This document shows, one piece after another, positions 1 to 50,248 of a stretch of 50,248 bases of DNA; positions within the stretch are counted from its first letter, which is position 1; each line of letters begins with the position of its first letter. Source of the stretch: a virus; IMG/VR virus record IMGVR_UViG_3300022200_000065, positions 1 to 50,248 of that record; one strand, 5' to 3'. The translations under genes and the position numbers were made by a program. The notes below the pieces were generated by a model. That model searched no databases and was not told the DNA's origin. It saw nothing but the letters and a program-made list of their open reading frames with translations.

Positions 1-10
1 GGGTGCACCA

Positions 11-297
11 ATGATTAACGATGATGATTAATGATGATGATTAACGATGATGATTAACGATGATGATTAATGATGATGATTAACGATGATGATTAACGAT
101 GATGATTAACGATGATGATTAATGATGATGATTAGTGATGATGATTAACGATGATGATTAGTGATATGTGATATGTGATGTGTGATGTGTGATGTGCTGA
201 TGTGCTGATGTGTGATGTGTGATGTGTGATGTGCTGATGTGCTGATGATTAGTGATGTGCTGATGTGTGATGTGCTGATGATTAGTGATGATGATTA
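11..297. repeat. Left-end minisatellite, 13-bp units then 6-8-bp units
   Basis: From 20 to 162 there are eleven consecutive 13-bp units, GATGATGATT followed by AAC, AAT or AGT, with a partial unit at 11-19. From 163 to about 297 the array decays into shorter GTGATGT and GCTGAT units. Every reading frame is repetitive or stopped, so it is not coding. It lies between the terminator of the left early operon and, if the genome circularises, the start of the virion operon. A terminase-binding (cos-like) or structural role is an inference. Confidence 0.9.
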
Positions 298-317
298 TTT
301 ACCTGGAAAATTTCAGT

Positions 318-341
318 AAAAAAAACCAGCTAATAAGCTGG
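318..341 (-). terminator. Rho-independent terminator of the left early operon
   Basis: On the minus strand a perfect 6-bp stem (CCAGCT / AGCTGG, loop TATT) is followed directly by eight T. It sits just after the stop of the last leftward early gene (371-562). The plus-strand reading has only a weak T-rich tail, so it mainly serves leftward transcription. Confidence 0.9.
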
Positions 342-370
342 CTCTTTTGTTGTTGTGTGTCGTACAGTTG

Positions 371-562
371 TTAGTTACGTAAAGCCTTTGCTTTTAGTAT
401 TGCACTAAACTTGTCGTTTGCTTCAACCTTTACAGACCAAACCATGGCGTTAACTGGTATATTGCGGAAAGATTCACTATTCACAGACGCATAATAACCG
501 CGTTCTGTGTTCACTGATGTATTACCAAAATGATCATGTTTTATCACATAATAAGTTTTCAT
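371..562 (-). CDS. Small unknown protein, last gene of left early operon
   Basis: 63 residues, unrecognised. A Shine-Dalgarno AAGGTGG lies about 9 bases before the ATG, which supports the start. It is the promoter-distal gene of the leftward operon, followed by the terminator at 318-341. The protein is soluble-looking, with several aromatic residues at the N terminus (MKTYYVIKHDHFG) and no membrane segment. Its position suggests a dispensable early host-interaction protein, which is inference only. Confidence 0.7.
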   Translation of the reverse strand: MKTYYVIKHDHFGNTSVNTERGYYASVNSESFRNIPVNAMVWSVKVEANDKFSAILKAKALRN

Positions 563-660
563 ATCAAACCACCTTCTTAGCTAATAACACAACACACAGA
601 ACCAACACAGCAAGGTTAGGTTGCAACGCTAATAACATCAGGAATATTAAAAATTCCATA

Positions 661-1110
661 CTAAGCCACCGACAAAAAAGCATTAATACGATTAACAGCA
701 ATTTGATAATTGTTTGTCACACCTTCTGCAATAATCAAACCGTCATTGCCTCGGATATTCCACCACCAACCAAGATCAGAATGTTGCTCAAGGCTAGTTG
801 TATAACCTTCTCTTTGTTTGATAATTTCAGCGTTTAAAACTTCAAAAGGTGTTTTATATCCAAGTTCGTCAATAGAGTAGTCGATTTCTTCAATTGTCAT
901 TGCATGTCCGTGAATAGTCATAAAACCATATGTAGTATTTGAAGAAGAACAAATAACATCATGGAATATTTGACTGATAGCAGACCACAACTTAATACTT
1001 TTCAAAATTTCCGAATAATCACATTTTGACAAAGTTAATCCGTCATAATTTTGAGCGATTTCAAAACTACTAAATTTTGTACTGTCATATGATAAAAGAT
1101 TAATAGCCAT
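661..1110 (-). CDS. Unknown protein of left early operon
   Basis: 149 residues, not recognised. The start shares a base with the stop of the gene upstream (TAATG), so translation is probably coupled. No signal peptide, membrane span or cysteine cluster is visible. Residues about 105-120 contain a tryptophan-rich stretch (SDLGWWWNIRGNDG). A 98-bp gap separates it from the next gene, the only appreciable gap in this operon below 2100. Confidence 0.7.
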   Translation of the reverse strand: MAINLLSYDSTKFSSFEIAQNYDGLTLSKCDYSEILKSIKLWSAISQIFHDVICSSSNTTYGFMTIHGHAMTIEEIDYSIDELGYKTPFEVLNAEIIKQREGYTTSLEQHSDLGWWWNIRGNDGLIIAEGVTNNYQIAVNRINAFLSVA

Positions 1111-1391
1111 TATTGATTATCCTCGGTTTGTTTCTCAGAAATATTGCTGTAAATATCCATAAAATCAGATACAAAAACACTGTTATAATCCGGTGTTTCT
1201 GATAAATCAAAGTCGAACAAATGTATAAAATCACAAGCTTTTTCAAAAGCCTGATCAAAGTCTAAATAAATGACAGCGTTATTAATTTCATCAATCAAAG
1301 ATTGTGCGCCGTCAACCTGTGACAATTCAGCTTTATATTTAGCAATGAATTTGTCGATATCAATAGACAACGTAATAAAGTGAATAGTCAT
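1110..1391 (-). CDS. Unknown acidic protein
   Basis: 93 residues, strongly acidic, rich in Asp, Glu and Phe (for example FIHLFDFDLSETPDYN). Unrecognised. Both ends overlap neighbours by one base, giving a TAATG-coupled chain. A small very acidic early phage protein could be a DNA mimic or host-enzyme inhibitor; this is inference from composition alone. Confidence 0.7.
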   Translation of the reverse strand: MTIHFITLSIDIDKFIAKYKAELSQVDGAQSLIDEINNAVIYLDFDQAFEKACDFIHLFDFDLSETPDYNSVFVSDFMDIYSNISEKQTEDNQ

Positions 1392-1792
1392 TATTTATCC
1401 TCGGTTTTAAAACATTGTTCACCACCATAAGCAGAATCAATTTTTTTATTGCTATGATCACAATATAGTTCGATATCTTCCCAGTTAACATCGCAAGCAA
1501 CAACGCGCCAACCGTTGTTTCTGTTGTGTCTTATATCGCCAACTATATCAGCAAAATTTTCGAGTACACTTTCAAAAGATAAAGCAGCACCGTCTAAAGT
1601 TATAAAATACAAAGGATAACAGCCAATATTAGTAAAAGAACCAGCGCGCAATGTTGCCTTTAAATCAGCAACGGTTTTTATTTCGTTGTGCGTGATTCTA
1701 TAATTTTCGCGCAATGGTGGTTTTGTTGACCAATCAGCGGCTGATGTATTAAACAAGTTGCCGTCACAAGATACAAAAAGTTCAATTTTCAT
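1391..1792 (-). CDS. Conserved phage protein of unknown function
   Basis: 133 residues. The central and C-terminal parts (TVADLKATLRAGSF, YPLYFITLDGAALSFESV, NGWRVVACDVNWED, YCDHSNKKIDSAY) match from memory a family of uncharacterised proteins seen in many proteobacterial phages and prophages, so it is probably conserved although its function is unknown. The CDH motif and nearby acidic residues could bind metal, but nothing proves it. Overlaps the upstream gene by 4 bases. Confidence 0.75.
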   Translation of the reverse strand: MKIELFVSCDGNLFNTSAADWSTKPPLRENYRITHNEIKTVADLKATLRAGSFTNIGCYPLYFITLDGAALSFESVLENFADIVGDIRHNRNNGWRVVACDVNWEDIELYCDHSNKKIDSAYGGEQCFKTEDK

Positions 1793-2103
1793 TTTTGCAG
1801 TCCTTCAATAAACAAATCAATAAACCGTTGCGCTTGGTCTTTATCAGTGGCAAGGCTGCATGCAATTTCATTACCATTCTGAAAAACTGACCACTGAATT
1901 TTAAATTCAGAATAATGGTCTGGATTTTGTTCGATTGAATAAGTGCAAGCCATTGTTGATTCTATTAAATCAATCAATTCAGCACAATCAACGTAATAAC
2001 CTTGTGCCGCAAAATAACCACGAGCAAACAATTTAAAACCTTTGTCTAGTTTTACACTGATATACTTTTGATAAGTATCAACGCAATCTTTAATTGTTTT
2101 CAT
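1789..2103 (-). CDS. Unknown protein of left early operon
   Basis: 104 residues, soluble-looking, no family recognised. ATGA overlap with the downstream gene and a 14-base gap from the upstream one place it inside the same transcript. The middle carries ALIDLIESTMACTYSIEQ-like helical sequence with scattered aromatics. Confidence 0.7.
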   Translation of the reverse strand: MKTIKDCVDTYQKYISVKLDKGFKLFARGYFAAQGYYVDCAELIDLIESTMACTYSIEQNPDHYSEFKIQWSVFQNGNEIACSLATDKDQAQRFIDLFIEGLQK

Positions 2104-2117
2104 TTCGAATACCTCAG

Positions 2118-2477
2118 TTATTTATAAACAGCAATTGGTTTAATGTTTTTCTGACTTAGTAAATTTTCAAAGTCACTGACCATACGATCATCAAAACTCA
2201 TATATACTGATTTTTTAACCGTTACGCCGTTTTCAGATGATACCGTTTTATAACCATCATCCGGTTTAATATCTAAATTCCAACCTTCGACAATACAGAT
2301 AAAAGGATTATAAGTTTGCTGTATGCCGTATGGCTTGCGCCCACCTTTTTTCTTGAATGTCACAAAAGGTGCCGCGTTATATTGAGCATAAGGACGCACA
2401 CCGTGATCAATCAAAGTAACTTCAGCGCTTGCAATATTGCCGAAAAATTCAGTCTTCCAAAAGATTGTAACTTTCAT
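2118..2477 (-). CDS. Unknown basic protein
   Basis: 119 residues, unrecognised. A lysine- and glycine-rich patch (FKKKGGRKPYG) near residue 45 is compatible with nucleic-acid binding, but no domain is identified. Overlaps the upstream gene by four bases (ATGA). Confidence 0.7.
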   Translation of the reverse strand: MKVTIFWKTEFFGNIASAEVTLIDHGVRPYAQYNAAPFVTFKKKGGRKPYGIQQTYNPFICIVEGWNLDIKPDDGYKTVSSENGVTVKKSVYMSFDDRMVSDFENLLSQKNIKPIAVYK

Positions 2478-3073
2478 AATACCACCTCAAAATAATTTGA
2501 ATGACTTTGAGCCAGCATATCAAGTAAACCAAGCAATTGAACTTCTAAACCACCTGTTGCCCAATGTGGCGCATTTTTAACACAATCCCAACCGTTTAAA
2601 TTTTGATCTGTTAAACCTTCTAATGAAATCAGATCAACATTATCTGACCAACCCGTTCCAACAATTCGACCGTTTAACCGTTCAACTGGTTTATAGTTAC
2701 CAGAAAAGCGCAATTTAAAAAAATCAGATTGAAAACTTATAGCAACACCTTCTTTATTTATAAAAAATCCGTATGTTTTACTTTCAGACAAATAAACATG
2801 CTCAAACCCTAATGATTTAAGTTTATATGCTGCAATTTCAACCAATTGTTTACGGTGTGAATTATCAGCAACAACAACAAATTTACCAGCTTTATCCCAA
2901 TCTTTTCCATCCCACAAATGAGCTGATTTTTTGCCGTCTAAACATTCCATGCGTTCGGCACCATTGGACAAAACCGTTTTATATAACCCGTTTATTTCAT
3001 GTTTAAAAGTGTACACTTTGAACGCTTCGAACCCGTTGCCGTTTGTTGTTGGGAAAGCTTTTAAAGTTTTCAT
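2474..3073 (-). CDS. Unknown protein, largest of the left early operon
   Basis: 199 residues from the ATG at 3073. A GTG six codons earlier is open, but the stop of the upstream gene (3078) leaves AAAAGGAA as Shine-Dalgarno for the ATG, so I prefer 3073. The N-terminal third (VYTFKHEINGLYKTV, ERMECLDGKKSAHLWDG) is followed by a stretch with several Trp and Gly residues. No known domain, signal peptide or membrane span. Confidence 0.75.
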   Translation of the reverse strand: MKTLKAFPTTNGNGFEAFKVYTFKHEINGLYKTVLSNGAERMECLDGKKSAHLWDGKDWDKAGKFVVVADNSHRKQLVEIAAYKLKSLGFEHVYLSESKTYGFFINKEGVAISFQSDFFKLRFSGNYKPVERLNGRIVGTGWSDNVDLISLEGLTDQNLNGWDCVKNAPHWATGGLEVQLLGLLDMLAQSHSNYFEVVL

Positions 3074-3077
3074 TTCG

Positions 3078-3215
3078 TTATTCCTTTTCACTAATTATGA
3101 CAAGTGCTACGGCACCAACGGCACCAACTAACCACACTAAAAAAGACACTGTATTAAAAATTGCTGCTGAACTTAAAGCAGCTGTTGCTAATAGTAAAAT
3201 GCTATCCAATTTCAT
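3078..3215 (-). CDS. Small membrane protein
   Basis: 45 residues from the ATG at 3215, which has AAGGTGG 5 bases upstream; a longer in-frame start 20 codons earlier lacks such a site and would run into the preceding small ORF. Almost the whole protein is hydrophobic and could form two short membrane helices (SILLLATAALSSAAIF and VSFLVWLVGAVGAVALVII) ending in a charged SEKE tail. Its stop overlaps the ribosome binding site of the next gene. Candidate inner-membrane protein for superinfection exclusion or holin-like action; inference only. Confidence 0.6.
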   Translation of the reverse strand: MKLDSILLLATAALSSAAIFNTVSFLVWLVGAVGAVALVIISEKE

Positions 3216-3225
3216 CGTTGCCACC

Positions 3226-3312
3226 TTATCCAAAAAATGCGCGTTTAAATTGAACACAAAACAAAGCTGTTCCAACGATTGCCACTACTAACAAAAATTC
3301 GATTAAGACCAT
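3226..3312 (-). CDS. Very small membrane protein, first gene of left operon
   Basis: 28 residues, MVLIEFLLVVAIVGTALF followed by a short basic tail (FKRAFFG). One predicted membrane helix with a positive C terminus. GGAG lies 8 bases before the ATG, and the promoter at 3350-3377 is immediately upstream. The next small membrane gene begins 10 bases downstream, so the two probably work as a pair. No family recognised. Confidence 0.55.
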   Translation of the reverse strand: MVLIEFLLVVAIVGTALFCVQFKRAFFG

Positions 3313-3327
3313 CTTTTAACTCCATCT

Positions 3328-3341
3328 ACTGTTCCAACGGT
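3328..3341. promoter_or_regulatory. Operator dyad, copy 1 at left early promoter
   Basis: ACTGTTCCAACGGT, one mismatch from the perfect dyad ACTGTT-NN-AACAGT. It lies just past the expected transcription start of the leftward promoter, where a bound protein would block initiation. Confidence 0.65.
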
Positions 3342-3349
3342 ATGACGTC

Positions 3350-3377
3350 ATTATAGCTACTGTTCCAACCGTTGCAA
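3350..3377 (-). promoter_or_regulatory. Left early promoter
   Basis: Minus-strand -10 TATAAT (3350-3355, perfect) and -35 TTGCAA (3372-3377, 4 of 6) with a 16-bp spacer. It directs transcription of the membrane-protein pair and the operon down to 371. The -35 is the centre of one operator dyad and the spacer holds another. An 8-bp palindrome TGACGTCA lies directly after the -10. Confidence 0.7.
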
Positions 3378-3381
3378 CAGT
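3359..3381. promoter_or_regulatory. Two overlapping operator dyads on left early promoter
   Basis: ACTGTTCCAACCGT (3359-3372) and ACCGTTGCAACAGT (3368-3381) overlap by 5 bp; each has one mismatch from ACTGTT-NN-AACAGT. They cover the spacer and -35 of the leftward promoter. Overlap suggests either alternative binding or a cooperative array. Confidence 0.7.
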
Positions 3382-3657
3382 TATTTACTGATTTTCCACT
3401 ATATAAGCAATTATTTTCAATCTGCAATCACATGGTTTTATTCCTTTATAAATCAATGACTTACAATCAATAAATCATCAATTGATATAAGTCGTTGATT
3501 TATAACGATTTACCGATTATCGAAAAAATCATAATCCCCTGGTTCACCAGGCCAGGACTGCTTTCGTCACCGGGTGCGTATAGGAATTAACCAGGGTTCA
3601 AATCACAAAGTGCTGCTTTAATGGAACAATCACCATTGCCCATGAATTTCTGTGGGT

Positions 3658-4126
3658 GAGACACTTTGAGACACTTCTTAAAAACGAAAGTGTCACACCG
3701 TCACCGTTGTAAGTCGTTGATTTGAAATAGAAATAAATGATGGTGTGACAGAATTTTTAAAAGTGTCACAGCAAGTGTCACACCCTATGTTATTGATTTA
3801 TATAATAAAAATGACCTTCTGAGACACTTTGAGCCAAAACCAGCAGGTAGCCATACTACTTTTTTATTCATTGGTAATCATTAATCATGGTTAATCATCA
3901 TTATCGTTGTGACAATTTCTTATATATTACTATTTAAGGTATATCTTTCTTTAAAAAGTAAATAAGTGTCTCAAAAAGGCAAAAAAGCTATATAAATCAA
4001 TAAGTTAAGGTGTGACAAATCGTGTGACACTTTTATATTGAAAGTGTCTCAGCTGGTTAATTCATTAGTAAAATCAGTAACTTACCAACTGGTCTGATGT
4101 GACACTTTGTTTTTGAAAGTGTCTCA
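3658..4126. repeat. Array of eleven AAGTGTC-core motifs
   Basis: The core AAGTGTC or its complement GACACTT occurs 11 times in about 470 bp, extended either to GTGTCTCA or to GTGTCACA. Copies include 3658-3676 (two in tandem), 3686-3699, 3759-3783 (two), 3821-3833, 3964-3973, 4023-4034, 4040-4052, 4098-4108 and 4115-4126. The last four form two inverted pairs of identical layout (4023-4052 and 4098-4126), each an 8-bp stem with a 7-base loop. Iterons of a replication origin or an operator array are the likely roles. Confidence 0.8.
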
Positions 4127-4201
4127 TTTTACCGATTATGATAACAACTATAAATAACCGTGATGATAATCACCATCACCATCACCATTTATGATGTGAC
4201 A

Positions 4202-4233
4202 ACTGTTTAAACTGTGTGTACTGTTACAACTGT
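4202..4233. promoter_or_regulatory. Two operator dyads in the control region
   Basis: ACTGTTTAAACTGT (4202-4215) and ACTGTTACAACTGT (4220-4233), each one mismatch from ACTGTT-NN-AACAGT. A half-site ACTGTTGCAA follows at 4229-4238. Centre spacing is 18 bp. Confidence 0.6.
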
Positions 4234-4372
4234 TGCAAGGTGCTGAACCAGCAAAGCCCGACCCGATGACGATAACCGACCGTGGCACCAGGTATAACCA
4301 GCATCAGTTAAGCTGACCGGTCACAGTAATCAGTATCACAGGTATCAGTGGTATCCGTTGTATCAGGTGTTC

Positions 4373-4386
4373 ACTGTTTAAACGGT
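4373..4386. promoter_or_regulatory. Operator dyad upstream of the rightward operon
   Basis: ACTGTTTAAACGGT, one mismatch from ACTGTT-NN-AACAGT, about 25 bp upstream of the candidate -10 of the rightward operon, hence near its -35 position. Confidence 0.6.
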
Positions 4387-4407
4387 ATCGACTGTACCGC
4401 CGTTATC

Positions 4408-4418
4408 TGGTATATACT
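4408..4418 (+). promoter_or_regulatory. Candidate extended -10 promoter of the rightward operon
   Basis: TG-G-TATATA (4408-4416) is an extended -10 arrangement, with TATACT overlapping at 4413-4418. No good -35 is present at 17 or 18 bp, so it would depend on the TG motif or an activator. The start would fall near 4424, inside the first 13-bp direct repeat. Confidence 0.4.
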
Positions 4419-4422
4419 GGCA

Positions 4423-4455
4423 ACATAGATTTTCGCCTTACCACATAGATTTTCG
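4423..4455. repeat. 13-bp direct repeat pair at the rightward promoter
   Basis: ACATAGATTTTCG occurs at 4423-4435 and 4443-4455, exactly 20 bp apart, about two helical turns. They lie between the candidate -10 and the first gene (4490), the usual place for a repressor pair. The sequence is unrelated to the ACTGTT dyad. Confidence 0.7.
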
Positions 4456-4489
4456 ATGGTGGGGGTACACAAATGAGATAGGGGGTATT

Positions 4490-4726
4490 ATGAGCAAGGC
4501 ACCGGGGGTATTAGTTCCACCAGTTGAATGTGTGATTGCAGATAATCAATACGTTTATAACCCACGTATTGTAATAAGCAGTATCTGTATGTTCGGTTAT
4601 GTTGGTAGCGACTGCATCAGTTTTGCTTTGTTAGGTGGTCATTGTGCGTCATGGTTTTTTGACACCCAAGTTGAATGCTGCAGAGCCATGCAGAGTATTT
4701 ATGATCAGCTGGGGGTGATTGAATGA
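4490..4726 (+). CDS. Unknown protein, first gene of the rightward operon
   Basis: 78 residues, unrecognised. A GGGGG Shine-Dalgarno precedes the ATG by 5 bases. Contains six cysteines, several in a hydrophobic stretch (VISSICMFGYVGSDCISFALLGGHCASWFF), without a clear CxxC pair. ATGA overlap with the next gene. Confidence 0.65.
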   Translation: MSKAPGVLVPPVECVIADNQYVYNPRIVISSICMFGYVGSDCISFALLGGHCASWFFDTQVECCRAMQSIYDQLGVIE

Positions 4727-4926
4727 AACCTAAAGCACGATATGACCCAGTGTTTAAAGTTTGGATTCTTTGGGATGGTGTCAGCTTTAAAAACGGTTCT
4801 TATATTAGTTCTGATTTAACTGACGCCTTTTTACGGTGGCTCAACAATCAAAAACCGAATAGTTTTTCAGTGTTGACAATGCCCAGATTTAAAATAGTAA
4901 ATGGAAACTACCATGAAACTAAATAA
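4723..4926 (+). CDS. Unknown small protein
   Basis: 67 residues, no family recognised. Its N terminus (ARYDPVFKVWILWDG) resembles in style the small protein at 7124-7270. Overlaps both neighbours, so it belongs to the coupled chain. Confidence 0.6.
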   Translation: MKPKARYDPVFKVWILWDGVSFKNGSYISSDLTDAFLRWLNNQKPNSFSVLTMPRFKIVNGNYHETK

Positions 4927-5299
4927 CAAATGCTGTGACGCACTCGGCCAGCGCTCAGAAATTCAATCTGAATTAGACCGGCTTTATAATTATGAAGCTT
5001 TTGCAAGAATCGTTCACGAGTACATCCACGGTAATGATTTACTGCAACCTGACCTGGCCACCCTTTTAACCGCAGTGCGGGGGCTAGTAGCACCTGAATG
5101 GATTAGCGCCGACTTGGTTACACCAACTGAACCAGGGTGGTACTGGGTGCGAATGGGTTACGATACAATGACACCTGTGATGGCTGAATACTGTATCTTC
5201 CCGACATGCCAGCCATGTTGGTTACAACCTGGTGACTTTTACGGTAGCAGCTTTGCTGGCACACATTACATTAAAATCAAAAAACCGGTGGTCAAATGA
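4913..5299 (+). CDS. DUF551-like phage protein
   Basis: 128 residues from the ATG at 4913; an ATG at 4901 is also open and the sequence does not settle the choice (both have weak GGA sites). The C-terminal half (PTEPGWYWVRMGYDT, then a Cys/Trp-rich part and FAGTHYIKI) resembles the short Trp-rich domain found in many phage accessory proteins such as DUF551. Function unknown. Overlaps the following methylase by four bases. Confidence 0.6.
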   Translation: MKLNNKCCDALGQRSEIQSELDRLYNYEAFARIVHEYIHGNDLLQPDLATLLTAVRGLVAPEWISADLVTPTEPGWYWVRMGYDTMTPVMAEYCIFPTCQPCWLQPGDFYGSSFAGTHYIKIKKPVVK

Positions 5300-6411
5300 A
5301 TGTACTCAGTTTGTTTGATGGTATTAGTTGTGGTCGGTTCTGTCTGGACAGACTGCGTGAACCCGTTGTGTATTACGCCAGCGAAATAAACGAACCGGCA
5401 CAGTTTGTCAGTAATAAGAATTATCCAGATATTATCAGACTGGGTGATGTGACCAACTGGCGGCAATGGCCACTAGACTGGTCCAGTATTGATTTACTGA
5501 TTGCCGGTTCACCCTGTCAGGGGTTTAGCACTGCTGGTAAGGCTGGCGGCACCAAAGCTGTGATTGATGGTGAGACACATATTATTGATAGCCGTAACCG
5601 GTATATGTGGGCTAAGGGGATGGGTGCTGAATTCCTCAGTGAGTCACATTTGTTTTGGGAATTCATATTAATCCTTGACCACGTAAAGAAGCACAACCCA
5701 CGTGTCAGATTCATGCTTGAAAACGTGAAGATGTCACAGAACAACATGAATATGATCACTGCAGCTGTTGGTGTAGAACCAGTATTCATTAATTCAGCAT
5801 TGGTCAGCGCACAAAACCGCCAGCGTTATTACTGGTGCAATTGGAAGGTGCCACAACCTGGTGACACAGGAATCATGCTGGCGGATATTTTGGAAATTAA
5901 CCCCAAGAATACAGTCGTTATGACTGACACATTTGTTAACCGACAAAAAGGTAGAAAGTGTTTAGTAGATAATTTCAACCGCAAAGCATCAAGTTTTAGC
6001 GCTATGGAGTACGTTAAAAACGGTAGGCAAGGTGACTACATAGCTATTCGCCCAGCAGCAATGGTAGGCCGTAAAATCCGTCAGGATGGCAAGCGTGATG
6101 ATTATTCTGACTTACCTATTGTGCAGATGTTGGAAGTGGGTGAGGGGTATAAAGCCCGGTGTTTATCCACGGTACAGAAAGACACGTTATACAGTGATAT
6201 GGAGCCTGGGCGCTACGTGGCTGCTGATGAACAAACCAGGTATCGTAAGTTCACACCCATCGAATGTGAACGACTGCAGGGGCTACCTGATAACTACACA
6301 GCCGGTGTCAGTAATACACAGCGTTACATGATGATCGGCAACGGTTGGCAGTGTGACACCATCGTTCACATTTTCTTCTGGTTATTGATTGATATGGTAG
6401 GTGATAAATGA
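5296..6411 (+). CDS. DNA (cytosine-5) methyltransferase
   Basis: 371 residues. Transfers a methyl group from S-adenosylmethionine to C5 of cytosine in DNA. Motif I (LSLFDGISCG, residues 4-13) binds the cofactor, motif IV has the catalytic Cys74 in GSPCQGFS, motif VI is ENV at 142-144, motif VIII is QNRQRYY near 173-179, and motif IX/X-type sequence (FTPIECERLQGLPDNYT) lies near the C terminus. All core motifs are intact. The short target-recognition region and motif style resemble the Dnmt3-like C5 enzymes of phages. No partner restriction enzyme is present, so the likely role is protection of phage DNA from host restriction. ATGA overlaps on both sides. Confidence 0.92.
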   Translation: MNVLSLFDGISCGRFCLDRLREPVVYYASEINEPAQFVSNKNYPDIIRLGDVTNWRQWPLDWSSIDLLIAGSPCQGFSTAGKAGGTKAVIDGETHIIDSRNRYMWAKGMGAEFLSESHLFWEFILILDHVKKHNPRVRFMLENVKMSQNNMNMITAAVGVEPVFINSALVSAQNRQRYYWCNWKVPQPGDTGIMLADILEINPKNTVVMTDTFVNRQKGRKCLVDNFNRKASSFSAMEYVKNGRQGDYIAIRPAAMVGRKIRQDGKRDDYSDLPIVQMLEVGEGYKARCLSTVQKDTLYSDMEPGRYVAADEQTRYRKFTPIECERLQGLPDNYTAGVSNTQRYMMIGNGWQCDTIVHIFFWLLIDMVGDK

Positions 6412-6872
6412 ATCAAACATATTTTAAAGCAAGTCTTGTTCAGGACAAAGATGGTACTAACAGTGTGTGGTTTGACGAATGGCACGTTATTCACGAAACC
6501 AAATGTTTTGTGTTTTGTGTTCCGGCACGTTGGTATAGTCATGCTGGTAACAGCTTCTTTGATTTAAAACGCCTTGAAGGTGATGGAGAATCAAACATAC
6601 AGCTGGCCAAACGTTTCAGTGTACGGGTGAAACGTGTCCATAAACAAAACAGCCGGTTTGCTTTTGCCTCGAAGGAATTAGCCTTTAATCGGTTGAAGTT
6701 TGTTAAGCATTACCATCTAAGTCACCTACGGCACCAGCTTCGTTGTGTTGAGCAATTTGTAAAAGACGCACATGGTAAAAGTTATGCCGAGTATGAACAG
6801 GACCGGTTAAATGAAGCGCTACCGTTGGTATTCGTGTCAGGGCCAGCACCGTGGGAAAGACCAAATGATTAA
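6408..6872 (+). CDS. Unknown basic protein
   Basis: 154 residues, rich in Lys, Arg, His and Phe, no recognised domain. Residues about 65-115 (RFSVRVKRVHKQNSRFAFASKEL, then HLSHLRHQLRC) are strongly basic and could bind nucleic acid. Sits directly behind the C5 methylase with a four-base overlap, so it may be a partner, but this is only context. Confidence 0.65.
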   Translation: MNQTYFKASLVQDKDGTNSVWFDEWHVIHETKCFVFCVPARWYSHAGNSFFDLKRLEGDGESNIQLAKRFSVRVKRVHKQNSRFAFASKELAFNRLKFVKHYHLSHLRHQLRCVEQFVKDAHGKSYAEYEQDRLNEALPLVFVSGPAPWERPND

Positions 6873-7122
6873 GCAATGTTGTGTCTGTGGCACCACCGCC
6901 AGTAACACTGAATATGCTTACTACAACTTTCAAACCTTAAAGGATGTTTATCAGGTGGGGTATCCTGACATCTGTGAAAATTGTTGTCAGTTAGCTAACT
7001 CGTTTGTCAATTACTACGGGTTAAAGAAACCACAGGATAAAGCAAAGTTACACCGATTCTTAATTTCCGGTGTGCTACCGATGCGGGATTATTCAGCATT
7101 AACCAACGCGGGGTATTATTGA
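6865..7122 (+). CDS. Small zinc-finger-like protein
   Basis: 85 residues from the ATG at 6865 (GGGAAAG before it); a start at 6811 is possible but would bury it in the previous gene. Two cysteine pairs, CCVC near residues 4-7 and CENCC near residues 34-38, are spaced like a treble-clef or zinc-ribbon fold. Unknown function; could be a small nucleic-acid or protein-binding adaptor. Confidence 0.65.
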   Translation: MIKQCCVCGTTASNTEYAYYNFQTLKDVYQVGYPDICENCCQLANSFVNYYGLKKPQDKAKLHRFLISGVLPMRDYSALTNAGYY

Positions 7123-7123
7123 A

Positions 7124-7270
7124 ATGAAACCATTAATTAAAAAGATCAACGGTGTATGGTCTGTTTTCGGTAATCCTGAATTTAGTGAAACCAACATAGC
7201 GGCAATGGCCTGGTGCCATACCCGTAACATTCAAGAGGGGAATTACAGTGTCAAAACGAAAGCGTCATAA
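7124..7270 (+). CDS. Very small unknown protein
   Basis: 48 residues (begins MKPLIKKINGVWSVFGNPEF). The ATG follows the previous stop by one base (TGA-A-ATG), and the 3' end overlaps the next gene by 23 bases in another frame. No good Shine-Dalgarno of its own, so translation would be by re-initiation. Composition is like the neighbours, which favours a real gene. Confidence 0.5.
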   Translation: MKPLIKKINGVWSVFGNPEFSETNIAAMAWCHTRNIQEGNYSVKTKAS

Positions 7271-7727
7271 CCCGGTAAAACGGTTAATTACTCAGTCTAA
7301 ACTGGCTGTCAACGATCTGGCATTATCCCTGGTTCAATCTGAAGTTGATGCCGGTGAACCTGGTATACAGTGCCGCAAGTTCGCCACTGGCAGACCGGTA
7401 AATGTCGGTAAGTCGGTTGCTGAAGCATTGAACCGGACAGCGTTTAAGTGGGCAGTGTTACTGATCGTTTGGTCTGAAGAATCAAACGGCAAAACCAGAG
7501 TGGTGACTAAATGGATTCGGTTGGCCAGCGACTACCACCAGTCTGATTTAAATGACTGGCTTAAAGACCAACATAGTGAAATGATACGCGCCGAAGATGC
7601 CAAAGGTAACCGGTACATTGATTGTGGTTGGGTCGGGCTACCTGTGCCGCCAGCATACGTTGATGATGCCACTGATGAAGTATTGAAAGCTAAACTATTG
7701 GACATCATTAATGGCCAAGTTCGATAA
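7248..7727 (+). CDS. Unknown protein
   Basis: 159 residues with a GTG start preceded by a strong AAGAGGGG site, which decides the start. Very basic N terminus (MSKRKRHNPVKRL). A central segment (FKWAVLLIVWSEESNG) is hydrophobic but too short to argue for a membrane span. Overlaps the adenine methylase that follows by 17 bases. Confidence 0.65.
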   Translation: MSKRKRHNPVKRLITQSKLAVNDLALSLVQSEVDAGEPGIQCRKFATGRPVNVGKSVAEALNRTAFKWAVLLIVWSEESNGKTRVVTKWIRLASDYHQSDLNDWLKDQHSEMIRAEDAKGNRYIDCGWVGLPVPPAYVDDATDEVLKAKLLDIINGQVR

Positions 7728-8229
7728 AAACACCTGGCAGACGCCACTGCAGATATTCCAGACACTGAACAACGTGTACCCGATGACTGTGGACACAGCG
7801 GCGAGTGAATTAAACGCACTGCTGCCAGTGTTTATCACCAGGGAAATGGACAGCCTTGCGTTACCGTGGCGTATGTTCACCCCAGCTGGTTCATACGTCT
7901 GGAACAATCCGCCTTACAACAATATAAGCCCCTGGGTATATAAAGCTGCCAAAGAGCAGCGTAGCCACGTTGGTACTGTGCAGCTGGTGTTTAACGACCC
8001 ATCTGCCAGCTGGTATATAGCTGCTTATCAATCCTGCTGCGAAATGTGGCATGTGGTAGGGGGTCGAGTATCGTTCATCAACCCGGCCACCGGTAAACGT
8101 GTTTCAGGCAATAATCGGGGTAGCCTGATATTCATCTGGCACCCGATCAGCACCAGGCAAGATGCCCCACTTATCCGACACGTAACCCGTGATTCCCTCA
8201 TGTCTGCAAATAAACCTGTGTTTTTGTAA
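7711..8229 (+). CDS. Phage DNA N6-adenine methyltransferase (Dam-like)
   Basis: 172 residues, the usual size of the phage Dam family. Methylates adenine N6 in DNA with S-adenosylmethionine. The catalytic NPPY is at residues 66-69 (VWNNPPYNNISPW), and the N-terminal WQTPLQIFQTLN is the family hallmark. The C-terminal GGRVSFINPATGKRVSGNNRG segment also fits this family. With the C5 methylase 1.3 kb upstream it gives the phage two base modifications, most simply for anti-restriction. Confidence 0.9.
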   Translation: MAKFDKNTWQTPLQIFQTLNNVYPMTVDTAASELNALLPVFITREMDSLALPWRMFTPAGSYVWNNPPYNNISPWVYKAAKEQRSHVGTVQLVFNDPSASWYIAAYQSCCEMWHVVGGRVSFINPATGKRVSGNNRGSLIFIWHPISTRQDAPLIRHVTRDSLMSANKPVFL

Positions 8230-8237
8230 TTTAATAT

Positions 8238-8266
8238 TTGACATTACATTCAGTTCTGATAAGTTT
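8238..8266 (+). promoter_or_regulatory. Possible internal promoter
   Basis: A perfect -35 TTGACA (8238-8243) lies in a 72-bp AT-rich gap before the next gene, but the matching -10 at 17 bp (AAGTTT) is poor. It may give extra transcription of the 8302 and ParB-like genes. Confidence 0.3.
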
Positions 8267-8301
8267 GTATTGTCACTTAACGAACCACAGGAACTGACGA
8301 A

Positions 8302-8520
8302 ATGAGCAGAACACTGAAAGACCTGCTTGCTAAAAACCCATCGGTGCCGTCGCACGAGTGTATCTGTTCGCAATTCTCTAAAGACGAACGAGGTATGTTG
8401 GAACGTCGTTCACAAGCGTTGGTTGATGATTCTGCAACCAATACCATGATCGCTGTTCATGATACCCAGTGGGTGAAAAACCCATTACCACCATTTACTG
8501 TATACAACAAAGTTCAATAA
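8302..8520 (+). CDS. Unknown small protein
   Basis: 72 residues, unrecognised. Its leader CACAGGAACTGACGAA-ATG is nearly repeated before the ParB-like gene at 8536, suggesting a duplicated ribosome binding site. Soluble; two cysteines near residues 20-22 (CIC). Confidence 0.65.
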   Translation: MSRTLKDLLAKNPSVPSHECICSQFSKDERGMLERRSQALVDDSATNTMIAVHDTQWVKNPLPPFTVYNKVQ

Positions 8521-8535
8521 CACAGGACTAACGAA

Positions 8536-9297
8536 ATGAGCAAGATTGAAGGTGTAACACTTAACAGCACGTATGCCAAACAGGGTGCTGAACTGGGTAT
8601 CAAGGTAAACAAAACCTTCCTGGTGCCGGTAGAACACATCTACATTGAACCAGGGTTTAACATTCGTGATCTAGACCCTGAACACGTTGAAGCAATCCGC
8701 CAAGGTTACGACGCTGGCCAGCCTATTCCACCAATCACCGTTAAGACCACACCGCAAGGTTTCAAAGTGCTGGACGGTCATCACCGTTATTCAGCAGCCC
8801 AGTTAGCTGGTGTTACCCGCATTGAATGTAAAGAGTTTGCCGGTACTGATGCTGATATCGTGGCGCTGATGGTGACATCATCACAGGGTAAAAACTTATC
8901 ACCCATTGAACGTGGTCGTGCTTATCAGCGTCTGATTAATATGGGTCGTGACGTTGCTGAAATCGCCCAGCTGGTTAAACGTAGTCGTGCCGATGTTGAT
9001 AATCATTTGTTGTTAATGAGCGCCGGTGATGTTGTGTTAAAGGCCGTCAATGCTGGTGTTGTTGGTTCATCTGCTGTTGTGGCTGAACTGCGTAAATCAG
9101 GTGCTGAAGGTGTGGCCACCGTTGAAGCTGCTGTGAAGGTAGCCACCGAACAGGGTAAAAAGGTTAAACCAGCTGATTTAAACCCATTCACTAAAGCAGA
9201 CATCACCCGCGTTATGGAAATCCTGTGTGGTATGAATGCTGCTGGGTTACCTGCTGAACTGGGCGCACTAATCAATAAATACCGTGGGGTGGTGTGA
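8536..9297 (+). CDS. ParB-like nuclease-domain protein
   Basis: 253 residues. Residues about 30-110 form a ParB/Sulfiredoxin-type domain: LVPVEHIYIEPGFNIR, then PPITVKTTPQGFKVLDG and the phosphate-binding box GHHRYSAAQLAG (81-92), a variant of the GERRYRA box. A helical DNA-binding part with NLSPIERGRAYQRLINMGRD and an HTH-like VAEIAQLVKRSRADVDNHLLL follows. In phages such proteins act as CTP-dependent DNA binders, nucleases or regulators. No ParA is present, so plasmid-like partition is unlikely. Confidence 0.85.
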   Translation: MSKIEGVTLNSTYAKQGAELGIKVNKTFLVPVEHIYIEPGFNIRDLDPEHVEAIRQGYDAGQPIPPITVKTTPQGFKVLDGHHRYSAAQLAGVTRIECKEFAGTDADIVALMVTSSQGKNLSPIERGRAYQRLINMGRDVAEIAQLVKRSRADVDNHLLLMSAGDVVLKAVNAGVVGSSAVVAELRKSGAEGVATVEAAVKVATEQGKKVKPADLNPFTKADITRVMEILCGMNAAGLPAELGALINKYRGVV

Positions 9298-9722
9298 TGC
9301 AAACAGGTCGTGAAGAAAAAGTGATCATTGGTAGTACACCATCACACTATTACAATGCAATGTGTGGTTGCCCAGATTGCCGCAAATTTCGTGATGGCGG
9401 CGGTAACAATTGGTGGGATTTGCAACGCGAACCAAACCACCAGGCCCGAATGGAACAATTAGAACAAAAGGTATTCCGTGAATTAGTTCTGGAAAATGTA
9501 ATTGTTCGCGCTGTCACCGACCACGGTCATTATAACAGCCTGACGCAATACGACATGCTTTTAGAAATGGTGGTTGCACTTGCTGAAACAAACAAACAGC
9601 TGACTGACCAGATTATTCAAGGCTATTCGATGATGCCGAAACCGATGGTTATCCACTGCACACCCGAGCAAGCTGCACTGTTGATGCAACCAGGTGAAAT
9701 TAAACGGATGGATGATTTATGA
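9297..9722 (+). CDS. Unknown protein with Cys-rich N terminus
   Basis: 141 residues from the ATG at 9297, which overlaps the ParB stop (TGATG). A cysteine motif CGCPDC lies near residues 23-28, followed by NNWWDLQREPNHQ and a predicted helical region. Function unknown. The helical part shares its style (NKQLTDQI) with the next gene (NKQLVAQI), so the two may be paralogous or interact. Confidence 0.65.
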   Translation: MQTGREEKVIIGSTPSHYYNAMCGCPDCRKFRDGGGNNWWDLQREPNHQARMEQLEQKVFRELVLENVIVRAVTDHGHYNSLTQYDMLLEMVVALAETNKQLTDQIIQGYSMMPKPMVIHCTPEQAALLMQPGEIKRMDDL

Positions 9723-10360
9723 ATAAGCGTACCCCTGTACAATTCCGCCGCCAGCTTTTAGAAGTGTTGCGGAAAATCCGTGATGAAGGTCCAGCGTTTC
9801 CAGAGTTTGGGCTATTTCGTAACATTGATGAAATGATTAAAACCACAATGATTGTTGAATCAATCGTGATTGATGTCCTTATCAATCGTTCTGGTGGTGT
9901 CAACAGAACCAGTTGGGTTGGTGATGTTTGGAAAAATCCTCACATGTTAAGTGTTATGCACAAAATGATTAGTTTTATTGAAAACGAACATCATTATTTG
10001 TGGATGAAACCAAGTCGGCGCGAATTGCAGCAAACTGAAAATATGCTGTTGAAAAAAGAAGTGGTTCAGCTAGAACAAACCAACAAACAGTTAGTTGCAC
10101 AAATTGAACTGCTTCAGTCTGCAATTAACAAAAACTGTGTTAGTCCTGATGGTGAGGTTGTGCCTGACTGGGTTGCTGAATTGGACCTGTCTAAAACAAA
10201 CGCTTTACGGATTGTTGAGGGCAAAGCGGTAATTGCAGCAGTGAAATATTGTAACCGGCATTTGGCGTTTCTTGGTGGTTGTAGTGGTGGTGCGGTACAA
10301 GAGGTTGTAACCGTTGCCGAGTTAATTAATTACGCAGAACTTTTGGAAGGTGGTTTATGA
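9719..10360 (+). CDS. Unknown coiled-coil protein
   Basis: 213 residues, unrecognised. A probable coiled coil covers about residues 105-145 (ENMLLKKEVVQLEQTNKQLV). ATGA overlaps tie it to both neighbours. Confidence 0.65.
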   Translation: MNKRTPVQFRRQLLEVLRKIRDEGPAFPEFGLFRNIDEMIKTTMIVESIVIDVLINRSGGVNRTSWVGDVWKNPHMLSVMHKMISFIENEHHYLWMKPSRRELQQTENMLLKKEVVQLEQTNKQLVAQIELLQSAINKNCVSPDGEVVPDWVAELDLSKTNALRIVEGKAVIAAVKYCNRHLAFLGGCSGGAVQEVVTVAELINYAELLEGGL

Positions 10361-10929
10361 CCTACGTAAACACAGAAGAAATACGCCGTGCAGCATCAAC
10401 AGCACAATCTGCGGCAAATGATATGTGTCGTGCTGCTGGCACCGCTGAAGAAGCAGCCAGGTCATTACGGTGCCTGTTTGAAGAAGGTTACGGTAGTCCT
10501 GCACTGGAACTGCTTGAGCTATTGCGTAACCAAGATCGTGATTTAAGACACGAAAACCAGCAACTAAGCGCCGAGTTAGACGCTCTTGGTAAACTGTTAC
10601 CAGGTACGATGTATATGGACCCACCGGACGGCGGTTCACCCACTATCGGCGAACAGATCACCCGTATGATTGCTGACTTACAAAACCAGAAGGTTGAACT
10701 AGTGGCGCAAAACGGCGAATTGGGTAGATTATTGAAAGCTGCGGAACACCAGACCGCAAAGTTAACACTGATTGCTTTGGGTGAAATTAGTCTGCTTGAC
10801 GTTGAGGCTGCTGCTGGTCGTGCTGGGTATATTGAAGCTACAGGTATTGACTGGGAGCAATACACTGTTTCTGAAATTGAACAATCAGCAGACGAATACG
10901 CCGAAAGCGTTAAGGCTGGTAAACGATGA
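10357..10929 (+). CDS. Unknown coiled-coil protein
   Basis: 190 residues. Helical, Ala- and Glu-rich, with likely coiled coils at about 45-70 (LRNQDRDLRHENQQLSAEL) and 95-130 (DLQNQKVELVAQNGELGRLL). Similar in style to the preceding gene. Function unknown. Confidence 0.65.
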   Translation: MTYVNTEEIRRAASTAQSAANDMCRAAGTAEEAARSLRCLFEEGYGSPALELLELLRNQDRDLRHENQQLSAELDALGKLLPGTMYMDPPDGGSPTIGEQITRMIADLQNQKVELVAQNGELGRLLKAAEHQTAKLTLIALGEISLLDVEAAAGRAGYIEATGIDWEQYTVSEIEQSADEYAESVKAGKR

Positions 10930-11180
10930 TCAAACTAACTGAACAACAAATCGCAGTATTTGGCCGACCAAACTTCCTTTGTTCTGGTGTAGCTAAGTTA
11001 TTAATCAGTCACGGGCTGTATGAGCGTGGCCCAAATAAAGCAGAATATGAACAGGCTGTCTGTATCCATTGGACATCTGAACTGCTTCGGGAACATGGTG
11101 ATAACTGGCGTGATGCTGCTCAACATATTCTGGATGATTTGGAAGCAACTAAACCAGAGGTGAGTGATGGTAATTTATAA
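10926..11180 (+). CDS. Conserved small phage protein
   Basis: 84 residues. The pattern FGRPNFLCSGVAKLL ... KAEYEQAVCIHW ... EHGDNWRDAAQHIL matches from memory a family of uncharacterised proteins in many proteobacterial phages. No enzymatic motif seen. Overlaps the previous gene by 4 bases and the next by 14. Confidence 0.7.
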   Translation: MIKLTEQQIAVFGRPNFLCSGVAKLLISHGLYERGPNKAEYEQAVCIHWTSELLREHGDNWRDAAQHILDDLEATKPEVSDGNL

Positions 11181-11343
11181 AGGTTTAAATCCTACAATCA
11201 CAATCATGCGAAATGAGCCAGTTGTAGCGTCAATCCATCTGGTTAAAAAAACCAAGGGCAAGCAGCCTCGAAATATTCAAGTTGTCAGACCAATCAGCGG
11301 GTTTACAGACCGTAAGATTTTCATTGAATTAACAGCAAGGTGA
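11167..11343 (+). CDS. Small basic protein ending at a suspicious TGA
   Basis: 58 residues, basic (SIHLVKKTKGKQPRNIQVV). GAGGTG precedes the ATG. Its TGA stop (11341-11343) is followed in the same frame by 21 sense codons reading VITLDDDGTYRRVHSSNIVKE, which look like natural coding. Either the gene has an in-frame nonsense codon that removed its C terminus, or a separate tiny gene starts there with GTG. Unknown function. Confidence 0.55.
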   Translation: MVIYKGLNPTITIMRNEPVVASIHLVKKTKGKQPRNIQVVRPISGFTDRKIFIELTAR

Positions 11344-11409
11344 GTGATCACCCTGGATGACGATGGTACATATCGCCGGGTACACAGTTCAAATATTGTA
11401 AAGGAATAA
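11344..11409 (+). CDS. Possible 21-residue ORF or orphaned C terminus
   Basis: Begins with GTG directly after the TGA of the 58-residue gene and in the same frame, with AAGG 8 bases before it. Encodes LDDDGTYRRVHSSNIVKE-type sequence that looks like the end of a longer protein. Treated as a likely continuation of the upstream reading frame. Confidence 0.35.
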   Translation: MITLDDDGTYRRVHSSNIVKE

Positions 11410-11415
11410 TAAATA

Positions 11416-11535
11416 ATGCCGCGTTACAACGATAAATCAATCAAGGAACGGGTCTGTTTTGTCACACTGTGGGTGTGCATTGTTGTAACAGGTTTCAAAA
11501 TAACATCGGGGCTAATATCATGCCTTTTATTTTAA
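11416..11535 (+). CDS. Small membrane protein
   Basis: 39 residues: a charged N terminus (MPRYNDKSIKERV) followed by one membrane helix (FVTLWVCIVVTGFKITSG). AAGGA lies 12 bases upstream of the ATG. Overlaps the next tiny membrane ORF by 16 bases. Confidence 0.5.
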   Translation: MPRYNDKSIKERVCFVTLWVCIVVTGFKITSGLISCLLF

Positions 11536-11591
11536 CAATCTTGGTTATTATATTAATAATCAAACTCTTAGATAGTGGTAAAAAACCATGA
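11520..11591 (+). CDS. Very small membrane protein
   Basis: 23 residues, MPFILTILVIILIIKLLDSGKKP, a single hydrophobic helix with a basic end. It starts inside the preceding ORF (GGGG site before the ATG) and its stop overlaps the next ATG (ATGA). The overlap pattern argues that it is translated. Confidence 0.45.
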   Translation: MPFILTILVIILIIKLLDSGKKP

Positions 11592-12004
11592 ACAACCTTC
11601 AATCTGATTTTCATCAAAAGGCCGAAAAGTGTCTGAGCAAAAAACAGCTTAGTCTGGTGATGGGTTTTTTCCGTACCGTTACCGAACCACTAGAAGCTGA
11701 AGTGCGTCAAGCCCGGTTATCACTGCAGAATAACCAGCACATTGTTAAACAGCTGGAATTAGCCTGTATGGTACGTGATGACTTGACTGCAACAGCTATC
11801 AAAGCTAATGAATATTGCCAGGTAAACCATATCGGTAAAATTGGTGATGTTGCTACACTGGCCCTAATAACTGATCATCAAGTAATAGCAGAACAACGTG
11901 ACGCATTGCAAACTGCGTTACTCGCGCTTGCTGATGGTGTGTTATCAAGTCATCCTGATTTACACGTTAATGCACTTAAAATAGTTCAAACGTTAAGGTC
12001 ATAA
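11588..12004 (+). CDS. Unknown helical protein
   Basis: 138 residues, mostly helical, possible coiled coil around residues 35-65 (EPLEAEVRQARLSLQNNQ). No family recognised. ATGA overlap with the preceding small membrane ORF. Confidence 0.65.
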   Translation: MNNLQSDFHQKAEKCLSKKQLSLVMGFFRTVTEPLEAEVRQARLSLQNNQHIVKQLELACMVRDDLTATAIKANEYCQVNHIGKIGDVATLALITDHQVIAEQRDALQTALLALADGVLSSHPDLHVNALKIVQTLRS

Positions 12005-12006
12005 CC

Positions 12007-12249
12007 ATGAATGTGATAGAGCAACTACGACTTGAGGTACGTAAACAGTGGGATGCTGCCCACGATTTTAAATGTAACCGGCGTTGTGCTTGTGAATCAT
12101 TTGGTAAAAAAGGAACCCGTTGTAAATATCCACCACCAGAGATTTTAAACAATGACCAAACCAATCAACCCACCGACACCAAGACCGAAAGCACCACCGA
12201 TTTCGCGGGACGGCGAACCGAAAATAATTCACCATATGACAAATACTGA
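12007..12249 (+). CDS. Unknown small Cys-rich protein
   Basis: 80 residues. Residues 20-40 (FKCNRRCACESFGKKGTRC) have four cysteines and many basic residues, suggesting a small metal-binding fold. The last third is low-complexity and polar and is overlapped for 98 bases by the next gene in another frame, so the functional part is likely the N-terminal 50 residues. Confidence 0.55.
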   Translation: MNVIEQLRLEVRKQWDAAHDFKCNRRCACESFGKKGTRCKYPPPEILNNDQTNQPTDTKTESTTDFAGRRTENNSPYDKY

Positions 12250-12397
12250 ATTATCGGCGGCAATTGAACGGACAAATAACCAATTGACCAATGCTAAAGA
12301 CTGCAGCCCACATATGGGTGTTTTGTCTGGTCACTTAAACTTTCTACTTGAAATCGAAGCAGAGAGGGCAGCAGCATGGCGTCTAAACGCAGGTTAA
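12152..12397 (+). CDS. Unknown small protein overlapping its neighbour
   Basis: 81 residues from an ATG at 12152 with GAG upstream. The first 28 residues are Pro-rich (INPPTPRPKAPPIS); an alternative ATG at 12236 would remove them and most of the overlap, but lacks a ribosome site. The helical remainder (NTELSAAIERTNNQL) looks like ordinary protein. Unknown function. Confidence 0.55.
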   Translation: MTKPINPPTPRPKAPPISRDGEPKIIHHMTNTELSAAIERTNNQLTNAKDCSPHMGVLSGHLNFLLEIEAERAAAWRLNAG

Positions 12398-12594
12398 GGC
12401 GCAAACAATGTGAAGGTAAGGCAAAGCACACCACAAACGATTTCGCGCTGGTAGAGTTGCAGCGGCTGCGTAAAAAGGGTGTTGGTGGTCAGTTCAACAT
12501 TTACAAATGTACCCACTGTGGATTTTTCCACATCGGCCACGCAACAGGCCGCAACGGGTTAGGTTCAGGATTTCAATTCGGAGGTAAACACTAA
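12376..12594 (+). CDS. Small zinc-ribbon phage protein
   Basis: 72 residues, basic N terminus (MASKRRLRRKQCEGKAKH) and a YKCTHCGFFHIGH motif near residues 45-57. This layout of CEGK...H, L..KG..., CxxC, H-x-GH is a family I know from many phages as an uncharacterised zinc-ribbon. Probably binds nucleic acid or a protein partner. TAATG overlap with the next gene. Confidence 0.7.
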   Translation: MASKRRLRRKQCEGKAKHTTNDFALVELQRLRKKGVGGQFNIYKCTHCGFFHIGHATGRNGLGSGFQFGGKH

Positions 12595-12965
12595 TGTTAG
12601 CGATGATGCTTAAATCAAAAAGTACCTGGCAAGGTAAAGTGCAACAAGATTTGTCAATGACCATTCACCCGGACGATACTGGTCACTTGCATATCTGTAT
12701 TTTGGGTTATGACCAAACCAGTGCTGGTCAGTTACAAATCGACATGGACCCGTTAACCATTGAAGAAGGTGAAGAATTAATTCAGTACCTTCAAACCAGA
12801 ATTAACCAGGCTAAGCAGATTAAACGTGAAACTGCTATGCAAGCAAAACCACAACAAGTTTACAGGTCTGGTGATGCGTTTCCACCACAAGCAATACCGA
12901 TGCCACCAGCACCACCTGTCCCAGCGCATGACGCACCATATCAACCAGGAATAATTAAACCATGA
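12594..12965 (+). CDS. Unknown protein with Pro-rich tail
   Basis: 123 residues. The N-terminal 80 residues look folded (HLHICILGYDQTSAGQLQID, EEGEELIQYLQTRI), the C-terminal 35 are Pro-rich (PPQAIPMPPAPPVPAH). Not recognised. Overlaps dut by 4 bases. Confidence 0.65.
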   Translation: MLAMMLKSKSTWQGKVQQDLSMTIHPDDTGHLHICILGYDQTSAGQLQIDMDPLTIEEGEELIQYLQTRINQAKQIKRETAMQAKPQQVYRSGDAFPPQAIPMPPAPPVPAHDAPYQPGIIKP

Positions 12966-13342
12966 CACTACAACACAAAACAATGCACAGCGCCGGTGCT
13001 GACTTATCAGCCACTAAGAAAGTCATCGTACCTGGTTACGCCACGGTACTGGTGCCAACCGGTGAACGTATGCCCAAAGATACACCTGCTGGGTTTTTCG
13101 GTATGTTAACGCTTCGGTCATCCGTGGCGCTGAAAACATCATTATTTTTGAAAAATGGTGTGGGTATCATTGACCGGGACTACCCTGATGAAATCATGGT
13201 GATGGTCTGCAACATAAGTCCTGAAGATTACGTGATTGAACAGGGTGATCGGATTGCACAACTGATTATCGTGCCATACATCTACGCTGGCGCTGTTCTG
13301 GACGTAACCAGGTCTGGTGGCTTCGGGTCAACAGATAAATGA
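12962..13342 (+). CDS. dut: dUTP diphosphatase
   Basis: 126 residues, a trimeric-type dUTPase of slightly short length. Hydrolyses dUTP to dUMP and pyrophosphate, keeping uracil out of phage DNA and feeding thymidylate synthesis. All five motifs are visible: AGADL (11-15), RSS (52-54), NGVGIIDRDYPDEI (65-78, with the base-binding residues), GDRIAQL (95-101) and the C-terminal RSGGFGST (117-124). ATGA overlaps on both sides. Confidence 0.95.
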   Translation: MTLQHKTMHSAGADLSATKKVIVPGYATVLVPTGERMPKDTPAGFFGMLTLRSSVALKTSLFLKNGVGIIDRDYPDEIMVMVCNISPEDYVIEQGDRIAQLIIVPYIYAGAVLDVTRSGGFGSTDK

Positions 13343-13623
13343 AGGTAGTCACCCAGGGGAGTCAGTCAGCAGCAAGGCTGGCTCTTTTGCTACGGTTTAC
13401 CAAGATAGACAGCGAGGACATGATCGACGCCTTGAATGATTATCTAGTGAAGGGGTTGGCCAGTAGCACTGCTGCAGATATAAACGGGGTAGACCGGGCG
13501 AACTTAAACCGGGCTGTCAACACAATCAACGACGCTGCCATAGTTGTTGAGGAAATTAAAAACCTTGATTACCAGGGTAGTTATTTGAGTCACTTAAAGG
13601 ACAATTCTGATGCAAAAAGTTGA
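13339..13623 (+). CDS. Small HTH protein, KorA/TrfB- or PapB-like
   Basis: 94 residues. Residues about 30-60 (ALNDYLVKGLASSTAADI and GVDRANLNRAVNTIN) have the helix-turn-helix layout of KorA/TrfB and PapB-type regulators. Starts by ATGA overlap with dut, but the first 26 codons cover a terminator-like hairpin (13362-13388), so translation might instead begin at Met27. A candidate for the regulator of the ACTGTT dyads, though nothing links them directly. Confidence 0.65.
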   Translation: MKVVTQGSQSAARLALLLRFTKIDSEDMIDALNDYLVKGLASSTAADINGVDRANLNRAVNTINDAAIVVEEIKNLDYQGSYLSHLKDNSDAKS

Positions 13624-13780
13624 ACAAGTCATGAAGCTGGAAAAGCACACGAAAAACACCGTGGTTTACACTGCTGGTGGTGATGCTGCAGTACCCACGC
13701 TGTACATCAAAAAAGATGCCCTAGGTACACCAGCACCATCAACAATCACAGTAACGATTAAGGTGTTCGGGGATGCGTAA
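13610..13780 (+). CDS. Small conserved phage protein
   Basis: 56 residues. MKLEKHTKNTVVYTAGG ... TLYIKKDALG ... ITVTIKVF matches from memory a short protein family of unknown function that recurs in many tailed phages. Overlaps its neighbours by 14 and 8 bases. Confidence 0.65.
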   Translation: MQKVEQVMKLEKHTKNTVVYTAGGDAAVPTLYIKKDALGTPAPSTITVTIKVFGDA

Positions 13781-14174
13781 ACCAGATATGGATATCGGCC
13801 CTGGTTATATGCACCGTTGGTATCTGATACCACGTAACCGGTTCTTTAATATTTACCTTCACAAGATCATTCGTTCGGATGATGACCGGGCGTTACATGA
13901 TCACCCTTGGTGGTCGGTATCCTTGTTGCTGAAGGGTAAGTTGCTGGAACTGCTAAAAGACCGTGAGCGGTTTCCTAAACGGTTTATTCCGGTGGTTCGC
14001 AGTGCTGAATTGGCACATCGTCTGGTTGTGTTAGATGGCCCAGTTTGGACGGTATTTATCACAGGACCACGAATCAGGGAATGGGGTTTTTATTGCCCTA
14101 AAGGTTGGGTGCATTGGAAAATATTCACGAAACCAGGTAGTACCGGTGAAGTCGGTAAAGGGTGTGGTGAATAA
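13773..14174 (+). CDS. Cupin-fold phage protein
   Basis: 133 residues. MHRWYLIPRNRFFNIYLHKI, then RSDDDRALHDHPWWSVSLLLKG, is characteristic of phage cupin proteins: HDHPW supplies histidines for a metal site in a small beta-barrel. The substrate is unknown. Last gene of the rightward operon, followed by the hairpin at 14182-14205. Confidence 0.75.
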   Translation: MRKPDMDIGPGYMHRWYLIPRNRFFNIYLHKIIRSDDDRALHDHPWWSVSLLLKGKLLELLKDRERFPKRFIPVVRSAELAHRLVVLDGPVWTVFITGPRIREWGFYCPKGWVHWKIFTKPGSTGEVGKGCGE

Positions 14175-14181
14175 TAAAACA

Positions 14182-14205
14182 CCGCGCCAGATGGATTAGG
14201 CGCGG
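14182..14205. terminator. Intrinsic hairpin between convergent operons
   Basis: A perfect 7-bp GC stem (CCGCGCC / GGCGCGG) with a 10-base loop. On the plus strand it is followed by GTTATTAA, on the minus strand by TGTTTTATTATT. It lies between the end of the rightward operon (14174) and the last leftward gene (14214), so it probably ends transcription from both sides. Confidence 0.8.
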
Positions 14206-14213
14206 GTTATTAA

Positions 14214-14522
14214 CTAACTAACAAACAACACAATACATTGTGGTCTTTCTGGCCCTACGATTACAACGCCATTCGGTGAAGCTGGGGTAATCAGTTTAAT
14301 AATTACGTCATATTTACCGACTGCTAAACCCATTTTCCCAAATTTAATTGAAATCTGACTATCAGTATAACTAACGTTGCCACCACCACTGGACATAGTT
14401 ATATCGCCAGCAATGACATCAATACGTGTAACACCATACACAGTGAAATCTATTGGTAAACCTTCATAGTTTACCTTTAAAACTTCAATGTTATCTGTGC
14501 CGTTAGTGGCAACGATTTTCAT
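14214..14522 (-). CDS. Unknown, probably minor structural protein
   Basis: 102 residues of beta-rich sequence (EVLKVNYEGLPIDFTVYGV, GKYDVIIKLITPASPNGVVI) like an Ig-fold domain. Last gene of the leftward tail-fibre cluster, one base after its neighbour. Function not recognised. Confidence 0.6.
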   Translation of the reverse strand: MKIVATNGTDNIEVLKVNYEGLPIDFTVYGVTRIDVIAGDITMSSGGGNVSYTDSQISIKFGKMGLAVGKYDVIIKLITPASPNGVVIVGPERPQCIVLFVS

Positions 14523-14523
14523 A

Positions 14524-14922
14524 TTACACCGCCGTCATTTCACGATTGAAAAACACCAATGATGGAATATTCAATAAGTCACCAACTTCATTAGTGATTG
14601 CCCGATCATTCGCATCCTGGACCAGAAACACCTTTTCTGAAACTGTATCATAAATAGCAACACAAATGTCGTCGCTAATTAATGCCGTACCACTAGGGTC
14701 AATATTATTTTTAGCAGCAATAGTCACTTGCAAGTCATTACCAACATCAGCAAAAGCAATATCAGTACCACCAACAAGGGCAGCATCTGCAATAACCTTA
14801 CCTGCAAACGTGGCATAATTGTCAGTTTTTACTGGGTTTTTAACCAAAGCAATTCGGTTGGCAGTAGTAACCAAAATGTTTGGGCCGAATTTTTTAAAGT
14901 CAGAATGTGAATAGTTAGCCAT
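14524..14922 (-). CDS. Unknown, probably minor structural protein
   Basis: 132 residues, beta-rich, strong AGAGGA site before the ATG. In the fibre cluster between the repeat protein and the 102-residue protein. No catalytic motif. A virion accessory protein is the simplest guess from context. Confidence 0.6.
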   Translation of the reverse strand: MANYSHSDFKKFGPNILVTTANRIALVKNPVKTDNYATFAGKVIADAALVGGTDIAFADVGNDLQVTIAAKNNIDPSGTALISDDICVAIYDTVSEKVFLVQDANDRAITNEVGDLLNIPSLVFFNREMTAV

Positions 14923-14933
14923 GATAAATCCTC

Positions 14934-15986
14934 TTAGCGATAAATTGTAAAAATCGGAGTAACATTTTTAATTGTAAACGGTGATGGTAACGCTGTCACT
15001 TTTATATTAAAAGCATTTATTTCATCAGGTAAATTCTCACCAACAGTCAGAGCCTGGTTAATTTGCTGACTAATTATGATTTGGATTTCTTGTGTTTGCC
15101 AAGATGATATAGTTTGTGCTTCATTCAACTGTTCAGATGAAACAGACGTAACAACTTGTACACCAGATGTTTGGTCAACATCAACCAGTAGTGAATTATT
15201 AAGCTGTTCAGACTGACCTGCATTTACAAGTTGTGTTTCTAAAACAGATATTGTTGAAGCGTTATTAATCTGCTGACTGACAACAACAACATTGAACTGA
15301 TTGGTAAATACATCAACCAGTAGCGAATTATTAAGCTGTTCAGACTGACCAGCAGTTATAATTTGTGGTCCACCAGATTGCTCAATATCAATACTGATTG
15401 TGTTATTAATCTGCTGGCTGACAACAACAACATTAAATTGATTAGTAAATACATCAACCAGTAGTGAATTATTAAGTTGTTCAGACTGGCCAGCAGTTAT
15501 GATTTGTGACCCACCAGATTGCTCAACATCAACGCTAATTGTATTGTTAATCTGCTGGCTGACAACAATAGTATTAAATTGGTCAGTAAATACATCAACC
15601 AGTAGCGAATTATTAAGCTGTTCAGACTGACCAACAGTTATAATTTGCGTTTCTAAAACATCAATACTGATTGTGTTATTAATCTGTTCAGACTGATTTG
15701 CAGTTATACCTTGTATTTCTGAAACAGATATTGTTGAAGCGTTATTAATCTGCTGACTAACAATGACGACACTAAATTGATCAGTAAACACATCAACTAA
15801 TAACGAATTATTAAGCTGTTCAGACTGACTTACAGTTATACCTTGTGTTTCTGAAACAGATATTGCTGAAAAATTATTAAGCTGTTCAGACTGACCTGCA
15901 GTTACAACTTGCGACACAGGTTCGTCAGTAGCAGTTTCTAAATTTACACCGTATGGTTTTACGCCGTAAGCGTTAACGCCATACAT
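14934..15986 (-). CDS. Repeat-built tail-fibre-like protein
   Basis: 350 residues. After MYGVNAYGVKPYGVN, residues about 28-310 are built from about 20-residue units that alternate SEQLNNSLLVDVF-type and SQQINNTISVDVE-type sequences, the motif (S/Q)(E/Q)Q(L/I)NN recurring at least a dozen times. At DNA level the longer units are near-identical. The C-terminal 40 residues are unrelated. Regular hydrophobic/polar alternation suggests a beta-structured shaft. Receptor-binding role is inferred from neighbours. Copy number could vary by recombination. Confidence 0.65.
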   Translation of the reverse strand: MYGVNAYGVKPYGVNLETATDEPVSQVVTAGQSEQLNNFSAISVSETQGITVSQSEQLNNSLLVDVFTDQFSVVIVSQQINNASTISVSEIQGITANQSEQINNTISIDVLETQIITVGQSEQLNNSLLVDVFTDQFNTIVVSQQINNTISVDVEQSGGSQIITAGQSEQLNNSLLVDVFTNQFNVVVVSQQINNTISIDIEQSGGPQIITAGQSEQLNNSLLVDVFTNQFNVVVVSQQINNASTISVLETQLVNAGQSEQLNNSLLVDVDQTSGVQVVTSVSSEQLNEAQTISSWQTQEIQIIISQQINQALTVGENLPDEINAFNIKVTALPSPFTIKNVTPIFTIYR

Positions 15987-16482
15987 ATACTAAAGCCATC
16001 AAACTTGGTAAAAGTTCATGCTGACCCGAATTAGGGTAGGACTTGATTGTGTCCTCTAATTTGTCACGCATACCCTGCAACATAAAATAATTTGTCGCGT
16101 ACAGTTCGGATTTATCTTTTATTTTAGCAACCAATGAATCTAATGGAATCCCACGAGAATTGGCCAATATTGTTATGTTAGGGCAATCATTAGGGTATGA
16201 ATTAGCTTCACGTTGTTGTATTTCCCAGCTATCCTTTTCAGCTTGAGTCACACCAGCAGTTAACGCTTCAACAGCCTCTACAAAAGATTGATTTATTTCA
16301 ACCAGCTTTTTAGCTTTTTCGACCGGCCACGGATTATACGTGTCAATTAATAACTGTGCTTGTTCTTGTGTCTCAGCGCCTTCTAAATACCAAACTGAAC
16401 CACGTTGATATAAACAACAATTAAAACTTTCGACATGTTCGGTTAATCCGTAACCCAACTCAAGTGGAATATTTACAATCAT
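15973..16482 (-). CDS. Tail-fibre assembly-like protein (DUF4376-like)
   Basis: 169 residues. The C-terminal half (AEKDSWEIQQREANSY, ILANSRGIPLDSLVAKI, GMRDKLEDTIKSY) resembles the helical domain common in phage tail-fibre assembly or fibre-associated proteins. Overlaps the 5' end of the repeat protein by 14 bases. Likely a chaperone or accessory of the fibres. Confidence 0.5.
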   Translation of the reverse strand: MIVNIPLELGYGLTEHVESFNCCLYQRGSVWYLEGAETQEQAQLLIDTYNPWPVEKAKKLVEINQSFVEAVEALTAGVTQAEKDSWEIQQREANSYPNDCPNITILANSRGIPLDSLVAKIKDKSELYATNYFMLQGMRDKLEDTIKSYPNSGQHELLPSLMALVYVWR

Positions 16483-17336
16483 TAGTAATCATCCTCTGTG
16501 CGATAAAATATTGTTGGGGCCGCACTGTTATTTATTGGGTTATTAACCCCTGTTACTTCTGATGGCCATGAACCAGGCCATGTTAACGACCCATAAACCC
16601 ATTGCGTAGCACTACCAAAAGCACTTCCTAAATCTGCATAGTTTATGGCGCGTGACCGTACAGTTGGATTACCAGAGCTATGAACCAACATATAATAGTT
16701 ACCGGCAGGCAATACCCCTGTACCACCAGTAAATGCTTTATCACCAGTAGTTGCAGAATCTATTTCACCTAAATCCGTAAACACTTTATAGCTGGTAAGA
16801 CCAACTCTTTCAGCTAAAGCAGCCCGAACAACAGACCCCGCTGAACCAGTAGTCACAGCACACATAAATTCAGTAACCCTAATGCGAGAAGTAACAACCA
16901 TAGGTATTGCATAAATCCTATTTGCAGTAATGGCTACTGTGCTTGACCCGCCTGCTTGATTATTAGGTATCTGCCATTTGGTTGCTGTGCTTGTTGCCGG
17001 TGAACCGCCAAAGTACATATCTTGTAAATTACCTTGGTCTGCACACATAACATCTTTATCACCGGCGCTAAAATTAACAACGGCATTTGAATTTGATGAC
17101 CTGAATATTTTATGTCTAACCAATGTAGTTGAATCAGACATATAACCTATACCATCTTCATATTCATTCAGTGTTTTGTGTAAAATAGAATAAAAAAATT
17201 GAGCATTGTTAACACCAACAACGTCAGCAAAAGTTCTTATTGCGGGTGAAAGACTGGTTAATGCAGCACCTAATGTAAAGTTGCCTGTTCCTGTGCTGGT
17301 TGAACTTTGACCAACTCTTGTTAATTTTGCTGGCAT
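16482..17336 (-). CDS. Tail-fibre or minor virion protein
   Basis: 284 residues. The first 110 (TGTGNFTLGAAL, TFADVVGVNNAQFFYSI, NEYEDGIGYMSD, HKIFRSSNSNAVVNFSAGDK, DVMCA) match the N-terminal attachment-type domain I know from many phage fibre and structural proteins. The C-terminal part is beta-rich and Gly/Thr/Ser-rich, suggesting a host-contact module. First gene of the fibre cluster, 31 bases after the Rz region. Confidence 0.6.
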   Translation of the reverse strand: MPAKLTRVGQSSTSTGTGNFTLGAALTSLSPAIRTFADVVGVNNAQFFYSILHKTLNEYEDGIGYMSDSTTLVRHKIFRSSNSNAVVNFSAGDKDVMCADQGNLQDMYFGGSPATSTATKWQIPNNQAGGSSTVAITANRIYAIPMVVTSRIRVTEFMCAVTTGSAGSVVRAALAERVGLTSYKVFTDLGEIDSATTGDKAFTGGTGVLPAGNYYMLVHSSGNPTVRSRAINYADLGSAFGSATQWVYGSLTWPGSWPSEVTGVNNPINNSAAPTIFYRTEDDY

Positions 17337-17367
17337 TTTATTAAACCTTTTAAATAATTATGACTCA

Positions 17368-17871
17368 TTACATACACACCTTATAAGCTGCGTCATATTT
17401 GATTTCACACATTAGTCCAGCTTTCCTATTTGCATCAGCCTGGATTGCAACTTTTCTGTATGCTTCGTGTGTCCATTCAAGCAACTCTGTAAACACAAGT
17501 CTATCTGTTGCGGCTGTCGCTCGTTCGCTGACAGTGGAGCAATTACCGGCCTGGGGCAACTTTTTAATTCTGTCGAATTCGTGCTGCAACCCATCATTAG
17601 CAACATTGCTGTTATCAAGATCAGCAAGTTTTTCTTGTTCCAGTTGTTCAACATAATTTTGTGCCTCGTTTAATTTAAGCTGGTAATCACGTTGTTTATC
17701 CATCATATCTGTCGCAGCTTTTTCGTTGACCCGTGAGTCTAACAACAGATGGTCTGCGTAAGTCTTTTCCCATGCTGTGTTTGCAAACCATTTACCAGCA
17801 TAAAAAGAAGCAGCACACCCCAGTAAAACCGAGATGAAAATAATCAAAAACTTGTATTTATCTGGAATCAT
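17368..17871 (-). CDS. Rz: Rz-like inner-membrane spanin
   Basis: 167 residues. One N-terminal membrane anchor (FLIIFISVLLGCAASFYAG, about 8-26) followed by a long periplasmic helical part (RDYQLKLNEAQNYVEQLEQE). This is the i-spanin layout; sequence style is close to DUF2514. Together with Rz1 it would fuse inner and outer membranes at the last step of lysis. It contains the whole Rz1 gene in another frame and overlaps the holin by 14 bases. Confidence 0.8.
   Translation of the reverse strand: MIPDKYKFLIIFISVLLGCAASFYAGKWFANTAWEKTYADHLLLDSRVNEKAATDMMDKQRDYQLKLNEAQNYVEQLEQEKLADLDNSNVANDGLQHEFDRIKKLPQAGNCSTVSERATAATDRLVFTELLEWTHEAYRKVAIQADANRKAGLMCEIKYDAAYKVCM
17412..17654 (-). CDS. Rz1: Rz1-like outer-membrane spanin lipoprotein
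   Basis: 80 residues, wholly nested in Rz in a different frame. A lipoprotein signal (KKNLLILITAMLLMMGC) has its lipobox cysteine at residue 23. The mature part begins STNSTELKSCPRPVIAPL. GAGG lies 9 bases before the ATG. A nested lipoprotein inside an Rz gene is the classical Rz/Rz1 arrangement. Confidence 0.82.
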   Translation of the reverse strand: MLNNWNKKNLLILITAMLLMMGCSTNSTELKSCPRPVIAPLSANERQPQQIDLCLQSCLNGHTKHTEKLQSRLMQIGKLD

Positions 17872-18076
17872 CTTCGTACCTATCTACTGGTTTGTGCGTC
17901 ATTTCACGCAAAATAAAAATTAAGAAACTGATGATAAATAGCACGATACCAAAATTTTCTTGACCGATTTGATCAGTGATTAAGTGTAAGTTGTATTCGA
18001 GGAACCCGAGCAAACTGACGATAAAACCAAGCCAGTATGTTTTTGATTTAATCCTTGACCTTGGTTTTTTCATCAT
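17858..18076 (-). CDS. Holin-like small membrane protein
   Basis: 72 residues with a basic N terminus (MMKKPRSRIKSK), two membrane helices (WLGFIVSLLGFLEYNL and FGIVLFIISFLIFIL) and a charged C terminus: a class II holin profile. GGGG precedes the double ATG. Position directly before Rz/Rz1 supports a lysis role: it would open the inner membrane. No endolysin gene is adjacent. Confidence 0.7.
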   Translation of the reverse strand: MMKKPRSRIKSKTYWLGFIVSLLGFLEYNLHLITDQIGQENFGIVLFIISFLIFILREMTHKPVDRYEDDSR

Positions 18077-18120
18077 ACACCCCTTGCTTTTGGTCAGAGT
18101 ATAATCAGCAATGGTTAAAT

Positions 18121-18148
18121 AAGAAAGCCCCAGTTATGAGGCATTCTT
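18121..18148. terminator. Hairpin between primase gene and lysis cassette
   Basis: Minus strand: an 11-bp stem with one mismatch (AAGAATGCCTC / GGGGCTTTCTT) and a 6-base loop. It lies in the 208-bp gap between the holin start and the primase stop, where it could slow or end either leftward replication transcription or the candidate rightward RNA from 18227. Confidence 0.5.
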
Positions 18149-18191
18149 TATTCCCGACAACATTTGTGCAATTTTAAAAAAGGACTATCGT

Positions 18192-18290
18192 TTGACAAAA
18201 TTAATATGACCAACTAACCTGAATGTGTTTCATTAGTGGTGGGCTTGTCATGCCCGAGGCTACCTCAAGGACGGAAAGCCATCATTAAAC
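18192..18290 (+). ncRNA. Candidate promoter and structured RNA, antisense to primase end
   Basis: TTGACA (18192-18197), 17-bp spacer, TAACCT (18215-18220) would start a plus-strand RNA near 18227. The transcript would at once contain two small hairpins, GGGC-N7-GCCC and GAGG-CTA-CCTC, then GGACGGAAAGCC, and would run into the antisense of the primase 3' end. No ORF fits. This is a structure-based guess; no RNA family recognised. Confidence 0.25.
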
Positions 18291-20660
18291 AATTGGTGCA
18301 AACTTCACCAGTTGCAATCCTTTAAAACCCCTCACTTGCTTACCACCAACTCTAGCGCGTTCCTGAGTTATCCCCATCGGTGATGAATTGATTTCCCGTA
18401 CCACTTTACCCTGACTGTATGTGTGGGTTACTTCATGTTGTTTTGCCCACAGCTGATAGGTGCGATACAGATCATCATTTGAAGTAAACGCATTAGCATC
18501 CAACGAACAGACGTCATGGATAAACCGTGACATAGGGTTCATATCTTCAGCGATACATTCTTTTTCTTGCCGTCCGGTATCAGCTTCAGTGAATCGACCA
18601 TTAACACGTAAACGGTTTAAACCAATTAAAGCCCACTGAGCGATACCAGGTATTTCCTGCAGTAGTCGGTCAGTTAACCCGGCATCTTCCCTACCAGCTA
18701 CTGATTTATAAAATGGAAAAACCAGCATCCGGTTTACCAGTGCACCTGACGGGTCATTAAATTCAGGCATACCATTGGTTGATAAAATTAGTTTCACTTT
18801 AAAAACCGTGGTTTGAACACCTTTGTACATAACGTGGTAATCCATTGGGTCACCACCAACAATCGCTTTAAAGTTGGCTAATACAGCATCCCGCGTTGAT
18901 GATGAAACACTGTGGGCGTCCGGGATTAACCCCACTGAGGCGCTTGACAACTTATGTAACACTGAGTCTTTAACAAAATTGCTAAGACTTGGTGCCGATG
19001 TATTATGCTCACCAACCATGTGCCGAATGATGGCAGCAATAACACCTTTACCGGCACGAGATTTACCAACCAGAACAGCAAATTTTTGCAATGACACATC
19101 ACCCACTAAACAGTAACCAAGGAATTCTTGCAACTGATCAACAAGGCGTAAATCATAACTGAATATTTCCCGCAAAAACGCCAACCACCTTGGACATTCG
19201 GCCATCAGGTTATAATCGTACAATAGTTCATTAAACGTAAAGAAATCCGGTGTGTGTGGCATAATTTTCGGTGGTGTGCATGACAAATCAACCAGGCCGT
19301 TTTTAAAACAAACAACATCTTTTGCCAGAATACCTGTGTGTAACCAGGTGCCGTTCTCAATTGCCTTAATGTTCACCAAATCACGCAGGCAGGCAAAAAT
19401 ACCACTAACCAACTTATCAGCTGGTTTGAATGCTTTATAAAAACGTTGCACACCGGCGCGTAAAACTGAATCACTAACCAAACACCACGACTTACCGTTA
19501 AACACATAAAATATCTTTTCGCAACAAATCAACCTTGACCCATCAAAAGCCATACCATCAAACACTTTGGCCAAATCATAATGAGGTGATTTTGCATTCA
19601 TCATTGGGCGCATTGCTGCAGCATCTTTCTTGTCGAGCCTGTCACCGGTTCTGATCACTTCTTCAGTGCTTTGTGGTGGTAGTGGTGCCGGTACAGGTGG
19701 CAAGTTAGCGAATGAAGCAACAGCCGTTTTACAACCGGGTTCATTTCGTGCGTAGTGATAGGCACGTTCAACAACTTCATCAAAATGTGATTGTTCGTTC
19801 TGGCCCCACGGCGGCACACAACGTGGGTTGTAATGTTCCCACATAATCGCCTGAGCTACGTTCAGCGGTAAACCTTGGTCGTAACCATAACCAGCAACAC
19901 GAATCACTGTGGCCGTTCCTGAGCCTTGTACAGCTGGTTCTGCCATCACTTCAAGAAACTTGATAAACCGTTGACGCGCAACAGGTGAATCGTTGAACCC
20001 TGAACCGGTGCCAATGGCATCCCGACTGTTCAACCACTTATCTAATTTGTCAGCATTTTCAGCTGTGAGTGTAAAAGCGTTTGTGAATTCAGCAGCTTTA
20101 TATTTTCTGGTGATTGTTGCTGTGTTATCGACGGTGATAACGTACTGTTTCGGATTTAATGGGTCTTTAAAATGCAACGTACCTGGCGCACGTACCACCC
20201 TGGATGGGTCAACAACCTGTTCATCAGAACCAGTTGATAACGATATCCGGCGCTGCAGTTCACTAAATTGTTCCTGTGACGCAATATCATCAACCAGCCA
20301 GAATGCGTGGCCATGTGTTGCATCACGTTGTGTAATGAAATGTGGTGGTATAGGCCACACCGGTTGATCGATATTATCGAAGTCGGCAAACAGCGCACGA
20401 AAATTAACTATGTTTGCTTTTTTACGACCTTTACCATCTGAACCATTCAAACCAATGTAAACACCACACTGATTGTTTTGTGACTGGATTAAAAACGGCA
20501 ATGCCTGTTGATAAGTCGCAACGAATTGTGCGGCTAAGTCATCACGTTTTAATCCCTTCGGGTCGTAATAAACTTGCCACGTAACCGGTGTACTTTCGTT
20601 ACCAGTCAATAGCCGAATGAAATGACGGATTTGATCCGCATTAAATGCAGGTGCTGTCAT
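18285..20660 (-). CDS. Primase-helicase (AEP primase fused to SF3 helicase)
   Basis: 791 residues. The N-terminal 200 resemble AEP/RepB-type primases: ALFADFD (DxD near 92-95), RDATHGHAFWLVDD and VDPSRVVRAPGTLHFKDP with the metal and nucleotide residues. A D5-type middle part follows, then an SF3 helicase with Walker A GKSRAGKG at about 529-536. A C-terminal winged-helix-like tail (SQGKVVREINSSPMGITQE) ends the protein. It would prime and unwind the phage replication fork. End of the leftward replication operon. Confidence 0.85.
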   Translation of the reverse strand: MTAPAFNADQIRHFIRLLTGNESTPVTWQVYYDPKGLKRDDLAAQFVATYQQALPFLIQSQNNQCGVYIGLNGSDGKGRKKANIVNFRALFADFDNIDQPVWPIPPHFITQRDATHGHAFWLVDDIASQEQFSELQRRISLSTGSDEQVVDPSRVVRAPGTLHFKDPLNPKQYVITVDNTATITRKYKAAEFTNAFTLTAENADKLDKWLNSRDAIGTGSGFNDSPVARQRFIKFLEVMAEPAVQGSGTATVIRVAGYGYDQGLPLNVAQAIMWEHYNPRCVPPWGQNEQSHFDEVVERAYHYARNEPGCKTAVASFANLPPVPAPLPPQSTEEVIRTGDRLDKKDAAAMRPMMNAKSPHYDLAKVFDGMAFDGSRLICCEKIFYVFNGKSWCLVSDSVLRAGVQRFYKAFKPADKLVSGIFACLRDLVNIKAIENGTWLHTGILAKDVVCFKNGLVDLSCTPPKIMPHTPDFFTFNELLYDYNLMAECPRWLAFLREIFSYDLRLVDQLQEFLGYCLVGDVSLQKFAVLVGKSRAGKGVIAAIIRHMVGEHNTSAPSLSNFVKDSVLHKLSSASVGLIPDAHSVSSSTRDAVLANFKAIVGGDPMDYHVMYKGVQTTVFKVKLILSTNGMPEFNDPSGALVNRMLVFPFYKSVAGREDAGLTDRLLQEIPGIAQWALIGLNRLRVNGRFTEADTGRQEKECIAEDMNPMSRFIHDVCSLDANAFTSNDDLYRTYQLWAKQHEVTHTYSQGKVVREINSSPMGITQERARVGGKQVRGFKGLQLVKFAPIV

Positions 20661-20672
20661 TGAGTCACCCGG

Positions 20673-20936
20673 CTATTGTTGGTTATTTTTGGCGGTGATA
20701 TATTTCGGGTGTGCAAACACAAACTTTGCTTGTTCAATACAACTCAAGCTAATTCGTGATGATTTATCCCGTAAGTATTGACAGACTGTAGATTCTTTAA
20801 GACCGGTTGCAGCAATAACAGCTTCAAGGCCATGTTTCTCACACATCTGAACAAGTTCAGCTTGTCTTTCACGCATTGTTTCCCGTTCATCACGACTGGC
20901 GATAATCCGTTTAATGGTGATCTGCATATTTGTCAT
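20673..20936 (-). CDS. Small HTH DNA-binding protein
   Basis: 87 residues from the ATG at 20936, which overlaps the upstream stop (ATGA); an earlier start four codons up is less likely. Residues 32-60 (EKHGLEAVIAATGLKESTVCQYLRDK) form a clear helix-turn-helix, with a basic N-terminal helix (TIKRIIASRDERETMRERQ). Could regulate transcription or help load the replication complex. One of two candidates for binding the ACTGTT dyads. Confidence 0.7.
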   Translation of the reverse strand: MTNMQITIKRIIASRDERETMRERQAELVQMCEKHGLEAVIAATGLKESTVCQYLRDKSSRISLSCIEQAKFVFAHPKYITAKNNQQ

Positions 20937-21358
20937 CGTTTCAACCAATCCATAAAGTGTTTATGTATAGCACGTAAGTCGTCAGCAGAAGTAGCGAAAC
21001 CACCGAAACCACCCATCGAAACAACCCATTCAAGAAACTTCAGCTGACCATGTTCACGAGTACCAGGCTTGAAAGCACGCATCTTAAAACCTTTGGGCTT
21101 AACTTCGATAGCAGTAAAAATAAAAACTTTTTTGCCAACCATTTCGGGTGTGATGGTAACCATCGTACCCCCGATTTCATCTGATGACAAAAAATCCTTA
21201 TCCTTTGATGATTCGTTACCTAAACCAAATCTGACGGGTCTACCGTACTCGTTGGTAAACATACCACGGTTATTCCGTAGCAGCCGCATTGAGACAGAGG
21301 CCGCTGCTAAGCGAACCTCGTCTTGTGCTTGTTGTTCTGGTGTTTGCTGCTTAGCCAA
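20933..21358 (-). CDS. VRR-NUC nuclease
   Basis: 141 residues. PD-(D/E)XK-type nuclease of the VRR-NUC family: FIFTAIEVKPKGFKM carries the E-x-K catalytic pair, followed by REHGQLKFLEWVVSMGG with the typical Q and K, and a final helix. Members act as flap or junction nucleases in phage recombination-replication. TTG start overlapping the SSB stop by 8 bases. ATGA overlap with the HTH gene. Confidence 0.8.
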   Translation of the reverse strand: MAKQQTPEQQAQDEVRLAAASVSMRLLRNNRGMFTNEYGRPVRFGLGNESSKDKDFLSSDEIGGTMVTITPEMVGKKVFIFTAIEVKPKGFKMRAFKPGTREHGQLKFLEWVVSMGGFGGFATSADDLRAIHKHFMDWLKR

Positions 21359-22415
21359 CGTATGCGTAGTTCCAGTCAGCTTTACCGTGCGCCACTAACA
21401 GTTCGTCAGTCCAACCAGGGTTGGCTTTGTACTGTTCGTAAGGCAGTTCACCCGCTTTCATAATAACGCGGTGATTCGGTACAGCTACGGTTGCAGGCGC
21501 TAGTGTTGGTGCTGGTACCGTGGTCGGTGCTGGGATACCTGGTACTTGACCTGGTGCAACGCCTGGAACCATACCCGGTGCCGCAGCATACTGTTGTTGT
21601 GGCATTACGCCTGGACCTGGCACACCTGGTACACCTGGAACCATTCCGGCTGCAGCACCCGGTAAAGCGACACCTGGCACCATTGCGGCTGGTGCTGGCA
21701 CTTGACCTGGCACACCTGGAACGGCCATACCCGGTACACCTGGAATAGCTGCAGCAGGTTGTGGAATACCATTCATTGCTGGTTGTACGTTACTATCACC
21801 GATTGCCATGTTAGCAAAAGTCTGAGTACCAGCATTTTTCTGATTGCCACCAGATGCCAGTTTTTCATCAATATAAGCCAACTGCAGGTTTAACAGCTTG
21901 ATACTTAAAACACGCTGGTTTGCTTTGTTAGTGTAAGCATCAACACTGATTTCAGCACGTGCCCAATAACCAGAGCAGACCTGTGCTGCTGATAGATTTT
22001 CTTTACCGTTTGGCGAAACCAAATCAACTGGGTCAGCTGATTTCATTGGTAGTTTGAACATACCAGCTGATTCAGGACGGACTTGGCCGATCATTGGGTT
22101 GTTATTTGCATCTTTCTGCCAATCCTGATCACCATCAACAAACTTCGGTGGATACTGAATACCATAAGCAGCGTGGTTAGCCATTAGTGTTGCATAGTCA
22201 ACCTTGAATTCAGTCATACAAACTTCGTTCAGTGCTTCCACAATGTTCGCTGGGTTTGATTCAGGACGACCATTCGGTTTACAGATACCGTTTTTCGGGA
22301 ACAACGCTGTCACACCGAACTTAGGTGTATCAGTCGGCTTTGACGCATAAGGTGCATCCAGATTGGCAAATGGACCAATGCGGAAATATTGAGTTAAAAC
22401 GATTTTCTGAGCCAT
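21351..22415 (-). CDS. ssDNA-binding protein, Enc34 type (DUF2815), with collagen-like tail
   Basis: 354 residues. Residues 1-190 follow the Enc34 ssDNA-binding family (DUF2815): LTQYFRIGPFANLDAPYA, FGVTALFPKNG, then an OB-fold-like part (YWARAEISVDAYTNK, VLSIKLLNLQLAYI). From about 215 to 315 the sequence is Gly/Pro-rich with PGVPG and PGM steps, resembling a collagen-like or disordered linker, before a C-terminal segment (EQYKANPGWTDELLVAHGK). SSB coats single-stranded DNA during replication; the long tail is unusual and may bind partners. AGGAA site before the ATG. Confidence 0.8.
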   Translation of the reverse strand: MAQKIVLTQYFRIGPFANLDAPYASKPTDTPKFGVTALFPKNGICKPNGRPESNPANIVEALNEVCMTEFKVDYATLMANHAAYGIQYPPKFVDGDQDWQKDANNNPMIGQVRPESAGMFKLPMKSADPVDLVSPNGKENLSAAQVCSGYWARAEISVDAYTNKANQRVLSIKLLNLQLAYIDEKLASGGNQKNAGTQTFANMAIGDSNVQPAMNGIPQPAAAIPGVPGMAVPGVPGQVPAPAAMVPGVALPGAAAGMVPGVPGVPGPGVMPQQQYAAAPGMVPGVAPGQVPGIPAPTTVPAPTLAPATVAVPNHRVIMKAGELPYEQYKANPGWTDELLVAHGKADWNYAYVG

Positions 22416-22423
22416 GTTAATTC

Positions 22424-23611
22424 CTACTCTATTGGGGTGAAGTTATGCGGTTTCATTACACCGCTAACTGGTTCAAATCGACCGATGCCAGCACCAATAC
22501 CAATGGCGGGGCGTTTGTCATTACTTTCAACTAACTCTGTACCAATATTGTCTGGTGCCTTGAAATACTTATCAACCACCGACTTTGGTACACCGGCCAT
22601 ATCCTTCAACACAGTCTTACCTTTTAACCGCATGTTATACAGATCATTCCGGTTCTTAATCGAACTCGCAGGGCTGGTTAAAATTTCATTTACTAATGCT
22701 TCCTCGTTAGTACATTCGTGACGTGCAATTGATTTCACGATTTTATAACCAGAAAGTTTTTTACCAGCCTTAGCATACTGATTTGCCAATTCAATGATTT
22801 TTTCAGCTTGACGCTTCATTGTTGGCACTTCTTTAAACATCAATAACACTTCACCTGGGTCCAGTATTTCTAATGGTGCATCAGGATAAAGCATATCAAG
22901 CGTTCGTAATAATCGTGGTCTACAGTTAGCAGATGCACGACAATAGTGGCAGTGTTCACCAGGTACTAATGGTGCATCCTTAGTCATTGCCAAAGCATAA
23001 ATTTCACGGAACCTTTGTTGAAATTGTCTTGCTTCTGCAATGGTGTAAGTCACCCGTCTGATTTCACCATCAATGTGTTCACCGCGTGGCTGATAGATGG
23101 CACCTTCAATAACATCAATACTATCCCACAGGTTAAATGTGTCTAAAGTGGATACGCTGTAATGCTTCAGCTGCATTGTTGATGATTCAACCAGACCATA
23201 ACCATACTTCAGATCACCAGTATACAATTTACGCTGTGATGGGATGTGAATTGACGCATCGACATACCCAAAAACATCAGTGTGAACACTACTCATTGTT
23301 ACTTTTGGTTCAACTCTTAAAACTGCACCGGGGTTTTCGGCAACGATGCGCCGGATATCACTGATGTACAGTTGCACATCATTGGCCATTGCATCAGTTA
23401 CCGAATGATTATTAAACTCTAACCCCACACAGTCATAAGCAGACAAACCAGCTTTGAAAGCAAATTCAGCCATCTGGTGCGCTGCTGTACCTTCTTCAGC
23501 TTGTGGGCTGCTGGTGTTCTGTAGCGCGTATTTATACTGACGTAATGCACCAGGGCATTTATCTAAAATATAAATACTGCTACCACCAAAATTACTGTGC
23601 ACTGTTGACAT
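22424..23611 (-). CDS. DUF2800-type PD-(D/E)XK nuclease (Cas4/RecB-like)
   Basis: 395 residues. N terminus (CPGALRQYKYALQN, EEGTAAHQMAEFAF) is the family signature. FGYVDASIHIPSQ followed by YTGDLKYGYG gives the D...D-x-K nuclease core (about 115-140). Cys cluster HCHYCRASANC near 215-225 resembles a Cas4-type iron-sulphur or zinc site. Likely an exonuclease that works with the adjacent SSB in recombination or replication. Nine bases upstream of the SSB gene start. Confidence 0.8.
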   Translation of the reverse strand: MSTVHSNFGGSSIYILDKCPGALRQYKYALQNTSSPQAEEGTAAHQMAEFAFKAGLSAYDCVGLEFNNHSVTDAMANDVQLYISDIRRIVAENPGAVLRVEPKVTMSSVHTDVFGYVDASIHIPSQRKLYTGDLKYGYGLVESSTMQLKHYSVSTLDTFNLWDSIDVIEGAIYQPRGEHIDGEIRRVTYTIAEARQFQQRFREIYALAMTKDAPLVPGEHCHYCRASANCRPRLLRTLDMLYPDAPLEILDPGEVLLMFKEVPTMKRQAEKIIELANQYAKAGKKLSGYKIVKSIARHECTNEEALVNEILTSPASSIKNRNDLYNMRLKGKTVLKDMAGVPKSVVDKYFKAPDNIGTELVESNDKRPAIGIGAGIGRFEPVSGVMKPHNFTPIE

Positions 23612-23619
23612 TGAGTTAC

Positions 23620-24558
23620 CTACGATGCAAACGGGTCAGGTTGAACTGGTGTTAACGGTTTTTTGAAATGCGCTTCGAGCTGATTCTGATACGCATGAAC
23701 ATTCTGATACAACCGATACAAATCACGGTATTGGACGGTTGATAAATCTTGAGTACCCAATTTTAATTGAGTCATCAAAGTCATCAGATAAGTCGGGTCA
23801 TTGTTGTTCATACCACGAACAGATTCATCGGCATCATCAACCAAGTCAAACGCAATTGCCCAAGCATTTAACTTTTTATTAACTTCAGGATAAACAGCAT
23901 CCTGTAGTTCAGGGAACGTGCCATTTTTAGCACCATGTTCCATGAGTAGAATACTGATGACAGAAAAATCAATACCGTATTTGTTGGTAAGCACACCCAT
24001 ACCGGCAATAACTTCTTTACGGATTGGATCTTCAAGTGATGACTGATGGACTGCTGCACCAGGTAACGGTAAACCAGGTAACGGTAAACCTGCTACTGCT
24101 GGCACCGGTAGCGTTGCTGTGGTGGTGACTGCAGCCGGTGCAGCGCCAGCAACTTCAGATTTAATAGCTGCAACACGATTATCGTACAAAGTATTATCAA
24201 CACCTTTACCACGTTTCCAAATGTTTTTCTGTGTAACAGCTGGCACACTGGTATTGATGTCTTTCGCCCAGTAACAACCCTGTTCGTCAATTTCTTGACC
24301 TGTCAGTTTTGCACCAGCATCAAGAGCCTGTTTAACGGTGACACGTGGCGCACCGGCAGGCGCTGCAGGAACACCAGCAACGGTACCTAACACAGCAGCA
24401 GTTACTGCAGCAGGTGCCATGCCTGGGATAACAACGGTTTCAATTGGTGGTAACTTGTTCACAGTTTCCACAACACCAACTGTGTCATCAGTCAGCGCAA
24501 TATTCAAAGCTGCACAAATCAAGCTTAATCGGTAGTTAACCTGTTCTAGCAAACCCAT
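23620..24558 (-). CDS. Unknown protein with Pro/Ala-rich linkers
   Basis: 312 residues. An N-terminal helical segment (MGLLEQVNYRLSLICAALN), a Pro/Ala-rich region, a short folded block (VTVKQALDAGAKLTGQEIDE, WKRGKGVDNTLYDNRV), a second Ala/Pro/Leu-rich linker (VAGLPLPGLPLPGAAV) and a helical C terminus. Not recognised. First gene of the leftward replication operon, AGAGGA before the ATG. Two linkers of the same style as the SSB tail next door suggest shared assembly behaviour. Confidence 0.65.
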   Translation of the reverse strand: MGLLEQVNYRLSLICAALNIALTDDTVGVVETVNKLPPIETVVIPGMAPAAVTAAVLGTVAGVPAAPAGAPRVTVKQALDAGAKLTGQEIDEQGCYWAKDINTSVPAVTQKNIWKRGKGVDNTLYDNRVAAIKSEVAGAAPAAVTTTATLPVPAVAGLPLPGLPLPGAAVHQSSLEDPIRKEVIAGMGVLTNKYGIDFSVISILLMEHGAKNGTFPELQDAVYPEVNKKLNAWAIAFDLVDDADESVRGMNNNDPTYLMTLMTQLKLGTQDLSTVQYRDLYRLYQNVHAYQNQLEAHFKKPLTPVQPDPFAS

Positions 24559-24608
24559 AATGTAAATCCTCTTGGTTAGTTATCGGAGTCATTTAGCCGA
24601 TGCCACAA

Positions 24609-24637
24609 ATACTGGATGATGTAATTTTAAATGTCAA
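24609..24637 (-). promoter_or_regulatory. Leftward promoter of the replication operon
   Basis: Minus strand: perfect -35 TTGACA (24632-24637), 17-bp spacer, -10 CAGTAT (24609-24614, 3 of 6). It lies 50 bp upstream of the first leftward replication gene. The weak -10 suggests activation or modest strength. Confidence 0.5.
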
Positions 24638-24644
24638 ATTTTAT

Positions 24645-24673
24645 TTTACACTTTTTTTGTTGTCTGTTAGTCT
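24645..24673 (+). promoter_or_regulatory. Rightward promoter of the helicase-polymerase operon
   Basis: TTTACA (24645-24650), 17-bp spacer, TAGTCT (24668-24673). Both boxes are imperfect, but spacing and position 25 bp before the helicase gene fit. It is back-to-back with the leftward promoter. Confidence 0.4.
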
Positions 24674-24697
24674 TGCCTCATTCACAGAGGATTTCCA

Positions 24698-26401
24698 ATG
24701 ATTCAACTAAGAGAACACCAGACCGAGACAGCTAACAAGGTTGATGAACTACACAGTCAAGCATTTAAAAACGTCATGGCTGTATTACCCACAGGTGCCG
24801 GTAAAACCATCCTCATGGCCCATTTTGCATGGCGGTGTAACCAGCGTGGGGAAGGTGTTGTGATATTTGCACACCGTGATGTTTTGCTTGAACAAATCAG
24901 TGAAGCGCTTTGCTTGTTTAATGTTTATCACAGCATTTACAGCAGCAAACCTACCGTAAATTTTATCAGCAATAACAATCACCAGAAATTTGGTAACAGC
25001 TATTATCGTGAATCTTCAATGGTCATCTTGGCATCCGTTGATACTTTCTGGCGGCGTGATGTTGCTGCAATTTTACCCTACATCAAACTGTGGATGATGG
25101 ATGAAGGTCACCACATGACCAAGGATAGCAAGTGGCACCGTTGTATTGAAAAGCTTGACGAACAACCAGGCACAAAGGGAATGCTGGTTACAGCAACACC
25201 ACTAAGGGCTGACCGTAAAGGTTTGGGTCGTCATGCTTCAGGCATTGCTGATGCTATGTACGTCGGCACCAACATGCACAAACTTATTGAACGAAAACTG
25301 TTGTGTATGTACAAAATCTATGTGCCTGAATCAATGGTCGATACCTCTGATGTTAATATAACCAGTAGTGGTGATTACAACAGGGATAAACTGGCCAAAG
25401 CAACTGATAAATCAAATATCACCGGCAACGTGATTGAAAACTGGAAAGATAAAGCGTTTGGTAAACGCACCATTATTTTTACCGTAAACATAGCCCACAG
25501 TGATCATGTTGCTGCACAGTTTCGGGCTGCTGGTGTTAAGGCCGTCAGTTTATCATCAGAGGATTTACCATCGGTACGGAAAAAAGAAATCGAGGATTTC
25601 CGGTCAGGTAGGACCACGATACTAGTCAACTGTGATTTGTTTTCTGAGGGCTTTGACGTTCCTGGCGTTGAGGTGGTTATCCAACTTCGTAAAACCATGT
25701 CGTATGCCATGTTTAAACAGCAGTTTGGCCGGATGCTTCGTATACTTGACGGTAAGTTGTTCGGCATCTTAATTGACCATGTGGGTAACGTACCCTACTT
25801 CATGGATAAATATAACCTACAGTACCCGCACGATGACCCTGAATGGACGCTGGACGATTCACCAAAAAAAACCAACGGGTCTAGTGGCAAGACAATATTT
25901 ACTATCACTTGCAAAAAATGTCGTGCGTTTTATGCACCGGCACCAAACACAGACCAAAAAGATGTTTGCCCCGAGTGTCAGCACAACCACAGTGAGGATG
26001 AACAGTTAGCAACTATCCGGTCGTTTCAGGAAAAACAAGGCAAGATTGTTGAATATCAGCTTGACCTCGAACTGTTTAAAAAACTGCTGGCTGAACGTGC
26101 CAAAGTCGATGAACCGCCTGAAAACGTTCGTAGGCGAATGCAATACGCAGGGGCTGCAGATATTGTGGTTAGCGCTACTTACAACAACCATGCAAAGCGC
26201 CGGAATGCACAGATCATAATGAGGCATTACCTACAGCGTTGGTGTATGCAACGAGCCAAACAGATGCCCCATTTACCACCACCACTGATACAACGTGAAT
26301 TTGAATTAGCGTTCGGTGTGGCAGTTATCAAAGCTGTTGTGTTGTCTGAACCAGAGGCGATCAAGTTAACTGAACGAATTCAAATTGAACTGAAGGATTA
26401 A
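24698..26401 (+). CDS. SF2 DEAD/DEAH-box helicase
   Basis: 567 residues. ATP-dependent nucleic-acid helicase of the RecQ/UvsW-like SF2 group. Q-like REHQTE at 5-10, Walker A PTGAGKT (31-37), Walker B DEGH (134-137), motif III VTATPLRAD (163-171) and motif VI QQFGRMLRIL around 352-361. A zinc-ribbon with CKKC and CPEC sits near 405-428, then a helical C terminus. Would unwind or anneal DNA in replication, restart or recombination. AGGA site; three bases before the polymerase gene. Confidence 0.88.
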   Translation: MIQLREHQTETANKVDELHSQAFKNVMAVLPTGAGKTILMAHFAWRCNQRGEGVVIFAHRDVLLEQISEALCLFNVYHSIYSSKPTVNFISNNNHQKFGNSYYRESSMVILASVDTFWRRDVAAILPYIKLWMMDEGHHMTKDSKWHRCIEKLDEQPGTKGMLVTATPLRADRKGLGRHASGIADAMYVGTNMHKLIERKLLCMYKIYVPESMVDTSDVNITSSGDYNRDKLAKATDKSNITGNVIENWKDKAFGKRTIIFTVNIAHSDHVAAQFRAAGVKAVSLSSEDLPSVRKKEIEDFRSGRTTILVNCDLFSEGFDVPGVEVVIQLRKTMSYAMFKQQFGRMLRILDGKLFGILIDHVGNVPYFMDKYNLQYPHDDPEWTLDDSPKKTNGSSGKTIFTITCKKCRAFYAPAPNTDQKDVCPECQHNHSEDEQLATIRSFQEKQGKIVEYQLDLELFKKLLAERAKVDEPPENVRRRMQYAGAADIVVSATYNNHAKRRNAQIIMRHYLQRWCMQRAKQMPHLPPPLIQREFELAFGVAVIKAVVLSEPEAIKLTERIQIELKD

Positions 26402-26403
26402 CG

Positions 26404-28473
26404 ATGTCCATTACATTCCCGGCAAAGCGTAAAACAGAATGGCCCTGGCCAAACGATTACGGCTACGATGAAGAATCATACCCAAACTTTTACAGTCTTG
26501 CTGCAAGGCATATTCAGACAAATGCACTTTACGTTTTCGAGATTAGCGACTGGCGGGATGACACTGACGCATTGATAAACTGGATGTACTGGTTACATCA
26601 GAATAAATGCAGGATGCTTGGTTTTAATAATGTTGGTTATGATTACCTGTTGATGCACTTTATTTTTATGAATTGCAAAGCCTGGGGAAGTTATAGCGGT
26701 AGTCAAAAGGCTTACATGATTTACCAATATTCAGCAAACCTTTTTAAAGGTGAAAACGAAACTGAAGATGGATACCGTGAAAGACGTTACAAAACGTCAA
26801 TCAGACCTAAAGATGTGATTATTCCACAAATTGATTTATTCAAGATTTACCACTTTGACAACCAGGCCAAAAATACCAGTTTAAAAGTTTTACAAATCAA
26901 CATGAGGTCGAAGAACGTTAGAGATTTACCAATTCCACCAGGTACACGAATTACTGCTGAACAAAGGCCGGTGTTGCTTTTGTACAACGTTAACGATACT
27001 GATGAAACCATTGGGTTTGCAATGTTCAGCGTTGACGAAATAAAGCTGCGGGAAACCATGTCAGCCAAGTTTGGTATTGATATGACCAACTTCAGTGAGG
27101 GTAAAATGGGTGAAGAAATAATCAGGCTGCAGCTGAATAACGCTGGCCTGAACACCCGAGGCAAAACACCAAGGGCGTCGATTGCACTTCGTGATGTAAT
27201 TTTTCCGTATATCAGATTCAATCACCCCGAGTTTCAACGAGTTCACCAATTCTTACTGGGTGAAGTGATCACTAAAACCAAACTAGACAAAAAGGACGAT
27301 GACACTGAAGGTTACCCATGTGCTGTAATCAATGGGTTTGGTTGGCAGTTTGGTCGTGGTGGTATGCACGCTTCTGTTTTAAGTTCGATTATCAAAGCTG
27401 ACGATTATTACGAAATTATTGACATTGACGTTATCAGCTTTTACCCGAGAACCAGCATCGTCAACAAGACTTACCCAGCACACTTAGGGCCGCAATTCTG
27501 TGAAGAATACGACGGTGTTTTCACAATGCGTGGCCAATACCCTAAAGATAAATTTCCGATGGAAAACTTGGCACTGAAATATTCTTTGAACGTACCTTAT
27601 GGTAAGTCAAACAGCCCGTTTAGCTTTCTCTATGACCCACAGTACACAATGACTACGACGATCAACTGTCAATTATTGATTTGTATGTTGGGTGAATGGT
27701 TAATGCAAATACCAGACATCAGTTTTATTCAGGTGAACACAGACGGTATCACATTCAAGGTACCACGTGTTTTCCGTGGTCATGTTGAAAGTATTTGTAA
27801 AGCTTGGGAACAGTTCACCTGTCTGGAACTCGAATACGCTTTTTATCAGGCTATGTATATTCGTGATGTAAACAACTACATTGCCCACGCTGTTAACGGT
27901 AAAATCAAAAGCAAAGGTGCCTATGTTCACAAGGAAATCCCGTGGCACAAAGACCACAGCAGCGTAATTATTGCAAGGGCTGTTGAAGGGTATTTGTTAC
28001 GTGGTGAAGATGTTGTACAGCAAATTATGGCTTGTCGTGACCCGTTTGATTTCATGATCAAGGCCAAGGTACCACGGTCATCAAAACTTATGATGTTTAA
28101 CCAAGATGGAACCAGAACGGAACTACAGAACACCACCAGATATTATGTTGCTGTTAGTGGTGGTCGTCTGGTTAAAATCATGCCACCAACACCGGCAATG
28201 CGTGAACACTGGAATACCGGCACCCATTACATCAGGCACCGTGACCAGGATTACAAGGTTGTGAAACCTGATGGTAAACGTCCTGCTAAAACTTATGACC
28301 TGGTGCCACTGAATCAGATAGCACCCGAACCCTACGACCGGGAGATTTCATTGGGTAGTAAATGGCTGGCTGCAGACTGTGCCAATGTTGATGATTTCAA
28401 TTGGTCAAACCTGAATTACAACTATTATATCGAAGAAGCACGCAAATTAATTGACCCACTGTTAGAACAGTGA
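26404..28473 (+). CDS. DNA polymerase, family B
   Basis: 689 residues. Exonuclease motifs: Exo I YDEESYPNFY near residue 25, Exo II FNNVGYDY near 73-80, Exo III YNVND near 194-198. Polymerase motif A DIDVISFYPRTS (about 340-351), motif B LKYSLNVPYG (about 392-401), motif C VNTDGITF (444-451). Motif C has NTDG where most family B enzymes have DTDS; Asp447 and the motif A Asp keep the two metal ligands. Short for a replicative B polymerase, as in Enc34-like phages. It copies the genome with proofreading. Confidence 0.88.
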   Translation: MSITFPAKRKTEWPWPNDYGYDEESYPNFYSLAARHIQTNALYVFEISDWRDDTDALINWMYWLHQNKCRMLGFNNVGYDYLLMHFIFMNCKAWGSYSGSQKAYMIYQYSANLFKGENETEDGYRERRYKTSIRPKDVIIPQIDLFKIYHFDNQAKNTSLKVLQINMRSKNVRDLPIPPGTRITAEQRPVLLLYNVNDTDETIGFAMFSVDEIKLRETMSAKFGIDMTNFSEGKMGEEIIRLQLNNAGLNTRGKTPRASIALRDVIFPYIRFNHPEFQRVHQFLLGEVITKTKLDKKDDDTEGYPCAVINGFGWQFGRGGMHASVLSSIIKADDYYEIIDIDVISFYPRTSIVNKTYPAHLGPQFCEEYDGVFTMRGQYPKDKFPMENLALKYSLNVPYGKSNSPFSFLYDPQYTMTTTINCQLLICMLGEWLMQIPDISFIQVNTDGITFKVPRVFRGHVESICKAWEQFTCLELEYAFYQAMYIRDVNNYIAHAVNGKIKSKGAYVHKEIPWHKDHSSVIIARAVEGYLLRGEDVVQQIMACRDPFDFMIKAKVPRSSKLMMFNQDGTRTELQNTTRYYVAVSGGRLVKIMPPTPAMREHWNTGTHYIRHRDQDYKVVKPDGKRPAKTYDLVPLNQIAPEPYDREISLGSKWLAADCANVDDFNWSNLNYNYYIEEARKLIDPLLEQ

Positions 28474-28480
28474 TTATACT
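28451..28480 (+). promoter_or_regulatory. Strong internal promoter behind the polymerase gene
   Basis: -35 TTGACC (28451-28456, 5 of 6), 18-bp spacer, -10 TATACT (28475-28480, 5 of 6). It straddles the end of the polymerase gene and would give separate transcription of 28508-29028. Two perfect operator dyads lie on it. Confidence 0.7.
28458..28471. promoter_or_regulatory. Perfect operator dyad in promoter spacer
   Basis: ACTGTT-AG-AACAGT, perfect 6+6 inverted repeat, extended by one more pair to CACTGTTAGAACAGTG. Fills the spacer of the promoter at 28451-28480. Confidence 0.8.
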
Positions 28481-28491
28481 GTTGCAACAGT
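28478..28491. promoter_or_regulatory. Perfect operator dyad overlapping -10 and start
   Basis: ACTGTTGCAACAGT, a 14-bp perfect palindrome whose centre is 20 bp from that of the first dyad. It covers the end of the -10 and the start site, so binding would block transcription. Confidence 0.8.
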
Positions 28492-28507
28492 CAGTGAGGG
28501 TTAGACG

Positions 28508-28735
28508 ATGATCATTAAAGGTTTGAAGTATGCAAGGGCAAGGTTTACCGAATTGGTGGACGCTGCGCGTGATGGTAACGAGTCCATTTTTATTGAAATG
28601 GGCAACAGTCGTAAACTGAATGTAGGTTACAAACTGGTGAAAATGACACCTGAAGAATTGACCGAAGCAGTGAAACAGCATCCTGAACTTTGCATACCGA
28701 AACCAGGTCTACCACAACCGAAGGTATTAATATGA
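28508..28735 (+). CDS. Unknown small protein under operator control
   Basis: 75 residues. Begins MIIKGLKYARARFTELVDAARD, ends with a Pro-rich tail (CIPKPGLPQPKVLI). Sequence style recalls small regulatory or antitoxin-like proteins, but no family is certain. It directly follows the promoter with two operator dyads, so it may be the regulator's own gene or a tightly controlled effector. Confidence 0.6.
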   Translation: MIIKGLKYARARFTELVDAARDGNESIFIEMGNSRKLNVGYKLVKMTPEELTEAVKQHPELCIPKPGLPQPKVLI

Positions 28736-29028
28736 AATGTGATTGCCCTGGTTGTGTTCGAGAAAGAAAAGGCTTAGGTGGTTATCAACCATGTAGCAAA
28801 TCACCTAAGTTATCCAACCCACCACAAAACAAAGGAAACATTATGACTACTACTGTAATTGTTCAGGCGCATTGTGCCAGTGATAAAGAAGTTATCGTGA
28901 CTATCGAAGGTCTTAACGACGGGGATGGTAATGACACTGTGAAAGTGTTGCAGGACGGCGAGACTTACCAAAACGTTGTTTTCGATGACCGGGTTATTTC
29001 CATCTGTGAACAGTACAAAGCTGATTAA
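28732..29028 (+). CDS. Small phage protein with possible internal start
   Basis: 98 residues from 28732 (ATGA overlap, GAAGG upstream). The first 37 residues carry a Cys motif (MKCDCPGCVRERKG). An ATG at 28843 has a much better site (AAAGGAAAC) and would give a 61-residue protein MTTTVIVQAHCASDKEVIV..., which resembles a short protein common in phages. Both products may be made from one frame. Function unknown. Terminator follows at 29036. Confidence 0.6.
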   Translation: MKCDCPGCVRERKGLGGYQPCSKSPKLSNPPQNKGNIMTTTVIVQAHCASDKEVIVTIEGLNDGDGNDTVKVLQDGETYQNVVFDDRVISICEQYKAD

Positions 29029-29035
29029 TTTAGTC

Positions 29036-29075
29036 GCCCCAGGTAAACTATCCCTGTAAGACCTGGGGCATTTTT
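29036..29075 (+). terminator. Rho-independent terminator of the helicase-polymerase operon
   Basis: Perfect 8-bp stem (GCCCCAGG / CCTGGGGC, 18-base loop) followed by A-TTTTT on the plus strand. It ends 28508-29028 transcription and abuts the convergent lysozyme-like gene, whose stop lies in the T run. Confidence 0.85.
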
Positions 29076-29536
29076 CAAGCGTGTCGTGATACCTTTTCGA
29101 TGTACTTTTCAACAGTACCTTTACCTAACTCAGTGTTGTAATACTTTTTCCAATACCGAGCACGACCTTCCACACTGTCTGGAATTTCTTCGGGAATTAA
29201 CATCAGTTTCAACCGGGTCATTGCCAGAGCTAACAATGGGTCATACGCTAAATCTGCCAGCTGCAGTTTGTCCAAATCATACCCGAGCATATCTTTCAGG
29301 CGTTGTTTGTTTTTCGGCCTTGTGCGCTGCTGTACGTCGTCAAAACCAATCTGGTCGAACTGGGTCAGACCGACACCGAGTTTGTCAGGGTGTGCGTCAG
29401 GATATTCACCACTGTTCGTTTCAACAGCAGCAAATTCAATTAGCGCACGAGTGACGTTATACCCGCCGCCGAATACAGAAACAACCTTGCGGGAAAATAC
29501 AGCAATATCCGATTTCATTTTTAATCCGTAGTTCAT
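29075..29536 (-). CDS. Lysozyme-like peptidoglycan hydrolase
   Basis: 153 residues. Lysozyme/transglycosylase-like fold: putative catalytic Glu in FAAVETNSGEYPD (near 38), then GVGLTQFDQIGFDDVQ and a C-terminal YWKKYYNTELGKGTVEKYI typical of a phage family of muralytic proteins. It is the last gene of the virion operon, beyond the tail tip, so it may be a tail-associated enzyme for entry, or the endolysin, since no other muralytic gene is visible. No signal peptide. Confidence 0.65.
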   Translation of the reverse strand: MNYGLKMKSDIAVFSRKVVSVFGGGYNVTRALIEFAAVETNSGEYPDAHPDKLGVGLTQFDQIGFDDVQQRTRPKNKQRLKDMLGYDLDKLQLADLAYDPLLALAMTRLKLMLIPEEIPDSVEGRARYWKKYYNTELGKGTVEKYIEKVSRHA

Positions 29537-29745
29537 ATATCAATCACCCCGTGCGCTAATGTTGACGCGGTGCCTATCACCATTGCGTCCTGAACATAAA
29601 CATAACTATTAACAGTGCCGGTGCCGATAGCATTAAACACAAAACCGCTATCAGTTGTTACCGTTACCGTACCGTCACCGTTTACTTGGGTGACTTTGAC
29701 AATCATCCTGGCTGGTAATAAAGCGTTGCGTAGCTCTTTAAGCAT
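29533..29745 (-). CDS. Unknown small tail-region protein
   Basis: 70 residues. VKVTQVNGDGTVTVTTDSG suggests a small beta-barrel (OB or SH3-like) as in some spike or baseplate accessory proteins. GGAG before the ATG; ATGA overlap with the lysozyme-like gene. Confidence 0.6.
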   Translation of the reverse strand: MLKELRNALLPARMIVKVTQVNGDGTVTVTTDSGFVFNAIGTGTVNSYVYVQDAMVIGTASTLAHGVIDI

Positions 29746-29750
29746 CGTTG

Positions 29751-31526
29751 CTACTCCATGTGCCTGACAAGATTTGCAGTTTGTGTAACATCAATATCAC
29801 CGTCACTGTTTACACTGGCAGTAATACTCACACTATCACAAGTTGCTTTATACACCTCACCGAAATATGTAACACCAATCAGCATACCCTTAACCAAAGG
29901 TGGTAGATCATCCATGACCGGTAAAGACACTGTGACACGTTCTTTTTTACCGGTATCAACAATTTTTGCAGTACCAACTAATCTGGCTGCTGTATCAGTG
30001 ACGATCAAAGAATTGCTAACGTCTGACGTAGGTATGTTTCCAGCTGTGCCTGTGCGCCTCACATGACGACTAACGCCTTGTTGTTCACCACGAACCCAGC
30101 ACGAGTCACAAAGTTGATTTAGTTCGTCACGTGCACTGTATGTAATAATTACAGCATCGTGAATGTTAATATCGGAGACTTCGGTACCCATGTTCCAAGG
30201 TGTGACCGGCCAACGAGGAACCACATTAATTACTGATGTAAATTCATCCGGTATCAGGATGCAACCAACCATATCAGCAATTTCATTTACTGATTCTATA
30301 GGTGCTTTACCGGTGATGCTAAAAACACCTGCAGGTATGTTAAAATCCAGAAATCCAATAAGTTGAACAGACCAACCAGTACCTGTAAGTATATCGCCCA
30401 TAATCCCCGCTAACGAACGATCTACGTTATTGCTATAGCTGACCAGCGATTTTAAGGGTGACGCTATCTGTGCTATTCTGCTGCGGCATGACGCTGAATA
30501 TTGTGACCGCCCAAACGACTGTGATCGGGTAATTTCTTCAGGTAACAAATAAAAATCATAACCGTTAATTTCAACCAGTAACAGATTATTAATTGCGTTA
30601 TCTGCATCACCTTTACTTGAAAAGTCAATACTACCACTTGCTGTGAACTGACCTCGACTATTTGATATCGAAACGGAATCAACAACAATCGGTGTGCCGT
30701 CCGACACTCGGGTAACAATTAACGTTGGTTGCATTAAATATGCCCTTCTTATCTGCGGTTCGATAGGTACTTTAAAATCAAAGTTTGGTAATTGACCACC
30801 ACCATCCAACGAACCACCACCATCATCGTAGTAGCAAAATTCTTCAGATGGTGTAAATCTAATAATTGCTGGGTTAGTCGGTGTAACTAACAAATTACTA
30901 AATCGAATTGTGACTTTGCCGATTGCTGGTCTGTAATTCGTGCTACAAATCCAGCGTGGTTTATGTGGCCCATAGAATATATTGTATTCCACTTCATCTT
31001 GGTCACTACCACTTCGCCATATAACATTTAAATCGACATGCTTTGGGTGCAGTGATGATTCAAAATTAATTTTAGTTAGCGTTTCATGTTTTATTAACTT
31101 TGACTGCCAATAACAATCTATTCTGTTTTCCTTTTGTGGAGGTATTAACCAGCTTGTTTTTGTTTCAGTACAGTAAAGATTAGTAATATGCCATGCAGGG
31201 TGTATTAATTGTTCCACTAAAGATGTGTCGATATATGTCAAATTAAATACAGTGTCATGCCACCCCATAACTTGCCAAGGAATGTTTAGTTGATTCCCAA
31301 CCTTAGCCAAACCTGTATAAGCAATTGATATATCATTTCCTCTACGAAATAACGACCAATTTAATAATATACCAACCTCATGATCTAAAGTATCGGAAAA
31401 ATCAACACTTGTAACAATACCAATCTGACCCCAATCAAACGGGATGGTAGGTATTGGTTCAAACCGCAATGTGATCGGTATTGTTGTATTTTCAACAAGT
31501 GTAGAAAATCTTAACTCAATTGTCAT
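29751..31526 (-). CDS. Tail tip / baseplate hub-like protein
   Basis: 591 residues, mostly beta-rich. The C-terminal half (NRSLAGIMGDILTGTGW-like segment, then SVNEIADMVGCILIPDE, DAVIITYSARDELNQLC, CWVRGEQQGVSRHVRRTGT) resembles hub proteins of long-tailed phages that form the tail end and carry the entry enzyme. It precedes the lysozyme-like gene, which fits. ATGA overlap with the gene upstream. Confidence 0.55.
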   Translation of the reverse strand: MTIELRFSTLVENTTIPITLRFEPIPTIPFDWGQIGIVTSVDFSDTLDHEVGILLNWSLFRRGNDISIAYTGLAKVGNQLNIPWQVMGWHDTVFNLTYIDTSLVEQLIHPAWHITNLYCTETKTSWLIPPQKENRIDCYWQSKLIKHETLTKINFESSLHPKHVDLNVIWRSGSDQDEVEYNIFYGPHKPRWICSTNYRPAIGKVTIRFSNLLVTPTNPAIIRFTPSEEFCYYDDGGGSLDGGGQLPNFDFKVPIEPQIRRAYLMQPTLIVTRVSDGTPIVVDSVSISNSRGQFTASGSIDFSSKGDADNAINNLLLVEINGYDFYLLPEEITRSQSFGRSQYSASCRSRIAQIASPLKSLVSYSNNVDRSLAGIMGDILTGTGWSVQLIGFLDFNIPAGVFSITGKAPIESVNEIADMVGCILIPDEFTSVINVVPRWPVTPWNMGTEVSDINIHDAVIITYSARDELNQLCDSCWVRGEQQGVSRHVRRTGTAGNIPTSDVSNSLIVTDTAARLVGTAKIVDTGKKERVTVSLPVMDDLPPLVKGMLIGVTYFGEVYKATCDSVSITASVNSDGDIDVTQTANLVRHME

Positions 31527-31831
31527 GGATTTAGCACTACAGTTCTTGCATCAACGAGTTCAGCTTGAATCTTATCAGCACCGGCTAAGTTATACGATGG
31601 TTCGCCTAAGTCATCAAATATAAGCGCAAACAAATCAAACCCAACAGTGTATTGAAAAGGTACAATAAATCTCACTGTGTTTGAACCTGGTTTAAATCCG
31701 GCCCTTATTACATTCATACTTTTGCGGTCGAATACAGCATATCTTTCAGCAGCAGGGTCAATATCAACTTCAACAACTCCACGATGTACTGGGTTTGGGT
31801 ATTGTTGTTCAAATATTACCAAATGGGTCAT
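31523..31831 (-). CDS. Small tail-region protein
   Basis: 102 residues from the ATG at 31831 (GGAG 9 bases upstream); a start 15 codons earlier would lie in a different gene's coding region with no site. Beta-rich, unrecognised. Overlaps the gene upstream by 23 bases. Confidence 0.6.
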   Translation of the reverse strand: MTHLVIFEQQYPNPVHRGVVEVDIDPAAERYAVFDRKSMNVIRAGFKPGSNTVRFIVPFQYTVGFDLFALIFDDLGEPSYNLAGADKIQAELVDARTVVLNP

Positions 31832-32828
31832 TCCACTGCTCCATATTAATAAACGCGCCAGCTGAAGTATAACCACCCTGTATAAAACTTCTTAATAACC
31901 AGTGTAAATTACCATTGATTGATTTAGTAAATGGCCAAGTAGTATTTTGATAACCTACTTTTAAACTATAACCATACCCAGGTAGTGTACCTCTAATAGT
32001 AGGTGATAACGTACTATCTCTGACGCTTACGTTTGACCTATCAACAGCTGTAGACGTAATGGCCATGTTTGTTATCCAAAAAAAAGCAGGCATTAATATT
32101 TCATTTGATGTAGGTTCTGATAAAACTACAGAGTTGGTAATACCACCAGTATTACCTGGGTAAAGTATATTCAGAGTATAATCCCTGGAACCGTTAAACC
32201 CATCAGCATCATAAATTTTAAAAGGTGTTCTAACCAATGAGTCGTTAGCTGCTCTCATGTAGTACAAAGAATCTTCAGAAGCAGATGAAGAAAATGTTGC
32301 ATTCCAAAAAGATGAAAACGCTATGAAACGACCGGCATCAGATGGTATTGAAGAATAAAAATCACCGATGTAAGCAGCAGTACCAAAGTTAGACGGCCCT
32401 GTCATTTTTAAGGTTGGTGTACTTTGGTCGATGGTTAGATAAAAACCAATTGTGGTGCCTATGATAACCCAACGAGTCATATTAGTACCTAACCAAACAG
32501 ATTGAACATTACCTTGACCAAAAAAAGTATTAATATCACTTACAGTTTGTGCATAAGTTAAACGCATTGGGGTGTTATTAGCATCGGCAGCTGTATTGCT
32601 ATAAAGTTTTACATAACCACCAGAACCACCAACAGCAGGGTTATTTCTAAATATAACAGATTGTGTTGCCGGTTCATAAAACGGCATAGTCCAGCCTAGT
32701 GGTGATTTTGAACCATAGCCGGTAACTAAACACTTGTTAAGAATATCAATCAATTCCGACGGTTTACCGTTTGTTAATTGCGGTGCACCTGGGTCATCCC
32801 ATCTATACACTGTTACAGCTTGGCTCAT
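31809..32828 (-). CDS. Tail protein of tip module
   Basis: 339 residues. The N terminus (YRWDDPGAPQLTNGKPSEL, LVTGYGSKSPLGWTMPF) matches a tail-tip protein family I know from many siphophages. Ends in a short Trp-rich segment. Likely part of the tail tip complex. ATGA-type overlap with the gene upstream. Confidence 0.65.
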   Translation of the reverse strand: MSQAVTVYRWDDPGAPQLTNGKPSELIDILNKCLVTGYGSKSPLGWTMPFYEPATQSVIFRNNPAVGGSGGYVKLYSNTAADANNTPMRLTYAQTVSDINTFFGQGNVQSVWLGTNMTRWVIIGTTIGFYLTIDQSTPTLKMTGPSNFGTAAYIGDFYSSIPSDAGRFIAFSSFWNATFSSSASEDSLYYMRAANDSLVRTPFKIYDADGFNGSRDYTLNILYPGNTGGITNSVVLSEPTSNEILMPAFFWITNMAITSTAVDRSNVSVRDSTLSPTIRGTLPGYGYSLKVGYQNTTWPFTKSINGNLHWLLRSFIQGGYTSAGAFINMEQWNDPFGNI

Positions 32829-35248
32829 GCTTCGTTACCTCGGAAACTAATTAATGCTCGGTCTGTTGTGATCTGACTATGACCTGATTCAACAACTCGA
32901 ACCAGCATAATTGGTCGTGATGCTGCAAATGTTTCAAACCGGATTGCTTCACCGGCTGACCAACCACCACCAAACGCCTCTTGCCGAATTATAAAATAAG
33001 GTTCACCAACAACATTGTTGATGGGTACAAAGTCATTTAGTGTGTCACCTGTGGCCACCTGACCAATATTTTTACCGACTAGCCGAAACGCTGTACCAGT
33101 AGTAAATATTATTACCCAATCCTCATTAATCGCACCAGCGTTACTAACCTCAATAGGGTAAGCTGCTGTATTTAAATTTGCTGTTGCAGCAGTACCATCA
33201 ATGTCCCAATTATTACCCCAGCTTGTCATATCCCGAACAAGACCAACCACAGCTTGTAAATCACCTAAATTCTGAACACTAGCAACCGTTGACCCAGCAG
33301 GGTATGTACGGGTTAATTCAGACGCTAACAACAAAGAATCAGTGTTTACATTAGCAACTAAACCAAGTTCACCAATAGTATCAACCAGGGTAAATGGTGC
33401 AGTAAACCCAGGGAATGAACTGTTAATGGTTACTGTGCCTGCGTCAAGGTCAACAGTAAAATGAGTGTTACCAACTGTCCACAAACTTACATTATTTGCA
33501 TCTGTGATATCAGCAAATCTTGCATTTGTTCTAATTGTTTTTACCTGTGCTGGTGCCGGTGACGCTACAACCTGAAACTGACTGTGTTGAATAGCAACAA
33601 CACCCCATTTTTGAAATACACTAACTGTGCCGCCTGTTGGCATCCTCAAAGGGTCAAGACCAAATATGCTGGCTGGTGGTAACGTTTTATAAATATCAAT
33701 TACGTCATAAACCAAGGTGCTCAAATCAACAGCTGATGAAAAAGTTAGACTAACTACACCGTTAACTATTGTACCTGTTATCCCTGTACCAGCTATATCC
33801 CCTAAATTATCAGAACTACCACTTAATAAGGTACCAACGAGATTAACAACACGTACGTTGAACGAATCTAATCGGGGGTTTGAAAACGGTAATGCAAAAG
33901 AAAAATTTGATTCACCGTTTAAAAAACTAACTAGTGATGTAAATTGGAATGCTGAAAACGATGCTGATGCTGCAATAAAATTACCAGTCGTATAATTGAA
34001 AGTACCAGCTAAAATGTATTCAAAAGTTGGTGCACCTAAATAAATATAGAATGCGTCATCTTCTTCATAACATGAAACCCTGGAACCGTTGTAAACAATA
34101 CTGCTGTTAACTGTATTTTTAACAATTATCATGTCATCTGGTACAGGGTCAACATAACTATGGTTTAGATACGTGGTATTCGAAAGATAGGATAATGTGA
34201 TTGGTGTACCGACAACAGGCGCATTAGTAAGCGTTACTGAAACAGTACCAGAACCAATAGTCATACCTGCATTAGAGTAAACAGCATTACCAGAACCAGT
34301 ATTTACAGTGTACGTTACGATAGGTCGATAACTAATTTTAGCTGACCCAACAGCTAATAATGATGGGACGGTAAATAAGTAAGTTCTTGCAATTGTTGCT
34401 GTTAATATTGCTGACTTAGTAACTAATCGTGAGCCATCACCCGGCACCTGATTAGAATACGGGTATTGTACTGGTACAGTGGGTATTATTTGTTGTGTAG
34501 TAGAACCTACATCAAGTTCAATACTACCCAAAGTGGCACTAGTCTGTAACTCTTTAACACCATGATATGTTAACTGTGATACAGTGGTTGTTTTTCTAAT
34601 TTTTGTGCACCCGGATTGAGAATTAATAGAAATAGATGGTCCTGGTGTAAGCGTTTCAATGGCTGGGCTAAATGTAACAACACCATTTACAGCTAATGAT
34701 ACTCCTGTAACTTGACAAATATGTTCTAACCTGGGGTAAGTAGCACTTTCGTTACCAGTATATTCCACAGTGATCGCAATAATATCACCAACAACTAAGT
34801 AAGTTGTTATGCTTGTTCCTGATTCATTTCTAGTTAGATACTTCGATGAAAAACTATCTTGAAATGGGACGAATTCAGGACCAGCACCGTTTATCAATGC
34901 ACCAGGTTTAACAGCTGATTCAAGTATGTCAACCATTTCAGGCATACGAGTATTATCATTAAGGTCGCCTGCTTCAACAATCATTGTGGTAACTAATGGA
35001 TCAACTGGTGGGCTGCTGATAAAAATATGACCACCGATCAACTTTTCCGTACCAAGTGTGTTTAATGCCGGATAGCATTTGACGATTTCAACAGCTGATT
35101 GCGCGTGGTCAATATCTGAAATTGGGTCAAATAAATCGTTTAATAAACCAGAGGTAACTTTGTTATTGGTGCGCTGGCCACCTGATTGGTCAGTATCGCC
35201 CAACAACTCAGGTTTAAAAATAACTAGGTCGCTTCGTATGATTGTCAT
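32825..35248 (-). CDS. Large tail protein
   Basis: 807 residues, beta-rich. The part KTLPPASIFGLDPLRMPTGG followed by VSVFQKWGVVAIQHSQ (about 525-565) and WGNNWDIDG near 685 is typical of a big tail protein found beside tape measure in phages with this order. No catalytic motif; probably forms the tip cone or collar. Starts one base after the previous stop. Confidence 0.65.
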   Translation of the reverse strand: MTIIRSDLVIFKPELLGDTDQSGGQRTNNKVTSGLLNDLFDPISDIDHAQSAVEIVKCYPALNTLGTEKLIGGHIFISSPPVDPLVTTMIVEAGDLNDNTRMPEMVDILESAVKPGALINGAGPEFVPFQDSFSSKYLTRNESGTSITTYLVVGDIIAITVEYTGNESATYPRLEHICQVTGVSLAVNGVVTFSPAIETLTPGPSISINSQSGCTKIRKTTTVSQLTYHGVKELQTSATLGSIELDVGSTTQQIIPTVPVQYPYSNQVPGDGSRLVTKSAILTATIARTYLFTVPSLLAVGSAKISYRPIVTYTVNTGSGNAVYSNAGMTIGSGTVSVTLTNAPVVGTPITLSYLSNTTYLNHSYVDPVPDDMIIVKNTVNSSIVYNGSRVSCYEEDDAFYIYLGAPTFEYILAGTFNYTTGNFIAASASFSAFQFTSLVSFLNGESNFSFALPFSNPRLDSFNVRVVNLVGTLLSGSSDNLGDIAGTGITGTIVNGVVSLTFSSAVDLSTLVYDVIDIYKTLPPASIFGLDPLRMPTGGTVSVFQKWGVVAIQHSQFQVVASPAPAQVKTIRTNARFADITDANNVSLWTVGNTHFTVDLDAGTVTINSSFPGFTAPFTLVDTIGELGLVANVNTDSLLLASELTRTYPAGSTVASVQNLGDLQAVVGLVRDMTSWGNNWDIDGTAATANLNTAAYPIEVSNAGAINEDWVIIFTTGTAFRLVGKNIGQVATGDTLNDFVPINNVVGEPYFIIRQEAFGGGWSAGEAIRFETFAASRPIMLVRVVESGHSQITTDRALISFRGNEA

Positions 35249-35249
35249 T

Positions 35250-35627
35250 TTACACCGTCAGAAATTTAAGGGTTACATTTGTTAGCGTATCACAACCACC
35301 AACCACTGTGAATAAATCATCACCGGTAACAGCATCACCGGTGTTGTCCCAAATTACATCTAATTCGTCATCATTTATTTTCAATGTAAAGGGGCCAAGT
35401 GTTGTACTGTTGTGATTTTGTAATGCTTCAAAGTCTAGCCTAGTCATCCACCCAGTCAATGTACCAACGATCACAGGTAGACCGGCGACAACTGTGGTTT
35501 GTTGGACAATTAGCGCACCATTACTGGCGCGTTTACTATTGGCGAACACCTTGCGTTGTGTGTTTTTATTTAACCAGACCAGTTGTTGTATTTCTGGTTC
35601 GATTGTATCAATCATTTGATTGGACAC
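35250..35627 (-). CDS. Distal tail protein-like
   Basis: 125 residues with a GTG start preceded by GGGGG, which decides it over Met5. Beta-rich, immediately after the tape measure, the place of a distal tail or tip-initiating protein. No family is certain. Confidence 0.55.
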   Translation of the reverse strand: MSNQMIDTIEPEIQQLVWLNKNTQRKVFANSKRASNGALIVQQTTVVAGLPVIVGTLTGWMTRLDFEALQNHNSTTLGPFTLKINDDELDVIWDNTGDAVTGDDLFTVVGGCDTLTNVTLKFLTV

Positions 35628-35629
35628 CG

Positions 35630-38600
35630 TTAGCCCCCTACCTTAGACGCACGTTGAATATCTGATACTAATTTGCTAAGTGAGTTTTGGTCCATTTGTG
35701 CCTTATAACTGCTATTACCTACTTGCAACTGTAACACAACCTGCTGACCATTTCCGCTAGTGGTAGATTGTGCACTAGTGGTAGATTGTGCACTAGTGGT
35801 AGATTGTGCACTAGTGGTAGATTGTGTGTTTGGTGTAGTTGGTTTACCAAACTGTTGTTTATACTCTATGTCCTGGGCCTGTTTCAATTTAGTAATTGCT
35901 TCATCAATTTTACTAACCAGGGTGGCATCACCTGCTAATTTAGCCTTTTCCATTAATGCTAAATATTCATCAATCTCAGTTTTAAATTTACGTTTTATAA
36001 TTGATTCCTCATTACCTAATGCTTTATCTAATCGGTCCTGTACACTTAGTAACGCATCATCAACAACACCGTTTAAGGCTTGTATTTCATCTTTTGCTTT
36101 TTGAATTGCAGCCAATAATGGATCTAGCTGTTGTTCAGAAAGGGTATACAACGAGTTATTTGCTTGGTAACTTATTTTTTCCAACTGAGCTAATGATAAG
36201 TTTCCTTGGTCAAGAGTATCGATCAATTTCCGATAAGATAAAGTCTGTCCGATAATTCTTTGTTCACGGGCAAAACCTTTATCAAACTCATTAGCTAGTG
36301 TTTTCCAGAACTGACCAGTAACACCGGCATTTTGCCAAATCTTTTCACCGAGTTCATCATACCGTTTAGTAAGTTCACTAATTGATTTATTACTTAAATC
36401 AAATTGTTGGTTAAGATAATTACTAGCTTCACCATACAAGCTAATTGCTGTTGTTGATTTAGTAACAGCCTCTGTGTGTATACCTTGTGTTGCACTAGCG
36501 CTAGACGTTGCACTATTATTTTCACGAACGATTTCAGTATTCTCACGAATGACACTATTAATTTCGTTCAGCGCCTGGGTCAATGATCTGGTGCGTTCTT
36601 CATATTCTGCCTTTGTCAATGAACCAGCTTCGAACTGGCGCTGCAATAACAACAATTCCTGTTGATATTGACGCTGCATAACGACCAGCTGGCCATAGTT
36701 GGCGTTCTCTATGGCGATTAGCTGACTCTGTTCCGTCCGTAAACCTTTTAACTTTTGTTCTTCAACAGCAAGTGCAGCTAAGGTTCTGGCACGGTCTGCA
36801 GCAATTTGATTACCAGCCTCTAAAGTTTCGTTGTACTCTGTAATCTTTTTTTCAGACTGTAAAATTTCGTCAGCAAATTTGGCCTGACCCAATGTGTTTG
36901 CAGTAACAGCTTTACCGAATGTGCCTACTGACTGTGTGGCAATTGTATAATTGTCACTTAACGCACCAATTGCTGCAGTAAAATCAGCCTCTGTAATAGC
37001 ACCATCCTGGTACTGTTGGAATAATTCTTTACGGGCTGCAAGGTTTTCTTCAGTTGACGCAGTATTTGCTTTTACTGCTTCAACTTGTTCTGTTACAACA
37101 ATGTTGTATTGTGACAAAGATGCAGATAACTCATTAATGGCCAATGCAGCAGCTTCATCAGTAACCTTACCGGCTTCGCGTAACGCTTTGACATTTGCAA
37201 TTGATTCTTCAACTAGTGTTGCTTTTGCAAGATACTCAGTCATCGACACGTTGATACCGATCTGAGCATTTACCAGCTGTTCAATACTACCAATTTCATC
37301 CTGCTTGGCTTCAGCTGATTGGCGGGACGCTTCTGCACTTTGTAATTTTAACTGTGTTTCAATTTCCTGTTCACGGTTAGCCCGGACAAGGCTGGCAGTC
37401 AGTTGACGGTATAAACCATCCTCAGCGGCTGAATACTCATTTTTTGCAAGAATAGTTGTGATTGATGCGCGTTGTTCAGCAGATAAATTGGTAATAGCAC
37501 CTTTATATTTTTCAGCAGCGTCTTTTAACCCTTCAAAAGCGATAGACGATTTGCCGGCCATCCGGTCTTGTGCGTCACTGATATCTTTTAAATCTTGATC
37601 AATGCTGTTCTTTGTTTCACGCATTAACTCTTTGTACCGGTTCAGACCAGTTTCATCAAAATTCAGGCCAAGTGTTTCATTACCAATTTTTTGCAATTCT
37701 AACGTTGCTACGATAGCGCCTTGCAACCCTAATACCATCAGATTCAGTGCACCTGTTACGGTATTAGCTGAAATCTTGATAGACCCCATTACGTTTTCAA
37801 GGGCACTAAAACCAGAGTCGTCTGAACTGAACGTGTTTAATAGATTATCAAGTACACCCAATGTTTCTGTTAACCCTGTAACAGCTTCAGGTAAAAGTTC
37901 CATTAAGCTAACAACTTCATCAGTTGTTTGGGCAATAACATCACCGACAGCGTTTATGGTTTTTTCGGTTTCGTCGCTGAATGCTTCACCGATGGATTTT
38001 TTAAGCACCCCGAATTTATTATCTAACCGACCTAATGCAGATTCCTGATTGGCATATGCTTTGGCTGCTTCCTTCATGTGGGCATTACCAGCAACCCACT
38101 GTTCATTACTGAGTTTTAACGCGGTTTCAAGCCTGTCAGTGCGACCAGCTAGGGTACCCAATACTGTGAGTGCTTCAGAACCTTCAATGCCCATCTGACG
38201 CAACACAGTTGACATCTGGCCACCTGATTCGTTGATATCATCAAGACCCTTTAAAAATGCCAACAGAATTTTTTCAGGTTCGGTACCAAATGAATCAACA
38301 ATTTCTTGCCCAGTCATCTTAGTGATCAGCGCAAGGCGTTCCATATTTTCACCACCCGTTACGGTGGCTTCTTTAATCACACCAGCAAGGCGTTGAATGG
38401 CCGTCCGGCTACGTTCAGCAGGTTGACCTAATTCAGCAAGTGTTGCACCAACTGCAGCAGCAGCTTTTGACGACAATTCGATTTCACGAGTACCGGCAAC
38501 AATCTCTTTAGTCATTTGTACTATGTCAGCTTCACTGGCTGCGAAATCGTTACCCAGTGCCACTACAGCAGACGAAATGTTTTGAATTGCAGGGATGCCC

Positions 38601-40147
38601 TCACCGGTCATGGTTAATATTCTGGCCAACAGTTGAACCGCTTGATCACCGGCCAAATCAGTTGAATTCTCTAACGCATCTGCAGCACTAACCAGGTTTA
38701 GCAAATCACCTGTTGATTTAGTACCCAGCTGGCCAGCAACTTCAGCATATTTAAGCAATTCGGTTGTTGCTGTTGGTGTGATGTTTTGTGCTAAATCGGA
38801 TAGTGTTTCAGCAAGTCTTTCAGTCTGTTCCCTGGCAATACCTGTGGTTTTTTCAACCTTAGTGATCGCTGTCTCTAGCTGACCATATTCTGTCACACCG
38901 GCTGTAACTGCCTGCGCTGCTTTCTGTGCGCCTAATAACACAGTGTACGCTTGTGCAAGCCTACGGGTTGCTTGTGTCAGCAGGTCTGTGTTTTTGGCAC
39001 CTGTTGAACGGCTAACTACATCGGCTTCGATAGCGCGTCTGGTAAGTTTCACTTGGGCTTCAGTCAACTGCAATGACCGGCGTAATTGGTTTTCTGAACG
39101 AATATACTGACCACTGGTGATCACACCATCAGCTTTTTCACGATTAAGCTTTTCAAGTGCTAATTCATATTCTTTGACAGACGCTTTTACCCGGTCAAGT
39201 TCAACAGCGGCCAACCGTTCAGCTTGTGCAGCTGCTGCTTGTTGTTCTGTTAATTTTTTCTGGCTTAACGCTTGGGCCTCTAACGACTTTTCGACTTTTT
39301 TGCGTTCATCAATTTCGGCACGTAACGAATTGCGAATTGTTTTAGTCTGAGCCTCACTTAATTCTAATGACTTGCGTAACCGTTCTTCTTCTCTGATATA
39401 TTCGGATGTACTTAATATCGCGTCATCCACTTCGTTATTTAATTCACGTAGTGATTGTTCATATTGTTCCAGCGACTGGTTTAACTTGGCTTGGTTGGCA
39501 ATTCTCGAAGCTTCAATTGCGGCAAGTTTTCTGGTTGAATCAACCAGCTTTTCTTGTTCGATTGCAGTTTGTGTAGCTGCTTGTTCAGACTGTTTTGCAA
39601 CAGTAATAGCTTGTTTTTCAACATCAATACGTTGTCTTACAGCAACAATCTGTTTTTGATAATCACTGGTCAGCTTTGCAGCTTGTACGGAAGTATCTTG
39701 AATTTGTTGTTGTAATTTCTGTTGTGTACCATCTAAATCTTTGGTGTCAATACCAAATTGCTTTAGGCTGCGACTTAACCGGTTGTATTCGGTATCCTGG
39801 CTGCGTAAAACTTTACCCATATCGGATAATTCACGCTTAGCATTTTTAACGGCTAAAATTTCTTCGTCTGTTGCGTTTTTGTTTGCTTTAACAGCCTTAG
39901 ATAGTTTTTCGTAGCTAATTTCAGCTAAATCAAATTCATTGCGTAACCGGGCACGTTCTTCAGTAGCTTGCCGGTATGAATTAATTGTTTCTTTACTAAG
40001 TTCAAGTTGTTCTAAATCCTTCTGAGCCTTACGACTGGCTGCACCCAGTTCACCAAGACCATCAACCGTTTCATCAAGTTCGGCAATTGCTAAGTTTTCC
40101 GCTTCAATTCGCAGCTTTACAATATCGGTATCTTTGGTGCTGGCCAT
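35630..40147 (-). CDS. Tail tape measure protein
   Basis: 1505 residues, the largest gene here. Long coiled coils in residues 1-370 (for example LRKSLELSEAQTKTIRNSL), a TP901-type core with TATTELLKYAEVAGQLGTKS (about 455-475) and NSTDLAGDQAVQLLARILTM, a hydrophobic stretch near 790-810, more coiled coils, and a C-terminal STTSAQ repeat. It sets tail length; at about 0.15 nm per residue a tail near 225 nm is expected. No tail-assembly-chaperone gene precedes it. Confidence 0.92.
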   Translation of the reverse strand: MASTKDTDIVKLRIEAENLAIAELDETVDGLGELGAASRKAQKDLEQLELSKETINSYRQATEERARLRNEFDLAEISYEKLSKAVKANKNATDEEILAVKNAKRELSDMGKVLRSQDTEYNRLSRSLKQFGIDTKDLDGTQQKLQQQIQDTSVQAAKLTSDYQKQIVAVRQRIDVEKQAITVAKQSEQAATQTAIEQEKLVDSTRKLAAIEASRIANQAKLNQSLEQYEQSLRELNNEVDDAILSTSEYIREEERLRKSLELSEAQTKTIRNSLRAEIDERKKVEKSLEAQALSQKKLTEQQAAAAQAERLAAVELDRVKASVKEYELALEKLNREKADGVITSGQYIRSENQLRRSLQLTEAQVKLTRRAIEADVVSRSTGAKNTDLLTQATRRLAQAYTVLLGAQKAAQAVTAGVTEYGQLETAITKVEKTTGIAREQTERLAETLSDLAQNITPTATTELLKYAEVAGQLGTKSTGDLLNLVSAADALENSTDLAGDQAVQLLARILTMTGEGIPAIQNISSAVVALGNDFAASEADIVQMTKEIVAGTREIELSSKAAAAVGATLAELGQPAERSRTAIQRLAGVIKEATVTGGENMERLALITKMTGQEIVDSFGTEPEKILLAFLKGLDDINESGGQMSTVLRQMGIEGSEALTVLGTLAGRTDRLETALKLSNEQWVAGNAHMKEAAKAYANQESALGRLDNKFGVLKKSIGEAFSDETEKTINAVGDVIAQTTDEVVSLMELLPEAVTGLTETLGVLDNLLNTFSSDDSGFSALENVMGSIKISANTVTGALNLMVLGLQGAIVATLELQKIGNETLGLNFDETGLNRYKELMRETKNSIDQDLKDISDAQDRMAGKSSIAFEGLKDAAEKYKGAITNLSAEQRASITTILAKNEYSAAEDGLYRQLTASLVRANREQEIETQLKLQSAEASRQSAEAKQDEIGSIEQLVNAQIGINVSMTEYLAKATLVEESIANVKALREAGKVTDEAAALAINELSASLSQYNIVVTEQVEAVKANTASTEENLAARKELFQQYQDGAITEADFTAAIGALSDNYTIATQSVGTFGKAVTANTLGQAKFADEILQSEKKITEYNETLEAGNQIAADRARTLAALAVEEQKLKGLRTEQSQLIAIENANYGQLVVMQRQYQQELLLLQRQFEAGSLTKAEYEERTRSLTQALNEINSVIRENTEIVRENNSATSSASATQGIHTEAVTKSTTAISLYGEASNYLNQQFDLSNKSISELTKRYDELGEKIWQNAGVTGQFWKTLANEFDKGFAREQRIIGQTLSYRKLIDTLDQGNLSLAQLEKISYQANNSLYTLSEQQLDPLLAAIQKAKDEIQALNGVVDDALLSVQDRLDKALGNEESIIKRKFKTEIDEYLALMEKAKLAGDATLVSKIDEAITKLKQAQDIEYKQQFGKPTTPNTQSTTSAQSTTSAQSTTSAQSTTSGNGQQVVLQLQVGNSSYKAQMDQNSLSKLVSDIQRASKVGG
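35756..35827. repeat. 18-bp tandem repeat in the tape measure gene
   Basis: Four near-identical 18-bp units (core GGTAGATTGTGCACTAGT on the plus strand) encode a repeated STTSAQ hexapeptide near the C terminus of the tape measure. Being a multiple of three, unit number can change without frameshift. Confidence 0.9.
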
Positions 40148-40163
40148 GTGTCAAATTCCAAAT

Positions 40164-40193
40164 AAAAAAAAGGGCATGCCTAAGCATACCCCT
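40164..40193 (-). terminator. Terminator or attenuator between tail tube and tape measure genes
   Basis: Minus strand: 8-bp stem with one G-T pair (GGGTATGC / GCATGCCC), 4-base loop TTAG, then eight T. Placed in the only real gap (65 bp) of the tail module. It would lower expression of tape measure and tail tip relative to capsid and tail tube, which are needed in many copies. Confidence 0.85.
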
Positions 40194-40212
40194 TAATTAT
40201 TATGATTTACAG

Positions 40213-40992
40213 TTATGCGGTCATTTCCACACTGAAATATTGTGATTCACCAGCTGCTACAATGGTGTCATCTGCCAAAATCTCAAATGAGATTGGTAAC
40301 GCCCCAAAATCTTCACTAATTAAATCTAACGCTTGGGTCGGACTGAACTTAATTTTGTGGCAGACAACACTTACAGCCTTACCATTATCAGCGTCATTGA
40401 ACCCGTTAAAAATCAACCGGTATTCGAGTGATGATTGTGTAATCGCTTGAACACTGAACGTATCCACACTGGTATAAGTTACCTTGATATCAACACCAGC
40501 ATTCAGTGTATCAGCGGTTGTGATTGCAGAACCTTCAGGGATAAACAAACCAGCGCGTTCAACTATGTAATCAACGTTGTTGACATACGTAACCAGCCCT
40601 GTTGCGGAATCTTTGACAGTAATTGTTTCATCAACGTCTGGAATACTATCAAGTTTTACAAACGCATCTTTAAATGCTTTTTGAACTTCATCTGTGATCG
40701 CTGTACCGGTGTTCGCAGTAACCAACGACCGCAACGCCGTTGCCAGTGTTTGCGGTTGGAATGAAAGTGCATTAATTGTTGCAGTTACGTCAGTGATCGC
40801 CGATTGTGATGCAATATTACCACCACCAGGGGTTTGAAAGTTTCGCTGTGTTTTTTTATCTTCACCAATAGCGAAGCTAAAACTATCAGCGTTACCGAAT
40901 GCGTATGCTGGACCAAACACACCGGCGATAATTTGTTGAATATAAATTTTACCACCGCCGATAAAAGAACGGTTACGGGTTGCATTACTCAT
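40213..40992 (-). CDS. Major tail tube protein
   Basis: 259 residues. Beta-sandwich sequence (YAFGNADSFSFAIGEDKKTQRNF, GGNIASQSAITDVTATINALSF) typical of siphophage tube proteins that stack as hexamers. GAGGTAA before the ATG. Overlaps the gene upstream by 8 bases, and is followed by a terminator rather than by tail-assembly-chaperone genes. Confidence 0.85.
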   Translation of the reverse strand: MSNATRNRSFIGGGKIYIQQIIAGVFGPAYAFGNADSFSFAIGEDKKTQRNFQTPGGGNIASQSAITDVTATINALSFQPQTLATALRSLVTANTGTAITDEVQKAFKDAFVKLDSIPDVDETITVKDSATGLVTYVNNVDYIVERAGLFIPEGSAITTADTLNAGVDIKVTYTSVDTFSVQAITQSSLEYRLIFNGFNDADNGKAVSVVCHKIKFSPTQALDLISEDFGALPISFEILADDTIVAAGESQYFSVEMTA

Positions 40993-41161
40993 GGTCTGTT
41001 ACCTCTGCTGGTTTTTCAATAAATTTATGCGCTAACCAGGTTGAAACATCAGCAGAGTCAATCTCAACCGACTTGCCTTTCATTCCTGTTTGATTAACGC
41101 CATTAATTCTGATTCTATCAACGGCAATTACAACCGTTACTTTTTTAACCTTGTCTTTCAT
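40985..41161 (-). CDS. Small protein beside GroES-like gene
   Basis: 58 residues from the ATG at 41161, with GGAG 7 bases upstream; longer forms would only repeat the overlapping GroES-like region in another frame. VVIAVDRIRINGVNQTG ... VEIDSADVSTWLAHK resembles a short head/tail-region protein family (DUF7210-like). Function unknown. Confidence 0.65.
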   Translation of the reverse strand: MKDKVKKVTVVIAVDRIRINGVNQTGMKGKSVEIDSADVSTWLAHKFIEKPAEVTDHE

Positions 41162-41465
41162 CGGATGGCTCCACAATATAATAAATACAATCTTCAGGTA
41201 TTGCCAGTAAATCAACACCAACAGGACCATGTAGAACTTTTGTACCAGATTTTTTGGCGAACACAACCTTGTCACCGGCACGTACCTGGCTTTGATTGCG
41301 CCTGGTTCCATCACGATGATAACTTTCAGGGTTCGGTGTCACTACGATACCCGTTACACTTTCTTCAACGTCTTTAGACGCCAAAACAATACCACCAACA
41401 CTTGTACTTGGATTGGGGATTACTTGAACGATAACTTGATCGCCCAATGGTATAATCTTATTCAT
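41145..41465 (-). CDS. GroES-like co-chaperonin
   Basis: 106 residues. PLGDQVIVQVIPNPSTSVGG followed by IVLASKDVEESVTGIVV aligns with the GroES start and mobile loop (SVGGIVL corresponds to SAGGIVL, the GroEL-binding part). RAGDKVVFAKKSGTKV and LLAIPEDCIYYIVE match the GroES beta-barrel end. The roof loop is replaced by NPESYHRDGTRRNQSQ. It may cap host GroEL to fold a virion protein, as T4 gp31 does for the T4 capsid protein. Set between tail completion and tail tube genes, unlike most phage co-chaperonins. Confidence 0.8.
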   Translation of the reverse strand: MNKIIPLGDQVIVQVIPNPSTSVGGIVLASKDVEESVTGIVVTPNPESYHRDGTRRNQSQVRAGDKVVFAKKSGTKVLHGPVGVDLLAIPEDCIYYIVEPSDERQG

Positions 41466-41914
41466 ATAGTTCCTATTTTTTCCGTTACTTTGATAGTTGC
41501 CGTCACCCTTAGAATAGCATAAGGGTCGTTGTTTTCCGGCAATGAATAATCTACCTCAGTAATCATCAAATTACTATCAGTATTACAGATGGCACATTTA
41601 ACATCAAACAGCAAATCATCAAGTTTTTCATTTACACTGTCAGGACAATCCGCGCTGACGGCACCAAAAATTTGCACGGTACGATTGCAGATTGAATCAA
41701 GTGACCCCTGCTGTTGTTTATTCACATCCTTAAAATATTGAACGGTCAACGCTGGGAAGTTTTTACCCCCTTTACCCTTTAATAAATCAGCTGCGTGGTG
41801 TACCAAAAAACCATTTAAGACTGTAGGGTCAGTTAAAAAACCAGCGTTGCGATTAATAGTTTTAAGCTTTTCGATAGTTAAATTTTGAGTACTAGCATAA
41901 AGTTTAGTCGTCAT
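41462..41914 (-). CDS. Tail completion / tail terminator-like protein
   Basis: 150 residues. Position after the GPZ-like protein and before tail tube fits a gpU-type terminator that caps the tail. Sequence is compatible (mixed alpha-beta, ending ILRVTATIKVTEKIG) but not diagnostic. ATGA overlaps. Confidence 0.55.
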   Translation of the reverse strand: MTTKLYASTQNLTIEKLKTINRNAGFLTDPTVLNGFLVHHAADLLKGKGGKNFPALTVQYFKDVNKQQQGSLDSICNRTVQIFGAVSADCPDSVNEKLDDLLFDVKCAICNTDSNLMITEVDYSLPENNDPYAILRVTATIKVTEKIGTI

Positions 41915-42543
41915 CTTAGTTTCAACCTGTTGAATTGTTCTATAAAATCTTCCAGTAAAAAGTCACTCGCAAGTGGACCTACATCATCCCTAACGCTGGT
42001 AAATAGTTGGTTAATGCTTCGACTGTGAAGAACATAAATACCGTTTGGTCTAGCTTTAGCTTTTGCTGCTAATCGGGCTAACTTTGAAGATTTACCAGAT
42101 GTACGCTCACCATTACCAGCGGCACGCTCGAAGAATTCTAAGGCCACTTTGTTACGCATAGCAATACCAGTAGCCTGGGAGCCACGCAGACCGCTTATTT
42201 TGAATGCTCCGCGCAATTCTGTCAGACCACCACCACGATTGACGGCAACACGAATACCTTTAGCAGACTGACTAGTTTTATACCTGGTCAAAAGTGTGGC
42301 GCGTTCGTTGGCATAAATAACGACAGATAAGTTTGACGGTGACGCACGATTACCAACTTTGAAATGTTTTTTAACATATTCAGGTGATAGGTTCACAGCT
42401 TTGGTGATTTCGTCAACGGATTTATTGATTGCAAATGTAGCAGTTTTATTCAACGCTTGGGCAGCGGCACGATTAATAACTGCGGAGTTCGTTTTGATTT
42501 TACTTATTAATGATTGGGGTGCAGTAGCCTTATAAACAGCCAT
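41911..42543 (-). CDS. Minor tail protein Z-like (GPZ)
   Basis: 210 residues, very basic. N-terminal RAAAQALNKTATFAINKSVDE and VNLSPEYVKKHFKVG, then SIKLARLAAKAKARP-like basic run and FLLEDFIEQFNRLK resemble the prophage minor tail protein Z family, which completes tails at the head-proximal end. Starts at TAATG-type overlap. Confidence 0.7.
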   Translation of the reverse strand: MAVYKATAPQSLISKIKTNSAVINRAAAQALNKTATFAINKSVDEITKAVNLSPEYVKKHFKVGNRASPSNLSVVIYANERATLLTRYKTSQSAKGIRVAVNRGGGLTELRGAFKISGLRGSQATGIAMRNKVALEFFERAAGNGERTSGKSSKLARLAAKAKARPNGIYVLHSRSINQLFTSVRDDVGPLASDFLLEDFIEQFNRLKLR

Positions 42544-42863
42544 TATGTTTCCCTTACATCAACATACCACTTAATTTCGGTTTCAGTAGTAACATCACCA
42601 ATACGCCATTCAACACCACCTTCGGCGGTTATGATATCACCGGGTTCAGGACGGCGAGGATGTTGGGATTTTAAAAAATTGGCTTCATTTCTGAAACCAA
42701 CAATCATCTTAAATTCATCCGTGACTTTTTTATTTCTATTGATGATCACCATCACGTTGTCAATTGTGGTGTGATCATCGGGTCGCATAAATGAGCAAGG
42801 CACCCCCATCACTTCATTAGTGACAGAAAGTGCCTGTGCTAATTCTGCGAAAATGGACGGCAT
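42543..42863 (-). CDS. Head-tail connector-like protein
   Basis: 106 residues from the ATG at 42863, overlapping the previous stop (TAATG). A longer ORF exists but would invade the decoration gene. Beta-rich (EPGDIITAEGGVEWRIGDV), similar in size and place to lambda gpFII-type head-tail joining proteins. Confidence 0.55.
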   Translation of the reverse strand: MPSIFAELAQALSVTNEVMGVPCSFMRPDDHTTIDNVMVIINRNKKVTDEFKMIVGFRNEANFLKSQHPRRPEPGDIITAEGGVEWRIGDVTTETEIKWYVDVRET

Positions 42864-43207
42864 TAAGCAGCAGCCGTTCCGTTTAGACGTACCTGGCAAA
42901 TACCAGACGAACCACCACCAGAGGAAAGGAACACACCGATAAAAGTGTTACCTGACGCGGTGGTAGTGATTTCAGTACCGGCAGCGTTTAAATAAGCCTT
43001 AGCACCAAACGCAGGGGTGTTAGCAGGTGTTTTGTTAGTAAAGTTCCAGATGCCTTTCGTGTGACCTTCAAATTCTTCACCAGCAGCTGCTGTAATAGCT
43101 GCAACAACTACTAACGCACCCAACAAATACAACTGACCAGCGATAACACCACCAGCTGGAGCAACACAGGTGATTGTATCACCCTTTTTAACAAAATTCT
43201 TAGCCAT
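42863..43207 (-). CDS. Capsid decoration protein (DUF2190-like)
   Basis: 114 residues. FVKKGDTITCVAPAGGVIAGQ then LYLLGALVVVAAITAAAGEEFE is a clear match to the DUF2190 head decoration family, which caps and stabilises capsids. Strong AGGAT site. Directly downstream of the capsid gene, as in many lambda-like phages. Confidence 0.85.
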   Translation of the reverse strand: MAKNFVKKGDTITCVAPAGGVIAGQLYLLGALVVVAAITAAAGEEFEGHTKGIWNFTNKTPANTPAFGAKAYLNAAGTEITTTASGNTFIGVFLSSGGGSSGICQVRLNGTAAA

Positions 43208-43268
43208 GATAAATATCCTCTACACACAGCGAAAACGGAAACCGGGGGCGAACCCCCAGCAAATTTAA

Positions 43269-45293
43269 TTACGCACCGGCTGACTTAACAGCACCACGCT
43301 CGTCAACGTAACCAGCACCGAAGTCTTTACGCACCAGAATTTCCATACCATCAACGTTAGTTGAATTGTTGATTTCTGTGTACATGCCTTCTTCACCAGC
43401 CAGATAAGCGTATTCAAATGCGTCAATCATGTTAGTGAAACCATAAAACGCTGTGGGAGACACGACGGCTAAACGCGGTTCAACCCGGAAGTTGTATTTA
43501 CCCTGGAACGTGTTGATATTCTCTACCTGGGTTGCCATGATAGAATTAATCAACAGTTTTTCAGCGTCTGTTTCAAGTTCTTCAGGGAATACAAAAGTGT
43601 TCCACATGATGTTCATGAAATTGCCGTCAAGAGTTTTCATCTTACGACCTTTTTGACGGATAGTGCTTAACGCTGCTTCACCCAGTACAGAACCAGCACC
43701 AGTGACCAGGTTGTTGTGGTCAGCATGGAAAAACGTTTTACCATCACGCATTTTAAAGTTTGCTGCAGCACTCAGACGGAAGTTGTAGTTCAACAACAGA
43801 CCCCAAACCACATCAGACTCCAAACGTGAACCGGCCTGGCCGAATGAACGTGGCACGTTGGTTAAAGCACCCATATCGTCATTGATCAGCATCTTACGGC
43901 TGAAACCGATTAACCGGGCAAAGGTGTCAATTGCGAACGATTCTTTTGCTTCACTGATTGTGCCGCTTTGGTATTCACCGTTTTCACCCAGTGGTAGCAG
44001 TGAAGGTGCATCACCCATACGGTAAGTATGTTTTGCACGGAAATCGTTGACTGAGCCACGACGACCCAAACCTAAAAACGTCCGTGGTGTTTCTTCATAA
44101 CCAGCGGCCAGAGATTTATTCATTACGTTTTCCAGAATCAGCGGGAAATCGCTGGTACTTTGGAAAGCACGTTTTGATAATTCCAGCGGGTTCATAAAAC
44201 CTTGCTGACCCATCACATGACGGGCTAAATCCATCAAAGTGGCACCGTTAAACTTGCGGGTTTCTGCAGTTGCTTCAGCCATACCATTACGAGCCAGAAT
44301 AGATGTCACAATCAAATTGCGCTCTTGTTCTTTATGGTCAGAACGGTTATCAGCAACTAACGGCACTTGTGGTGTCTGTGCAACTGAACGTTGTGACATG
44401 GCCTGCAACAGTTCTGCGTTGTACTGTTCCAGCGTCAGGCCACGGCTAAAGGCGTTGACGGCATGTTCAGAATCAAAACCAGCTGCACGAGCGTTGGTGG
44501 TGAACGTGGTGATTAAGCCACGATCAGACGCAACAGGGGCGACTGGTGCCACAACGACTGGTGCTGGTGCTGGTGCAGGTGCTGGGTCAGCAGCGCGGTT
44601 AATTACAGGTGCTGGGGCAGGATTACCACCACCAGCAGCGTCACCATCAACCTTTGCAGGGTCGCGGTACTTTAATAACATATTTCGGAATTTCATGGTG
44701 GTATCTTCCCCAGTGATGGTGATTTGTAACGGAAACAGACTTTCTGGCGCTGGTTTTTCGCACTCCATAGCTCTGATACCGTTGTTGGTTTCAAACGAAA
44801 CTGGAACGATTGACAATTCGGTAGGTTCCCAATCGGTTGCCCGGTAAGTGTCTAACCCTTCCCCAGCGTTTAAAATCGCGTCATAGCGGTGAACGATGTA
44901 TCCTAACGAACAATGTCGTAAAATACCATCAACCACCTTTTGAAAAACTACATCAGAATCAGCGTCAGATGCAAAACGTACAGTACCCACTAACTCACCG
45001 TTTTCAATTCGGTATTCTTCAGTAATACCATGAACATTACTGATACCACGGTAAGTGTCGTGGTTATCAATAACAGACAACCCTTTTTTTAGACGATCTT
45101 GGCGGATTGCTGTGGTGCTGACTTCTAAACTTTCCAGATAATAGCCGATGTCCCAATGAAAGCGCTGACCCTCTTGCCCTGTTGTAAAAACAAACTCAAC
45201 AGTTCTGTTTTCAAGGTTAACAGTTTCAGGACGAACCATACCGTTAAGGCGTTGTGCGTCAATTGTGCTTGATGCTGTAATTTTACGTTCCAT
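43269..45293 (-). CDS. Prohead protease fused to major capsid protein
   Basis: 674 residues. The first about 190 are an HK97-type prohead protease: VIDNHD (catalytic His near 75) and ILRHCSLGY (catalytic Ser near 130). Residues about 215-275 are a linker with Pro-Ala runs (PAPAPVINRAADPAPAPAPA), and 300-674 form an HK97-fold major capsid protein. One ORF means one-to-one protease and capsid synthesis unless processed. The protease would remove itself and the linker at maturation. Confidence 0.85.
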   Translation of the reverse strand: MERKITASSTIDAQRLNGMVRPETVNLENRTVEFVFTTGQEGQRFHWDIGYYLESLEVSTTAIRQDRLKKGLSVIDNHDTYRGISNVHGITEEYRIENGELVGTVRFASDADSDVVFQKVVDGILRHCSLGYIVHRYDAILNAGEGLDTYRATDWEPTELSIVPVSFETNNGIRAMECEKPAPESLFPLQITITGEDTTMKFRNMLLKYRDPAKVDGDAAGGGNPAPAPVINRAADPAPAPAPAPVVVAPVAPVASDRGLITTFTTNARAAGFDSEHAVNAFSRGLTLEQYNAELLQAMSQRSVAQTPQVPLVADNRSDHKEQERNLIVTSILARNGMAEATAETRKFNGATLMDLARHVMGQQGFMNPLELSKRAFQSTSDFPLILENVMNKSLAAGYEETPRTFLGLGRRGSVNDFRAKHTYRMGDAPSLLPLGENGEYQSGTISEAKESFAIDTFARLIGFSRKMLINDDMGALTNVPRSFGQAGSRLESDVVWGLLLNYNFRLSAAANFKMRDGKTFFHADHNNLVTGAGSVLGEAALSTIRQKGRKMKTLDGNFMNIMWNTFVFPEELETDAEKLLINSIMATQVENINTFQGKYNFRVEPRLAVVSPTAFYGFTNMIDAFEYAYLAGEEGMYTEINNSTNVDGMEILVRKDFGAGYVDERGAVKSAGA

Positions 45294-45294
45294 T

Positions 45295-45750
45295 TCAGCT
45301 ACTCTTAATCATTTTATACAAGCCTACAATAACCGGTATTAAGATAATAAACAATGTTACAAGTTTAAACCAGTTATCTGACCAAAATTTAGAATGTTTT
45401 TCACTTGCACGACGTTCACCGGTTGATTCAAAATTATGTTTTTCTAAATCCCCAACACGTTCACCAAGTCTGCTGATTGATGTTTTATTTTCGCTATCTT
45501 TTGAAACAATCAATTCTCGCAAAATTTCAATGTGTTGTTCACTTGTTCTGGTCTGTAATATGAGCTTATTGATACTATCATTGACCTTTTCATTAGACCT
45601 GGTAAGCGCTGAAATAGCTTCATTCATATGTTTAACGTCCCCAATATGCTGAAGTCTTTCTTTTTCATAATGACGATCCCGGTCAACTAGCGCGGCGAGT
45701 GATTGATTAATTGTTGTCAATACAGCTGTTACATCAGGGTTATTCTGCAT
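45295..45750 (-). CDS. Coiled-coil protein with C-terminal membrane anchor
   Basis: 151 residues from the ATG at 45750 (GAGGGTG before it); longer starts lie inside the portal gene. Residues 1-115 are helical and charged (ALVDRDRHYEKERLQH, DKNSINKLILQTR-type), then a membrane helix WFKLVTLFIILIPVIVGLYKMI and a short tail. Resembles XhlA/holin-type layout. Unusual place between portal and capsid protease. Could be an extra holin or a membrane tether. Function unproved. Confidence 0.6.
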   Translation of the reverse strand: MQNNPDVTAVLTTINQSLAALVDRDRHYEKERLQHIGDVKHMNEAISALTRSNEKVNDSINKLILQTRTSEQHIEILRELIVSKDSENKTSISRLGERVGDLEKHNFESTGERRASEKHSKFWSDNWFKLVTLFIILIPVIVGLYKMIKSS

Positions 45751-47260
45751 CTTCGTCACCCTCTTTTTTTGCCGGTGACGCGGCATTACTGCTGGCAGCG
45801 TCATCAACATTCAGCTGATTACCGGCCTTACTGAATTTTGACGGGTCAATATCAAACGGTAAATCACCAAACAATTGTTTATCTACCTTCCACTGTTCAA
45901 TTACAGTTTCAAGGTTACCATCAGCGTCACCCATTGATTTAACTGCTGCAGATGGTGTGGTAAAACCAGCGCGTACCTTAGTGATCAGTGTGTCGAGTTC
46001 TTCTTTCGGTTGTACAACACCTCGTGGCGGATAAGTCCAACTGCAACTTAAAACATTTCGGGCGTTTACATTCGCTGACATCATATAAACAGCACTAAAC
46101 CACCTGAAAATGGTGTCTAAACCCGGTTCTAACATATGCTTTTGGCAGTAGTCAAGTGTTTGAAAGAACTCAATTTTACTCATTCTACCAGACGCAAAGT
46201 TCATTTTACTATAATCACCGGTGACCTGGGTGTGAGCAAGACCGGCGCCTATGGCGATGTCAGAACGCACAATTTCCATAAACTGGGCACTACCTTGCGA
46301 CGATGGAGGTGTTACCGTGGTGACCGTAGCACCTTGGTCAGTATAATGAACCATACCTGGTTCAATTTCTTCAATCTGACTGTTACTGTTACCAACACCA
46401 ACAGCACTACTTGCACCGCTGATAATAATACCCAAACATGCAGCAATCTGGTCCTGCATCAATTTAGCGTCAATCAGGGTGTCATACTTGTTCAGCGTTG
46501 TGGCTGATTGCGTTAACCAGCTTACACCTAAATGCTGTCCCGAACGCTCTTTGCGGAAAAGGTGAATACATTCGATGTCTTTGCGTAAAAATATCGGCGG
46601 ATTATTGGAGATTTGACCAGTAAGTCTATCAAGGTTTTTAATCCAATAACCGTATGGTCTACCTTCTAAATCAAATTCAATACCCGATAAAACGGTGTGT
46701 CCTTCAACCTTCGGTTTACTGACTGTGGCGTCAAGCATTGTTTGTTCAAACGTCTGCAGGCGTACCGGTGCTAATCCACGCTCTTTGCCACCTTTATCGT
46801 CAACATGCTTGCGGATAAGCACACCACCAGATTCAACGATTGTCGCAGCCCAAAGCCATTGCAGGCCGTAAAAACTATAATGCCCATCGAAGTCGGCAAA
46901 GGTAGACCAAGCCCAATCAGACAATGCCTGGTTAGCTTTTTTACGCACGTTTTTGTTTGTAGTGGCAACCTGGCCACGGATGCCCGAGCCAACCATATTA
47001 CTTGCCCAAATGATTTTAATGCGGTGGGCAAGTGGGTTATTCCGACAAAGTTCCTGGGCAGTTGCTGCCAGTGCATTCGCTGCAACGGATACTTCTTCAG
47101 CTGCAGTGGTCTTAGATCGAAACCAGCCGCTATTACGACGACCACCCTGTGTGGCTGCATCATATTTGCGTACAACGAATTCAGCGGCCAGCCGATTACG
47201 CATACGACGTAAACCAGCTTCGGGTGATATGGTTAAAATAATTTTATCAAGAAAATTCAT
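45740..47260 (-). CDS. Portal protein, lambda family
   Basis: 506 residues. DNA passes through this dodecameric ring during packaging and ejection. ATAQELCRNNPLAHRIKII, NMVGSGIRGQV and GVSWLTQSATTLNKYDTLI, plus DYSKMNFASGRMSKIEFFQ, are hallmarks of lambda gpB-type portals. Order terL, gpW, portal is typical. Confidence 0.9.
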   Translation of the reverse strand: MNFLDKIILTISPEAGLRRMRNRLAAEFVVRKYDAATQGGRRNSGWFRSKTTAAEEVSVAANALAATAQELCRNNPLAHRIKIIWASNMVGSGIRGQVATTNKNVRKKANQALSDWAWSTFADFDGHYSFYGLQWLWAATIVESGGVLIRKHVDDKGGKERGLAPVRLQTFEQTMLDATVSKPKVEGHTVLSGIEFDLEGRPYGYWIKNLDRLTGQISNNPPIFLRKDIECIHLFRKERSGQHLGVSWLTQSATTLNKYDTLIDAKLMQDQIAACLGIIISGASSAVGVGNSNSQIEEIEPGMVHYTDQGATVTTVTPPSSQGSAQFMEIVRSDIAIGAGLAHTQVTGDYSKMNFASGRMSKIEFFQTLDYCQKHMLEPGLDTIFRWFSAVYMMSANVNARNVLSCSWTYPPRGVVQPKEELDTLITKVRAGFTTPSAAVKSMGDADGNLETVIEQWKVDKQLFGDLPFDIDPSKFSKAGNQLNVDDAASSNAASPAKKEGDEDAE

Positions 47261-47262
47261 TA

Positions 47263-47466
47263 TTAATAACCTTTGCTGATTGACACAAGACGGCTACCGC
47301 GTGGCACCGGGCCGGAACTTAATTCAGATTCCATCAACTGAATTGCCTGACGCATTTCTGACAAACTATTGTATTTGACCCATGAGTCACCTTCACGAAT
47401 TTCGAGTATACCCCGAGCGTAGGCGTCTTTTAATTTCTGCACTTGTTCTGTGGTAAAATTAGCCAT
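47263..47466 (-). CDS. gpW-like head-tail joining protein
   Basis: 67 residues. QKLKDAYARGILEIREGDSW and YNSLSEMRQAIQLMESEL match lambda gpW, the small protein placed at the portal to join head and tail. Overlaps the end of the large terminase by 8 bases. Confidence 0.88.
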   Translation of the reverse strand: MANFTTEQVQKLKDAYARGILEIREGDSWVKYNSLSEMRQAIQLMESELSSGPVPRGSRLVSISKGY

Positions 47467-49459
47467 TTCGTTTTAACCAGCCTTTGCGTCGTAACGTTGG
47501 TGTTTTTTGCTTAGATTGAATCATAGTATCAACGTCAACCGGTTTAGAGTCAACTACCTGTTTTGTAGTACCGTATAAACGTTCACGAGCTTTCCAATCA
47601 TCATCACTAAACCGGTCAATTTGTAGCATAGCAGCAGCAGCCCGGTTGTAAGCATGAGTATCTAAAAAGTGGTTATCTTTTCTAAGCTTTTCCCAATGAA
47701 AAGTAATAAATCCGCGTCTATCTTCCATTCTTACAAGCTGTTCAGCAGTAATTTGTTTGAAATATTCATCGTCATATTCAGGGAAATGACAGTATCCTGA
47801 CGGGTATTTTTTACCGGCTGCGAGTTCTTCATCAGTCGGTTTCTTCATGTTTAACCAGGCATAAAATTCCTCTTTACAAACGCTGGAACCAACTGGCCAC
47901 ATCATCAGACCCCGGCTAATTCTCTTACCATCAACAGCAACATCAACCGGTGTTGGTGTACCAATAACAGTTTTTAAATTTTCGCTTTTCTCACCTTTGA
48001 TGGCAACGAACCGGTCAGACATGAAGTTTCGGACGATATTATAAACGCGCTGGGTTCTGAAACCCGAGTCAATAACCGCCTTTTCAACAGGCATCATTAC
48101 ATCAATCTGATTGGGGAATTCACGACGAACAAGATTATGAATATAGTCTTGCATTTCGTCACTGTTAATATCACCCGCCTGATAACCTTTATCCAGGGAC
48201 CAGTTTTCTTTATCACGACCCCACGCGATAAACTCCCAGTAAATACCTTTGGTCTGGACGTCGATGGCCAAAGTGATCATCAATCCGCCAGCCGGTACGG
48301 TGCCAATTTCATAACTGTCACGGCGTTCGTATAAGCGTTCCCAGTTTGGTTGTTCACCAAGTTCCCGCCATGTTCTAGCCAACCGGGTATTGTAAAAAGC
48401 TTTTAACAGGTTACTGTTGCCCAGCGCTTTAATGTATTCCAGTGCCAGCGTTTCAATTGGTGTAAATGGGCTGGCCAACGATGACATTTTAAAACCACGG
48501 TGCCACGTGATTTCTGGTCGTTTGTGTAACCAGTAGCCGTTACGGATTGAATTTAAACGGTCACCCTCAGACCACTTTTCACCACACCCACCGCCAGCAG
48601 TATCACAGATAATGTGTGCGAACTCATGTTGCAGTTCACCAGTTACAACGTCAGCAGGGATGATGACATCAGTGAACCAATCCAATTCCTTGGCGTGGCC
48701 ACAGTGTGGGCAGACCTGTAAAAAGATGCCTTGGCTGGACGCCTGATATTCTTGTTCTACACGAGATAGACCCTGAACCGTAGGGCTGCAGGCAACTATC
48801 TTTTTGGCACGCTTACCATAGGTTGTAGCGCGACCCCAGGCAACAGCAATAGAGTCACCCTCACCACCTGTACCACCTTCACCAGCACCCACGTTTAACG
48901 GGTATTTATCCACTTCATCAAACATCAGGATACGGCAAGCCCTCATTGCCAAATCGTCAGGGTTACGCGCTGACACAATACTGATCTGACCGCCTGGATA
49001 TTGCTTCTGTAAAATGGTGTTACCTTCACCCCGGCGATTCTCTGTGAAAATTTCTCGGGTAACAGGCGTGGCCTTGACCGACTTCATAAACCGTTCTTTG
49101 GACCAGGCTTCGGCAAGTTCTTTTTTCGGTGCCACATACATCAGTGGGGATGGTTCTTGGTGCATAAAAAACAAAGCAGTGTTGATCATCAGTTCTGTTT
49201 TCATGGCCTGGATGCAACACATTACAGTTACTTCCTGAACCTTTGGGTCAGATATAGCTAACATCGGTTCACGCGCTGGGGGCATCCTGTCTGTTTTCCA
49301 TCGTCCAGGCTCTGCAGAATTGTCAGGTAAGTGACGGAATTCATCAGCCCACTGAACCAGGTCAAGCTTTGGTAATGCCCTCAGACAACTTTGTTTTGCC
49401 TTAGTGATCCGTACAGCAAGATATTGTTTAGCTTGTCTTGACGTCTGCAGAATGTTCAA
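47459..49459 (-). CDS. terL: Terminase large subunit, GpA family
   Basis: 666 residues from the TTG at 49459, which has AGGA 9 bases upstream and overlaps the terS stop (TTGA); a TTG at 49477 is possible but has a weaker site. ATPase with VAPKKELAEAWSKERF, Walker B RILMFDEVDKYP, and a CPHCG zinc-like motif near 250; the C-terminal nuclease region includes VEKAVIDSGFRTQRVY. GpA-type terminases cut at cos sites, implying cohesive ends. The Walker A is not the classical GxxxxGKT, as common in this family. Confidence 0.92.
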   Translation of the reverse strand: MNILQTSRQAKQYLAVRITKAKQSCLRALPKLDLVQWADEFRHLPDNSAEPGRWKTDRMPPAREPMLAISDPKVQEVTVMCCIQAMKTELMINTALFFMHQEPSPLMYVAPKKELAEAWSKERFMKSVKATPVTREIFTENRRGEGNTILQKQYPGGQISIVSARNPDDLAMRACRILMFDEVDKYPLNVGAGEGGTGGEGDSIAVAWGRATTYGKRAKKIVACSPTVQGLSRVEQEYQASSQGIFLQVCPHCGHAKELDWFTDVIIPADVVTGELQHEFAHIICDTAGGGCGEKWSEGDRLNSIRNGYWLHKRPEITWHRGFKMSSLASPFTPIETLALEYIKALGNSNLLKAFYNTRLARTWRELGEQPNWERLYERRDSYEIGTVPAGGLMITLAIDVQTKGIYWEFIAWGRDKENWSLDKGYQAGDINSDEMQDYIHNLVRREFPNQIDVMMPVEKAVIDSGFRTQRVYNIVRNFMSDRFVAIKGEKSENLKTVIGTPTPVDVAVDGKRISRGLMMWPVGSSVCKEEFYAWLNMKKPTDEELAAGKKYPSGYCHFPEYDDEYFKQITAEQLVRMEDRRGFITFHWEKLRKDNHFLDTHAYNRAAAAMLQIDRFSDDDWKARERLYGTTKQVVDSKPVDVDTMIQSKQKTPTLRRKGWLKRNG

Positions 49460-49941
49460 TCGTAGGTTTCCTGACAAGTGTGTTCATATGCTGACAACTT
49501 AGTTAAAATATCTTCAATGTCGGCGTTTAGGATTTCTGCAACTTTATCTTCAGACTGATGGGCAAGCAAACCATTTAACCGGTTTGGTTGTGATGTTAGT
49601 GACGCACGGACATCAATTAATGCGGCAGAAAATTCAACCATCAAATCATCAATGACGACTAATTGTTCACGTTTTACAGCAAGATCTAATTCAGCTGATA
49701 ACGCTAAAGCAACTTCACGACGTCGTTTTGCTTCAGACGCTGACATGGTTTTTTCATCAACATCGGTAAGACCACCTTTGTCGATATGCCACTGTAAAAT
49801 ATCAGCGATAACAAACCGGTCATTCCATTGGCCATCAGCACCGACAACATACGGCATACCTTCATCACACCATTTACGCAAAGTGTAAGGTGTGACATTT
49901 AATATCTTAGCGGTTGTTGCCTGGTTTAATTGGTCGCTCAT
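49456..49941 (-). CDS. terS: Terminase small subunit, Nu1-like
   Basis: 161 residues. N-terminal winged helix-turn-helix (NQATTAKILNVTPYTLRKW, about 5-24) like lambda Nu1, then DIL..W and helical region for oligomerisation and large-subunit contact. AAAGG before the ATG. It would bind the packaging site. Overlap with terL fits the family order. Confidence 0.85.
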   Translation of the reverse strand: MSDQLNQATTAKILNVTPYTLRKWCDEGMPYVVGADGQWNDRFVIADILQWHIDKGGLTDVDEKTMSASEAKRRREVALALSAELDLAVKREQLVVIDDLMVEFSAALIDVRASLTSQPNRLNGLLAHQSEDKVAEILNADIEDILTKLSAYEHTCQETYD

Positions 49942-50167
49942 TTAATTTGGCCTTTGTCTGTTTCAGCATCATTAAAACCTTATCGTGACCGGTTATACAA
50001 CCAGGGTCATCATCATCATCATCCCATCGTTTATTACAAAAACTGCAATGATAACAACGGTTAGCATAATCATGGAGTAAATCACGGTGTTCAATCTTCA
50101 TAGTCGTCACCATCATTTTTAAAATTTTATGATTAGTGCAACCACAGTTGATTTTGACGGTAATCAT
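49907..50167 (-). CDS. Small zinc-finger-like protein upstream of terminase
   Basis: 86 residues from the ATG at 50167; ATG at 50101 is an alternative that would start MKIEHRDLLHD. Motifs CGC near residue 8 and RCYHCSFCNKRWDDDDDDPGC (about 35-57) with five Cys and an acidic run suggest a metal-binding module. First gene behind the right-end promoter; overlaps terS by 35 bases. Function unknown. Confidence 0.6.
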   Translation of the reverse strand: MITVKINCGCTNHKILKMMVTTMKIEHRDLLHDYANRCYHCSFCNKRWDDDDDDPGCITGHDKVLMMLKQTKAKLNERPIKPGNNR

Positions 50168-50193
50168 TGTCAACCAAGGGGGGTAGCACCACC

Positions 50194-50222
50194 ATTATGG
50201 TTCAAATGGATTACGGTTGCAA
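50194..50222 (-). promoter_or_regulatory. Right-end promoter of the virion operon
   Basis: Minus strand: -35 TTGCAA (50217-50222), 17-bp spacer, -10 CATAAT (50194-50199, 5 of 6). Only 27 bp before the first virion-operon ATG. The same TTGCAA as in the left early promoter forms the core of an operator dyad. Confidence 0.65.
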
Positions 50223-50226
50223 CAGT
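50213..50226. promoter_or_regulatory. Operator dyad on the virion-operon -35
   Basis: ACTGTTGCAACCGT on the minus strand, one mismatch from ACTGTT-NN-AACAGT, covering the -35. Binding here would compete with sigma, or activate if acting as a class II site. Confidence 0.65.
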
Positions 50227-50248
50227 GTTGATATATCACGAATTTTTT

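Follow-up and report, generated by a model that had tools for sequence, protein, structure and literature searches.

Paired putative operators on a promoter at the 3′ end of a viral DNA polymerase gene, and the dyad set to which they belong in related marine phages

The family-B DNA polymerase gene (polB) of the virus recorded as IMGVR_UViG_3300022200_000065 ends in a promoter-like sequence that carries two short inverted repeats, which raises the question of what these repeats control and which protein, if any, binds to them. The window analyzed here is the entire IMG/VR virus record of 50,248 nucleotides, and the features under discussion are located in Table 1. A first-pass annotation had described tandem dyads 20 bp apart on a TTGACC-18-TATACT promoter ahead of two small genes; the sequences and coordinates that it gave for the dyads and the promoter are correct, and the arrangement is borne out by the sequence. 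The arms of dyad 1 are 7 bp long and perfect, its two central bases (AG) not being self-complementary, and dyad 2 is self-complementary over its full length; the distance of 20 bp is from centre to centre. The promoter is the sole promoter-like match between positions 28300 and 29200 and outscores all 30 of 30 flank-shuffled controls, whereas the plain promoter scan by itself is not significant (one match found, 1.8 expected in shuffles). Downstream follow the 75-residue gene at 28508-28735, the gene at 28732-29028, a hairpin, and tail genes transcribed convergently.

Table 1. Positions of the promoter elements, dyads and genes discussed, in window coordinates.
Feature	Position	Strand	Remarks
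-35 hexamer TTGACC	28451-28456	+	within the last codons of polB (I-D-P); register kept in relatives
Operator dyad 1 (putative), CACTGTTAGAACAGTG	28457-28472	.	in the promoter spacer, extending into the polB stop codon
-10 hexamer TATACT	28475-28480	+	from the promoter scan with flank-shuffled controls
Operator dyad 2 (putative), ACTGTTGCAACAGT	28478-28491	.	across the -10 hexamer and the predicted start
Family-B DNA polymerase gene, 689 aa	26404-28473	+	last codons hold the -35 hexamer and dyad 1
Small protein, 75 aa, first gene of the promoter	28508-28735	+	weakly Phd/YefM-like N-terminus; leading candidate repressor
Second gene of the operon, 98 aa	28732-29028	+	inner ATG at 28843 also possible; homologue not found
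Terminator-like hairpin, then T run	29052-29068	+	separates the operon from the convergent tail genes
Three dyads (3328, 3359, 3368)	3328-3381	.	on the TTGCAA-16-TATAAT promoter of the leftward early operon
Two dyads, equal to four 9-bp units	4202-4233	.	upstream of the rightward early operon
Dyad	4373-4386	.	upstream of the rightward early operon
Dyad	50213-50226	.	upstream of the leftward terminase operon
PapB-family (PF03333) protein	13339-13623	+	rival candidate for dyad binder
Helix-turn-helix protein, 87 aa	20673-20936	-	rival candidate for dyad binder

The two dyads were also said to be the best-conserved copies of a phage-wide set, and both parts of that statement hold. Nine sites in the window match ACTGTTNNAACAGT with at most one mismatch (3328, 3359, 3368, 4202, 4220, 4373, 28458, 28478 and 50213), permuted half-sites yielding a mean of 0.1, and the core ACNGTTNNAACNGT likewise occurs nine times, against 0.058 expected from composition. 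The sites at 28458 and 28478 are the only exact copies of ACTGTTNNAACAGT in the window, and the copy at the polB promoter is the most position-conserved one seen. The dyads of the window sit upstream of four operons: the two early ones, leftward and rightward, the small one that follows polB, and the terminase operon. When 71 sites of the set were ranked against shuffled flanks for overlap with a sigma-70 promoter, 25 fell in the top tenth, and the best overlaps include the site behind polB, most of its relatives and the group at 3328-3381. Many dyads do no better than their shuffled controls, so that promoter overlap is established for the site behind polB and some others, not for all.

At 3359-3381, 4202-4233 and 4373 the dyads form part of longer head-to-tail arrays with a 9-bp unit, ACNGTNNNN; none of the relatives checked has such arrays. 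The AT-rich intergenic stretch from 3380 to 4200 is densely filled with AAGTGTC(A/T)CA and TAAGTCGTTGATTTATA, in direct and inverted orientation, and may be a replication origin. At the start of the record (1-300), GATGATTAACGATGAT and GATGTGCT are repeated in a long tract of low complexity.

The nearest named phages, judged by the polymerase (~50% identity), are Shewanella phage 1/44 and Vibrio phages 1.049.O, 1.050.O, 1.055.O, 1.083.O and 2.096.O, and Shewanella is the host of most of them. Five named relatives carry 11-17 dyad sites each. Six phages together have 75 core ACNGTTNNAACNGT sites, a count that is inflated by the close kinship of some of their genomes, against about 0.05 expected per genome (about 0.3 in all). 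The commonest spacing between neighbours in these six phages is 20 bp (10 of 27 pairs, some of which were inherited by close relatives), and the centre of the core site is purine-pyrimidine in 62 of the 75. Position 3/12 is loosely constrained, T..T outnumbering T..A, and perfect palindromy therefore need not equal strongest binding. An unbiased tally of gapped palindromes put ACTGT-N4-ACAGT in first place, alone or jointly, in four of the five named genomes examined, 1/44 being led by other repeats.

Behind polB, six related sequences (five genomes and one fragment) have the promoter TTGACC-18-TA(T/C)A(C/G)T and the dyad at its -10 hexamer in an unchanged register, with one mismatch in the -10 dyad of 1.083.O and 2.096.O. 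In these relatives the spacer dyad is degenerate, at a distance of 16 bp from dyad 2; a perfect pair at 20 bp on the promoter behind polB is thus peculiar to the window, although pairs with that spacing reappear in other promoter regions of the relatives. Pseudoalteromonas phage B8b, which is more distant, also has dyads at the matching place behind polB, two of them with a spacing of 17 bp, and a B8b-like contig of 48 kb has eight core sites. No dyad with at most one mismatch was found in viral loci with a more distant polB (L003-L014). A viral contig with a 20-bp pair (L026) lacks Phd-like and PapB-like proteins, and its pair was regarded as an unrelated repeat. A limited search of open-access papers found no prior description of the dyad.

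Two phages have dyad sets of a different kind. Edwardsiella phage MSW-3 (L024) has its own dyad, TTGAC-N6-GTCAA, at 4287, 19858, 28748, 34326 and 36927; these copies are in or beside intergenic stretches, one of them behind polB, and the copy at 36927 is just upstream of gp58, a TetR-like helix-turn-helix protein. Vibrio phage LMAVpVPP (L046) has seven copies, mostly intergenic, of the phage-wide dyad TGTAA-N7-TTACA, often in the form TGTAAAGTNACTTTACA, at 4592, 7226, 17948, 20981, 26863, 30673 and 32265.

A dyad that recurs at several promoters within one phage and is conserved in its relatives has the make-up of a phage-wide operator regulon, and a phage-encoded repressor, whichever protein it may be, probably works through these operators. 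A sigma-70-type promoter within the 3′ end of polB would drive the two-gene operon, and the two dyads, one in the spacer and one across the -10 hexamer and start, would present themselves on one face of the helix about two turns apart. A small dimeric phage protein is envisaged to occupy both, probably cooperatively, and to block RNA polymerase sterically. The same protein on the leftward early, rightward early and terminase promoters would act as a phage-wide timing repressor, these promoters and that of the operon being shut down as the product accumulates. Lysogenic immunity is unlikely to be the purpose of such a regulator, because a search for tyrosine integrases (PF00589), with ACA1 as positive control, found none in the window, the five named relatives or the B8b relative.

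As to the identity of the protein, the first-pass annotation had proposed the 75-residue product of the gene at 28508, which is plausible. This product may be the binder, autoregulated like a Phd/YefM antitoxin without a toxin, an assignment that is tentative and falls somewhat short of an even chance. The gene is always accompanied by the dyad and was found in no searched phage that lacks the dyad. Its homologues (43-48% conserved; B8b_25 in phage B8b) lie behind the polB promoter in every genome that has the gene. In four of the seven group members (the window, 1.083.O, 2.096.O and the L027 fragment) the homologue is the first gene; in three of the seven an unrelated gene lies between the promoter and the homologue, which counts against the model. 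Because the dyad phages are interrelated, co-occurrence cannot decide among the three candidates of Table 1, and it modestly favours the 28508 product. The 28508 product as a single query matched nothing in a viral scan, the alignment of its family matched two viral loci, and a genome scan with the same alignment found no bacterial homologue.

The resemblance of the 28508 product to antitoxins is slight. Its matches to PF02604 (E = 0.0017, 18.5 bits) and TIGR01552 (E = 0.017, 14.4 bits) fall below the respective cut-offs of 29.8 and 20.8 bits, its relatives gave no match to PF02604, and a profile comparison of the family with YefM was not significant. Arginine 10 is invariant in eight of eight homologues and falls opposite R10 of YefM, although this alignment does not itself reach significance. 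In YefM, two N-terminal arginines take part in operator recognition, and the paired palindromes of the YefM system overlap the promoter (PMC3920265). AlphaFold models of the 28508 family are of low confidence (pLDDT 49 and 55). No toxin gene was recognized beside 28508, the neighbour at 28732-29028 having no family match and not being shared by the relatives. The B8b homologue (L045, 16705-16938) has a proline-rich stretch at its N-terminus; in several relatives the stretch is C-terminal.

That the dyads are bound instead by the small helix-turn-helix protein (20673-20936) as a Cro-like dimer, the 28508 product being merely a target gene with another job, appears unlikely. The recognition helix KES[TS]..QYLR.K is almost invariant in six of six dyad phages, one member of the family weakly matches PF09048 (Cro), and dyads of 14 bp fit dimers of the Cro type; in MSW-3, the slot of this gene is taken by the TetR-like protein with that phage's own dyad just upstream. 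However, no dyad is near the helix-turn-helix gene in any of the six phages, and the LMAVp phage has a homologue of the protein without the dyad, in place of which it has its own. The recognition helix of B8b (NVST) resembles that of LMAVp (KVST), yet the dyad is present in B8b and absent from LMAVp.

A role for the PapB-family protein (13339-13623), which would read ACNGT half-sites 9 bp apart and oligomerize along arrays, is distinctly unlikely. PapB is described as recognizing 9-bp repeats, and the window has head-to-tail 9-bp arrays at 3359, 4202 and 4373, but the relatives have no 9-bp triples. The protein of the window scores above the PF03333 cut-off (30.3 versus 29.4 bits), and the family, a relative of which, FocB, has a solved structure, is represented in six of six dyad phages (below the cut-off in three) and in the B8b relative. 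Against this, four phages (X14, 1.211, ACA1 and AeroV_348) have a PapB-like protein but no dyad set, and the window protein shares no more than 21-36% identity with the others, although the dyad has not changed. In relatives (L019-L023) the PapB-family gene is located between terminase genes; the window has it in the rightward early operon. A ParB-like protein encoded at 8536 was discarded as a candidate binder, since 1.049.O, with its 14 core sites, yielded no homologue.

Repression by a phage protein, rather than activation, is the preferred reading of the polB-end promoter. Its spacer is long (18 bp) and not all dyads overlap a good promoter, as might be expected if the bound protein were an activator, but dyad 2 lies across the -10 hexamer and the predicted start, a position typical of repressors, and the hexamers are already near consensus; activation is accordingly judged improbable. 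It is highly improbable that a host transcription factor binds the dyads and thereby plugs the phage promoters into a host regulon. Every relative with a named host infects marine gammaproteobacteria, but a scan for the 20-bp pair in 84,980 species, each represented by a single genome, found it in no Shewanella or Vibrio genome, and the few matches were in unrelated bacteria, mostly metagenome assemblies. LexA has the consensus CTGT-N8-ACAG, whereas the spacing of the dyads is CTGT-N4-ACAG, which is not that of a LexA SOS box. The absence of the pair from Shewanella and Vibrio and the lack of a detected tyrosine integrase make a phage-encoded regulator in probably non-temperate phages likely. 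That the dyads are chance palindromes or transcript hairpins to which no protein binds may practically be dismissed: short inverted repeats are common, and the B8b copy at 2490 doubles as the stem of a terminator-like hairpin, but there are 75 core sites where about 0.3 are expected, promoters are overlapped, and the position behind polB is the same in the window, the six related sequences and B8b.

The dyad set gives an almost unannotated group of marine phages a regulatory map at the level of promoters, and three small conserved proteins can be named, one of which should be the master regulator of the phage. If the Phd/YefM-like protein is the binder, an antitoxin-type fold would serve as a stand-alone phage repressor.

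Several known systems invite comparison. Operators of lambdoid CI/Cro and of phage 434 are short tandem dyads on the -35 and -10 hexamers, about two helix turns apart, as are the dyads described here; unlike in those phages, a tyrosine integrase was not found, and the gene for the Cro-like candidate lies far from the dyads. With the PapB/FocB regulators of fimbriae these phages share a PF03333 protein that is conserved wherever the dyad set occurs, but the PapB-bearing phages X14, 1.211, ACA1 and AeroV_348 are without the set. The stoperators of Cluster A mycobacteriophages number about 30 per genome. They resemble the dyad set in that one repressor-type site is repeated over the phage genome (PMC6550527, PMC9283540), and differ in being asymmetric and belonging to temperate phages, whereas the dyads are symmetric, located at promoters, and found in phages without a detected tyrosine integrase. 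The Phd-Doc and YefM-YoeB systems differ in having a TGTACA core and a spacing of 12 bp, where the phage motif is ACTGTTNNAACAGT and the spacing is 20 bp; the phage sites are genome-wide, no recognizable toxin gene is alongside, and the match to the antitoxins is below cut-offs. They are alike in that a small antitoxin gene directly follows a promoter overlapped by paired palindromes (PMC3920265), and the 28508 product has the weak N-terminal match and the aligned R10. That a Phd/YefM-like antitoxin without its toxin was recruited in non-temperate marine phages as an autoregulated global repressor, with its promoter in the last codons of polB, is somewhat doubtful. A phage repressor with its operator regulon is a known kind of system, to which these phages would add a member.
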